From Sipunculus nudus (taxonomy: Eukaryota; Annelida; Sipuncula; Golfingiida; Sipunculidae): a DNA stretch of 64,000 nucleotides. Below are positions 1 through 64,000 of the stretch, in pieces. The notes beneath the pieces were generated by a model. The model ran no database searches. It was not told the DNA's origin and saw nothing but the letters and a program-made list of their open reading frames with translations. The position numbers and the translations under genes are program-made. The stretch is taken from the NCBI GenBank assembly GCA_026874595.1, contig CM049310.1, positions 83,427,056 to 83,491,055 of the forward strand, given 5' to 3'. How positions within the stretch are numbered: position 1 is the first letter of the stretch; every line of letters begins with the position of its first letter.

Positions 1-252
1 AAAAAACATTTAAATTAAAATGATTCACACATTTCTGGGACTGTCCTCCTTTTAAATAATCACAATTAAGATTCTTCGCCATGGAAACTGTTAGCCTTCC
101 CAGTTGCAGCCCAAAAAATGAAAAAGTCAACATTTCAGTTTTATAAACAGTCCATTTAATGAATGCTGGCATTAACCAGAATTAACTTGAGGGAGTATCC
201 TTAGAGGAGCTCAGGAGGTATTCAATGTAAACCATTTTGATTGGGTGATCCC

Positions 253-1069
253 TAGGGTTGGGACGGTTACCGGTATACGGTATTATCACGATATCTCACA
301 GCTACGGTTATTATACCGTCAACTTTCCTATTATCGCGATATCACAATATCAATTTTTGTTCACGATTATGGTTCACAGACAAGCCATTGAAGTATATAT
401 TTCTTGAGAAAACTGGCATCATAAGAGTCTGTCCATGTTCAAAATAAATGTATTTCCAAGAATCACATTTATTTTTATAAACCACATGTATTTGAATACC
501 TGCGTGTCGGTGGAACTGTGTGCTTACGGACTTCGGGATTAGTCGGAAATGTCCGGAAATAGCAGGATGAATCTTAGAGGACAAAAGCTTGAGAATTCCA
601 GGAGAAAATAACATTATAAAGAAGAGCAATAAAACATATTTTTGCATATTTTGCCATATAAAATTGGATTGGAATATTTAGCCATGATGGGTATGACACG
701 CTCTCCGAAAATTCGCTGGGAATATCCGGCTTTTTTGTAACTATAGGAAACTGGTGAAAAGTTCTGACAAGCGTGATTTGATGATTGGGGCAGGACTTCC
801 TGCGTCTCAAACTTGCACACCTGCAGCGCCTTCATGCAACTTAATCACTTAATGAGTTCATTTGTGGTACTGGCACAATGGGTATAAATAATATTAATAG
901 TTAACCCCTCGGATAAAGTCAAGAATTTAAAGGTGGTTGTTATTAATATCATTATTGACGGCTTATCAATGCTCTTATCTATTATAAAAAATATCGCGAT
1001 ATCACAGTATATCATGAAAAAATTTGAATAATCATCATGATATCAAAAACCCATATCATCCCAACACTA
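253..1069. mobile_element. Non-autonomous hAT-type element with 8-bp TSD
   Basis: Exact 8-bp direct repeats GTGATCCC flank the element (245-252 and 1070-1077). The ends are imperfect inverted repeats: TAGGGTTGGGA on the left and the complement of TAGTGTTGGGA on the right. An 8-bp duplication and short TIRs are the hAT hallmark. The 817-bp interior has the CGGTATACGG motif near the left end and palindromic TATCGCGATATCAC motifs near both ends (about 333 and 991), and no transposase reading frame that I can recognise. The short open frames inside are not convincing. It sits within the presumed intron or 5' flank. Confidence 0.85.
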
Positions 1070-1535
1070 GTGATCCCACATTTCATTTAGTCATTGGTAT
1101 AAATAATTATTTCTGGGACAGTACATGTAGAGATCACGTAATATTCTAGGGTCATACTGGGTATTTCTGCTGTCACAGACTGTGTCACACGAGGGATTTA
1201 ATCTAACTAAAATTGTTATGGAGGAGGATATAACTATGTCATGTGATCAAGTTCCTTGAGAAGAAGCCGACAAGAAAAAACCCCAAGATTTAAACATTGA
1301 CAGCTTCTAATGCTGCTAAACAGGCCTTGCGGCATTTATGTATCCATTTATCTTAATGCTCAATTTTTTCCAAAGGTTTGATCTATGACTTAGTGTCGAC
1401 AGAAAAATTTACCAAGGAGAGATACATTAAGAATAATCTGGTTTTAAATTGTCCCAGTTTCAGGGAAATGGAAATAATCCAAAAGATATTACCTGTTGTT
1501 AAGACAATAGTGCAAATATCCGTGATATTAACCAG

Positions 1536-1830
1536 CTTCTGTGGCATACAGGTAGTGTATAGGACTCAAAGCAGGGAGACTGTGAGTTTGAATCATAGCC
1601 AAGGCGGTGTTTTTTTTTTTTTTATAGTCAGCCCCCACCCAGGGTGAGTGCTCTGCAGGCTTAATGGGAAGGCAATGCAAAACAGCCGTGGTTCACTACA
1701 AACGAGTGGGCCTTATGGGTGTTCCTTGGCAGTATAACACAGTAATGGGAATGATTTGCACCCAAGATCCACAGGTGCAGTAGTCACTGGGCCTGGTTGA
1801 TGCCAGGATATAAAATAAGAATGGAATGAT
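1536..1830 (+). mobile_element. tRNA-derived SINE, family 1, copy 1
   Basis: The head resembles a tRNA-type pol III promoter, with a B-box-like GAGTTTGAATCATAGCC near 1583 and an oligo-T interruption at about 1609-1623. The body (CCCAGGGTGAGTGCTCTGCAGG, ACAAACGAGTGGGCCTTATGG, CACAGGTGCAGTAGTCACTGG motifs) recurs in reverse orientation at 8943-9180 and partly at 43815. The 3' end is near the GGATATAAAATAAG stretch. Copies are divergent, so this is an old family. Confidence 0.7.
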
Positions 1831-2200
1831 GCAGATGTACATATACATGGTTAAGAAAATATAAAAAAAATATATATATATATCTGTGATATTCTATCAA
1901 TATTTCACCATTACTTGTTTGAAAGCGTTTTACAATCTGGGGATTTTCAGCTACCAATTCACATGCCTTCACCATTAGGCCTCTATCCCTACCTGTCTGA
2001 ATACCATCAAAATGATATAGATACACAGCTTCTAAGTGCACTTGTAAAAGAACAGTTTTTGACACCTATTTATACAGCATTATTTTAACACTAGGAAGAC
2101 AGCTTAGCCTAGATCTCTCATAATCTCATAAATAGTTGTTACTATAGAGAGTGTTTGATGATTCATGAAACCTTCATTAGAATTATATACACATTTCACA

Positions 2201-2203
<3 letters not shown>

Positions 2204-2257
<54 letters not shown>
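2204..2257. repeat. (AT)n microsatellite
   Basis: An almost uninterrupted AT dinucleotide tract of about 54 bp. Nothing else is recognised between the SINE ending near 1830 and the array at 3332. Confidence 0.97.
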
Positions 2258-2260
<3 letters not shown>

Positions 2261-3331
2261 ACCACCTATAAAAATGCAATGTGAAATAAAAAAAAACCCT
2301 GACTTTTATTTATAAGAAGTGTGACAAAATTGTCACCCACAGAAAATGTCTGAACAATACTGGGTGAAAATCACCTGTTAAGATGAGGGTTTTTATTTTA
2401 CCGAGTGGAATTAAGGCAGGATTAGGAGGTATTCACTCATTTTATCATCTTACTCATCAGAATGTTGAAAGAGTGTCAGAGTAAATCCCAATCTGTACAT
2501 ATGTGATGGATCACTGGGACCATATTTTATTTCAATTCAACAAGGATAACTGGCTGCCATAAATCTTCAACAATATCGAAGATAAGCTATTCCATCTGAT
2601 ATTTATCCAGTCCTCCTCAGCTGTGAAATGAGGGGACCAGAGCTACATCAACGACCATTATTAATAATATCAACAAGAAATATTGCCATGGGCAGGGACA
2701 GCCCATCCAGATGTCAACAATATGGCAGTTACCATCAGCTGATAAATGCAGTAAATAAATGAGATCTGCAGGTTGATCAGATTCCCACACTCCAGGTAGA
2801 TGATACCATCTCTCTACCTTAAATTAACCAACTGACAAAATTAAACTGATATTGCAGCAAGTATCTGGTATAATTATCGTCCATTCCAACACCCCTGTCT
2901 ACCTGTTTTTTTTCCTAATTACATTTTACACAGGCAACTGGACTCCAAGGTTTTTTTAACAAAAGCCAGAAAGAGGAAAATGCTTAATTAATTGGAGTGG
3001 AAATAATATCTTGCCCCATTTGAAGTTCTCATAAACGGAAGACAAAACATTCAATATCCATTTAAATTCTGTATTGTGCCAAACTGCTAGCAGTTGCCAA
3101 TTTTTTCCAACCAAACCTGCTGCTCTAAACTAAAATTTCTAAACTAAATGGATTTGAAAAAAAATATCTTGTAAAGCAAGCGTGTTGGAGCAAATTATGT
3201 AAACAAAACCAGTAGGTGAATACAGGGAAGGATTACAAACTACCATGTATGTGATAATGGACGGGGGTCATAAGAGTGAATACAGCTAAAGATTTACCCT
3301 GTATAAACTAAACAGTATTCTCATAGGTTTC

Positions 3332-3703
3332 TGTACAGACAGGAGTGTTCTAGTTGGATCCTCTACAGACAGGACAGTGTTATAGTTGGATCCTGTACAG
3401 ACAGGACAGTGTTCTAGTTGGATCATCTACAGACAGGACAGTGTTATAGTTTGATCCTCTACAGACAGGACAGTGTTCTTCTTGGATCCGTGTCCTGTAC
3501 AGACATGACAGTGTTCTAGTTTGATCCTGTTCAGACAGGACAGTGTTCTAGTTGGATCCTGTACAGACAGGACAGTGTTCTTCTTGGATCCGTGTCCTGT
3601 ACAGACATGACTGTGTTCTAGTTGGATCCTGTACAGACATGACAGTGTTCTAGTTGGATCCTGTTCAGACAAGACAGTGTCTTGGTCAGATCCTGTACAG
3701 ACA
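3332..3703. repeat. 32/38-bp minisatellite with BamHI-like sites
   Basis: About eleven full units plus a partial of TGTACAGACAGGACAGTGTT followed by CTAGTTGGATCC (32 bp). Two units carry a variant end, CTTCTTGGATCCGTGTCC, making 38 bp. The variant units are three units apart, suggesting a higher-order step. The open frame on the minus strand through the array is a by-product of the repeat. Confidence 0.95.
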
Positions 3704-4711
3704 GAAGCTCATTTTCAGATGTTTCTAAATGGTTTTACAGGTCCTTTATTAACATTGTGCAAAGTCTTTACAGCACGCCAACAGTTTTTTTTTCCCACAC
3801 CATTTAATATATTACTCAGATTGATAGACTGGTGGCCCCATCATATCCAGGGGCATACAAAATACAAGGTATCCTTTAAATAGTACACTCAGAATTATTA
3901 ATCGTGTCTATCAACATATGTCACAGTCCTGCATGGCAAGAGCTGTGCAAAATTCATCAATATTTCAGAGTGGGCTTCTGGTATAGGTGAATGATTAATA
4001 TTACAATAGTGATATATGAGTAGGCACCTGTCATAGCTGTAAATGAAAGTACAGAATGAAATCAGCATGAAATTGATAGTTTACGTGTTAGACATAAACA
4101 AGTTGCTGAACATCACCCTAGCGGAGGTTTCATTAATGGTACGGAGGCTGGTTGCCAATCCATGGACCTGGTTACTTTATGTCCACAGATGTTTTTTTTA
4201 TTATTTATTAGAGCTTGTTCTGATCAGATATGTGTAATATATTGTCTCAGAACAATACCTGCATCCCAAATATTAATAAGCCTATTTACTGGGGCAGTAA
4301 AATTTCTATAACAATGTAAATGATTTATTACATATAGCACTTGCTACTAGTATGTATGTATTGTCAGCCACATATACCATGATTCAAGTTAACTAATTAT
4401 TCATACTGCGTAACACTGATTAAATAAATATTATCTTTCCAGTTATTTGGTGGATTTTGATATTTCAATGAACTTTAACAATTTTATTTTAATTTCTTAC
4501 AAGAGCAGAAGGCATAGTATTTACCTGTTGGTTGTTTATAGATCTTTCAATGTTTTCTGTTGATGTTTACCATCAATTCATTTCAAGCAGAGATTAGCTG
4601 GAAAAATTAAGAAGTATTTGAAGTATTAATCTTGAAGTATTTAAGAAGTTCTTTTTTTTTGTGGAGTCTGTGTACATATGTGTTAACATCGGCAAGATGT
4701 CAATAACCTTG
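3704..4711. other. Non-coding stretch, nothing recognised
   Basis: AT-rich DNA with short spurious open frames. No exon with splice borders or recognisable repeat was found. Confidence 0.6.
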
Positions 4712-5155
4712 TGCTCCTCATGCAGAGGTTATACGCTGCAGTCTTTCCTGATCTCCTTTCTTGTAACCGCTGCTTTGAATAACAAGATTCTCTGGGTTTT
4801 GTTATGGAGCCAGGGTCCCCCGGTGTGTAATTCTCAGCCTTGCACCAAGGCAACTCTGGGTTCAACCACCAAGGTGGGCACAGAGCAAAGAAGTGCTATC
4901 TGGTTTCCTCCACCCTTACTGACTACCGAGCGCCGACATCCGTACCACAGAGAGTGCCTCGTATTAGTTATTATAACTAGTTGTACAATCCATTTAAAAT
5001 AAATAAAGTTTATATTAAGTGCTAACAGACCAATGAGAGCGGGTATTGCATCTTGCATCCAGCTCCAACTTTTAAACATACGACACATGCTCTCCTTGGT
5101 CTGATCACACTGGGACACCAGCTCTCGTTGGTCTGATTCTTGGCCCTGTGCCCTT
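4712..5155. mobile_element. Foldback/MITE family, copy 1
   Basis: Starts with GTGCTCCTCATGCAG and has the family's left arm (GCAGTC, TTGTAACCGCTGCTTTGAAT, AACAAGATTCTCTGGGTT) followed by ACCACCAAGGTGGGCACAGAG. Later it carries the internal AGACCAATGAGAGCGGGT and TGCATCCAGCTCCAA motifs. Related copies lie at 21323, 26600 and 45685. This copy holds about 170 bp of unrelated sequence between the arm and the internal motifs, and its right arm is degraded. Confidence 0.7.
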
Positions 5156-8040
5156 TAGTAGGCAGTACTTTTTACAACTTTGGACTTATAACATGATCAT
5201 ACAGTCAGCTGTGACATACAACATCATGTGACTGTGTCATGTGATGTCATCAGGCATCATCTCATGATGTCATGAGAGTAAATCAAATCATCATACCATG
5301 TGGCAATAAGTGAATGTTCTACATGGTCACTGATCTCGTTTTTGCATATAAATTCTTGGGCAGCAATATCACGTGCCACGCCCATTGGTGTTTTCCCAAG
5401 ACACACTTAGTTCACAAAATTGTGATCTGTTATCTGATATAAAGTTTTGTATTATTAGAGATGTTGTTCATATTTTGGATTTACAGTTCTTATAAATTAA
5501 GGTACTGTAGGTTGAATCAAATATCCTAAAGAATTTGAGAATAGTGTACTTTGCTATATATCAACAGCAAAATGTGATAAAATAATAATGCAGCATAATA
5601 ATCTAATGAAGAACTCTATGGATTTAAGTATTCACAGTATGGACAATTTATTTTAGCCATAGCACTATTACAAGACTATAATTGCACTATTTGGGAAACA
5701 AAATCGCTGATTCAGCATAATGTAAAAATTAAACAACACTAACAGAGGTTGGTGGTGGCTTTTGAATGACGTAATAAAAGCAGGTTAAATTGTCTCGAAG
5801 GACAGCAGGTGACATCTTAATTTTCCAGGTGGTTACAAATGCACTATTAGCTGTCTGCAACAGAGCCACAGCTGTATCATCGACATGCGTCATAAGCTGG
5901 GCTTAATATCATCATAATGCCATAGTAATTATGAGAATATTCCCAAATGTCAGCGAGGCTCTGTCTCCTATTCTACAAGAGCTCTAGGAGGTGTTTTCAA
6001 ACTGATGCCTTTTAAATTGTGTCATTACGGAGGTGGAATTTACGTCCCTAACAAAACCCAGATTGTTTCTTCTGGAGCTCACTTTACAAGCTTCAGCACT
6101 AGTTTATGCTGCCATATTAGCCATACAGCCCGGGCTTTATGCCATGAGCAGTAATACTGGGAGGCTGAAACAACAGGGTGTGGCGGTGAAATGGCCCGTT
6201 ATGCCAGTGATGAGATTGCCACAGTTTGTATACAGGCCCTAGTTACACTGAGAAGATGACTTTGGCATCGTTTCTGTTTCAGCTGTAAGCAATTCAGTAT
6301 GCTGCCCAGTGATCTTGAAGCGACATATTACTGGAACATGCTAGTTAGATGCAATAAATTGGGGTGTAGCTCATACAGGCAGATGTTTGGTTAGACAAAG
6401 CTTATGAGCCAGCACTTCGTCAGATCCTGTAATGAATGGTGACTGGTTATTTGTCAATCATTACATCCACTATTAAATCCAGATGGAATCTAACACTCTG
6501 GGTAATATAAGATATAACAATCACAGAATTAGTTTTTTTTAGCAATTACAGCAACAGGTTGGATCATGCTAGGCAATATGCCATTATCATACTGCATGTA
6601 TATTGGTAGTTTAATTTCACAACATTTATCCAGATTGATAGCCCAGTACTTGTATTACAGTAATTTTCTTCACTTTAGTCAATCTCATGCTGTGTTTAAT
6701 ATTTGTTTCTGTAATCTATGGATAGTATGTTAGAAAATGCTTGAAAAATCTTGTGCTGAAGTGAATCATGCCTCCCTTTCCAAAAGTCAGATAAACTGGG
6801 ATTGCTATTGCTGTTTAGTTAAAAATTATTACAATTAATGTATGCAAAAGAAACTTTGGTGTGTGTGGGACTTACATGCAAGGATCATATCAAAATGTCA
6901 TGAGCTAATACTTAAATTTCGTGATTAATATAAAACACATGTAACATCTGGATCCAGTGTAATATTTAATTTGAATCATATCAGCCTACTTTTGAAGTTA
7001 TACTCTTTCACAAAGATGGATCAAAACTTTGTTTCTGAATTTTGGAAATAGGATCTGTTATTCTGCTCATTCACGTGCCTATATGAAGGACATATCGTTT
7101 TCTGTAACAACCATGGAAATTATGAACAAGGGACCCATGGGTCATGGCCCTCAGCTGAAGTTTGAAATTTTTGCAAATGCAAAATATTCTATTGTAATAT
7201 TTTTCATATATATAAGCATATGAGAAGCTATGAGGAAAGGGGCCCTTCTACTTGGTTATAGTAAAGTTCTAAATATATGATTGCAAAACTAATACTCTGA
7301 CAAGACTGTCATGAAGAAAAACAGTAAAAGCTTTGAGATACATGATGCATTTGAAAAAATTTACAGATGGACAGGCAAGTGGACAGAATGGACTTATACC
7401 TTTATTTCACTTTCAAGGGAATAATGCATTTAAGTTTATAAATAAGCCTATTTTTTTAGCAAATCAACTTTTTCCATTTATAGTTTATATCTGATTCATT
7501 TTTTTATTTACAATTTTATAAATTTGTAATAAAAAAATCTGAAAATAAAAGTTAAAATATCAGAATTCTAAATTGCAATCATTATATATCCAGAGTGTAG
7601 CTAATATTGGGTCATATTATGCATACACATATATTTTATTATTTTTAAATCATAGATGTTTAAACTGAATTTAAAAGAAAATAATGCCACAACATGGCAT
7701 CTTCAAGATTAATCCTTGAATCACTATTAAAAAGTTTTGCACACTAGAGTTTTCAGTACATGCTTAATTTTATTCACCGAAATAAAATAAAAGATTCAGT
7801 AAATTTGATAAAATAAAAACATCTTTTCAAATGAAGTATACACAATGTTGTTTGAATGAGGGACAAACAGTATCATTGTGCTTATTACTATCTCAGCTAT
7901 AATTTATTATCTATTATAGTCAATATCACACCTGATGAAGTTTTTACTCTTCTGAAGAAAGGAATTACTTATGTGATGAACATCCACACTCTCATAGCAA
8001 TACGCCATTTTGTGGACACAATTAAATGTGCAGTTTAATT
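5156..8040. other. Non-coding stretch with CRE/E-box-like palindromes near 5220-5290
   Basis: No exon recognised. At 5222-5274 there are repeated CATGTGA, TGATGTCA and CATGATGTCATGAG palindromic words, possible transcription-factor sites but equally a degenerate repeat. The part 5740-6260 is less AT-rich and of higher complexity than its surroundings, as seen in conserved non-coding elements. That is inference only. Confidence 0.4.
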
Positions 8041-8160
8041 AATGTAACCCTGGTGCCCTGTTAACGGACAGACAGCCGGCCAGCCGGACGGCACGATGCA
8101 CGGACGGCCGGACGGATGACAGACAAAGGACCTTGACTATAGTTCAGATGACTTGAGCTA
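8041..8160. repeat. GGACGGAC-rich dispersed repeat, copy 1
   Basis: A run of GGACAGACAGCC, GCCGGACGGC and GGACGGCCGGACGG followed by CTTGACTATAGTTCAGATGA and GAGCTAAAA. The complement of the same arrangement appears at 36850-36930 (CAGCTCATCTGAGCTATAG then TCCGTCATCCGTCC). Repeats of this kind are common in mollusc genomes, from general recall. Confidence 0.65.
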
Positions 8161-8189
8161 AAATCCTGTTTCCTGTTAAAAGTCAGTGA

Positions 8190-8375
8190 ATTGGGGGAAA
8201 GGGTGCCACATCATAAAACCAGGATATCTGGCAGGCCTGAACGAGAAAAAGGTTGCCACCATGGAAATCAGGGAAAACCTGTTTCCTGTTCGGGAAAATT
8301 TAGGGCATTGAAGGGACATTATTTGTCTTATTGTAAAACCAGGAAATCTGAAGGGCCTGAAAGAGACAGAAGTCA
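8190..8375. repeat. Imperfect ~120-bp duplication
   Basis: AAAACCAGGATATCTGGCAG then GCCTGAACGAGA near 8216 recurs as AAAACCAGGAAATCTGAAGG then GCCTGAAAGAGA near 8336. The surrounding GGGAAAACCTGTTTCCTG words also recur. The resulting open frames on both strands look spurious. From 8376 to 8942 nothing else is recognised. Confidence 0.55.
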
Positions 8376-8942
8376 AGCTATCATAATTTGTCTTTTTTTC
8401 TAACCAGATTATCTGCTCTGAGTGATTGCCAGTGACATATATTTTTAGTGTAGATAATAGTTTGAAATATTTACCATGGATTCTTTTTTTATTTTTAACA
8501 GAAAATTTAGGGAAAAAGCAAGGAATTTTTTTTCATAAAATGCTAAGGTTTTTAATTGTCTAAAAAGAGAAAGTGTTCAATCTGCAGTAATTTGTCTGAG
8601 TTCTGACCAGTGTACCTTCTGAATGGTACATTGGTTGTAGTAGCCTTTTAATGTAGAAATAATTCCCATGGCATTTTAAAAAATGTATTATGGAAAATAC
8701 AGCAACAAAGAGTCAATGAAGACATTTCAAGTCAAGTGCCACTGAAACATGAAAGCCCTGTTGGCTTAAAAAGGATAATGTAGTACTTCTATGGTTATTA
8801 CTCTGCCCTGTATTTTTAAAATCATTTTTTGTTGGAGGTAACAGCCTCCATTTCCTTCAATGCAAGCTTAAATAAGTACATGTATATGTACATCTGCAGA
8901 ATTCCATTCCAGTTTCAAACTACATGACAGGGCAGTAGCACA

Positions 8943-9180
8943 GGCTTCATCTCATTTTATGTCCTGGTATTAACCAAGCCTGGTGACTACTGCACCTGTG
9001 GGCCATGGGTGTGTAGTTGTCCACCAAGGAACCCATGAAAGGCACACTTGTTTGTGAGTGAAACATAACTCTGGGGCATGACCTTCCCATTAAACCTACA
9101 GAACGCTCACTGCCTCGGCTGATATTCAAACTCACAGTCTCCAGGTTTTGAGTACTGTGTTCTACCCCTGACAACAGAAG
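8943..9180 (-). mobile_element. tRNA-derived SINE, family 1, copy 2
   Basis: Read on the minus strand it starts CTTCTGTTGTCAGGGGTAGA, with the A-box-like AGGGGTAGAACACAGTACT, a B-box-like GAGTTTGAATATCAGCC, then the shared body (GTTTAATGGGAAGG, ACAAACAAGTGTGCCTTTC, CACAGGTGCAGTAGTCACC) and end (CCAGGACATAAAATGAG). This is the most complete copy of the family in the window. Confidence 0.78.
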
Positions 9181-10049
9181 CCGGTCTTAGCACTGGTATT
9201 GCCAAACATTAATGACAAAAATTTCACACTCTCTTGTCATAAAATATATAAATAACTGATAATCATATTTTTATTAACAATATGACCATTTCATATGACA
9301 GTCCTGCCCCCTTAAATTTTTAGATAATTAATCGCTGATACCAGACCAGTGGTAAGTACATTTCTTCTCAGCAATCACAACAGAGAGAAATGCTTGAAAT
9401 TTTTGCTGCACAGGTAGCGCAAGGAATCACCGTAAAATCAGCACAAACAGCACAGAATACAATATTTCACGGAGAGTGCTTCTTATCATTTGCTCAAAGA
9501 TAAGATGGATGTCTGGTGTGTATCCAGGTAATCACTCATCATGACAGATGATAAGTCATAAATAATGATGCAAGGATGACAGAGGAAAACACACAACCCA
9601 CTTCAGCAGCAGGGCAAGGGCCCCTCCATAGATACAACTCATGAATTATTCATGCTCACAGGGGTATATGGTTCACCATGGTTATGCCATGTTAATACAA
9701 AGGTCAGAGGTCGAGTACACATTGTTTTTATGTTACTAGTTTGATGCATAGGATAGACACAGGGAAGGAATCAGTCTGCCCCGCCTCCGTAATCACAAAC
9801 GAGATGCCAAGAGGAACAGGTATTGATGGTAATGCCAGGAACATGGTTAGAAAGATTCAGGCCTGTGTGTGATTTAATGATGGCAGGTGCTTGAAAAATA
9901 CAGTTGGTACAGACTGCTGGCTGGCTGGGTCCGCTAGCAGCTGAGGCTGTTTACACTTACCTTGTCATTACTCTTGATGCCCCAGTGAAGGTACTAATCA
10001 CCTCACTAAGCATCGGTGGCCAGACTCTGAATCAGTGAGCATCAACTAA
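9181..10049. other. Non-coding stretch, nothing recognised
   Basis: No exon or known repeat. It leads into the degenerate left edge of the satellite at about 10050, where AACAGGTACTCCCTGACT units begin. Confidence 0.5.
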
Positions 10050-13000
10050 AATCAAACAGGTACCCCCTGACTCAATCAAGCATGGTTAAATCAACAGGTA
10101 CTCCCTGACTCAACCAAGCATGGTTAAATCAACAGGTACTCCCTGACTAAAAAAGGCATTAGAAAACCAACCGTTACATCCACAACTGATCAGGCATGGT
10201 CCACCAATAGATTATCCAAAGAACAATTTAGGCATTATCAAACCAACAGGTGGCCAATGAACAAATTGGACATTATCCACCAACAGGTAACCCAGAACCA
10301 ATTCAGCATTATCTGCCAACAGGTACCCCAGATCCAATCAGGCCTCACCATCAAAAGGTACCCCAGAACCAATCAGACATTATCCACTGACAGGAACCTC
10401 AGAACCAATCAGGCATTATCCACCAACAGGTTACCCCCAGAACCAATCAGGCCTCACCATCAAAAGGTACCCCAGAACCAATCAGGCATTATCCACTGAC
10501 AGGAACCTCAGAACCAATCAGGCATTTTCCACCAACAGGTACCCAGAACCAATCAGGCCTCACCATCAAAAGGTACCCCAGAACCAATCAGGCATTATCC
10601 ACTGACAGAATCAATCAGGCATTATCCACCAACAGGTACCCCAGAACCAATCAGGCATTATCCACTGACAGGAACCTCAGAACCAATCAGGCATTATCCA
10701 CCAACAGGTACCCCAGAACCAAACAGGCATTATCCACTGACAGGTAACCAAGAATCAATCGGGCATTATCCGTACACAGGAACCTCAGAACCAATCAGGC
10801 ATTATCCACCAACAGGTAACCCAGAACCAATCAGCCATTATCCACTGACAGGTAACCCAGAATCAATCAGGCATTATCCACCAACAGGTACCCCAGAACC
10901 AATCAGGCATTATCCACTGACAGGAACCTCAGAACCAATCAGGCATTATCCACCAACAGGTACCCCAGAACCAAACAGGCATTATCCACTGACAGGTAAC
11001 CAAGAATCAATCAGGCATTATCCGTACACAGGAACCTCAGAACCAATCAGGCATTATCCACCAACAGGTAACCCAGAACCAATCAGCCATTATCCACTGA
11101 CAGGTAACCCAGAATCAATCAGGCATTATCCACCAACAGGTACCCCAGAACCAATCAGGCATTATCCACTGACAGGAACCTCAGAACCAATCAGGCATTA
11201 TCCACCAACAGGTACCCCAGAACCAAACAGGCATTATCCACTGACAGGTAACCAAGAATCAATCGGGCATTATCCGTACACAGGAACCTCAGAACCAATC
11301 AGGCATTATCCACCAACAGGTAACCCAGAACCAATCAGCCATTATCCACTAACAGGTAACCAAGAATCAATCAGGCATTATCCTTTGACAGTTACCCCAG
11401 AACCAATCAGGCATTATCCGTCAACAGGGAACCCAGAACCAATCAGGCATTATCCGCCAACAGGTACCCCAGAACCAATCAGGCTTATCCACCAATAGGT
11501 ACAACAAAACCAACCGGGCATTATCCGCAAACAGGTACCCCAGAACCAATCAGGCTTATCCAACAATAGGTACAACAAAACCAATCGGGCATTATCCGCA
11601 AACAGGTACCCCAGAACCAATCAGGCTTATCCACCAATTTAGGCATTATCAAACCAACAGGTGGCCAATGAACAAATTGGACATTATCCACCAACAGGTA
11701 ACCCAGAACCAATTCAGCATTATCTGCCAACAGGTACCCCAGATCCAATCAGGCCTCACCATCAAAAGGTACCCCAGAACCAATCAGACATTATCCACTG
11801 ACAGGAACCTCAGAACCAATCAGGCATTATCCACCAACAGGTTACCCCAGAACCAATCAGGCCTCACCATCAAAAGGTACCCCAGAACCAATCAGGCATT
11901 ATCCACTGACAGGAACCTCAGAACCAATCAGGCATTATCCACCAACAGGTACCCAGAACCAATCAGGCCTCACCATCAAAAGGTACCCCAGAACCAATCA
12001 GGCATTATCCACTGACAGAACCAATCAGGCATTATCCACCAACAGGTACCCCAGAACCAATCAGGCATTATCCACTGACAGGAACCTCAGAACCAATCAG
12101 GCATTATCCACCAACAGGTACCCCAGAACCAAACAGGCATTATCCACTGACAGGTAACCAAGAATCAATCGGGCATTATCCGTACACAGGAACCTCAGAA
12201 CCAATCAGGCATTATCCACCAACAGGTAACCCAGAACCAATCAGCCATTATCCACTGACAGGTAACCCAGAATCAATCAGGCATTATCCACCAACAGGTA
12301 CCCCAGAACCAATCAGGCATTATCCACTGACAGGAACCTCAGAACCAATCAGGCATTATCCACCAACAGGTACCCCAGAACCAAACAGGCATTATCCACT
12401 GACAGGTAACCAAGAATCAATCAGGCATTATCTGTACACAGGAACCTCAGAACCAATCAGGCATTATCCACCAACGGGTAACCCAGAACCAATCAGCCAT
12501 TATCCACTGACAGGTAACCCAGAATCAATCAGGCATTATCCACCAACAGGTACCCCAGAACCAATCAGGCATTATCCACTGACAGGAACCTCAGAACCAA
12601 TCAGGCATTATCCACCAACAGGTTAATCAGAACCAAACAGGCATTATCCACTGACAGGTAACCAAGAATCAATCAGGCATTATCCACTGACAGGAACCTC
12701 AGAACTAATCAGGCATTATCCACCAACAGGTAACCCAGAACCAAACAGGCATTATCCACTGACAGGTAACCCAGAATCAATCAGGCATTATCCTTAGACA
12801 GTTACCCCAGAACCAATCAGGCATTATCTGTCAACAGGGAACCCAGAACCAATCAGGCATTATCCGCCAACAGGTACCCCAGAACCAATCAGGCTTATCC
12901 ACCAATAGGTACAACAAAACCAACCGGGCATTATCCGCAAACAGGTACCCCAGAACCAATCAGGCTTATCCAACAATAGGTACAACAAAACCAATCGGGC

Positions 13001-13125
13001 ATTATCCGCAAACAGGTACCCCAGAACCAATCAGGCTTATCCACCAATAGGTACAACAAAACCAATCAGGCATTATCTGCCAACAGGTACCCCAGAACCA
13101 ATCAGGCATTAACAAACCAGCAAGT
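10050..13125. repeat. 36-bp satellite array, two 1.41-kb higher-order copies, CCAAT box in most units
   Basis: About 80 units, consensus AGGCATTATCCACCAACAGG then TACCCCAGAACCAATC (36 bp). The units alternate between CCACCAACAGGTACC, CCACTGACAGGAACC and GGTAACCCAGAA variants, with occasional GCCTCACCATCAAAAGG units. The left 200 bp are degenerate, as usual at array edges. A landmark at 10224 (CAATTTAGGCATTATCAAAC) recurs at 11635, so the core is two tandem copies of a 1411-bp block with very high identity. Each unit carries AACCAATCAGG, matching the NF-Y (CCAAT box) consensus. Open frames through the array (10257-10499, 11668-12015) come from the unit being a multiple of three and are not genes. 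Confidence 0.97.
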
Positions 13126-13581
13126 GCCCCAATAGAAATTGGGGCATACAGATATTTGGACTATGAGTTTTAATGTCAGGCTGTCACTTTATGAACATAA
13201 TTCCCTGTATGCTTCTTGTGTCTAGTCATCAGTAACATCTGATTGTATCGTTCTTCGTAAGGTCCCATGAGGTTGGTGATAATTCATGTACTTCCTTGTG
13301 TCCCTGAATTACAAAGTTTAATTATCATGCAGGTCCATGCTGCTGTGGTCTGAAACTCATCTGTGAGTCTGGTATAAGGTAAATACTACAGACCTGCATA
13401 ATGTATTAAACATATTTTACAAAGGATGTACCATAAAGTTACACATTATACACAAAGTAGCAGGGATATATATATGTAATTGATAGAAGCACAAATTTTG
13501 GTATGGAGATAAAAAAAAATCAGATTGTATAACACTAAGCAGCGTGAAATGTCTAGCGGAATGAATAAAGAAGCCGGCTTT
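13126..13581. other. Non-coding stretch, nothing recognised
   Basis: Unique-looking sequence between the satellite and a SINE. No exon features. Confidence 0.5.
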
Positions 13582-13663
13582 TCTGGTGAAGTGGTTGGAA
13601 TGCTGGACATGTGCACCACTGATATGGGTTCAAATCCCAGATTCCCCTGAAAAATTTGTAACA

Positions 13664-13715
<52 letters not shown>
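13582..13715 (+). mobile_element. tRNA-like SINE head followed by (AT)n tail
   Basis: TCTGGTGAAGTGGTTGGAAT resembles a pol III A box. GGGTTCAAATCCCAG, 44 bases later, matches the B box and T-arm of a tRNA. A long AT microsatellite (about 13663-13715) follows directly, as expected for a SINE tail. No proper cloverleaf with acceptor stem closes, so this is not called a tRNA gene. It differs from family 1. Confidence 0.7.
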
Positions 13716-13718
<3 letters not shown>

Positions 13719-13925
13719 CTCTCTTTAGGAGGATGACATCAGATACGGATATAATATCTTTATATTATACAGATATAAGATCTTTTTATACTTGTTTTGT
13801 AACTACTGTGAATGTATTATATTAAAGATACATAATATATTATTAACTTACACTAATAGTTTGTTTTGGCTAAATCCAAACATTTCCCAGCAAAACCATT
13901 GAGTACATGGACTTATTATCTCAAA

Positions 13926-14190
13926 TTCACATGTTTTATACATTGTTATGGTTCTATGTGTGTCATCAAACACAGTCCACACTTACCTGTTTGCCAAAAC
14001 AACACTGCGCAACCAGAGGTGAGATCTTGCACATGCACAACAATTCTAAAATAAAAAGAAAAAACATGAAAAGAAGAAACACTAGCTTGAAGCTTGATTT
14101 GCAAAGTGGTATGTGTGGTATGTATAATATTCTAAGGAGAAAACCATATATCTCAAGAATATTTATCATGCATGGTATGTGAACACTTGC
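13926..14190 (-). repeat. Dispersed repeat family R2, copy 1
   Basis: On the minus strand it reads ATAAATATTCTTGAGATATA then TGGTTTTCTCC, ending with GTGTTGTTTTGGCAAACAGG. The same order appears on the + strand at 23571-23880. The short shared open frame reflects the repeat, not a conserved gene. Confidence 0.75.
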
Positions 14191-17100
14191 CTTTAAACTA
14201 TGGAAATATCTTAACAGCTAAATATTCCATGTAATTCTAGGTATTCACTTCAGTTTGCTGGAGGAAGTGCTGTTAACCAATGATTTGACCCTGATACATA
14301 CGATGGCTGTCATTTTGCTCAAAGAGGTTTCAAATAAACAAAATTCTCAAAAGGGGAATTATTATGGAAATGAAACCTTCATGAATTAGAGGCGCCATCA
14401 GTAAAGGCAAAGTAAAAGATAAGATTGATATTATGAATAATAATAAATCTAGTATGTTCCTAAATTACTATTATAAATGATATGAGATATATCTTATTAT
14501 CTGCCATTTATGAACAATAATTTTCACTCAGTCTACATTCCCTTTGGTCTCCTTGCCAATATTAAGATTTTTTGCACACATATTGTTTGATATAATTGAT
14601 TCATATAATGATGGTAACACTCTGTGTTGGTCGTTTGTACGGTAAAATCATGAAAATTGAGTCCTCCCGAAAGACTGTGACGGTGAAAATCACAAACTTT
14701 TAACCACAAGAATATAAAGATTACCAAAGTACTTATATTAAGACATTCTAGTGTTTACATTTTGTCTCATAGGTAACTGCTGTAGCTATATATAACACCA
14801 ATACATTATTAAAGCAAAATGACACAATTAAGTACTCATTCAAAATGTTTTACAATCATATGTGAAAATACCAAAATGCCAGAACCTAGCCAAGTTTCAA
14901 TTGATTTTGCCTAGAGGTTTACAGATGGCATTTTGTCTGTAAATCTGGTGTTAACAGAACATGTTGATTAAATAACATATGGTTAGAAAGGCTCTGAATA
15001 CAACAGCCCTTTAATAATTTAGCTATTGTAAAACTCATGTACATACTTTGTTTTCACATACTTTCAGTTTTTCTTTAACCAGTTGAAAGATGGCACAATA
15101 TTTGGGATTTAAAAAACATTTTCATGTTCTTCTGCATAAAACTGTACAGAACAGTCACCGACTAAGTGTAGCACTGTATATGCTGTACCCATGATGCGTG
15201 GAAACTGTAGGTTGGAAAATAGAATTAAGAAAATTAATAGATTCTCACAATGGCAGATTCTATGCATGCCTAAGTATCACAATGCAATAGGTTAGATTAT
15301 TAATAGTGTTTTTATCTTAACTATCATAATTAGAAATAATTGTCATAAGATTAATATGTATGATTTATTTGGCAAAAGAATTAACCATATTTAATTAGAA
15401 TGTTGAACATGACATATGACACATAATCCTAAAACCATTTATTCTTCCATTAATTAAACTGATATTTAGGCCATTAGGCCATAATTTTATGCAACTGTTG
15501 TTTAATAATGAAAGAGGAATAAAAAAGCTCACACTTCCTCCAGAGATCACCTTTTAATGAGGTTCTGGATTAATTACCTGCATGTTTACATTACCTTCTC
15601 TCAAATATAAATTAATTAGTGAGCAAATTTAAGATTTAATCTCAAATCTTACAACTTTACTTTCGAATGCATTACACATACAGAATTCACAATGAGTCCC
15701 TTGTATTCACATCACAGCTTGCACCATGCAGGTAGCTGAGATTGATCGATCATTCCTGTTTGTGTGATTGCACGTTCATAATATAACTCACCCAGTCATG
15801 AATGGAATCCCAAAGGGCATTTCAGGAAGAATTAATCAGATTTTGGTGTGGATCAAGCACATGATCCGGATCCAGGATTAGAACTTTCAATACCCACAGC
15901 TGAATTGGAAAATATAATAACCATAATTATTAAAAAAATGACAGTAAGTTCACAAGGATGGTTTTAAGGCAAATTCCTTGAGGCACCTACTTTTTTTATC
16001 AGTCCTTATAGTTCTTTTGTGATAGTATCTCACAGAAAAAGAATATTTACTGCTTGTTCCCTTTTATAATGGTTTTGGATGTGACACCAAGTTTTCAGTT
16101 CCAGAACAGATAAGCGTTCACAATATTAAAAGTCTCAGGATGTGGTTTTTATTATTATTGTAACATAAACCACAGTTTGCTCATCATTGTAGCTTAACCT
16201 CAGCATAACTGCTGCTGCAACATGATACTGTTTAAATTCCTAATAAACTAAATTAGAAACTGGATATGAGGAATTCACAATGAGCAAATTCCTATGCCAT
16301 ATTCTGATGGAAAACTGAGCCTAACATAATTTAGTATGATGACCACTGTTTGACACCACATGTTAAGCTGGCCTCCAATCTACTGATTTTCCTGTAGGAC
16401 CAGTAGAAATGAGGGTGCTGCCAGCCCGACTTTTAATAAATCTGGAAAGGAAAAATCTGCTCAAAAAATCCTTTACAATATCAAGAATTTTTTGGTTAAT
16501 TTTAATCTGGCCAGAAAATTCTGTAGATGTAATGATGGATCAGAAATATCAATTCCAAATATCTGATGTTGGAACAGAAATATCCGCTGATATTTTAGGC
16601 TTCTTTCAATATTTATGACAACAACAGTGATCCAGAGGAAAAAGGTGAAAATAATGGTCAGAAAAATCTGGTAATGTGCACTCAAAATTGGCAGGTGTGT
16701 GGGCACTAGTTATATGGGAGGCCGGCTTTATGTACTTAACACTTTATACTCCAGGTCCTTGTTTAATGATCATACTGTATGAGGATATTCTTGTAAATGC
16801 AGTAAGAGAGGCTAAAAGAGAGGTTGTATAATATAGATCTGGCATATAATTTTAGTAGTATCAGGTACTGCACTATATTATACTACATTTATTTTCTTGG
16901 CTACATCCTGAAAAAAAAACACAAAAAGCACTTTCAGCTTATTGAATTATCTTAACTCTATCTTTAAAACATATTATACATGCATCATTTTGGCCTACTT
17001 CTATATCAGTATATCAGGCCTCACTTACATGATACTGGCATGATGATGCTGTCATCATTATGATGATGAAACAGCAGGCACCAAGCATCCTTACTTATAT

Positions 17101-20029
17101 TTCTTGTGACATAAGAATATTGATGACAATCAGTCATGTTTTTCCTGATGTGCATATAACCGTTCCTTTTAAATATGAAAGCTACTGTGATTTTCTTTTA
17201 TTAAAAAAGGAATGTTTTTCATTTCCTACTTTTTTAGTGCATTTGTTTAAGAAATTAATGCGATAAACCTGATAAACCCATGTTGAGTTAACACAAAAAA
17301 TAGCTTCTTCCCTTTAAAATAAATCTGTACCTGCCAAAATATTGCCTTTAAACCATTTGCTTACTCCTGTAAACGAGTGTTATACACCGTGAACGGGGTG
17401 GGATCGTAGGTTTCAACATAAACACACTGTGTGGGGCTGTGTGCAGCGTGGAGCCACAACACGTGACAATCAGGAGATGCCCTGACTGACTTGGCAAAAA
17501 AATTAATACATGTTCCTGCTGGCTGAAACACTGCATGTTGTCCTTCTTAATCAGACCTCTGGTCACCTGGCCTTGTCAGGTAAACAGACACATGTGAATT
17601 GTGTTTACCAACACGAACAGTCATAACAAGGTGTTAAACAGCCGTATGTGAGGAAATGAGACTGTGTGCTGTAATGGTTCTGCTGGGAAACCTTTGTAAA
17701 AAGCAAACCTGAACTGATAGTGTGAAAGAATAGGCATAATATTGAACGTGATTATGTCCCTTTAAAATTATTTATTCTGCTAATACAAATAAGGAGTGCA
17801 TTGTGACCTTAAATACTAGATGTGCTTTCATAAAAATGTAACTTCTCACTGTTGGCCTTTGGACTTTTTTCCTGGTGTGTGTGCATGTTCTGTAAGTTTT
17901 TAGTTAATGATTTCCCCGTGGATGACAGCGCATATGTTAGTGCCATCTTGATATCCCAACATTTGACAGGAAAGCCAAATGTGGATACAGGTGTTCCTTC
18001 ACTTAAACTGAGTGAAATGCTGACACCATCAGTCATTTTCATACAAGGCTGCCAAGTGGTGAATTGATGATATATGGTTTGATAAACTGTAATGTATTCC
18101 ACATGAAAAACAAATGGACTTATAGGCTCTACACAGCAAAAAAAATCATTTAAAATGCAAAACAGTATTTTTCATCTCCATCATTTGAAGGTGAACATCT
18201 ATATCCTAACCCTATCTGTCATCTGGGATGAAATATGTCATTAATATATCATTCCTGCAGTTTACCATTTAACTTGTACCATGTTAGTTGCAAGTCTAAT
18301 AGGCTGCTGATGAAGGCAATAATTCTCCATGGTACTTCAAGATGTTATGTACTTTATCTTATGATAAATATATAAAAACATTTAAAGAAGGATTAAATTG
18401 GCAAAGCAGAAAATGGATGGTTGGTATCTTAGTTGTGAGGACACTTCTAGTTGAACTCCTAAGCTTTTCTCAATGTGCAGTGTTTGAAGATGTTTTAAGT
18501 AAAGCCTCAATAAAAAAATGTCAAAAATGAGTATAACAGAGGCAAAGTAAATTAAGGACTATCTCACATATTTTTTTCAGAAGTTATTATTTACCATGTA
18601 ATTGTTTCTGATGGAGCTCTGAAGACCAAGATTGAACTATTTATTCAAATTCATTCTACCCTGGTCAACACAAAGCTACATTTTCTGTTAAGCTCCTTTC
18701 AACTTGTCCAGCATAATATGCAATGTATGAAATGTGGTTGTCATTTATGGTAAATGCATCACAACACATTTTCAACAGGTCCCTTTTTTGGGTTGCCTAT
18801 TGCAATGTGTTTACAGTGACTTGCTGTTGCTCAGTGAAACACCAATTATCAAAACCCAACAAAATCATTATTTATATTCACACTGATGAAAATGTTCCCT
18901 TTCCAGTTGACAGTCTTTATATGGTCCTTTAGGTTTATGATACAATTTTTATCATGCATAATTTGGATTTGTTTGTATAGTTTCTTCAGCAAATAAGATA
19001 AAAAGTTTATTCAAATATTCTAAAATATGTGTAGTCTGTAAATATATCATTGCATTACAAAGAGATAAACCAGGAAACATTATATGAAAGAAGTATCATA
19101 GAAAAGGGGCAGGTGGTGCAACAGAAGACAGAGTGAGAGTGTCATATGACAAAACCTGATCCACGAAAACTGTGCAGTGTATTTATGTGTGGTTTGAATT
19201 AATATTACAGCACATGAACTGTGTCACACCCAGTGCTGGAACTATGGAAAAATGGTCATTCTATATCCCACAGGCAGTGATATATGTACACTATCTGTGA
19301 TGCTTAAAGCTGATACATCATTACTACAATCAGAGACCCATGGACAGGCAACCGATCCTTAAATCCACCACAGTACCAGCACTGCTTGGCTTGATTATAT
19401 TCATCTTGCACCATTACTAACACAGCAACGCACTCATGGAAGCAGGGCCTTCATAAGCATTCATTAACTACATGACAGCATTCAATTATTTGCTGTAATT
19501 AGGATGAAATCTGTATCATTACAGGATGCACATATAACAGCAAAGCTTTGTTGCAATCAGCTTTTTCCTCCCGTACTTACTCAGTGTGTGGGTGAAGCAG
19601 TTAATTAAGGAAACATTAAAGCCTGTAATAGCAGTACATCATGTACCGGTTATCAAATGTTTAAGGCTTCCGCTGGGCTCAGAAAATACTAGCAGCATTT
19701 ACTTTAATATCAAAGACTGTTTGCACTTTGCTGAATAATTTCATCGTAATTATGTGACATCAGCTGTGAACATAGCATTCAGGGAAAATTGCACAGTTCC
19801 TTTTTTATCTGGGAATTCGCTGTACAAACAGCAGTCATTTTGTTAGTTTTAGCCACACTCCAACAATGAAAGTACTTACTTCAGACTGTTTAAACCCCAA
19901 ATTCAAATTAAGCAAATACTGGCTGTATTCATTATTGAAGTATCTTGTTTGTACATGTATCTTCGTTGAACATATGAGAGAACCACTGATTCAATACATT
20001 TCTAATCAGGAAATTAGGAATTTACCCAT
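14191..20029. other. Long non-coding stretch, few landmarks
   Basis: AT-rich presumed intron with only short spurious frames. At 15815-15880 there is a dispersed motif (GGTGTGGATCAAGCACATG then ATCCGGATCC) whose relative lies at 25545-25640. The parts 17340-17640 and 19380-19700 are of higher complexity and lower AT, the latter with AATTA-type homeodomain words. They are candidates for conserved non-coding elements, with no direct proof. Confidence 0.45.
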
Positions 20030-20440
20030 TAAATTCTTACATTCTTCTGAAGGCACATGGGATTTACCAAATGTATTCTTTTTCTTCCTTGGACATACAA
20101 AAATAACCCAATTGTATTCTTATTCTTCCCAGGACATACAAGAATTTATTCTTCCTTGGTCATACAAGAATTACCTATTGAATTCTTATTCTTCCTTTGA
20201 CAGACATGAATTAACCAATTGTATTTTTATTCTTCCTTTGACAGACATGAATTACCAATTGTATTTTTATTCTTCCTTGAATATACAAGAATTTATTCTT
20301 CCTTGGACATACAATAATCACCAATTGTATTCTTACTCTTCCCAGGACATAAAAGACAATTCTTTCTCTTCCTGAACAACTTGAATTACTTATTAAATTC
20401 TTATTCTTCAAAGGACAATACAATTCTTATCCTTATCCAG
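20030..20440. repeat. Degenerate tandem array with TTATTCTTCC motif
   Basis: Repeated TTCTTATTCTTCC, GGACATACAAGAATT and ACCAATTGTATT words at variable spacing (about 28-50 bp). The open frame over 19866-20375 arises from this array and has no recognisable protein family. Confidence 0.8.
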
Positions 20441-21322
20441 CAGTCAAAATAAGTAGTTTGCACATATGCTATCAGCAACAGATCTAGGATTCTATACTAA
20501 AGCTTTTCTGGAGAAAAAAAAACTGGCCATAGACTTTTCTTAGGCTTGATCAATAAAGATTTATTTTTATATAAATTAAAAAAAAATGAAAAAGACTGAT
20601 CAATTTAGATATTAACCACCATTATTTGGCTTTGGATTTTAAACACAATTAAACTATATCCTGTTCAAATATATGTTGATAAAGATGCTTAAACTTCAAA
20701 TGAAAGTTTCAAAGCAATCTTCATGGAAATGAAAAAAAAAATTTATTTAAGAAAAAATGAATAAATATAGAAGGTAGCTTGTTAAATAAATAAGTAATGG
20801 CTACACAGGGCTGTCACAATCATCCTAAATGCAAATATGCCTGCCTTGTATACTTTTACACGGTGCCAGCTCAGCATGGGTTTGGTGTTCATGTCATGCT
20901 GTCATGGCTCACTCTGTCAGCTCCTGAATGTGGAAGTAAACCTGTATTGAAAATTTAAGGACCTCACCTTGCTTTCCACTGCCTATCCTGTATACTAAAT
21001 AGTTTGGCAGCAAACTGCAAATGTCTATTTTTCAGTCTATTTTAAAATCTGTGGATTACACTGTTTATTAAGCATTTCTACTTTGGTGGAGTTAATAAAA
21101 TTATTGAGATGTTTGATCAAGATTTGTTTAGGACAAAAACCTGAAGTAAGCATTTAACAGTTATGTTCATATGGTATATTTAAAAAGTGATAATATAGGA
21201 TTCATTTTCAGCTTAAAGGACTGTTTGCATATTCTTTGTAAAATAACTTGCATGTAACCAGCAATGACTGAATACTTTAAATCCAGCAGTACGGAATTGA
21301 TCGAATGGAGCCTAATTACCCT
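20441..21322. other. Non-coding stretch, nothing recognised
   Basis: AT-rich DNA without exon or repeat landmarks. Confidence 0.5.
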
Positions 21323-21425
21323 CCTCATGCAGTTGTTATGTATTCAATGCAGTCATCCCAGACCTCTTTTCATGTAACAGTTGCTTTGTATAGCAAGATT
21401 CTCTGGGTTCAACCACCACCAATGA
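21323..21425 (+). mobile_element. Foldback/MITE family, copy 2 (left arm only)
   Basis: CTCATGCAGTTGTTATG then GCAGTCATCCCAGACCTC, TAGCAAGATTCTCTGGGTTC and AACCACCACC: the left arm of the family without interior or right arm. A truncated or solo-arm copy. Confidence 0.75.
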
Positions 21426-23570
21426 CCTGTCTTTTTCTTTTGTAATCAATTAAATCATTTGTATCTTTCGATAACTGATCACAAACAATTAAGTATGCTC
21501 ATCCAAAGAGGTCATATCATCCAGATAAATTATTCTTATTTGGTCAGATATATAAGACAGGGGAAAGACAGGGGAGAATTACAGCTAACTACATTAAAAC
21601 TTAACCTTGTGCAACGAATAAGTTTCATTAACCTGGCCATTACCTTGACCTTTCACCATGATGTTTCAAGTTAAGACTGAATTTACCCATTCAATATTTT
21701 AGGTATAATTCTATACAGCATGTTTCACAGAAATCTAGATGGCACATGAAATAATCGACTAACTAGAATACGGGTAGTCGACAAGCGACTACTTGTATCC
21801 GCCTAAATCAGAGTGGAAAGGGTGAAGTGAGGCATGGATTGAGTGGCAAGGGGAAATAGAGTGAAGTGTTGCATATTAGCATGGATGTCTGCAGCCAAAT
21901 TGTGTATGTAGGTTGCACCACCTACCACAAAATCCACAAAGCTGTCCAAGTTGTATACATATGCAAAATTTAAGGCAGATAAGTCAAACCACTACATGTA
22001 TATGAGTGATTTTTGCCCTTGGCAGACAAACAGTTATCGAATATGACCAATTCCTACCATTATTCAACACTATACCCATAAATGAGCTCTGATCAAGGGA
22101 CCATCAATTCTGTCACTAAACACCTCTGATGTAACATGTATCCTTAGGCAGAAGTCAAGGACATAGACTGTATTTGCTACCATGCTTTTAATGTTATCTC
22201 AAAAGCTTGGTAGGCTTTGAGGATAGATCTCTGAGCCCCCTGTGTAGTCTCATCTAAGGCCTTTTATGTGTACAGTTACAAACTTGGAACTCTTTTTAGC
22301 AGAAGACTTGGGTCTGAAGGCTCTGAACTTGAAGATTGTGGCTGTAAATGGTCCCTCAAAGTTCAAAGTGAAAATTCCTTTCCCACTGGTATCTTTAAGC
22401 CCTGCCTTCTGTGACTAAGGATTTGGCTCAACTTATGTTATATTCACATAACTATATGTGCCTGGAAAGGCCCAAGGGTGGCCCTGAACTTAGACCATAT
22501 ATTTCCAAAATATATTCAAAAACACTGGTCTCAGTGGTGCTAAAATTCAAGGATAGATAGCATATGGTCTGGTGCAGCCATTCAAATTGGAAAGCAACTG
22601 ATATTCTGAGGTATAAATAAGGTTATTGATCTCTTTTTGTCACCAGTGCACACAGATTTGTTATATCCATAATTTTTCTTGATTGATTTTTATTGTTAAA
22701 CATTTATATCACATTCACCATTTTTACTGCAAGACATTAAATTATCCATACAAAACAAAGTTTTTACAGAATTGTAAGACCAAAACTAGTTAAAGATGAG
22801 TGCCTGGTTGACCATAAGTTTTTTATCAAGGCTTCAAGTAAAACATAACTATGTTCTTTTTTATCTGCATTTTATAGTACACATATCAAAACTAAACTTT
22901 TTTTTCAAAGGTCAAAACCATCTTCAAACAGTCATTACTACAGGATTTCACCACTACACTATCTTTGATAATCTAAAACATTTATTTCGAGAATGGCAAA
23001 ATTAAGTTTTTAAACAAGTCTTCCACAGATTTAAAGGTCAAGACTGGAAGAGTGAAATAATGAGCTGCATTTTATACTTTAATATCTCATGTAATTTTGA
23101 GCAAGTGCATGTACATCAACGTCTCTCAAGAAATTTTTTTTTTCAATTGATTAAGAAGATAAACAACAGAGGATAGTCCTGAGTAAATGAACAATACAGT
23201 TTTTCTTCATTTTCTTTAACTACATGATTTACATTTATTTTAAGATATATTCAATTTAAGAACTTCTTTATTTTCAAAACAGCATTTTAAAATTCTGTTT
23301 TGCCATCCTTGGCATGGACCCCTTACACAGTACATGTCTAGAATAATGTAAATCATAATGACATTTTCTACTGGGAAACAAGATTCTGTGGTGACCCTGA
23401 AGTTGGTAATTGGATCATTGAAGGAAAAAGAAAAGAGTACCTGACATGGAAACTAAAGTCGATTACATCCAAACAAACAGTCGCAAGGAAATTTCTTTTC
23501 TTTTAAAATAAAGGATACATCCATGGCTGTGATGTCTAAGATAGTTATGTTAAAGGTAGCTATATTCACA
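21426..23570. other. Non-coding stretch, nothing recognised
   Basis: No exon with splice borders or repeat identified. The short open frames here (for example 21459-21674 and 22796-23005) show no family signature. Confidence 0.5.
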
Positions 23571-23880
23571 TACCAGGCATGTTAAATATTCTTGAAATAT
23601 ATGGTTTCCTCCTGAGAATATTATGGTTTTCTTCTAAAATTGTGGGCTTACTCCTGTACAGGAGTTTGAATAAGCTTGCATCATGTGTGATCAGTGGTTT
23701 AAAACATCAACATAGCACTTACCACCAGATGAATCAAGATTTCCAAGCTTCAAACCATTGTTTCTTCTTCCATGTGTCTTCTCTATGTTTAAAAGACCTG
23801 GTTGTGCTGTGTTGTTGTGGCAAACAGGTAAATTTAAGGTGGACTCACACACAGAATGTTTACTCACACACACAACCTGA
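23571..23880 (+). repeat. Dispersed repeat family R2, copy 2
   Basis: GGCATGTTAAATATTCTTGA then AATATATGGTTTCCTCC and GTGTTGTTGTGGCAAACAGG, matching the minus strand of 13926-14190 in the same order. It has about 60 bp more in the middle. Confidence 0.75.
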
Positions 23881-26599
23881 AAGACAACATATATTACACA
23901 GATGAACTTGAGATAGTAAGTCTTTGTTTTGCTGAAAAACGTTTGAATTCAGCCAAAATGAACTAATAATGTGAGTTAATACATAGATTATTGCAAAATT
24001 TTGCACCTTAAAAAAAATATGATGCCTTTTGGCTTTCAAATATGCTATCTAATGGGATAGGAACAATCTGGCAGCATTCATAGCCTGGAATAAAATAATA
24101 TTAAATTTATTTTTTTTATAGTGTATAATCCATTTCTTCTGAACACAACAATACAAATGCATACCATAAACTAATTACAATAAAAACAATATTGAGGCAT
24201 GGATGAGACATTGAAATATATTGCAGTTTTTAGCATACTATGTATACTCTTTTCCAACATCCCTGTCCACTTCATTTAATTGTCATGATATTTCTTTCTA
24301 ATTTATTTCATTATATACTACATAGCAGCTGTAATCATGGGAGGTAATTTGGTGATTCAAATAAGTAAAAAAAATGTATGTATAGTTTAAGATCATCAGC
24401 TTATAAATTAGGCCGTCAATGATATGTCTCAATACTTTATACCTGTTCATTCATATTTCACTTTGAATTAATCATATAAATTACATTTATGGAGGAGTAT
24501 TATTTTCCTCGTTAGAAAATTGCCACGTTTGTCTGATTTAGTACCTCTGAGCTAAATCAAGGAAACCTTTAGTGTATTTCACAAAAAATTATCGCAAAAA
24601 ATCAAACAGGTGAACAGGGGTAGTGAAAATGAGTATAGAGATTTAGTGTAATTGGTTCAGAGATCGAATGAATCACTCAGGTTTGAATTGAGCAGTTAAT
24701 GTTAACATCTGCCATGAAAAGGCACTGGCCTTGATCAAGCATGAGAGTACGTGTCATTTCTAAAATTCAACAAAGTTATCATTTTCTAACCCCTTCTCAG
24801 TTTCTGAACAGAAGCACAAACTAACCTTCAATCCCCACGCCAACATTGGCTGAAAACTTTGTCTGCTCAACAAAATCCAGTTATAATCCACCAAGTGCAT
24901 GTCTGAGAACTTTCTTATCAAGAATCAATAACATAAGTTGCCCTTAGAATCCAGGTTATGTAGTCTGTGGTGAACAAACAGTCCACTTAACATCTTTTTT
25001 TCCTGGAATACCACCTCTCCAAGCTACATTTAAAACTGTATGTCCTTTCACAAGACAAGCACGGTTGAGCTTTTTGTCCGTGTCATTTGATCTACCCCGA
25101 CAAAGCACTCACTGGAATGTCAAACAAGTTGTTGGAAACTGGTCCAGGGATGCCTTATGTAGGACCTGAATGCCTCCACTCCGTCAAGTTCTCATTAGAA
25201 AAAGCATTTCAATGGATAGTCTTGGCCTTCTCATTGATAAACCAAAACCAGGACACAGAAAACAATGACTGCATAGGAATACCCATGATCTGTAGAACAG
25301 GAAGCCCGAAACCCAAGTATTATTACAAGGTTTCTACAAGAAATAGCATAAACTTTTTCATAGATATAAAAGTAAAATATGGCTAATATTGCACTTTAAA
25401 GTTTTATTCTTTAGGGTTATTCCTTTGTTGTGAAGGACAGGGCTAAACACCTCTTCAATATAACATGCATCTTTTATTGCCTCTGCTGGGAGGGTATGCT
25501 TTCATCCCTGTACATGTTTGTTTGTGGGTGTGTTTGTTTCCATCATGAACAGAATTTCATGAAATTTCCAAGTAATTTTGCGAATGGGCCAAGGAAGAAT
25601 CATTTGGATTTTGGTGTGGATCAGGCATGTGATCTGGATTAATAAATGTCATCAAGGAATATCCCCAAATGTACAGTCACTTTTGCACGAATGAACCTGG
25701 GAATATAGGCCAAATAAGTGAATGCAAACTTAAACTATTTGGGATTGGGGTGGAGGTTTGCATTCCTTTGAATGCAGATTTTAGTTATTTTTAATAAGAC
25801 AAAGAGGGTATCATTTTTATCATCACTGCTAGTACTACTACTATTACTAGAAACAGTAATTATAGTATTTATGAGGAATTTCTTTTTGAAAAAGATTAAT
25901 TCTGCACATAATCTGTAGGGTAGGATAAATCCTTGATTCTTTTTCTTTCCCCGACTGTACAGGAAAATCTGAGTTGACTCCCAAAATTACCATATAAACT
26001 AAAGCAAGATTGAACGCAGCAATCCTCCTGTTTTTATTGAATGTACAAGAGAAGGAAATTAACTCAAATAAACTTTTTTCTGATGCACATTTCCACAAAA
26101 AACCTACCAGGAATTTTTAGGCCACAAAGCGTTCCTGAAAAAAAAAGATCACACAAATGTTTCAAATAGAGATGGATGAGGCAGCTAGATAAGTTCACTC
26201 CATCAACTGTTAAGTTTTTGGGTGAAGAGATACATGACTTGGTGATCAATGTTTGCAATGTCAGCCTTATCTACACTAACTACAGGGATCTGTAAGAAAT
26301 CTGTTGTAAACCTCAATCTCTAAGACAGATAGCCTATTTAAAGACAAATTCAATGTTATCCCTGTATTGAATGATGAAGGTACTGATGTTACTAGAAATT
26401 AAAGGGAAAAGAGGTAAATCTCAAGGGATTAGTCTCCCAATGAACCATTTGCTTCAACTTCATGTTGCTCAATCATTAATGAAAACACTAAGCACTTAAC
26501 CTATTTATAAAATATCAGATGTTATATCATTGACTCAGCATTATGAAACACTGACACTTGCTGCAAGCAACAAATGCATGCTCTTATCCTTATTATAAA
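23881..26599. other. Non-coding stretch with one dispersed motif at 25545-25640
   Basis: Contains CATGAACAGAATTTCATGAA followed by GGGCCAAGGAAGAATCATTT and GGATTTTGGTGTGGATCAGG, related to 15815-15880. The 99-residue open frame at 25087-25386 lies in somewhat richer sequence, but I recognise no family and no splice context. Otherwise nothing. Confidence 0.45.
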
Positions 26600-26880
26600 A
26601 TATGCTCATCATGCTGTGGTCATACAGTGCAGTCATCCCAGACCTCCCTGGCTATAACCACTGCTTTGTATAGTAAGGTTTTCTGGGTCTGACCACCAGG
26701 GTTGGAACAGGGCAAAGAATTGCAATCAGACCAATGAGAGTGTAATATCACATTGTGCATCCAGCAAAATTTTAAACATGGGACACCCACTCTCATTGGT
26801 CTGGTTACACCGAGACACCCACTCTCATGGGTCGAATTCTTGGCTCTGTGCCAGAACTGGTGTCAGGACAGAAGAGTGGG
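26600..26880 (+). mobile_element. Foldback/MITE family, copy 3
   Basis: ATGCTCATCATGCTGTGG, TACAGTGCAGTCATCCCAG and CTGGGTCTGACCACCAGGG form the left arm. It is followed by the internal CAGACCAATGAGAGTGTAAT, CATTGTGCATCCAGC and CACTCTCATTGGTCTGG palindromic parts. Close to the interior of the copy at 45685, but the right arm is missing. Confidence 0.8.
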
Positions 26881-29139
26881 TTTGTTGAACGGCATTTGTG
26901 ATTTGTGAGAGATTGTTCTAACATATAAAAAAGTGCAGTGATTCAGGGAATATTTAAATAAAATTTAAAATAAAATGGGACGACCGCTTGTTTGGGTTTT
27001 TGGTGTCCGTTTCTAGGATTTTCTATCCTGCGATTAGCAGTATATGGCGCCCCTGCTTCTGTCAAAATATGTTGGCTTGTTTATATGAGCAATGGGTGTA
27101 TTTGCCATTCAAGTACCATCTTTATTAAATATGTTAGTATTAAGATGATGAATACACTATATAAATTGTTTAAATTAGTTATTATATAATTCATACTTTT
27201 ATACAATCATCATTCACACTTTTTGGCTTCCCTGGATTGCTGTGAGCATGCTGCAAAAATATGTCAAACAAATGTGATAATATCAATGGCTCATAAGACA
27301 TGACACAACTGAAACTAAGTAGACTGAGAAGGAGGGGGGTACTTTTTGGGGTACTAAAAATATATGTTAAAATCAATTTTGAGAGCTTCTAGGCTGTCAT
27401 TACATCTAATACAGTAATGCATATTTAATCATGGTCTGATCAATTATTCATTAGTATATTTCTGTTCTAAAGTAACATCATTTATACTGAGTTTTATACT
27501 GATATGGTAGTTGATAATCCTGAGAAAGTAGTATACATTTTGACAAGTGAGTTTCCTATGCAGCTATGGCCAGTGGGATATAATTTTTGATAAATACTGT
27601 TTACAATTCTGCTCTGAGGGTTCATTGGACAATTCTACAATGTAATTTTATTTGACTTAGAACTCAGCAAGGCTGCCCTTTGGATCCCAGTGACCCGACC
27701 TAAGCTTGTAACATCAGACCTGGGTCCAGCAATCTGGCCTTGAGGTTAAGAGGAGACCCCAAAGGGACGTATCCCACAATTCCAGACCATCGCTGATCAG
27801 TATCTCTAAGACCCAGAACATGGTCCTGGCCGTTGTTAGAATAATAAAAAAGCTCCTCAACTCACGACATTGGTCTTTGCTACAGTGTTTATAGATAACA
27901 TATATACTATTTAGATAACATATATCATTTAACAACATAGTTCAAGATATGACAATGATTTGTCTGTTTCTGCTCAGCTCTGCTGAGAACCAGACACATC
28001 TGTTAAAAACTTGGGACATCAGTTAAATATTCACCAAAATGTAAGTCCTTTGTTCCTTTTAAGCTGTCCAAGGAATAAGCAAAAAGTGGCAGACTATTCA
28101 ATTAACCTTCAGACAAACTGGCAGAATGAAAAACGTGGGACATTATCAGGAGAACCATTCTGGTTACAGACAGACTGTAGACCAGCCCCCCAAAAGAAAG
28201 ACTTGGACCAAACACACAACCCTTGGCAAATCCATTTTTGTTACCACTTAGACATGCACGCCATTGCAGCAAAACCACAACTAGATCTGTAGACTTTTAC
28301 CTAACAACATTTCAGGCCATTTCAAGGCTTTTGGAAGCCCCTTCTAAAGCTTTCAAGACTAATTTCAAAGTGAATTAGATGATATATCTTTGAGCCAGTG
28401 ACCATGGATAGGTGGACTGGATACACATCAACCTGTTAGTTTTAAAATTCCATCATGATACATAACTGACCAGGGAGAACACAAGCAATTTGGTTCCTGG
28501 CCAGTAGAGCTAAATCAATTAATTTGTGAATTCTCTAGGAACTCTCTTCATGTGCTGTTAAGCTCTCCAGTCATGCTTTATATTCCCAGGAATTCCCAGC
28601 ATGCCAAGTTTCACCGATCAGTGTTAAGCTGACTGTTTTCCAAGATCCCCAGGCTCTAATTACTTGCATGGCTAAGCTATGTTCTCTTGAAATGATAACT
28701 ATTAATTCTGCTTAATTAAAATTTGGAAGACGAGTTAGAATAATAATATTTTATGTGAAAAAAAATCATTAAAAATGTATTCATGAGTAGCTGTAAAAGG
28801 CTGGATGCCTGGATCATTTATTCTATGATAATTCATGTGATCTTAATGATAGCTAGGAGCTCCGATAACCTTCCAGTCTTTCAACTTGTTCTTATTTGCT
28901 GTCTATATCAATTGATCCTATTCAATATAAAATTAAATTAATTTACAAAGTCACATTTAATTGTAAATGAAATAACTCACAACTGCAGAATACCTTTGAA
29001 ATTAAACAGAGAAACTTCTCTTCCTGATCCAAACAATTTCTATGAAGAGACTAAAGAAAAACACACATACATGCAGACATATATACACACACAGGCATAC
29101 AACTGACTCTAGCCAATCAAATGTGTATTCTAAACATTG
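26881..29139. other. Non-coding stretch, nothing recognised
   Basis: No exon or known repeat. A short CA/TA low-complexity run lies near 29056-29100. Confidence 0.5.
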
Positions 29140-29480
29140 AAGAGGCCTATTTGAATATATTTGATGTCTATTAACAACCAAATAATCCCTTGACCTTTTA
29201 TATAAATAGGCCAGAAAATTCCAAAACCATGGTATACACAGGCTGTTAAATTTGTTTATATATCCAAGTGTCTATGACATGGGGGCCAATTAAAATAATC
29301 CAAACACATTCAACAAGGATATCTTGTGGCAAGTCAAATGAACCAAAGTTTTGCAACAAGTGACCTTTCACCTACCAGACATGTGCAACCCACAACCTTC
29401 AGTTACATGGTATATATGTTTTTTCGAAAGGGCCACACCTACCATGTTTACTAATAGCTTGTAGATATACATGGTCATAC
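29140..29480 (+). repeat. Dispersed repeat family R3, copy 1
   Basis: TTTGATGTCTATTAACAACC, ACACAGGCTGTTAAATTTG, ATTCAACAAGGATATCTTG, CCAAAGTTTTGCAACAAG and CCATGTTTACTAATAGCTTG occur in the same order and spacing as related words at 56195-56540. No terminal repeats identified. Confidence 0.7.
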
Positions 29481-30844
29481 ATCCATCACAGAGGTGTTAT
29501 ATGAACCTTTATTAGCAGGAATCACCAACAGTACATTAATATGTATGCAGAGAAAGTCAGAAATCACATGTACCCGTATTCTAGAGATAAGGCAGGTTAA
29601 TAGCTTGCTTAATGGAAATTAACTCACTAACTTATGCTTCTGTTAACCAGGCTAAAAAATATTCCCCTTTCAAAAGATAAATCAAAAAGTATGATTGCTC
29701 AGATAATAACCAAGGCTTTCCATCTTTCATATCATGAGATTGGGTGGAGGAGCACTGTGTTAACAGATGCCTTGTTGAACCTGATCTGGATAAACTGGTG
29801 GTTCCTCAGCATTCCATAGGTGATTTTATGAAGGTTTGGTGTTTTATTTAGGGTCTCTGCATTAGTAATGATGCAACAAAACATGACCAGGTGGCAGATC
29901 TTTCACGACTAACCCTGTAGTAACCTGTAATAACAAGAACATGCTATTACTGCCCAGGCAACCCCATGTCCATCTGTTACAGACCCTGCTTTTCATCCGA
30001 TCATCGGTGCGGCCATCTAACTTGACAGCTTTCTAAACGGTGACTGTGGATGATAACTTCTTGCTCAACTTGAGGATGAATGTTGTGGCAGCTGCTCTGC
30101 TCCATCTGAGCATGATCTGATCAGATGCTGGGCAGTAAGCCTCATCCGCAAGGTTAATGAGAGAATAAAACCTATTGGTAACCGGGATCAGACCCACCCC
30201 CGAGTGTTTTTTATGTTCAATATGTGTGCACTTTCCAACATGTGGCAGAAAACTATGCCTAAAAAGCAATCAATCAAGACTGACAGCCAACATATATATA
30301 AACATACATGTCTGGAGTCTAGGCTTTTAAATGTCTAGCGGCTTGCACTTCAAAGGAACAAATCCATAAGGTAGACATTGACTTAGGCTTAAACGATGCC
30401 TGTGTGCTGGGCCACTGAATATAAGACACTTCTAATACATGGCTTATCTCTCTTTAACTGGTAATAAATAAACAAGGCCACAGGATATCAACATCCTTTT
30501 TTTCCAATATCACATAATACTGGGTTAACTGATAGGGCTACTAAGATTTTTTTTTTACAGAATGCATGCCTGAACACTGTAAGGTTTCAACAAATGTACA
30601 CTCTGCTACAGTTTCTTGTTTCTGATCAGGTTGTCTTATTTTGAAATTGGAATGTAATTCAAATCAAATCTGGAAGTAATAGAAACATAGGCTTACTGAC
30701 TAATATAAGTAACAGTACACAGGAGTAAAAGGAGGAAACAGTAGTGAATTAAAATGAAATAGTCTTGAACTATATAAAAATTTTCTTTGATTAGAACTAA
30801 CATATTAATTAACACCTGTTGTCTGTTAAATATTAAAGTTTAAT
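29481..30844. other. Non-coding stretch, nothing recognised
   Basis: No exon or repeat landmarks. Confidence 0.5.
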
Positions 30845-31690
30845 TCTTTCCGGCTTAAATGCAAGAGTCTATGAAGTCCCCCTGTCATGTTTCACAGAGA
30901 GCTTCTTTTTGGCTGAAATAGAAAAGTCTATGAAGTCCCTCTGTCATGTTTCATGGAAAGCTTCTTTCTGGCTGAAATAAAAAAAGTCAATTGTAACGGG
31001 GAACACCACAGGGAAACAGGGCGTGAAAACAGACTGCCAAGGCCAAGAGTGTGTAACGACCAGTTTATTCATATAGTAGAGAAAAACCCCTATCAAGAGA
31101 GGATAGGGGCAAAATTTGTTGAACATGAGTGCAAGAACCCTCATGATGGCCACGTGCCTGGTGGTGCTCATTGCCAGGCGTACGGCTGTAGCAAAAGCTC
31201 ATACTATACCGAAATACTCAAGTGTGCCTCCTGTAACGTTTTATGCAGTCACATCGGAGCAAGGTTTACGACGGAATGGCAACAGATGACCACGATCCAC
31301 TAACTTGAAAAGCAAAAGCGTTTGTTTTACAGACATTGAATTGTCTTCCCTACAGTTGGCTCAAGGCTAACTGAAAAGAGCCATTCATGTGGAACGCATG
31401 CACTGACCTTAGTACATGGTGAACAACCGTGTGTTCCTTAATTGTGATGAAAACAGGTCTGTGAATTCGCCCTGTTACACTTTTAAGTCCCTCTGTCATG
31501 TTTCATGGAAAGCTTCTTTCTGGCTGAAATACAAAAGTCTATGAAACCCCCCGTCATGTTTCATGGAAAGCTTTCTGGCTGAAATACAAAAGTTTATGAA
31601 GTCCCTCTACAATGTTCCACAGAAAGCTTCTTTTTGACTGAAACACAATACTCTGGGAGGTTTCCCTGCCATGTTTACAATACAAAGTTG
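30845..31690. repeat. 59-bp tandem repeat interrupted by a TIR element
   Basis: Units of GAAGTCCCTCTGTCATGTTT then CATGGAAAGCTTCTTTCTGG and CTGAAATACAAAAGTCTAT (59 bp). Two to three copies lie left of 30992 and three copies right of 31479. The array is split in mid-unit by the element described next. End units are degenerate. Confidence 0.92.
30992..31479. mobile_element. 488-bp TIR element with coding-like interior
   Basis: Inserted within the 59-bp array. Left end TGTAACGGGGAA; right end complement TGTAACAGGGCGAA, so the inverted repeats are about 12-14 bp. No clear target duplication is seen. The interior is richer in G+C than its surroundings and holds an open frame to 31303 on the + strand, Cys/His rich (eight Cys, including CASCNVLC near the end). 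The frame is continuous with the upstream array, so its ATG at 30953 is probably not meaningful. A perfect 8-bp stem hairpin (CCCCTATC, 7-nt loop, GATAGGGG) lies at 31087-31109. I do not recognise the protein. It could be a non-autonomous transposon carrying a captured gene fragment. Confidence 0.6.
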
Positions 31691-34169
31691 TTTCAGAAGT
31701 TACCAGAGTAAAATTCTAAATTTAGCATCCACACCAAAGGCCCAGGTGTCAAACTCTGTCAATGAGATGCACAAAAAATCAGACCTAAAACCCCAAAGAA
31801 AGCCAGCACAGATAATGATTCTGATCACAGGGGGTTCTGTTTAAATTTATCTTCAAAATGGTTCGAGCTTAATGCAAATTCCTTCATCATAAAAAGGAAT
31901 CAAAATTATTAGTTATATCCTGCTTATCACTCCAGAGAAATGATTCAAAATGAACCTTAAGCTAACCATCAGAGGTGACTTCAGTTTCTGGTCAGAGCCC
32001 AGGGGACTTTGATATCTGAGTTATTTGACCTCGGCTAAACCTACATGTTTTACAAATGCCCTAATTGTGGCCTTTGGAAGAAGATTTTGCATGCAGGTCA
32101 CCACCTGAGAGGAAATATATACATTGTTATATAACTATAGTTACAGCTATAAACCAGATAAATTCGGTCAGTATTTACAACAGACCAGGGAAAATAAGTT
32201 ACAGATTCAATTTGGTTATATTCCCAGAAGACAACAGTGACATTTCAAACAAAGAGTATACACATAGGATAAAGTTTCCGATATACTCCCAGCTTGGACT
32301 TGTTGCCACAAGGGGCCATATCTCTTTTTCTTCAACATCATTTTTTGCTCCTTTATATGTAGTATACCTGCCGAGGCTGAGTAAACCATACATGCATAGG
32401 ATATATAACAATATTACCCAATCAGTCATTACGGCTCAGATCAATTAAACTAGAGCAATCATATCTGAATGGAACTGATAACATTATGTAATTTGTTGTC
32501 ACCCAATCTGAGTCCTCAAGGCTGAATTTAATTAAACCAGAGCAAATGTATGAAGCAAATATATACCAGTAACTGTGTATACTTTATTGTCAAAGGATTT
32601 GAGTCCTTAATGCTGACTTTAACTAAACTAGAGCAATCACATCTGAAAAGAACTGAGGTCACCTTTTTGTTTCTAAGATGAGATTTTTAATATATTTTCA
32701 TTCACAAGCAGGACCATGGTAGGTATGGCAAAACTTACCTGATCATGATATATTCTTTAGAAAAATGTAACAGAAATGATAATCAAAACAAGTTACATAC
32801 TCAGAAATATATAAAGTGAAAGATCTATTGATTCATGCTAGTGACCTCTTCTCTTTAATTTCTACAGACTGTCAACTCTAAATGCAAACTGTTGATTTGT
32901 CCTCAAGCTAAACGGTTCAATAGATTTAATGTAGCTGCAAACTAGAAATCTGCATTATCCACAAATTAACCAGGTCATAAACATATGATATGTAATTATA
33001 TTTAATGCCTGAGTTATGTTTCATGTTTCCTAGTGGATCATAGAAGTTACACACCAGCTAATCAGGGACAGGGTGGCTATTAATAAGGTAAAGCCATCAG
33101 AAGCAAGAAATGAAAGCGCAAATAGCAGCCTTGCAGTGCCATATGCAGACACAGGCGTCAAAAGCCGTGTCCCTTTCTGCTGATTTAACGTAAATGGCTC
33201 AGCATCCATCATGCCCAAGGTGTTTTATGACAGTATCATCACAGAAGGCTGAACTTGGCCTTTGAAGTACTTTTTATCCAAGAAATTTAATGTACTTCAG
33301 TGCATTTATCTTTATAGTGAATATGTAAAAAACAGGCTTGCTGTATACACAGAGGTTTACCTCATTCATCAGTTTCTCTGAATTTATACACACCACAATA
33401 TCATAATTAAAGAACAGTCATAAAGATAGATGTATGCCTTGCTGGTAGCCTGTATGACTTTAATCAACAAAGTAGCTTTCACAACTGAAATCTCATTAGG
33501 TTGGTCTTAAATCTTGTAAGACTTTTTTTTTTCAAAATTAAACTATGTCCAACCAGTGGTGTGTTCAGTGGGAAAGGGGGACTGAGATCTATTAAAGAAC
33601 TATTATACAACACATATAATCCAGTTAAAATGTGCTGCAGGCCACTGCAAAACTTGTAATAGGGAAGTTTTCCAAGATTGCTTTTCCTTGGGTTAAATAG
33701 CTTCCTTTGCACTTTTACGATACCATTTTAATACTTTTTTTCATTTCATTTCACTATAACCTTTTCACGGTCTATTCCTGAGTCATCAGCCTGTATCAAA
33801 TTGAGCTTCCCTATGGAGAGTCTCTGTCACCTCTTTCTCTTGACAGAAAACTTGGCTTATCTTGGAAAGCAAAAACAACAGTTCCAGTGTTTACTTATCA
33901 TAGGATTTTTGGAGTCTTTGTTTGTGAAAAATTGTATGTACAGTGCAAAGCCATATATACTGAGTAACAAGCTGCTACTACAGGCCTGCCTTCCTTTTAG
34001 AAGATTTGTGGCTGTGAAAAAGTTTGCCGTGAAAAAGGTTGCCTTGCTGTTGGAAAAGATTATTTCAATTCAGGTCCATGAAAAGTATTCATTTAACAGT
34101 CAAAAGGCTTGTAACTTAATGTTTCTCAAGACAGCAAAATAAGAAGTGCCAGTTGTTCTTGCACCATCT
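31691..34169. other. Non-coding stretch, nothing recognised
   Basis: Short motifs such as TGAGTCCT(C/T)AAGGCTGA recur loosely around 32400-32650 (AACTAGAGCAATCA twice). The 127-residue open frame at 32065-32448 has no recognisable family. Confidence 0.45.
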
Positions 34170-35700
34170 CATTTATAGAAAACGGAAAGAAATAAAAAAA
34201 GGAGAAAAGTAAAGAAACAACCTTTTTTTACAAGATCACAGTTTTCCAACTATATGGCGAAAATAAAGAAACACAATGGAGAAAATAGAGAAATGCAACC
34301 TTTACAATTTTTATCTAAAAGATAAATGCAGAAATACAACCCTATATAGATCTTTTTTCTCCAAACAGAAAAAAATTAAGTAATGCAGCATATCAAAGAG
34401 ATATATTTCTTCAAGACAAAAAGGGGAAATAAAAAATGCATCCTTTCACAGGGGCTGAAATTCTATGAAACAAGAGCAATGCAAATGCTACTACATATGC
34501 CTGTTGCATATTTTGTGACCTCTGACCTGATTAAATAGACATGAATTTGCTGAGAATGTTAATCAGGTGAGATACTGTATTGGTTAATGCAATTAATGAG
34601 TCATAAAAAATTCCATCAGATTTTTGGTTAGTCAGGGTGGTGCACCAAGTGGGTTGACCTCTGAACTCATTAAATATGCATGAATTTTGCTGGAAACCAA
34701 ACTTAGGTGAGATACTATATGGATTAATATTTCTATTGAGTTTGATCAAAATCAATCATATTCCTTGTACTTAATTGTGACGACACCACCAATTGGCCTG
34801 TATGAAGCAACCTGGTGACCTCTGATCTCATTAAATATGCATGAATTTGCTGAGAAATTAACTGAGGTGAGAACCTCTTTGGTCAATAGTTAAAATGAGT
34901 TTCATGAAAATCCATAAGATTTTTGGTAAGTCCCCAGAGTACCTCCAAAGTGTGGTTAACTCTGACCTCATTAAATATGTGTATTTTGCTGGAAATTGAA
35001 CTTTAATATTGGCAAGATTATTTTACTGATTAACATTTCTGTTGAGTTTTATCAAAATCCATCATATTCCTCATAAATTATCATGGCAAAACCACAAAGT
35101 AGCCTAGTGACCTCTGATCTTATCAAATATGTGTAAATTTTGCCCAAAATCTAACTCGGACGAGATAATCTATTGGTAAGAAGTTATGGTAAGAGTTTCT
35201 TGAAAATCCATCAAAGCCCTGGTTAGTTATTGCAGCAACACTAAATGTTAACAAATGGATGACTGGTAGACTATAATACATCCTGTCATAGATGGGCCTA
35301 TATAAAAACGAAAGAAAATAATGATAAACAAGTTGCTGGGGGAAGGGAGGGGGTTCTATCTCCAGTAAAAAGAGAGAAGAAAGATAAAGAAATGCAATTA
35401 CTAGTAGATCCAGTCATAGCAGTCCTGGTATAAATAAGGAAACACTAAAGAAATGCTACCTTCAATGGATTTCTTGAAAGAATCGGAAAGAAATAAAGAA
35501 TGGGAAGTTGCTGCCTGGTGATCTTTCTCAAGCAAATTGGAGAAAAATGGAAGTAATGGTGATCCTTCTCAAGCAAACTAGAGAAAAAAATGAAGTAATG
35601 CAGCCTGTTGCTGGGTCATCTTTCTCCAACAAAATGGGTAAAATAGGAATCACAACCTGTTGCAGGGTTATCTCACTTCAGCATAATGAAAGTGGGCTGT
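34170..35700. repeat. Degenerate AAGAAATGCAAC tandem array, interrupted by repeat R4
   Basis: Loose ~60-bp units with GAAATAAAGAAATGCAAC, AAGTAATGCAGC and ATCTTTCTC(A/C)A words at 34170-34468 and again at 35300-35700. A copy of repeat R4 (34469-35310) sits between them. Confidence 0.7.
34469..35310 (+). repeat. Dispersed repeat R4, copy 1: ~147-bp periodic GACCTCATTAAATATG units
   Basis: Starts ACAAGAGCAATGCAAATG and ends CATCCTGTCATAGATGGGCC. In between, five cores of GTGACCTCTGAYCTCATTAA then ATATGCATGAATTT occur at about 34512, 34652, 34803, 34957 and 35099 (spacing 140-154). They alternate two kinds of following text (ATTTTTGGTTAGTC and ATCAAAATCAATCATATTCC). The shorter copy at 57748-58280 shares both ends and the core. 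Confidence 0.85.
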
Positions 35701-36257
35701 GACGTACTTCTCAGCCTCAAAGGTCTTGATCTCTGTCTCAGGGGTAAAAACTCGCAGTCCCGATCATGATCTTATCTTCACGACCAGAGACTTACATGTT
35801 TTGGGCTGTTTATTTAATTGGGTGTTCCTCTTAATAAATGCAGGCCTAAGACCCTGGATTGGAGGTTGCATATCAAACTTTTAGTCACAGTTTCCTCAGT
35901 GTTAACCTGATTCTGCCATCTTACATGCAATCTTGCATGCAAACTTGCGTCGAAAGAGAACTGAATGTTTTCAATAGTAACACTGTTATTTCAGAAATGT
36001 GATTATGCAGTGAGATAAAACAGGAAATAAAAGAGATGAGGGCCTAAATGCAGGAGAGTATAAGAAAGTATAAACCATTTTTATAAGAAAATTTAGAAAA
36101 TATATAGTCTGTGAAACACCCCTTGTAAAATATTTGTGTCATGCGTGTTACTACTTATCAGCCACTAATGTGGAAAACATCCAGATGTTCACCTTTCCAA
36201 CGGATTGGTACATGTATGCCTACAAACCAACACACAAAGAAGAAGCTTAGTTTACCC

Positions 36258-36649
36258 CAGTGATGTAGTTGAGTCCACACCATCCGAGCCTGAGAGCAAG
36301 TCCGAGTCCTTGAGGTTCGAGTCCATGAAAGTCTACATTCTTTGAGTCTCAGTCATTTGGAATTCAAGTTCAAGTCCGAGTCCCAAGTCCAAAACAAATC
36401 TTCTTAGTACCAAAAAATTTAAAAAGGATATTTGACATAATCTTGCATATTTTACGTTAGTTCACAAGTGCCCTTTACTTGAATGTTTAATAGCGTTTAG
36501 TCCCTCATGTAGAGCCAAAACTTTGTATGTTTCTATTGGACTCGAGATGGACCCAGACTGATTTCTCAAGTTCCTACCTCCAAGTCTTGAGTCCAAGTCT
36601 GAGGGGACCAGGATCCAATTCAAGTTCGGACTCATGTCCTACATCCCTG
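36258..36649. mobile_element. Non-autonomous hAT element made of GAGTCC repeats
   Basis: Left end CAGTGATGTAG, right end CTACATCCCTG, flanked by near-identical 8-bp duplications GTTTACCC (36250-36257) and GTTTACAC (36650-36657). The 392-bp interior is dominated by GAGTCC/AAGTCC words in both orientations (GAGTCC near the left end, GGACTC near the right), so much of the element is self-complementary. No transposase. Confidence 0.85.
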
Positions 36650-36839
36650 GTTTACACAACATATATCTGGTCAACTTCTATAAATTTGCACATATATACA
36701 TAATGTGTATATAAAATCACAAGCTGGATATGGGATATCCCTTAGTCAAGACCTACTTTTTATTTGTTTGAAATGCTAGCAGTGTCATTTATGTGCCCAT
36801 CTCATTTGTAAAACATTCATTACTGCAGTGGCATTCTTT

Positions 36840-36950
36840 TCAAGTTCAAGTTTTCAGCTCATCTGAGCTATAGTCGTGGTCCATTGTCCGTCATCCGTCC
36901 ATCTGTCCGTAGATGTGGCATGTTTTGAAACTGTAAGACCTAGGAATCCA
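36840..36950 (-). repeat. GGACGGAC-rich dispersed repeat, copy 2
   Basis: TTTTCAGCTCATCTGAGCTA then TAGTCGTGGTCCATTGTCCG and TCATCCGTCCATCTGTCCG, the inverse of 8041-8160. Confidence 0.7.
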
Positions 36951-39900
36951 AAATTTGGCATAATGTTAGATGTCTCCAAGATCTCCTACCAAGCCGAAAA
37001 CTGGGTCTTTGTGACTTTGTTCCTTTGAAGTTTGTGAAATTAAGTAAAAACCTCAATTTTTTTTTATTTAAAACCTATTTTCACACTTCAGGACTGCCTA
37101 ATATCAAAACCACTCATCTGTTTTTCCTCATATTTACCAAAAATATTCCTCTATATAATTCCTATGTACATGCCAGAAATTAGGTCTGTTTTATTCAATT
37201 TTAAAAAGTTATGGGCTCAAACATGATGCATTTTGTAAAAAATCAGAAAAGATATTTGATCACTTAACACAAAACATGTTAAAGCTAAGGACTTTCTTTT
37301 TCCAGTACTATAACTTAATCAAAATTAAATTGTATAACCAAAATTTGATCAGAATCTTTTAAATTTTTTAAAATCTTAGCAAAAAAATTAAAAATTGGTG
37401 CCTTAAATTTTGCCCAACTTTGGCCACAGCATGTTTTTTTTTTTCCTGTAAGTACTGTGGATTTAATTTTCACAGCATGTACACATAAGGATTTAATCTT
37501 TAAAAATCTGAAATTTGAAAATAAAAGCTGCAAAATTAGGCTAGTTATTGAATTTCTTTGGGAGGCTCTTGTTGTATCCCCTTACATTGTCAAGCAGTCC
37601 ACTTTGCTCACTGTAGGTCATTCAGTGCAGCTCTCTATGCTCCCGAGGATGTTGTTATGTAATCCCATCACTAGGGCAAGACCTCTCTCCACTGAGTTGA
37701 GTTTGATCAGGCTGTCTGCAGTTAATACCACAGGGAGCCTTTTTCTCTCCCCCCCCCCCCCCCCCTCCTCCCGACCCAATTCTGTTGACAGACCTGTGCT
37801 ATGAACTAGATGAATCTTATAATTAACATTTTTTTCAGCAAAGAGCAGTAACAACGGAGACCCCTCCCCCCACCCACCCCTTTAATACACTGGACTTATT
37901 TAATAAACAAGATGAATCTTATAATTTTAATGTTAAATAAATTCTTTTTGTTGAGACTTGGACAATTTTGATTTCTTTAAAGAAAAAAATGTTCAGGAAT
38001 TTAATCCCAATATTCAAATGTGATAAAATATTAGGATCTAATGTAAGTGCTAACTGACAAGATTAAAAGAAGATATAAATACTTTGTAGCATTTCATTCA
38101 TATCCCTTAAAGTTGGCGGGGCCAAGGTGTGAATAACACTGTAATCTTAGTATTAAAATTAGGAATATTGGTCAAACTTTGTGGGAATAATTTTTTTACT
38201 CATATGGCCATATATTTAACTTTTGAAAACTTAATTACCTTCACACAATTTTTTTGTTTATGAAATGTTACTTTTAATATAACACTTACTGTAGGCCCAT
38301 TTTTTCCCTTGGTGCATCACTAAATGGTTTAGCTCATGGCTAATATTCTGTAATTTACAGAGTTTCATTTCAGCAGGGCCATTTTCTTGTAGCTTTCCAA
38401 ATAATAATATACATGAACCAAAAGAAATAAAAATATTTTGCAGTTACTAATATTTTCCAAATGTGACCCATGGGTCCCTTGTTTTATGTAAAAATAATAA
38501 AAAGTGTTGTAGTTTTTTCCCTCTAATGCAACACCTACATTCTGCAATAAATGAACCAGACAGTTACATTGTGATATTTCTTTCTTTTTTTTTATGGAGT
38601 GTACCATAAAGTATCCTGTCCCATACACCAGCTTATATGTACAGTATTGAGGTCAAGCATCATGTTCTTATACCGTTCTCACTCACCAGGTGTCACTCTG
38701 TTACTGGATATATCCCAAATGAGCCCTTCAAATCATAATAAACATACCTACTCCATCTGTTAGGTTCATCATTAGCAGATTGACCTAGACAAAGTAAACG
38801 CACTTAATTTTTACTCAGTGTACTTTAAGAAGGCATCATTAAACTACATTTGAAGGTCACAACAGTTTTGTTGACTATTCTGTAAAAAATTTTAGACATC
38901 TTAAAAAAAAGGGCCACATATGACAATCAATGATAGAAATATGACCTGGTAGTCTACTGCTGTAATTATAAGACAGAAAATAATTTAATGTGTTTTTGTT
39001 TCAGTTAAAAAGTTTAAACTTCAACTGAAATGAGCTAAATATGTGCTATTTATAGACCTGAATGCATTAATGTAATTCTTGGTGTAACTTGTCTCTCTAG
39101 CCAGGAGAGTTCCATTTAGAAATATCCAGGCCAATAAAAGGCATCAAGAAACGATAATTTGCCTTGACTTTAGCAGAGGAACGATGATCCTCAACTCAAA
39201 TTTTGTCAATTTTCTACACAAGTGTATTCCACAGACTGACAACACCACTTACATTTTTGAGGTAGACATTTATTGTCCAAATCTAGTTGAGGCAGTGCAC
39301 ATAAAACTAGACAATACTTTACTGTTTCGTGGACATCTTAAAACAAGTCATTTGTCACTGTTACAGTGATGGATGCAGCCATTCCAGTATTAAACAGAAT
39401 TATTGCCTACTTAAAGCAGTATCCCTGGCAAAACTGCTAGATTTAAAATCAATCCAATGCATATTAGACCCTATACAGTATATATCATTTTAATCCTATG
39501 ATGGTCCTCTTTCTAATGGTGTATGTATTTATGAGATTCACTTTTGATTTCATTTATCATTTTTGAAAATTAAAAATTTTTAAATACAGTTTTTAGCAAC
39601 CAGAAACTGCAAAACCCCTTTTCAGCGGGCTCATGTCAAACTACATGCCAACATCTCAAACACAACTTTTTTTCCTCTATGATTTTTTTTTTTACCTTGA
39701 AATTGAATTTTTAAATTTAGATTCAAATTTTTCCAGATAGTATGCCTATTTTACATTTGCATACATAATAGTTTTTGATCGATTATTAAAAATGCAATCA
39801 ACTGCATTGATTATGAAAGTAAAGACTAATCATCAATATAATTGATTAATTGGAACCCCACTTTTGTCATGTCAAAAAACCCCATCCTATACAGAATGAT

Positions 39901-40548
39901 TTATTGGCGCTGTCTTAATTGACCTGTTGCCTGGATTGTGCTGTGCTATATTGATAGATGACTGGTATTGCTATTATATACTCAAACATGTTTCATGTAT
40001 TACTTACTCTTTGAAAGTTTCATGTTAATATTACTTTCATATCTCTTAACCAATGAAAGTTAGTTTCATGTTCATGTTGACTTTATTTTTATTGCTTTTA
40101 TATTAAAATGTGTAATATGTAGATGAATCATAATATGAGAGCTACATATCAGTGAAAGGTAGAGGTGTTTACTTGCACTTGTCATCATTTATATGTGTAT
40201 CGCTATGACATCTTGTTTTAATATATTCTTCATTACACAGCTGAACTGGCCAATTATCAAAGCCAGTTAGCTGCCAATTCTATGAATATTCATGAATTCA
40301 TATATAAAATTTAATACAGCTTCCTTGTGCAACATTGATGAATTTCTGTAGGTTAAATTTTAGAAATTACATGTACTTAGGTTTACTTGTTAAAATTCTT
40401 AAATTTTCCGCAATATTGCTGTGATGAGTTAGATCATTCAATTTATGAATATTCATTAATTCATATATCAGATTTGTTTTATGTGTCCTTAGAAATATTA
40501 ATATTCATGATTGCTTGTATTAATCTTTGACCTCTGCATTCGTTTCAG
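36951..40548. other. Presumed intron before exon A1; poly-C tract
   Basis: No exon recognised. A 17-C run lies at 37749-37765. A Leu/Pro/Ser-type open frame around it (37457-37804) is an artefact. The 3' end (40390-40548) carries several ATTCATGAATTCATATA words upstream of the exon A1 acceptor. Confidence 0.6.
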
Positions 40549-40639
40549 ATTTATGATGGTGTTTATGTGTCTGGTGTTAAGTGTGTTTGCCACCATCCCG
40601 ATATTTGAAGGGATCACGGGTTATATGTTGTACTTTATG
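40549..40639 (+). CDS. KCNQ1: KCNQ exon A1: S1 segment, first alternative
   Basis: This 91-nt exon encodes S1 and the start of the S1-S2 loop. The first base completes a split codon and 30 codons follow. It is bordered by a pyrimidine-rich acceptor (tgcattcgtttcag) and a strong donor (gtgagt). The residues begin FMMVFMCLVLSVFATIP and end YMLYFM. They align without gaps to S1 of human KCNQ1, including the Ser at position 11 of the exon, which corresponds to human S140. It is the partner of exon A2 at 44874: same length, same phases, 13 of 30 residues identical. Adding or dropping 91 nt breaks the frame, so only one of the two can be used in a productive mRNA. It lies 4.2 kb before A2, so steric exclusion between splice sites is unlikely to enforce the choice. 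No stop or frameshift is seen, and both copies look functional. Confidence 0.88.
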
Positions 40640-43600
40640 GTGAGTACGAGTCGTGGCGTCAGACCGCGCATGCCTGCCTGTCAAAATGTCTCTTCGTCTT
40701 CGTCAAACTGCCATGCGCTGGATGAGTGTTGCCACGGCTAAACATTACCATCTTCACTCTAACCCTTGTATTTCCTTACAGTTGTGCCAGCATTGTCATG
40801 GACAGCATTGTACTATATTTAACCTGGTGTATATATAGTCAGCACATGTTATATATTCGTCATTGAGCTAATCTGCACCCGCTGAAAGAGATGACCACAC
40901 TCATTATTAACATGACCACAGCTACTCACACTCTCAGAGCAATGGTACTTACAAACTCAGGCTTTACTTGTTAATTTACACATTCCATGTCAGCACTGAC
41001 AGATTTTGAGCACTGACTATTTTGCAACAACAAGAAGATTGCTTAAATTTATAGGCTTGGTAGATATGTAAAAAGGTAATATGTGGCACTGTTATTGTGT
41101 GACTAACAAGATCTGGAGGATCTATAAATGTAAAAAAAAGATACAACATGTTTTATTTGGTTTTATCAGGTATTTTTTCTATTTATTAGTTCATATTTAT
41201 ATATAGATACCCTGGTCATATAAAAAATAAATTGAGTATCCCACGAGTGACAGATCTACAGAACCAGAAATTACATCACACAGAATTATTGAAAAAAAGA
41301 ATTGTAACCCATTTATACCAATGACAGGTCAAACAAATAAGGAATTGTAATTCATTCCTACAACTGACAGGACTGTTGAAAAAAAAATTAATTGTAATAA
41401 TTTCTTACAACAGATAAATCTATCGAAAGCTGAGAATTGTTATTCTTACAACAAACAGGGAAACAGAAAAAAACTGTAACAAAATCCTCTAACTACCAAG
41501 ACTACTGATGAAAAATTATTGCAACTGATCCCTGTATCTAACAAATCTAGAGAGAGAAAAAAAAAGAATTGTAAATGATTCCTATCACTGTTTGGTGTGT
41601 GTGTCATATCAGCAGGATTACTTAGCTTCAGTCAATGAGCTGGACAGTTATCAAATGCAAGAAATTCTTCCACTCAACTGAATATATTCAATTCTGACTT
41701 GCTGTTGAGAAATAAAAAGAAACACCTAAAAACAATGTATATTCGATAACTACCAGTAGGTAAATTTGAACCTAAAATTTTAAGGATAATTCAATATATT
41801 TATATATATAGAAAAAACCATTCAACGCTACAAAAAACGGCAAACCTGTCTTTTTTCTGCAACCATTGTTGTGAATCGCAGAAGAAGATACTTCCGACAG
41901 CAGGGAATAATTTTAACAAAACCTTGCAGCATTTAGCCATATATAGCATCATCTTGCAAAAATCAAAACAGGTGCTCTATTTATAGTATGGTGTCTCAAG
42001 TAAAGATTTAGTTGGGTTGTCTTTGGTATGATGCTGGGAATGGGTGCTCTTTGTTGCTGTGACAATGTGGGTGTCTTACGGGCTGGTTCTTTCAGCTGCG
42101 GACCCTGTAACTGTAACTAGACTGCTCTTGCCTGTCACTTTTATCCATTGGTGTTATTCGGAATGTCCTCTACGGCTGCCTCCTGTCGTCTCGCATGGCA
42201 GGGTTTTTGACTACATATTGTGTATTCTCTCATCTACCCATCTACTAATAAATCCGCTTTGATTTTATAGGTGATGGTTTCTTGTTGCCAAGGTAACCCC
42301 CTCCCAGTATATATCTACATGGTCTTACCCATGTGAGCATATGCCGTGACCTTTTGCTGCCAAAGCCCCAAACATGGACTCCTCTGCGAATTTTTGTCCT
42401 GACATGAAAATCTTCAGTTCCAGATATATCACCATTCTCAAAGATCACAACACATTTTTGAGGTTTCAATTCCAAGTAAAAAAACACAACCTTGATGTGG
42501 CTGTGTGCTATACAAAAAATACCTGATATAAAACTTTTCCATCACAATGATTTTCTAATTACAACAGGATTCTGTGTAAATGTATCATTTCCTATACTGA
42601 CTTGGACTACACTGAAGTTTCGATACCTAGGCATAAACTTAATTTCCAGACTAATAAATATATTCTAAAAAAAATCAGCCCTTCATGACCAACAATATTT
42701 CTCCATGTGTGTTTTAAATGTTGGTGAGAGAGTAGTTTTAAATTCCAATATTCAGTTCCATTTAATCAGATATCATAAATGCATCAACATTGAGACATCT
42801 GATGATACTAATATGATCTTTGACTTGTTTTGTGGTGTTTTTTTGGTGCACCAATGTATCATTAAGTACATCCCTGATAGAGACGTGTACAGGGCCATGC
42901 TGAAATGCAATCCAGAGTGACTAAAATATGATGACATCAAACCTGCTTGCTTAGTCAAGAGATCACAGACACAGCTGATCACAAGCTTCAAAACATACCT
43001 AAGTTACTTTTATGATTTAATTTAGATGTATAGTATCCTCAGTGTGAGTGCGCCTGTAAGCCAGGTGTGAACACACATGTCATTATAACGACAGCATGTT
43101 AAGGGTTGCGCCCCCATTTACCCCATGATTCTATCAAGCTGGTCCTGTTGGTTTTCTTTGTTCTAAACATAAATTTGATTATCCAACTGATTTACCCTGG
43201 AGGTGTTTGGTTCTAACAGCAGGGAATGATCCAGAGCAGGCTGTTTTTAAAAACATCCAACGCTGCCGACCAAACCCTGACATAAGGTTTGCCGCCAGGG
43301 GCGGAGTAGATGTAACGTAAACCAAACATTACCACGTGCCGGGGTCTGCACCTGTCCTGTGGGCTCCGACCCAGTGACGATCAGAGGCAGGCTTATGTAC
43401 AGGTGTACCCAGGTAGTCAGTGGTTGTCTCTTCTAATTCAAAGATCAGAGGTGGCATAATGTACAGCTGTATCCAGGCACTTATAATATGAGTGTTTGTA
43501 TGCATTTTTGACACAATGTCCTTACAATTATAAGCAGAATTATTTACAGCTGTATCTGGTAACTCTGTGTGTATGTGTGTTTGTGTGTGTCTCTGTGTGT

Positions 43601-43814
43601 TCATTCTGATGCATGAAAAGATCAGAGGCAATCAGAGGCAATCAGATGTACGGTTATCATACTGAGATGCAACTGAGTGTGTATGCCGATCTATATGTCT
43701 TCCTCACCACTGCCCCAGCAAGGACAAGAGAGGGACAAACGGACAGGTGTACAGTGACAGGAATAAGGTTTTATACATTAGAAAAAAGCAGAAATGAAGA
43801 TTCCTGGACACACA

Positions 43815-44070
43815 GGCTTTTTGATCTAGGGGTAGAACACAGGACTCATAGCCGGGAGGTCGTCATGGTGATTTCATATCTCAGTGGAGGAGCGGTGAGA
43901 TTTTCAGCATAACCCAGGGTGAGATCTCTGCTGCCTTAAACGGAAGGCTGTACCCCACAAGTATGTATTACTCACAAACGAGTGTGTCTTTTGGAGGTAC
44001 CTTGGTGTAACAACCCAGCAATAGGGATGATAACACACCCAGCATCTGCAGACATCTGCCCAGGTATTCA
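43815..44070 (+). mobile_element. tRNA-derived SINE, family 1, copy 3
   Basis: A-box-like TGATCTAGGGGTAGAACACA then AGGACTCATAGCCGGGAGGTC, a decayed B box (GTGATTTCATATC), and the shared body CCCAGGGTGAGATCTCTGC, ACAAACGAGTGTGTCTTTTGG. Same orientation as copy 1. Confidence 0.72.
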
Positions 44071-44158
44071 GTGTGCTTTAGTCTTCATCACAATCTCCAC
44101 AGAAATGACCGTAGGGGGTCTAACAGGTATACTGGTGCATCTAGGTCATGGATTATCA

Positions 44159-44185
44159 GTGTGTGTGTGTGTGTGTGTGTGTGTG
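44159..44185. repeat. (TG)n microsatellite upstream of exon A2
   Basis: About 13 TG units, 690 nt before exon A2. UG repeats in pre-mRNA can bind CELF/TDP-43 type proteins. Any role in exon choice is inference. Confidence 0.9.
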
Positions 44186-44873
44186 GACTGAGAATGTGAT
44201 CAGGTATCTTTCACAAGATCAGTGGCAGAAATAAAGCCAAAGCTGTATACTCAATGTAGATGAATTTCTGAGTGCATGAACTGAGAAATATTCAATCAGT
44301 GGCCCTTCTTTCCTGAATTTTTTAAATATGAAATACCCTTCCTCATTTGAAATTCACCCCTTAATCTAATAAACAGCGCATGAGTAATTCCCCTTAAGCA
44401 AAATAAGCTCCAAGTCTGTATATACCTCTGTACCTCCTCATAATACAATGTATTCTCTCTCCTGCCATGCTATATATATATACAAACAGTGCTTCTCTCT
44501 GAACAGCAAGTGTAAACAAATATAAACAAGTGACACAGCCATCGTTATGAGTGGTATTTTGTGTTTTATCTTTTTATTAAAGAAAAGTATCAGTCCTCAG
44601 CTGTTACTTCCATGCACCTTAAAACATAAAGTGAACTTCCAAGCATTCAAAACATCCCGAGGTGTAAACAAATCCTGATACAGGTCTGGCATATGACCAC
44701 ATGGGAGATTTATACATTATACCTGTTGTCTTGTATTGTCCAATCCTACCAGACAGGCAGATGTCACCCTGGTTACCCAGTGATTGACAGCCCATCCCGG
44801 GCTCTGATTGGCTCCTGTATGATGACTCCTGGGTGTCCCTTGTTCTGACTGGTCTCTGTGTGTGCCCCTGCAG

Positions 44874-44964
44874 GTTTCTGGTGATCCTAATGTGTCTGCT
44901 GCTTAGCATTTTCTCATCTGTCCCCACATTTGAAGACATTGCCTACAAAGTACTCTATTACTTG
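44874..44964 (+). CDS. KCNQ1: KCNQ exon A2: S1 segment, second alternative
   Basis: This 91-nt exon has the same phases as A1: one base completing a codon, 30 codons, and a codon-boundary end. The acceptor is tgtgcccctgcag and the donor is gtgagt. It encodes FLVILMCLLLSIFSSVP followed by TFEDIAYKVLYYL, the S1 helix and the extracellular S1-S2 loop. At its start (FLVILMCLLLS) it looks nearer to human KCNQ1 S1 than A1 does. The loop differs in charge from A1: Asp at residue 21 and Lys at 25, where A1 has Gly and Tyr. A (TG)n tract sits about 690 nt upstream in the intron. It is followed after 1.96 kb by exon B1. Presumed mutually exclusive with A1; this is inferred from length and phase, with no transcript seen. 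Confidence 0.93.
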
Positions 44965-46920
44965 GTGAGTATTTAGCGAGGCATGGCTCTCTGAGACTCT
45001 AGTGTATGCCTTATATGCCTGCATGTTCTTTATTTCTGCATGGTTCCTCTAGTCTTATATTGGTTCTGTTCGTTTTGGAAAGTACAATTCATTCATGATT
45101 TGTACACAAACACAATCCTACCTTATCATGTATTTTTCATGAAATCTTATTATATTTCAAGGGGCCTATTTATTCATTTCTAAGAATTTCCATTTGAGAA
45201 TTTGAGTTTCATATTCTTAAAGCAGATGAACTTGAGTCTGATTATTTTGTAATTGATATTTGTTTATATTCAAAACTGTCTTTATAACCCTATCCTCATG
45301 GCATTATTCATATGTAATCTTTAATGAATGGTTATGGTAACTACATAGTCACATATGTTAAGATTAATTATGCCAAAGATAAAAAAACTGCCAAGGGTGT
45401 AGAAGTTGTATAGAAATTGTAACATTAATTGTAATTACTTTTCATTTGTTTTCATGCAAAAATTATTTTGGATGAAAACAGATTTGTAAAATTTTTTTTT
45501 TCAAGTCATAATATCACTCTAGTTTTCTAAAATAATAGACAAACAAATGTTCAAGGTAAAAACAGCTTTCAAAAGAGATGTTGTTCTGTATTTCTGTACC
45601 ATAGACAAAACTGTACCTCATCCTCAGCCACAGAGAATGCTTGACACATTATTGGACCTAAAAGTCTCTCATCAGTTAACTACACTCCGCACGCAGCCGT
45701 TGTACACTGCAGTCATCCCACATCTCTTTTTGTGTAACCTCTGCTTTCTATAGCAAGATTCTCAGGGTTCAACCACCAGGGTGGGCACGCAGCAAAGAAG
45801 TTTAATCAGACCAATGAGAGCATGATATCACATTGTGCATCCAGCTCCAAATTTTAAACATGTGACACCTGCTCTTGTTTGTCTGAGGACACCGGTTCTG
45901 GAACAGGGCCAAGAATCAGACCAATGAGAGCTGGTGTCAAGGGTTAATCAGACCAATGAGAGCTGGTGTCAAGGGTTAATAACACTAATGAGAGTGGGTG
46001 TTGCATGTGTAAAATTTCAAGCTGGATGCACAAAGTGATACCACGCACTAATTCGTCTGATTACATTTCTTAGTTCAGTGTGCACCCTGGTGGTCAAACC
46101 CAGAGAATCTTGCTATACAAAGCAGCGGTTACACGAAAAGAGATCTGAGAAGAATGCAGTGTATAACAGCTGCATGATGAGCACACAGTTACCAGTCTAG
46201 TTTACTTTACTTGGGTAATTCCCCTAAATTTGATTAATGTTTTCAACAGAGGCTTTTAACAGATACACTTAAGTCTAGTAAAGTCTACCTATGGACCATG
46301 TGAACCTATAAATGTCAGAAGGAGACTTTATCTGAGGTGTTTCAAATGGGAATTCAAATGATATTGTGATTCTTGTAACTACCAAACTACACTCTTCTTT
46401 GTGCACAGATATTGGTTTCTGGAATTTTGTTCATAGATTTTACGTAGAAACTGCATTTTACCCTTATACTGATAGTGAGGGTAAAACTTTAGAATACTAG
46501 TAAACAACTAACATTGAGTTAATTATCCACAGTGCTATTGTGTATTATTATCAGTTGCACCTACTAACATCACATTTTGATTTATAGATTTAGCTTAACT
46601 GAGCATTGTAATAAAAGTAATTAGTCAGTAGTGAGTGGTACAAATCTTGTTGTGAATTGCTTGGTTGCAGTTTTTCTTCTGGAATAAAATCAACCATATC
46701 TTTTAACATAACATGTATATATGAGTGTTTAAAATGGCAAGTCTTCCACTAACATTAGGCATGGTCCAGTGAAACCTAGCAAGCGTTTCCCCAAGGAGAT
46801 TTAAAGCTTTCATGTAAGTCAACGTAAAACTCAGTGGTTTGAGTAAAATTTAAAGTTAACAGTAACAGTAAAGTAATGTACATTCCAATTCTCCAACATG
46901 GGTATCTTGTCTCTCTCTAG
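44965..46920. other. Intron between exons A2 and B1
   Basis: 1956 nt, containing the full foldback element 45685-46186. No additional exon seen. Confidence 0.75.
45685..46186. mobile_element. Foldback/MITE family, copy 4 with ~90-bp inverted arms
   Basis: The left arm (45693-45784: GCAGCCGTTGTACACTGCAG through TAGCAAGATTCTCAGGGTTC to CCACCAGGGTG) is matched by the complement of the right arm (46083-46173: GCAGCTGTTATACACTGCAT through TAGCAAGATTCTCTGGGTTT). The interior has several AATCAGACCAATGAGAGCTGG units, two of them in direct tandem, and GTGCATCCAGCT in both orientations. This is the only copy in the window with both arms and shows the family is a long-TIR MITE. RNA from this intron could fold into a strong hairpin. 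Confidence 0.9.
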
Positions 46921-47047
46921 GAAATTGTCATGGTCATCTGGTTCTTTGTTGAGTATATTCTGCGCGTCTGGTCAGCAGGGTGTCGCTCACGTTACCAAGA
47001 GCTCTCAGGCAGGCTCAAATTTGTGCGACGACCACTATGCATTGTAG
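46921..47047 (+). CDS. KCNQ1: KCNQ exon B1: S2 and S2-S3 linker, canonical alternative
   Basis: This 127-nt exon starts on a codon boundary, has 42 codons, and ends with one base (g) that makes Asp GAT with the next exon's 'at'. The acceptor is tctctctctag and the donor gtgagt. It encodes EIVMVIWFFVEYILRVWSAG then CRSRYQELSGRLKFVRRPLC. By alignment with human KCNQ1 (numbers from memory) it keeps the gating acidic residues E160 and E170 (exon residues 1 and 11) and the charge-transfer-centre aromatic F167 (residue 8). It also keeps the basic S2-S3 linker set at 181, 183, 190, 192, 195 and 196, which is associated with PIP2. This is therefore the conventional version of S2. Its partner B2 lies 1.94 kb downstream, with 20 of 42 residues identical. 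Confidence 0.95.
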
Positions 47048-48987
47048 GTGAGTATGGGGGTATAAGCTGCTAATCAACAGTTACTGCATGGGACTCAGCT
47101 TTGTACAGATACCAGCAAAATGCCTGCAGGTCTTATCTGTATTAAAATCACATGTCCCTATTTGAGCAAAATCACTTTTTTTTCATATATTGTTTTCCTT
47201 AAGCATCTAGAATGAATTAGTTTAAGAACTTAAAATTTTACAAAACTTTCATTGGGACCAGTCTTCCAACAGAATACCTGTTTTTAAAACAAACATTAAG
47301 CATTTAGCATTTGGTTTAGAATTTTAGTTTTATATTCCAAAATATAACAAATATAATGTAAAAATTGAAACTTTGTCAGATTCAAGGACCAGGATTCAAG
47401 GCTGTCTTCTCTTTGGTTTTTAATTGACAACTGAGACATTTTAGTTGTTAAATGACTCCTAGCTGATGCTTACTTTGCTTCACAGCAGACTTTGACAATA
47501 ACTTTTTGTATGATGCCAGTTCAAAATAGTACTTAATTTTCAATTAAATCTTTTAGAAAAATTCACTCAAAGGGTATCTTGTAGCAATTTTTGTAACTTT
47601 CAAAAGGAAAAAAAAGCTCATGTCATTTTAACAGAAAACTAAAAAGTTCAGATAGTGTATACAATTCATACTTATTTACTGAATTCTCTGAAGGAAAGTG
47701 GAAAAGACCATTTTGGATCACAGGAAATAGTTCAACAGAAGTAGCACCACCTGCAGTTTACAATCACATGTCAGTCATCTGATGAATGAAGAAAGTGGCT
47801 GGGGTATTGGAGACATTTGGTAAAAGAAAGGATGAAGTAGACTGATGTACAGACAGAAAGACGGACAAACAATCAGACATGGGAAAGATGGACAGACAAT
47901 CAGACATGGGAAAGATGGACAGACAATCAGACATGGGAAAGATGGACAGACAATCAGACATGGGAAAGGTGGTCAGACAATCAGACATGGGAAAGATGGA
48001 CAGACAATCAGACATGGGAAAGGTGGACAATCAGACATGAACCATTTTAGAAGTCCTCCTTCTTACAGCGGGAGGATTTATAAAATAATATGGTTAAATC
48101 TCAAAATTATAAATCTCATATTATACCTGAATTCTCTAGCTATTGGAAATGCATACTGACAAAACAACAAATTCTTCATCCTGTGCAAAATATTTAATTG
48201 CAGACTTTTCATTAACTCTACATATGAGGTTTGCTAGGTGACATATGTAAACATTGCTAGTAAAGTGCAAAATATTTATACAGTATTACCTATGAGGAAA
48301 TCTACTGATAACAAAAATCATAGGAAGTACATAAAAAGTCTGCAGTGCTATTGTTACAACTTATATGGCAACTAATGTAAGATGACAGTGGTTCTTCTCT
48401 GAAGTAAAAAAAGAGTACTCTCCCAAAGAAAGACATTCATGCTTCTGATGAGTAGAATGAGAACCTTAATTAAGACAATGAACACCTGATGAGGATCTGC
48501 TTGATAAAGGCCTGCATGCATGTGGCTGGTTATCTGTACAGTTTTGGGCTTGGTGATGTAGAAGATAGTGCTGTCCATGTACGATGTCACAAAGAGCAGA
48601 CTGACTCAGATGAACCTTTCCATGTCTTCATAAAACTACCACACTTCACCTTTTATTAGATAAAAATGTAAGAAAAACAAAGTGAGGAAAAAAGCAAAAG
48701 AAGAACTTTGGAAACAAAAATAGTGAACTTTTCAGTGAATGTAATGGTCATACAATTGGTGAAAGAATTTTGAACAAACAAATATTTTTAATAATATTCT
48801 GTAAAAATCTGGACACATCGCAAATCTGTTTGACATTTTTCTTCCTATACTAAACAATCTGAACAAAAGTCTGAGTAAATATTCCAGTGTGACAGTTCAT
48901 GGGAAAGTGCATCTGGTCAGTCTGCTCGATAATTTGTATAGGTTTTGTAAAGAGACAATATGGATGTCATATTTTGTTACATTTCAG
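47048..48987. other. Intron between alternative S2 exons B1 and B2
   Basis: 1940 nt. The only landmark is the 27-bp minisatellite at 47852-48040. No further S2-like exon. Confidence 0.75.
47852..48040. repeat. 27-bp minisatellite between exons B1 and B2
   Basis: Seven copies of AATCAGACATGGGAAAGATG then GACAGAC (27 bp), the last spacing shortened to 23. As the unit is nine codons long, both strands stay open (QTIRHGKDG and its reverse), which is a by-product. Confidence 0.97.
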
Positions 48988-49114
48988 GAGATTGTGCTGG
49001 TTTTTGTCCTGGCCCTGGAATTTGTTCTTAGAGTATGGGCCGCTGGATATCGGGTTGCTTATTACGGCCCCCTTGGGCGACTCAAGTTCTTGTACAAGCC
49101 AACTTGTTTGTTTG
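48988..49114 (+). CDS. KCNQ1: KCNQ exon B2: S2 and S2-S3 linker, divergent alternative
   Basis: This 127-nt exon has the same length and phases as B1; its final g also gives Asp with exon C. The acceptor is gttacatttcag. The donor gtaggt is weaker than the gtgagt of the other alternative exons. It encodes EIVLVFVLALEFVLRVWAAG then YRVAYYGPLGRLKFLYKPTC. The two acidic S2 residues remain (residues 1 and 11), but residue 8, the position of the charge-transfer-centre Phe (F167 in human KCNQ1), is Leu. In the linker, human K183 corresponds to Ala and R195 to Tyr, while R190, R192 (Lys) and K196 are kept. The open frame and the retained RVW, GRLKF and KP motifs argue for a functional exon. Divergence sits at gating and lipid-contact positions, so altered voltage dependence is inferred. 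Possible cryptic or unused exon status cannot be excluded without RNA. Confidence 0.9.
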
Positions 49115-50269
49115 GTAGGTCCCAAAGATTGCATACACTTATGCAGGCAATGATTAACCAACCAGCTTCTCATCTCCATGGTTACATGCATATTAGCTCA
49201 TGAATATTTTTGATTTCTGACTAATTAATGATGATGCCAATGATTTAAGTCAAAACTCTTAATTCCCATGGTAAAAAGGCAAATTATGTGAACATTTTTT
49301 TTTCAAAATTGTTGTTTTGTTTTGAGAGATTATAGATATAATTTGTTCCAAAATTTGCACAAAAATTATTATGTCACAACTGCCATATTATTCAACATGG
49401 ACTTTGAATATACCCATCACAGGAAATATACGAGGCCATTCATAAAATTGTCACTTTCAGACAGATATATTTCTGAAAGGAGCATTGATCTAATCTGCTG
49501 CCATCTTGTGGAAGTCATAAACATTAATAGGACAATTTATTCCACAGTTTTTATTCCTACATTTAAATACATGGACAATATTTACATTTAAGTGTTTGCA
49601 CGGAATGACTGAATAACACAAGATAGCTAGAATTACATGTTCTCAAAATTAATAAGAAGGAATAATAGCAATCTCAAGTTTATGTGGACCATTTTTGTTT
49701 GTTATAAAAATCATTTTTAGAATTAGCTATATAAATGCATTTTATAACATTTTGTAAATTTTCTTATAAACTTTGGTCTCCACACATAATTGTTTGAAAA
49801 AATATCATATTATACAGAATCTAGCAAAGTGGTAATGTCCAAATTCATGCAAAATATTAAATTTTGCCATTTTATTTTAAATTCCCATTCAATACATCAA
49901 ACACAGAAATAGTGTTAACATCTGAAAAATTTAAGAGTTGTGGATGAAAGTAGTTACAGTAGAACCTGTCTGAAAGACCACCCATCTTATAAAACCACCT
50001 GCCCATTAAGACCCCCCTTGGGTGAACTGCAAGCATTCACATTGGTTATAACTGACCTATCTAATAAAATCACCTATGAATAAGACCAATTTTTGCCAGC
50101 CCCATGGGTGGTCTCCTGGCACAGGTTTAACTGTAATTCATTTAATCATTTTATGGAGTCTACTAAGACATTTGATTTTTATGATTTACAGAAGAGACTT
50201 TTATTGATTTACATAAAATTTTTGGTGTACATTGGCATGACATAACTGAGTGAACTTTCCAATGATATT

Positions 50270-50800
50270 TCAGATGTGTGGCAAAACAAAGAAATCCCTT
50301 CCACAGCAACCTATGTGCCTTCCTTTTATAGTTCCAGCTGAATGATTTTCTAATAATAATTCAAACTTTAGATAAACTAACATATCCTAATCATTGCAAA
50401 TCTAATGCATCTCCTATATAGTTCATGTTCAATTAATTTTCTAACAATAATTCAAACATTTTGCCAAAATAAAGAAATCATTTAAGCAGCAAGCTTTGTA
50501 AACTCTTGCATATTTATATTTACTGACATTTTTAATGATTATTTAAAAATTTGGCTAAAACAATGAAATCCTTATCACTTCTAATTCAGTGTATTTCTTG
50601 AATTCATGTAGTTCCTTGACTTTTCTAATGATAATTTCAAACATTTGGCCAAAACAAAGAAATCCTTATCTCTACAAATTCAGTGTATTTCTTGAATTCT
50701 TCTAGTTCTGTGACTTTTCTAATGATAACTCAAACATTTTGCCAAAACAAAGAAAACATTATCCATTACAAACTCATATGCACTTCTTGTATACAAGGAG
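50270..50800. repeat. Degenerate ~92-bp tandem repeat
   Basis: Five to six units with GACTTTTCTAATGATAATTC, AAACATTTTGCCAAAACAAA and GAAATCCTTATC words. The two units around 50530-50710 are the most alike (shared TTCAGTGTATTTCTTGAATTC). Confidence 0.8.
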
Positions 50801-51040
50801 ACCTTTCAGCCTGTAAATTCTAAGGAGAATTATTATCAGGTTAAGGATAACAGACAGTTTCCTGGTTGTTGACCCTTACTCTTCTTACTCTGTGCAGATC
50901 CACCTACAGCTCGGCTGCTGTGGCGGTCGACATGCACCTGTCATGTTTAAATCTGCAGCATATGATCTTGCTTCAGGAAAATCACTCTTGCCACAGATAA
51001 ACAGCTCATAACAATTCCTAGCTTCAGGAGTAGGCTAGCT

Positions 51041-51985
51041 TCTCCCCTCAGTAAATGTATCATTCCTAGCCTTAGGTTTGAAAATAATGTTTCTCTCCAC
51101 CGTTAAAAAGCAAATGCAATATCAATTTCCCAAAACAAGTCCTACCCCTTAAAACACTCCAGTTACAGTTAAACATTTTATTTACAAATCTTATACATTT
51201 TATTTACAAATCTTGTACCTTTTGCATGTCAGGAAAATACAAAATTTTAAACAGTGACATAGAAACCTCTACTGAAGTCATCTTTTTAGCTCTCACTGAT
51301 CTTGGACGGCCTTTCCTAAAAATATCTAAGAAGATAGGATTTCTCAAGAATGTCTCTGTGAATTGTCCTAAAATTTGGTGCACTTAATGATCATGGATAG
51401 TTTTTTCTACATTTAGTAGAATTTTAGAAAGAAAAATTACAGCAGTTCAGCATATCCTTAGAACCAAGGGTTACATTCGTTTCAATCTTAATAATTTAAA
51501 TTATTAAATTTTAGCGTCTCCCCTCAGTAAATGTATCATTCCTAGCCTTAGGTTTAAAAATGTTTCTCTTCACCGTTAAAAAGCAAATGCATTATCAATT
51601 TCCCAAAACAAGTCCTACCCCTTAAAACACTCCAGTTAAAGTTAAACATTTTATTAACAAATCTTATACATTTTATTTACAAATCTTTTACCTTTTGCAT
51701 GTCAGGATAATACAAAATTTTAAACAGTGACATAGAAACCTCTACTGAAGTCATCTTTTTTAGCCTTCACTGATCTTGGATGGCCTAGCTTTCCTAAAAA
51801 TTCTAAGAAGATAGGATTTCTCTAGAATGTCTCTGTGAATTGTCCTAAAATTTGGTGCACTTAATGATCATGGATAGTTTTTTCTACATTTAGTAGAATT
51901 TCTAGAAAGAAAAGTTACAGCAGTTCAGCATATCCTTAAAACCAAGGGTTACATTCGTTTCATTCTTAATAATTTATTAATATAC
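51041..51985. repeat. 476-bp direct tandem duplication
   Basis: TCTCCCCTCAGTAAATGTAT begins at 51041 and again at 51517. The two copies match over almost their full length with a few substitutions and small indels (for example TTTGAAAATAATG against TTTAAAAATG). A recent intronic duplication. Confidence 0.95.
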
Positions 51986-54078
51986 ATGGAGTAACTTTTT
52001 CCTTAGGCTGAGCATCATGACCAAAGGGTCATTAGTTTAATTTAGCAATGATTTAGTTGTGACCAATAAATGATCATATTTATAAAATCTTAATATATCA
52101 AGACATATATATTGTACCATTTGACTGAACTGTGTAGTAAAAGTGAAAATTACATTTATCCCTTTTGAAAACCATCATGTACCATAGCCTATGTTCATAT
52201 ATATGTTTGCTACCAGTATATCCTCATTATTGGTATTTCTGCTCTTTCCACCTGCATTAGTTGCTGCACATATATTTGTGCTTATAGTGAGCTCACAGAA
52301 TATGTACAAAATTAGTAAACAGTAATTTAGAACAACAAATGAATTCATACAATGATAATAAAATATTCAGAAGAGCTGCCAGATATTTTGTATCCAATTT
52401 TCATATTTATTGCCACAAAAATATATACATTAAACATCAAACAGTTCATTTATATATAATTGCTCCTATGACAAAGAGGACTGACTTGTATATGTCCTCT
52501 CAGGATTAACATAAAATATAGTAGGTTATATGGTGCAGATGCTGTGCAATAAGAAGACTAGGATTACACTTTTTGCAATATAAAGAAAACAAAATAATAA
52601 ACATTTGATTATGAAAGAACAGATAATATGATTCTCAAGTGGATGAAAAAAAAATTTTTTTCAGATGACATTTAAATGTTGATATTGCACAACAAGGATA
52701 AAAAATCTTTAATAATATTGTTCCAAATTCCAATGCCTAGGTACATGTGCCTAGTTTTGAAATAAATTTATCAAAACTTTTCAAATGTTCCATTAGATTT
52801 ACCTTTTTCTATATATAGTTTCCATTTTGAAATATAATGTATATGAAATTTCAATTAATATGCTTATGCCTGATATTCTTTTGAATATGGAATATATATA
52901 TTCAATATGGAAATTATTATTTTTTTTTTTGCCATTTGCAACATATTTCCCTTATCAGGACAGATAGTGTTTATTAAAAACTTAAGACAACAAAATGTTT
53001 AACATATCTATTTAACCAAAAATAAACTACAACTACACTCAGTAGAGTGCATATACCTGCCACCTAGGCAAAGCAAATCATAATGGATCCAACCAGTTAT
53101 TGGAAACTGCAACAAAAATAAATGACATGTTCAAAAGGCAAATGATCCACCCCTGCACAGAAAGCTGAACAGTTACTGTATTCCATTATAGTCTGTCCAA
53201 CCAAGGGCCGCCCATTTTTTTTTTTTTCGCATTATTTATTTACAAAGCCAGTTTATTTTGAAAATTACCTGTCAGTTAATCCACCAGGTACTAAGGCAAT
53301 TATTAACAAGGAAATACCACACCTTGCAAGCATTTGTAAGAGTAAACACACCACAGCTCTACCTACCAGCCGGACAAACAGCTAACAGATCTATAGTTAG
53401 CAGCTGTGGGGTGAAATAACATATTTTTTATGGGAGAGCATCTCTAACCTCTGAGCTCCCGTCAGTAAATTTTTGATCATGAGCCATAAGTTGTGACCCT
53501 TTTGCTCCCTGCCCCGAGTCCTGGTCACATGACTGGCGCAGTTTTATTCGGGTTGATAAACCATGCTGTGTAGCATCTAGAGATACTTGGCAGCCAGATA
53601 AGACAGCCTGCAACAACACTGATGGATTATCTGTGTAATTACCTGTGGATTATGCATGCTAGTTCTTGTATTCCCTGATCATGTGAGGTTAGAATGTGTA
53701 GAATTACCTATATTGTCTTGACAGGAATATATTGCCAAGTTAAATGGTGTTTATAAGTCTAGGCTTGCACAGAAACAAGAGAGAGTTCTGCAACTTTTTC
53801 ATTTGCTATGAGAAGCACAAGCTGAGCAGGCTGGAGCTTTTTGCAGCCAGCAGCATTAGCATTCAGCAGAAAGTAAGTCTGGCAGAAAGATGTACATTGT
53901 CTAAGCCACCTTTACTGCCCCCGTCATGACAAGGATGTACCAAATCCGATGTCTAAACCACGAATACCTTGACAGAAACCCTGTATTCTGTGCCTCAGCA
54001 TTCATCCAGTAGTGCCCAGCATGTGAACCTGACAGTGTAGTTGGGTATAGGCTTGATGGATTTCTTTCTGTCTTGCAG

Positions 54079-54254
54079 ATCTTGTAGTCATATCAGCAAG
54101 CATTGTGATATTATGCATCGGCAGCAGTGGCCAGGTTTTTGCCACATCAGCCCTGCGAGGATTGCGTTTCTTCCAGATACTGCGCATGGTGCGCGTGGAC
54201 CGCAGAGGAGGGTCGTGGAAACTACTTGGCTCAGTGGTTTGGGCCCACAGACAG
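54079..54254 (+). CDS. KCNQ1: KCNQ exon C: S3, S4 voltage sensor, S4-S5 linker
   Basis: This 176-nt exon begins with two bases completing Asp (the S3 acidic countercharge, D202 in human KCNQ1) and adds 58 codons, ending on a codon boundary. Acceptor tctttctgtcttgcag, donor gtaaga. S3 reads [14 protein letters not shown]. The S4 stretch [20 protein letters not shown] has Arg at R1, R2, R4 and R6, Gln at the third position (a KCNQ hallmark), and Arg where human KCNQ1 has His240. The linker is [16 protein letters not shown]. The exon is undivided, as in vertebrate KCNQ2-5; vertebrate KCNQ1 splits the same 176 nt into 79 and 97 (lengths from memory). It serves all S1/S2 isoforms because both B exons end in the same phase. 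Confidence 0.97.
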
Positions 54255-55590
54255 GTAAGATGCACTGTATAGGAATCCACCCAGTGAATGCAAAAGTTGC
54301 TCTTGTTTTCTAGGCCACTCTATAGCTAGGATAACAGGCATTTTTGCTGCCAGGTAACCTGCACAATGGTAAGTTGAAGGAGTCCCACTGCAGGAAAATT
54401 GCTTGTTTCATATATATAAATATTGGTAGGTCACACACCCAGTTTTTTTTTTCACTAGGTGAACCATCACCATGGCATTTATTCTATGTCATCTGGGTTT
54501 AATATACTTTACAATCATCATTTGAAGCATGGGGTACTGCTACTTATTCAGTACTATTTGCAGCATCAATAATTGCTGAACCTACATCAGTATTTAAGAA
54601 GCAATATTTTAATTAGATACTTTTTGGATAAAGTATGTGTCATACAAAAGAGTTTTACCTGAACAATTTGCTCATCATAAATTTTCAAATCTAACATCAA
54701 ATATGGTTAATAAATTGTATATATGCTTCTCAGCTTATATCAGAACCAAATATGCCAAAACAACATGTGTTTAGGCAAAAAAAAAAAAGGTTTGGTTCTC
54801 AGGCACTTTTTTTTCAGAAATCAATGTGGGCAGGTGTTTTTTTTTTTTAATGTTTCAATCAAAAATGTCAAATGATAGGGGAAAAGCATGATTATAACAG
54901 ATTCAGTCTGCTAAACAAGTAAAAGCACTACATAAAAAAGGAAATTTTCTCAAAATTGTATGATTTTATCTTCTTGAAAGTAATGTTCGAGTGGCTGGAG
55001 CTCAAAATTGGTAAGTTTCTATTGAAAATCAAAATAAAAATTTTTTTATGCGGGAGTTTGAAATTGACACGGGTGGTGCCTGAGAACTATACCTTTTATT
55101 TATTTTTGCCTTAGTGGGTTTAAAGAGAGACGTCTGAGTATTGGTCTTCACACCTGTGTGTCTTTCATCTGTTCTCCTCCCACCTTGTAACAGTAAACCT
55201 CGCTTGTCCATCACACCTGTCAAATTTCACCCACACCTTCACCTCGTAACCCTGCTGACCTCACCTGTATCTGGGTCAGACACCAGAGGAATTCAGTACA
55301 GAAGAAACATCAGGAACAGTGCCAAAAACTGCATAGACTCAAGAAATAGTGCCATTTCTCACTGTCTTACTTTGGGTTTGGCAGTAATACATATCTTATA
55401 TAAATATCACAGGGTATAATTTTTGCATTAAGATGATATTTGAGATATATTACAAATGCACCATATTTCAGTAATGGCCCAAGAAAAACATTTCTGAAGT
55501 GACACTAAACTGCAGTTATTTTCAAATAGGTTATGTGGAATCTCTACTATAGTTCAGGAGTTATTCACAACTCTGTACATATTTTTACAG
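54255..55590. other. Intron between exons C and D
   Basis: 1336 nt. Its end carries the duplicated exon D start at 55558-55580. Poly-A and poly-T runs lie near 54777-54850. No other exon recognised. Confidence 0.75.
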
Positions 55591-55613
55591 GAGTTATTCA
55601 CAACTCTGTACAT
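55555..55613 (+). repeat. Duplicated exon D start with alternative in-frame acceptor
   Basis: A 26-nt exact direct repeat (cag plus the first 23 nt of exon D) at offset 33: 55555-55580 and 55588-55613, separated by atttttac. Either cag can act as acceptor. Using the upstream one adds 33 nt without a stop, encoding [11 protein letters not shown] before the normal [10 protein letters not shown]. The canonical acceptor's own polypyrimidine tract is only the short atttttac spacer, while the upstream site is preceded by ctactatagttcag. Which is used cannot be told from sequence; the family alignment favours the downstream one. Confidence 0.9.
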
Positions 55614-55719
55614 TGGCTTCTTGGCACTCATCTTCTCATCGTTCCTCGTCTTCCTCGCTGAGAAGGACAAAAACCCTACCAAGTTTGGCACCTATGCAGA
55701 TGCCCTCTGGTGGGGAGTG
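55591..55719 (+). CDS. KCNQ1: KCNQ exon D: S5, turret and pore helix start
   Basis: This 129-nt exon has 43 in-frame codons. Residues 1-25 form S5 ([20 protein letters not shown] then FLAEK), residues 26-34 the short extracellular turret (DKNPTKFGT), and residues 35-43 the pore-helix start YADALWWGV. The turret is four residues shorter than in human KCNQ1. Leu at residue 6 replaces the Trp that KCNQ2-5 use to bind retigabine, supporting the KCNQ1 affinity. The donor is gtgagt. The acceptor (tacatatttttacag) lies inside a local duplication: the first 23 nt of the exon plus the preceding cag also occur 33 nt upstream, so a second acceptor at 55557 could extend the exon in frame by 11 residues (see separate entry). 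Confidence 0.96.
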
Positions 55720-56012
55720 GTGAGTACTAATATTTCATTTGAAACTGCTGAGTCATAACATATTGGTATGGAGCATGTATTTTGGTATGAAAGAATATTT
55801 CTTATTTTATACAGTTATATATGATGATACTTTTATAATATTTGACTTAATTATTAAGGTAATGTTTCTTTTCACTTGTGCACCATGACAACGCAAACTT
55901 TAGTGCATATAATTCATCTGCCATGTATACATACATATGAGCAGCCACTCATTAGATGACATATAAACGACAACAATTTTCAGCTGCAATATTATATCTG
56001 TTTCTTTTTCAG

Positions 56013-56123
56013 ATCACCTTATGCACCGTTGGATACGGAGATTCAGTGCCAATCACTTGGGCAGGAAAACTTATAGCAGCATTTTGTGCCATTTGTGGTA
56101 TTTCATTCTTTGCACTCCCTGCA
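56013..56123 (+). CDS. KCNQ1: KCNQ exon E: selectivity filter and S6
   Basis: This 111-nt exon has 37 codons, both ends on codon boundaries. It starts inside the pore helix ([19 protein letters not shown]), with the K+ selectivity signature TVGYGD at residues 5-10, followed by S6 ([18 protein letters not shown]) carrying the start of the PAG hinge that is completed by the next exon. Acceptor tctgtttctttttcag, donor gtaagt. The length matches the conserved 111-nt KCNQ exon. Unusual residues compared with human KCNQ1 are Cys at the T311 position, two residues before the filter's Val, and Ser in place of Lys after GYGD. The intron between exons D and E is only 293 nt, the shortest in the gene. 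Confidence 0.97.
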
Positions 56124-57299
56124 GTAAGTATGATACATTTACAGTCTGTTAACAACCTGTCAACCTATATTTACACCCTATATATTTCAAATCTATTTGG
56201 TTATGAAACTTAAAAGGGCCTACTTTAATTGATATCTGATGTCTATTAACTAAAGATAATCATTTGAAACTTTTATAGAAAATGCAGATCCCACTGCACA
56301 CAGGTGGTTTGTTTTGTTATAGCCATGTTTATAACATGTGGAGGCCAACCACAATATTCCAAAAAAATTCAATGAGGACATATGGTTGCAAGCCCAACAA
56401 ACCAGAGTTTTGCAAAGGGCATTTAACATAAAGTGAACCTTAAAGTCAGCAACCATCAACCTTAGGTTACACTTTTTTTCTGGTGTTTTTTCTGTATTAC
56501 ATTGGTGCTTGTACCAGGTTTACCAACAACTTGTATTAATTATAAAAATGAGCATCATAGGCCATTTACTGCAGTTCCAATTTTTATCCTATTGAATATC
56601 AGCAGATATTTTACGAAATTTTTCTTATTAGTTGAATCTATAATTAAATCATTGTAGCCTTGGCATAATGTGCACCTGGTGATGTTTATGGCTCTGACAA
56701 GATAATACACAATGAACATGATTATGATCTTACTTCTTCTTTTTCTGCGTTCTGATTACGATCTTATGATACTGTTTATACATGATTTTTCATGGAAGTC
56801 AAGATCAGAACAATTTAGGCAACAAATCCTACATCAGTAAAACTTACAATGAGTGACCCATAAACAGCTGGAGATAACAACAGCAGTTTCTCATTTATCT
56901 GGAAAACTTAAGTCTGCCTCCCACCTACCAATTTTGTTATTGCCTGCTGATTTATTCAATCACCGAGAAAAATCTGCAAGAGGTCTAGCCAGCCAGCACA
57001 CGCCCTCACATCAACCAATTTAGTGTGCACATAACTATGGTTTCTTGACCATTTTTGTCACTTTAGATTGTATCTCCTAGATTGCTGAATATTGTCTACA
57101 TGAATGATGAAAAGTTAATAGAACATATGACTTTATTGTTTCCATCATCACGTCAAATGAATTTTCTGGCAGAATAAAAATCAGCTGGAAAATCTTGACA
57201 TTAATTGTCACCCTCACATATATGGATCCAACCAATTTTTCCATGCAGGTATTTAGAGAATGGGCTTTGCAGATGGCAATAAGGTTATACTGTTTACAG
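56124..57299. other. Intron between exons E and F
   Basis: 1176 nt, containing dispersed repeat R3 copy 2 at 56195-56540. No alternative exon recognised. Confidence 0.7.
56195..56540 (+). repeat. Dispersed repeat family R3, copy 2
   Basis: CTGATGTCTATTAACTAAAG, CACACAGGTGGTTTGTTTTG, AACCAGAGTTTTGCAAAGG and GGTTTACCAACAACTTG words in the same order as 29140-29480. Confidence 0.7.
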
Positions 57300-57484
57300 G
57301 GTATTTTGGGATCAGGCTTTGCCTTGAAAGTGCAACAGCAGCAGCGACAGAAGCACTTGATTCGCAGGAGGGTACCTGCAGCGAACCTTATACAGTGTCT
57401 GTGGCGGTGCTATGCTGCCGACGAAAACTCAATGTCTGTCGCAACGTGGAAGATGCACCTCAAACCCTGCCCATCTCCTCAAAG
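57300..57484 (+). CDS. KCNQ1: KCNQ exon F: end of S6 and calmodulin-binding helix A
   Basis: This 185-nt exon has 61 codons plus two bases (AG). It encodes GILGSGFALKV, the cytoplasmic end of S6 completing the PAG hinge, then QQQQRQKHLIRRR and the IQ-type calmodulin site AANLIQCLWRCYAADEN (helix A), followed by VATWKMHLKPCPSPQ. The match to human KCNQ1 (KVQQKQRQKHF, AWRCYAAE, STWK) is the best evidence for the KCNQ1 branch. Acceptor actgtttacag, donor gtaagt. The next exon must begin with one base to complete the codon, which the candidate at 60289 does. Confidence 0.96.
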
Positions 57485-57747
57485 GTAAGTAATTCTGAAC
57501 AAAAATCTCATATTTGGCTCTGGTTTCGTGTAAATGGCCTGTCAATCTATACTATTCTCATTTTCCTGCTGTGCAGGTACTATTCTTTATAATCAGTTAC
57601 TAAAGTCTTCTATTCATGTACTTGGTGACCTGATTTTGTGGTTCCACCGTGCTGATGCCTTCCCAGGCTATACTACTGTCACTAGAGGGAGTTACTGCAG
57701 AGGCTTTAATCCCTATATATTGGACTGACTGTACAGTATTATGATAA

Positions 57748-58280
57748 CAAGAGCACCGCAAGGTGTTATAATACAAATATAATATGTACTCTGACCTCAT
57801 TAGATATGCATGGATTTTGCCAAAAATTGATTTCAGGTGAGGAATTCTATTGGTAAATATTCATAATGAGTTTCTTAAAAATCCCTCAGAAAACATCACA
57901 GTGTCACTCTAATCTGGTGACCCCTGACCTCATTAATTATGAATGGATTTTGTTGGGAATAAAACTTAGGCGATCTTTTATATTGGCTAATATTTCTTAA
58001 ATTGATTCTCATCAAAATCAGTAATACTGGTATTCCTGGCACATAATCAGTGACACCACAAAAGAACCCTGGTGACCTCTGACCTAAATAAATATGTGTG
58101 GACCTTGCCTATACATATAGCTAGAATCAATCCTGAGTGAGATAATCATTATAGTATAGTAGTTGTGCAAATATTCAAAAATCCATCAAAGCCCTGGTAA
58201 TTAAGCTATTGAAGTGACACTTAAAGTTAATGGACAGACAGAGGCACCATTGGTATACCATCCTGTCTAAGTTGGGATAA
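57748..58280 (+). repeat. Dispersed repeat R4, copy 2
   Basis: Starts ACAAGAGCACCGCAAGGTG, ends CATCCTGTCTAAGTTGGGA. Three GACCTCATTA-type cores near 57785, 57923 and 58073, spaced 138-150. Same ends as the copy at 34469. Confidence 0.85.
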
Positions 58281-59291
58281 ATGAGTCTGGTCACAAACAG
58301 AACACAACTTGGGTGAATACATTTGGTTATAACCTACACAGATGGGTAAGCTGGTAAATTAACAGCATCATAGGTGAATGTGATAATACAAGAAATTTCT
58401 GTCTCCACCAGGAAAGGCTTACAGATTTTCTTTCTTTAGTGAAGGAACCAGCAAGTGTAAACTTTTCTAGGTCCTTTCCTTATATATGGATAACTGTATA
58501 ACAGAAATAATCAGTATAGCCTAGTCCAAGCTGCTTCTGCAGATGTGTAAGACATGATCTCCAGCTTGAAACTGAAGATACTGTGATTGGCTAATAGGAG
58601 GATTGTACAGTGGGCCCACTGTGCTGATTTGGACCTCTATTAAGTGGTCACATTTTGGAAGTAGTCATCTATGTGAGGTTTTATATAAACAGCAAAGGAG
58701 AATCAGGACTGTGAACAAGTTGCCATTACATTGAGGTGGTCATCTAGTGGAGGTTGTCATATTAATATTAGCTGCGGTTTTACTGCATTTCCCCAGATTA
58801 CGTTTTGTTTGTGACCAAACTCATTCATTTTCATAATGCTGTACAGTAAGAACCAACTTATATGGATTCCAGAACCTGCAGGGTTTCTTATGATAAGTGA
58901 TGGATTTATCTGCTTCAGTAAAGATTGACAGCTTAATTAGGTGATCATTTTGTTTCTACTAGATATTGTATCCAGGGAGAATAATTTCTTTTTCTATGAA
59001 TAAGTGCAATCTACTTTACTTTCTGCTACATACTCTTTACATCCTAACACAAAACTTTCAGCTTTCCTATTCTTAATACACCTGTAATGGACTTATGCCA
59101 GATAAACAGTCTGGGCTGTTTAAAAGGAATAGTTTAGCTCCTTTTTTGTGGTATTTTTACATATTTGAATGTGATGACTGCATTCTAAAACAGGTACATT
59201 TTTTATTATCAGCTCCTTTGTTCAGATCATTTTATCTCTTTAAATTTTTAACCAAGTTTTAACAATGAACTATGATTCTAATTTTTTTTGG

Positions 59292-59293
<2 letters not shown>

Positions 59294-59323
<30 letters not shown>
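59294..59323. repeat. Poly-G tract of 30
   Basis: Thirty uninterrupted G on the + strand. It could form a G-quadruplex in DNA and pre-mRNA. The exact length in an assembly is unreliable. Confidence 0.95.
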
Positions 59324-59324
<1 letters not shown>

Positions 59325-60288
59325 ATGCAAAATTTGCTCTATTCTTCAAAAAGAATATTGAAAATGTATAACTATATCAGTAACTTAATCTTAGTTCATG
59401 ATTTTCATCACATTATTCTTTCTATAAGATAGTCAAAACAGTCATGCTACAAAAGATACAGAATAAAAGTAGTAATTATTAAGGCATACTGACAAGGAAT
59501 GACTCCTACAAGGCTCCGGTGATTGACAGCTCATTAATATGCATGCCCCTTGGGATTTTTTTCCCTTCATCTGTGGAGAGTTTTCTTGCATTGTATGGTG
59601 TCTCTCAGGACCTTAAACCTTATCATTCTCTGTTTGGTGCACCAGTGACAAAGTTCAACCGAGACAGTTACCATTTTTCACGTGAGCCAATACCATTTCT
59701 TTTGAACCTTTTGAAGCCAGGTCTTGTTACCATTCACCTTTATTTCCTGTTATTACTTTCAGTTTTATTTTGCATGAAGATGTTATATATAAAGTTACTT
59801 TCTCATGAAGACCATTTCTCATTTTTACTCAATTTTGCATCTCTCTGTTCCCATTTTATTGGTTCAACCTCATTTTGCATCTACAATTATGTGGCTACAT
59901 TTGAATTAAGAGCTGCGGGGAAAAATCTGTTTGGAATTTAGAATCAAATTATTAAATTATTCTGATGAAAATAAATTTTTTAGTTTGTCTCATTATAAAA
60001 TCTAAATTTTAATTTCATCTCTTGTAAACTATTCTTTGGCCAGCTTTCTCTCTTTCATCTGTTTGTCTTTAAGTTTTAGCACCTAACGTTCAATTCTACA
60101 CCTTTAAACCTTTTTGCTAATTTTCTGTGCAGATTTTATAATCTTGTTTAGATTCAGGTTAATAATTACATACTGTAGCCATGACAACAGAAGCCATGTG
60201 CCGTAGCATGGTACCATGATCTGGCTCTCATTGTTAGAATGTTGTGTGCTGAGCATGATGATTGCTTTGTGGTATTGCATGTGAACAG

Positions 60289-60423
60289 TAGATCCGGATC
60301 CCTGAAGTCGTCACCCACAGCATCTGCAGGCACTGCCAGCGCAGCATGGGACAAAGTTCGCGCTGCAGTCTTTAAACTGAAGAGGCTTAACACCGGCGAG
60401 GATGAAAAGCTGTCCCCAGAAAT
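60289..60423 (+). CDS. KCNQ1: KCNQ candidate exon G: cytoplasmic linker after helix A
   Basis: A likely 135-nt exon. The first base t completes AGT (Ser) from exon F, then 44 codons and two bases. It encodes SGSLKSSPTASAGTASAAWD then KVRAAVFKLKRLNTGEDEKL, a Ser/Thr/Ala-rich part followed by a basic amphipathic stretch. Base composition is clearly richer in G+C than the flanks. The acceptor (tgcatgtgaacag) has a poor pyrimidine tract and the proposed donor (at|gtaggg) is weak. An in-frame TAG lies at 60425-60427 just past the donor. Two readings are possible: an internal exon spliced to the one at 63921, whose phase fits, or a terminal exon ending in ...KLSPEM with a polyadenylation signal at 60714. 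I do not recognise this segment as a conserved KCNQ motif. Confidence 0.65.
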
Positions 60424-63400
60424 GTAGGGTCAAGCTCCAAAGGTGTATACAAAATGTGTGCCTTTCACACTAACCGCTCTGCTTAAAGCAACCTGCACTT
60501 GTTGGCTTTATCAACTACAGTGTGGGAGTTGGATTTATTTGACAGCGTTTGACCTTAGTGTTCAGCGAATGCTGGGAAAATCACTTCTTTTTGGGCTGTG
60601 TATTAATGGTCCTAACACTACTGGAAATGATGCTTTTCATTAATATCTGCCGAATCCAGCTTCAGCCCAAGTTAAGGGCCGTTCCACATAACCAAACACA
60701 ATATGATGTGGAAAATAAACCAGTAATGTTCATTTGCTTGAATAGGCACTAGCTCTTTTACCATGAAGCCTAAATATACATTGTTTTCTAGATCAATAAT
60801 TCAAACTTTGAAGTAGAACTAGCAATTAGGCTTGCATACATAGATATATATATATGCCTTATTTACCTTTGTTCCCTAAGTTTTCAACAAAAGCATGACA
60901 TATTTAGATGAAAAGTTACATTATTTAGCATTTAGCATGTTAAAATATTCCAGTTTTGATAATTTAGCATGAACAAATTACAGAAGGTAACATAAAGTAA
61001 TCTAGATCATCAGTTGTTTGCTAGAATGATTTTTGTACCCAATTCGATGTTCTTCTTCAATTAACAGGAATGTTAGAAAGTTAAACCTAGCATGAGTCTA
61101 ACTGTAGTCTCAAACATATAAAGGGCATGCTTTACAATGAAAAGGTAGTATAACTGTATATCAATTTCATATTTTCTGTCTTTCTTATTTAGTTCTCATA
61201 ATTAATACTTACTGTGATTTAAAAAAAAAATCTAAGGTGTCAAAAAGGTGTTTTCAATAACCATGACTGGAACAACATGAACTGAAAATATTCAATACAT
61301 ATACCATAGATGATTTTTTAAATATTTCTTCAATATATTGCACTGCATGCTTAATAATCATCATTTTTAAAACTTGTCTTTATGGATAACTGTAGAGTAG
61401 CATTGTGGTAGGTATTAACTGCTAACATGGTCACCTCTGAGTCAATATTTGAACCAACAAATCTTAGGTTTACAAAAGCTACCGTATACCATAAGAAACA
61501 TTATAATCAGGAAAGATGAAAACAACTTTGACAATGAGAGAGAAAGGCCTTTGTCATTTCATGATTCACAGAAAGGAGAGAATATTACCCAAATGGGATT
61601 TTCTTACTTCCTTTTATACTGAATATATCACATTTGAGTTTAATTGGCACAGTTTTCCTGCTGTACTTTCCTACATATTACTATCATCAAATTGAACATC
61701 CAGCTACAACTTAACAATTTTACATTTCACAAAAGAGTAGGAAATAAAGTTTGAGGTGTCAGGCCTTGGGGAAGGGGGCCCTGACACATTTTCATTACTG
61801 TTCTCGACAAACTACTGTTAACCAATCACACATTCTAGGTTACCTTTAAATGTTTCTATCTATACTAAGTAAATCTTAGTGAACTGATGGGTTGACGCTA
61901 TTATGAAGGCACAAGCACACATTACTCTCCAAGAAATTGTAAAATACAGAAAATAAATGTTATTGTTTCAATAAAAAATATACACAAAATAGAGAAAATC
62001 TGAAGTTGAATATTACGTCATATTTGATACAAATTAAGCATGATGCCCTACATCAGAATGTACTGGCTATCTCAACTATTTTTAAAATGCTATCACACTT
62101 TTAATGTCCAGTGTGGAGTCAGTTTTATTATTTTCATGCTTCTCTTGAAGAAGCAGCAGTCTGTGTTACATAGGAGTGGCCTTGGCGATGAAGTTCATTT
62201 CAGAAAGCTTTCTATGGCTGTGTTAATTGCCATCTTCTAAATGGACTGATCTTTCAGAGATGGCCTCAATGCTTATGTAATTGTTTTAATAAAACAAAAC
62301 AGCATGATGGGCACAATGTAAACTAGAATGACACAGCAGAGTGCATACATCTGCGCATGCCAAGACTTTGCCATCCTACTGGATCCAAGGCCTTATCTAG
62401 ATCTATAACAAAATATGCCTGTGAACTGTGAGGGGACCTTTGTATTGATTCAGTAAATCAATTCTTTACTATTTATTCGATTCTTGATTTGACTTTTACT
62501 TTAGTAGTAGATTTCAGAGTAGTAAATTTCAGACTTTCTTTTAAATAAAAACAAATATTTTACCACAATGGATGTAATTAGCAAGTACACAAAAAAATAT
62601 AGCTTGCCCTCTATTTATTGCTGCCATTTTTGCTTTACCCATGAGCATTGAAACTATACATCTTAAGCTCATACATATAAGAAATTCTCAACATCAGAGC
62701 AGCTTGCTCTGTCGAATTTGACAGTTCACTTGAGGGTTTTGAGGTGGTACATGCATTAAATAATAAGCAAGGCATATCAGAGGATTATGAATTGATTACA
62801 ATTTAATCAATGAGATGCCATGCAGTGCATCACTTAGTTGATGAATTGTTATGCATGCCCCTTTAACAAAACCTTATGGGGCTTTTCCTGGCCAATACCC
62901 CACCCCTCCAAATGGTTTCATGGAAATTGGTTTTGTAGGTTTTGCATAATCCTGCAAACGGTCATACAAACCAACATACAGAAACAGCTGAAAAGAAAAG
63001 GTCCATGATGTTTACATGAGGGAAGTTACAAGCAGATCTCCAACTTGACAGAATCTCCTGATTATGAAAAAACTTAAAATTTAAAATTATGAAACATCTT
63101 TTCCTTTAATACCATTTAATCTTTTGCATATGCTAATTCATAAACTATATATATCAATATTTTGTGTATGAGCATGATGAAATAATACAAAGAAATAATA
63201 CATTTAACAACATCTATAATAATGATAAATGGCAAATATTTCACGGCTTTAAGACTCCCAAATGAAATTTATATGACAGTTGGTGTGGAAATATCAGTAG
63301 AAGATGAAGCTAAACTTTATTTGATGGGTATGAAATTAGTAGGAGAGTTTTAGCACCACAAGCAGTAGTAGAAGTACTGAGAATAGATTGGTGTTGTCAC

Positions 63401-63920
63401 TAACCAGGGCTGCAGGCTGGAATGTTCATAACACTACTAACAATATCACATCATATTTAGTATATCAACTTGAGTTAATATAACATTAGTTAGCTGTCTA
63501 CCTCATATAGTAAAACAGACTGTTTTATCACAAGGCTAGTGAGTAAATTTGAGAGGTGCAGTGTTTTTTTGTAAAAGTTTGATACAGGGAATAAAAAATA
63601 ACATTAAATTGTTAATGAAATAACTGAGTGCAATGGAAGAATGAAAAAGTCATTTAAATTTATTTCATTATTTACAACCACAGAAAAAGCACCAAATGGG
63701 AAGGACTGATCAAGATTAACTCTGATTCGGAAAACAAGGAGAAGATTCGTCAATTTTGAATTTGCATAAAAATGACAAATCTTATAAAATATCAGACATT
63801 TGTTGCTTTAAAGTAAGCTGGATTAAGAGAATTCTGACACCTGACTCTTAAATCCTCCACAACCATTACAGTTACCACATGTAATGCACCACTGGAATAA
63901 CGTTATGTTATGTATTTCAG
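60424..63920. other. Presumed intron (or 3' UTR of a short isoform, then intron)
   Basis: 3497 nt between candidate exons G and H. AT-rich, no exon or known repeat recognised. The open frames at 60443-60752 and 62040-62240 lack family signatures. Confidence 0.55.
60714..60719 (+). terminator. Possible polyadenylation signal after exon G
   Basis: AATAAA 287 nt after the in-frame TAG that follows exon G, with a modestly T/G-rich stretch downstream. It could end a short isoform lacking the distal C-terminus. AATAAA is common by chance in this AT-rich DNA, so this rests mainly on its position. Confidence 0.2.
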
Positions 63921-64000
63921 TGAAAATCGATTCAAGCATAATGCTTCATTTCGAAGCCGTTTTTCAACCCGCCGTAAAGAACGCTCAACCATGTCTCCCA
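63921..64000 (+). CDS. KCNQ1: KCNQ candidate exon H (cut by window edge)
   Basis: An acceptor-like atgttatgtatttcag is followed by at least 80 nt of open frame to the window end. If exon G ends at 60423, its last two bases plus the first t here make Ile, and the continuing frame reads ENRFKHNASFRSRFSTRRKE then RSTMSP: basic and Ser-rich, as expected for the loop between KCNQ helices A and B. G+C content rises sharply against the preceding intron. A second frame is also open through the fragment, so the reading frame rests on the phase match. Identity as a KCNQ exon is inferred from position, phase and composition. Confidence 0.5.

Follow-up and report, generated by a model that had tools for sequence, protein, structure and literature searches.

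Tandemly duplicated S1 and S2 exons, probably mutually exclusive, in a second KCNQ gene of Sipunculus nudus

Judging from its sequence, the window analysed here (the whole stretch of 64,000 nucleotides) very probably holds the S1-to-S6 portion of a second KCNQ gene with tandemly duplicated S1 and S2 exons, the copies of which are used as mutually exclusive exons. The S1 exon and the S2 exon would each have been duplicated in tandem. One member of each pair would be spliced in, giving up to four sensors (A1B1, A1B2, A2B1, and A2B2), all of which would sit on one common S3-S4 and pore.

Two exon pairs in a KCNQ gene

The S1 pair is formed by exon A1 (40549–40639, plus strand; S1 and the S1-S2 loop, FMMVFMCLVLSVFATIPIFEGITGYMLYFM) and exon A2 (44874–44964, plus strand; an alternative S1, FLVILMCLLLSIFSSVPTFEDIAYKVLYYL), both of 91 nt and running from phase 2 to phase 0. 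Exon B1 (46921–47047, plus strand) and the alternative exon B2 (48988–49114, plus strand) are both of 127 nt, run from phase 0 to phase 1, and encode S2 together with the S2-S3 linker. B1 retains the Phe of the charge-transfer centre; B2 has a Leu in its place, and two basic linker positions of B1 are replaced in it. An earlier note on this DNA had described two pairs that agree in length, phase, and encoded helix, with GT-AG borders and no stops. All of this was borne out: each of the four exons lies between AG and GT and is open in the required frame. According to an extract of PMC3923563, clusters of mutually exclusive exons are neighbouring, similar in length and sequence, in the same frame, and have compatible splice sites. 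The exons of each pair adjoin one another, are similar in length and sequence, keep one frame, and have compatible splice sites.

Candidates of the same lengths were scored in the 140,055 nt around the window gene (C5:83371001-83511055, C5 being the window contig) against five human KCNQ segments, of which those of KCNQ1 and KCNQ5 also appeared in the PDB search. On the sense strand, 85 open AG-91-GT candidates were present; A1 scored 60.4 and A2 59.4 against human KCNQ S1, and the next candidate −4.0. Among 44 open AG-127-GT candidates of the same strand, the scores against human KCNQ S2 were 131.4 for B1, 101.2 for B2, and −10.6 for the next. The antisense strand gave −0.4 for its best S1 candidate (n = 79) and −22.6 for its best S2 candidate (n = 36). 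S1-like exons number two in these 140,055 nt, as do S2-like ones, and all four outscore by far the remaining open candidates of their length.

Exon 1 was located at C5:83371697, before the window begins, and its donor (GT|gtaagt) is of phase 2. The codon at its joint is GTA with A1 and GTG with A2, that is, Val either way. Past the pairs, all on the plus strand, follow the S3-S4 exon (54079–54254, 176 nt), the S5 exon (55591–55719, 129 nt), and the pore exon with the CTVGYGD filter (56013–56123, 111 nt), each of them single, and then an exon of 185 nt (57300–57484) that encodes the last part of S6 together with helix A. Extra copies of the S3-S4, S5, or pore exon in the window gene were rejected by tblastn over the 140,055 nt (E ≤ 0.5) and genome-wide (E ≤ 1); copies of the S6 exon were covered by the genome-wide search at E ≤ 1. 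The tblastn over the 140,055 nt gave weak partial matches of 18 residues with A2 (E 0.21) and 19 residues with B2 (E 0.049), which were taken as chance.

When S1-S6 of the window gene was compared with the PDB (the query carried two stray intron residues), KCNQ5 was the best whole-domain match with 376 bits, followed by KCNQ1 with 361 bits; the best non-KCNQ chain scored 97. The KCNQ C-terminal domain PF03520 was located at C5:83495534-83495704, about 4.5 kb beyond the window end, with 95.4 bits against a cut-off of 25. All four isoforms, with the N-terminus cut, matched Pfam Ion_trans (113–128 bits, cut-off 25), and the A2B2 and A1B1 sensors each hit 26 different PDB sequences with E ≤ 1e-5, none of them outside KCNQ.

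The earlier note had taken the window gene for KCNQ1, and in this it was mistaken: the KCNQ1 ortholog is a gene on another contig (C6), which in an unrooted five-row tree pairs with human KCNQ1 with a support of 99/99, at 89% identity over S3-S6. In the same five-row comparison, the identity of the window gene is 70% with KCNQ1 and 69% with both KCNQ2 and KCNQ5, and the gene lies in the tree between the KCNQ1 and KCNQ2/5 groups, with paths of 0.63–0.65 on the KCNQ1 side vs 0.71–0.72. Its sensor has its top PDB scores against KCNQ1 chains. In favour of a KCNQ2-5 type are the whole-domain match to KCNQ5, a helix C that is 67% identical to KCNQ2 vs 58% to KCNQ1, and the unsplit S3-S4 exon (176 nt), S3 and S4 being split in the C6 gene. 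Two KCNQ genes were found in the genome, a number that points to an invertebrate; haemocyanin and FMRFamide families, sought as pointers to the phylum, gave no match. The window gene is most simply read as the second, non-KCNQ1 one, of KCNQ2-5 type.

The C6 KCNQ1 gene has a pair of its own, two tandem 79-nt S3 exons, which on sequence grounds would show the same device as the A and B pairs. Alternative copies of the C6 S1 and S4 exons were not found.

Reading frame and divergence of the paired exons

Each of the 16 subsets obtained by including or skipping A1, A2, B1, and B2 was followed through the reading frame. Four stayed open through S6, all with one A and one B; the other 12 ran into an early stop at codons 172–226. 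The frame logic claimed for transcripts that carry both members of a pair, or lack both, was borne out, 12 of 12 such subsets having an early stop. The related claim, that one gene yields four sensor combinations, stands as far as four open one-A-one-B frames go; their use in splicing is predicted.

The identities of 13/30 residues for A1/A2 and 20/42 for B1/B2 came out the same on recomputation. Between A1 and A2, second codon positions differ in 4 and third positions in 18 of the 30 codons (P 3.7e-4); for B1 and B2 the counts are 12 and 31 of 42 (P 6.6e-5). Both members of each pair have been under selection, as the earlier note had proposed, because third codon positions have changed far more than second. 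By NG86, dN was 0.44 and dS 2.2 for A1/A2; for B1/B2, dN was 0.52 and dS beyond measure. Trees of the exons gave no duplication dates; branches were long, and neither the A nor the B exons were grouped with strong support.

B1 is nearer to the S2 of the C6 paralog (24/42) than to B2 (20/42), and therefore B2 is much changed. B2 may be a minor exon, since its donor (GTAGGT) is the weakest by eye and its branch in the S2 tree the longest. One could go further and suppose that B2, or A1, is dying or unused and that the channel has a single functional form. Besides the donor and the long branch, the loss in B2 of 4 of the 17 columns common to four other KCNQ S2 sequences speaks for this. We nevertheless consider such decay highly improbable, given the excess of change at third over second positions, borders and frame that stayed intact despite that much change, and the S2 columns on which human KCNQ1, human KCNQ5, and C6 KCNQ1 agree, 24 in all, of which B2 keeps 15 vs 17 in B1. 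The early stops in 12 of 16 subsets would also suit a second member that serves, when included with the first or skipped along with it, to shift the frame on purpose and so lower the amount of channel. For such a poison exon good S1 or S2 coding is not needed, yet each member resembles S1 or S2 of KCNQ and shows constraint on its protein, so that this is very unlikely as an explanation of the pairs and could be at most an added use of them. That two alleles or two genes were collapsed into one place by the assembly can practically be dismissed: the members are just 13/30 and 20/42 identical in protein, and the copies follow one another in order within 8.6 kb on a single contig of 93 Mb, with single exons downstream. 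No evidence for such an artefact was found. Mutually exclusive use of intact, selected exons remains the preferred reading.

Candidate signals for the exon choice

Exclusivity within the pairs is not steric, because the introns within the pairs measure 1,940–4,234 nt. Incompatibility of U2 and U12 splice sites was likewise rejected, the U12 donor/branch signal being absent at 8 exons. RNA docking was looked for in the 150-nt downstream flanks; the longest perfect complement was 9 nt (A2-B2), and 566 of 4,000 random pairs were equal or longer. A 198-nt inverted repeat in the A2-B1 intron (45685–46181) was considered as a splicing hairpin and rejected as a dispersed element, with at least 48 matches listed (40 were scored of 2,960 first-look candidates). 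Other inverted repeats, among the 25 of 35 pairs listed, did not exceed 29 nt. Exclusivity would most likely be brought about by regulated exon definition, and frameshift with nonsense-mediated decay would back it up by removing transcripts that carry both or neither member.

Two short motifs were seen downstream of the exons, all on the plus strand. The 8-mer ATGCCTGC, a candidate splicing signal, is shared by the flanks of A1 (40670–40677, 31 nt past the exon), A2 (45015–45022, 51 nt), and B1 (47120–47127, 73 nt); the P value for this sharing, a post hoc one, is close to 0.01 when flanks of 100 nt are taken and to 0.03 with 150 nt. The Fox-type motif TGCATG occurs twice past A2 (45020–45025 and 45037–45042, at 56 and 73 nt) and once past B1 (47085–47090, at 38 nt), in each case within 75 nt, whereas the first 300 nt or so downstream of A1 and of B2 have none. 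Three copies in four 100-nt downstream flanks correspond to P 0.0014 against random regional sites (0.0076 at 200 nt), the motif having been picked after looking.

These positions raise the possibility that the pairs are exclusive yet not independent, a common factor driving A2 with B1 and its absence leaving A1 with B2, so that two main sensors rather than four would be made. The genome also has a fragment that resembles the Rbfox RRM; 41 residues of a human query align to it with 73% identity. We regard such linkage as rather unlikely. Apart from the post hoc choice of the motif, TGCATG is about twice as dense from A1 to B2 (9 in 8.9 kb, among them an overlapping pair at 48513/48517) as over the whole region (75 in 140 kb, counted without overlaps), and on the local density a Poisson estimate by hand put P near 0.008 for 100 nt. 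When four sites were drawn at random, two or more of them carried TGCATG in 1.2% of cases with 100-nt flanks and in 4.8% with 200-nt flanks, and among hexamers seen at least three times in the downstream flanks, five others were more enriched. Moreover, ATGCCTGC stands past A1 as well, TGCATG is also found upstream of the C6 S1 exon (twice) and the C6 S4 exon, where no alternative copy was found, and the A1-B1 and A2-B2 joints are equally open in frame. Near the C6 S3 pair, neither TGCATG nor ATGCCTGC was present. For the preferred reading, an Rbfox-type or related factor acting through elements just past A2 and B1 is perhaps involved; this part is less certain than regulated exon definition itself.

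Relation to other channels and significance

Vertebrates have five KCNQ genes, with an S1 exon of 91 nt, an S2 exon of 127 nt, and, as far as is known, one exon per place. The S1 and S2 exons of the window gene are like those of vertebrate KCNQ1-5 in length, phase, and sequence. The difference is that vertebrate KCNQ diversity comes through paralogs, whereas the window gene has exon pairs. Voltage-gated Ca2+ and Na+ channels are four-domain single chains, in which an exon swap alters part of one domain. KCNQ subunits, in contrast, form a tetramer, and therefore one exon choice in the window gene can alter all four sensors. Also unlike in those channels, the pairs of the window gene stand next to each other and supply two successive helices of the same sensor.

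The principle itself, tandem homologous exons swapped one for one with several pairs per gene, is shared with Ca2+ and Na+ channels: an extract of PMC9741552 gives three mutually exclusive exon pairs each for CACNA1C, CACNA1D, and cacophony, and names Ca-alpha1T and para as well, and an extract of PMC5740500 describes mutually exclusive exons in SCN genes. The former also lists three tandem exon events in slowpoke (BK), affecting calcium sensitivity and conductance, and two in NALCN, affecting ion selectivity. Slowpoke thus resembles the window gene as a K+ channel gene whose exons are swapped, and NALCN as an invertebrate channel gene in which this happens; the effects described in that extract, however, do not include replacement of S1 and S2 in a KCNQ sensor. 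In vertebrate KCNQ4, four splice variants (v1-4) with altered channel properties are described, exon 9 being regulated by RBM24; this is again alternative KCNQ splicing that changes properties, but duplicated S1/S2 exons are not described in the extract (PMC10018040). That extract and one of PMC12194696 report no mutually exclusive KCNQ exons, and none appeared among the titles and abstract starts searched in the open-licence PMC literature. A KCNQ scan of the contig collection for another animal gave 23 loci, all 23 bacterial by title. Mutually exclusive exons are known in voltage-gated channels, and we read the KCNQ case, with its S1 and S2 pairs, as a new form of them.

KCNQ (M-type) currents set resting excitability. 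The A choice would tune the outer part of S1 and the S1-S2 loop, and with them accessory subunits or sensor packing. The B choice would replace Phe by Leu in the charge-transfer centre and remove basic residues from the S2-S3 linker, and should shift the voltage dependence and the PIP2 or calmodulin coupling of the slow K+ current. A joint S1/S2 switch, if true, would couple cell type to sensor setting, including the replacement of the charge-transfer-centre Phe. If one gene yields four sensors on one pore, it offers a natural series of S1/S2 swaps, and raises the questions of whether a charge-transfer centre still functions when Leu takes the place of Phe, what share the S2-S3 linker has in control by PIP2 or calmodulin, and how the choice at S1 acts together with that at S2. 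We put forward, tentatively, that this lineage may diversify its KCNQ sensors by splicing and not by gene copies, with S1 and S2 interchangeable in the window gene and S3 in KCNQ1; four subunit types that mix freely would allow 35 tetramer compositions, and one factor could switch S1 and S2 together. Taken with the S3 pair of the KCNQ1 gene, the S1 and S2 pairs suggest that splicing can replace a paralog expansion of the vertebrate style.

Gene layout and reality of the exon pairs

The 1.43-Gb genome contains, within the window (C5:83427056-83491055), the S1-to-S6 exons of one KCNQ channel gene. Exon 1, which lies 55 kb upstream of the window, ends in ...YNFLERPKDWRSISYHLL + GT followed by gtaagt, and has a coding length of 416 nt provided that the chosen in-frame ATG is the start. 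Sequence for the KCNQ C-terminal domain follows about 4.5 kb beyond the window end. S1 is encoded by two 91-nt exons, A1 (40549-40639) and A2 (44874-44964), and S2 with the S2-S3 linker by two 127-nt exons, B1 (46921-47047) and B2 (48988-49114). The positions, lengths, borders, phases and identities that the earlier note had reported for these four exons were all confirmed on the sequence.

When 140,055 nt (C5:83371001-83511055, reaching from exon 1 to a point 20 kb beyond the window) were scanned and scored against human KCNQ segments, 85 sense AG-91-GT stretches were open in the required frame. With five S1 segments of human KCNQ as reference, the top two scored about 60; the next had -4.0. 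Among 44 open AG-127-GT stretches, the best two scored 131.4 and 101.2, followed by -10.6. Antisense maxima were -0.4 for S1 (79 candidates) and -22.6 for S2 (36 candidates). In tblastn, A1 retrieved A2 (E 1.7e-6) and B1 retrieved B2 (E 2.5e-9). Since tblastn otherwise gave only two weak partial matches for A and B (E 0.21 and 0.049), no convincing third copy of A or B was found in these 140,055 nt. The S3-S4, S5 and pore exons were each single in the same region by tblastn, and each downstream part of the gene was listed with one C5 match in a genome-wide search. The finding of paired A and B exons is thus real and well beyond chance.

Some other features of the window may be noted. At the S5 exon, 21 nt (55593-55613) are duplicated immediately 5' of the acceptor (55560-55580), so that the 3' splice site is positioned between the two copies. 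The B1-B2 intron carries a short tandem array (47857-48040; cagacaatcagacatgggaaagatgga), and the A2-B1 intron a 198-nt inverted repeat (45685-46181) with arms 80% complementary. This repeat belongs to a fold-back element dispersed in the genome, where a first look gave 2,960 candidates, 40 of which were scored. A long repetitive tract at 10128-12626, with open frames and recurring motifs such as EPIRHYPLTGT, is likely a minisatellite.

The A exons begin in phase 2 and end in phase 0; the B exons begin in phase 0 and end in phase 1. The exon 1 codon GT_ takes its last base from the A exon and becomes GTA with A1 or GTG with A2, valine both times. Exon 1 was joined in silico to the S3-S6 exons through each of the 16 possible subsets of A1, A2, B1 and B2. 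Only the four products with one A and one B stayed free of stops through S6, which they read in the correct frame. The frame shift predicted earlier for both or neither of a pair was borne out in 12 of 12 such subsets, a stop being reached at codon 172-226. Transcripts with early stops are removed by nonsense-mediated decay. Both-or-neither transcripts would therefore be expected to be destroyed or useless. The A and B exons are very likely used as mutually exclusive exons. As to mechanism, the eight exons tested showed neither a U12 donor nor a U12 branch signal, and steric exclusion was ruled out by the spacings (A1-A2, 4,234 nt; A2-B1, 1,956 nt; B1-B2, 1,940 nt; B2-exon 4, 4,964 nt).

Selection on the pairs and predicted effect of the swaps

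Between the members of each pair, pS was near saturation (A 0.71, B 0.83) while pN was not (A 0.33, B 0.38). Differences at codon positions 1/2/3 numbered 16/4/18 for A1/A2 (30 codons) and 20/12/31 for B1/B2 (42 codons). If one member had drifted freely, second positions would have changed like third ones; the contrast between the two (A, P 3.7e-4; B, P 6.6e-5) agrees with the earlier proposal and indicates that both members of each pair are held by selection. The estimate comes from one genome and a saturated measure, with exon trees that do not resolve, and hence gives no age for the duplications. B1 is closer to the S2 of the paralog on contig C6 (24/42 identical) than to B2 (20/42), and A1 is about equally close to the paralog's S1 (12/30) and to A2 (13/30).

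Human KCNQ1, human KCNQ5 and the KCNQ1 of this genome agree at 24 S2 columns, of which B1 retained 17 and B2 15. At 4 of the 17 columns common to B1 and these three, B2 departs, carrying Leu for Phe, Ala for Ser, Tyr for Cys and Tyr for Arg. The substituted Phe is F0 (KCNQ1 F167), described as the aromatic plug of the charge-transfer centre (PMC7069725, PMC10214144). Both S2 glutamates (KCNQ1 E160 and E170) are present in B1 and B2. In the S2-S3 linker, Arg at two positions of B1 is replaced in B2 by Ala and Tyr; in our own numbering these correspond to KCNQ1 K183 and R195. Calmodulin contacts this linker. The S2-S3 foot is also named as part of the PIP2 site (PMC10214144). All four isoforms gave Ion_trans scores of 113.1-128.3 bits, and at E<=1e-5 the A2B2 and A1B1 sensors each hit 26 distinct PDB sequences, every one of them a KCNQ. 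The swaps may shift voltage dependence and lipid control.

The second KCNQ gene and its S3 exons

Two KCNQ genes were found in the genome, that of the window and one on C6; vertebrates have five, so the low number points to an invertebrate. The earlier note had labelled the window gene KCNQ1. This label fails, as it is the C6 gene that pairs with human KCNQ1 (89% identity over S3-S6; tree support 99/99). Its helix C is 97% identical over 34 residues to human KCNQ1. For the window gene, identity to human KCNQ1, 2 and 5 is 69-70%, and an unrooted five-row tree places it between the human KCNQs, with paths slightly shorter toward KCNQ1. Elimination, helix C (67% to KCNQ2 versus 58% to KCNQ1) and the unsplit 176-nt S3-S4 exon make it most simply, if not conclusively, a KCNQ2-5 type; against this, its sensor alone gave top scores with KCNQ1 chains.

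The C6 gene has one S1 and one S2 exon in a scan of 98,501 nt that begins at exon 1 and stops 4.7 kb beyond S2. The S1 exon scored 72.4 (next, -1.2; 57 candidates) and the S2 exon 153.2 (next, -19.2; 27 candidates). The remaining 20 kb or so of the S2-S3 intron is covered by the genome-wide search, which listed one S2 match on C6. At C6:43817500-43826500, two tandem 79-nt S3 exons with AG-GT borders and equal phases were found on the minus strand, starting at C6:43822418 (encoding DFLVVTASLVVLSCGSNGQVFAASSIR) and C6:43821352. They scored 57.6 and 72.8, respectively, against -9.8 for the next best; the 9,001 nt scanned held 11 candidates. Because 79 is 1 mod 3, inclusion of both or neither shifts the frame. 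With dN 0.27, dS 1.96 and 3 second- versus 16 third-position differences (n=25, P 3.3e-4), these strongly constrained exons are a candidate third mutually exclusive pair.

Putative splicing signals and comparison with known channels

The choices at A and B might be linked through one common factor, possibly joining A2 to B1 and A1 to B2. A motif scan of the sense strand placed TGCATG just past A2 (45020, 45037) and B1 (47085), and none in the 300 nt or so that follow A1 or B2, nor past the gene's S3-S4, S5 and pore exons, which hints at such a factor without proving it. The 140-kb region holds 75 TGCATG (overlaps not counted), and close pairs are rare (two by non-overlapping count, plus the overlapping pair 48513/48517). 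A total as high as three arose at random sites in 0.14% of draws (100 nt) or 0.76% (200 nt). However, the stretch between A1 and B2 has about double the region-wide density of TGCATG (9 in 8.9 kb), and this background raises the 100-nt figure to about 0.8% by hand calculation. Moreover, five other hexamers with at least three occurrences in the same flanks were enriched beyond TGCATG. TGCATG also occurs upstream of the S1 and S4 exons of the C6 gene, and no second copy of either exon was found. Linkage of the two choices is therefore doubtful. Of the five occurrences of ATGCCTGC in the region, three follow A1, A2 and B1 at distances of 31, 51 and 73 nt, respectively; some 8-mer was common to three of four flanks in 1% (100 nt) or 3% (150 nt) of random draws. 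Neither motif lies within 300 nt of the C6 S3 pair. An Rbfox-like RRM fragment was found in the genome.

According to PMC9741552, voltage-gated channels are enriched in exons that are mutually exclusive or duplicated in tandem: CaV and NaV genes have many, slowpoke has three such events and NALCN has two. KCNQ is unnamed in the main texts of PMC9741552, PMC5740500, PMC7954323 and PMC3923563. Vertebrate KCNQ4 has four known splice variants which, as presented in PMC10018040, are not described as S1 or S2 swaps. Such exons in a KCNQ gene appeared in none of the titles and abstract openings searched, a limited literature; genome annotations or paper supplements may show them. Mutually exclusive channel exons are already known as a kind; as far as searched, adjacent S1 and S2 pairs in one KCNQ sensor are new, and so is a KCNQ paralog carrying an S3 pair. 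Judged from exon sequence, with this S3 pair both KCNQ genes of the genome would have the same device, at different helices.
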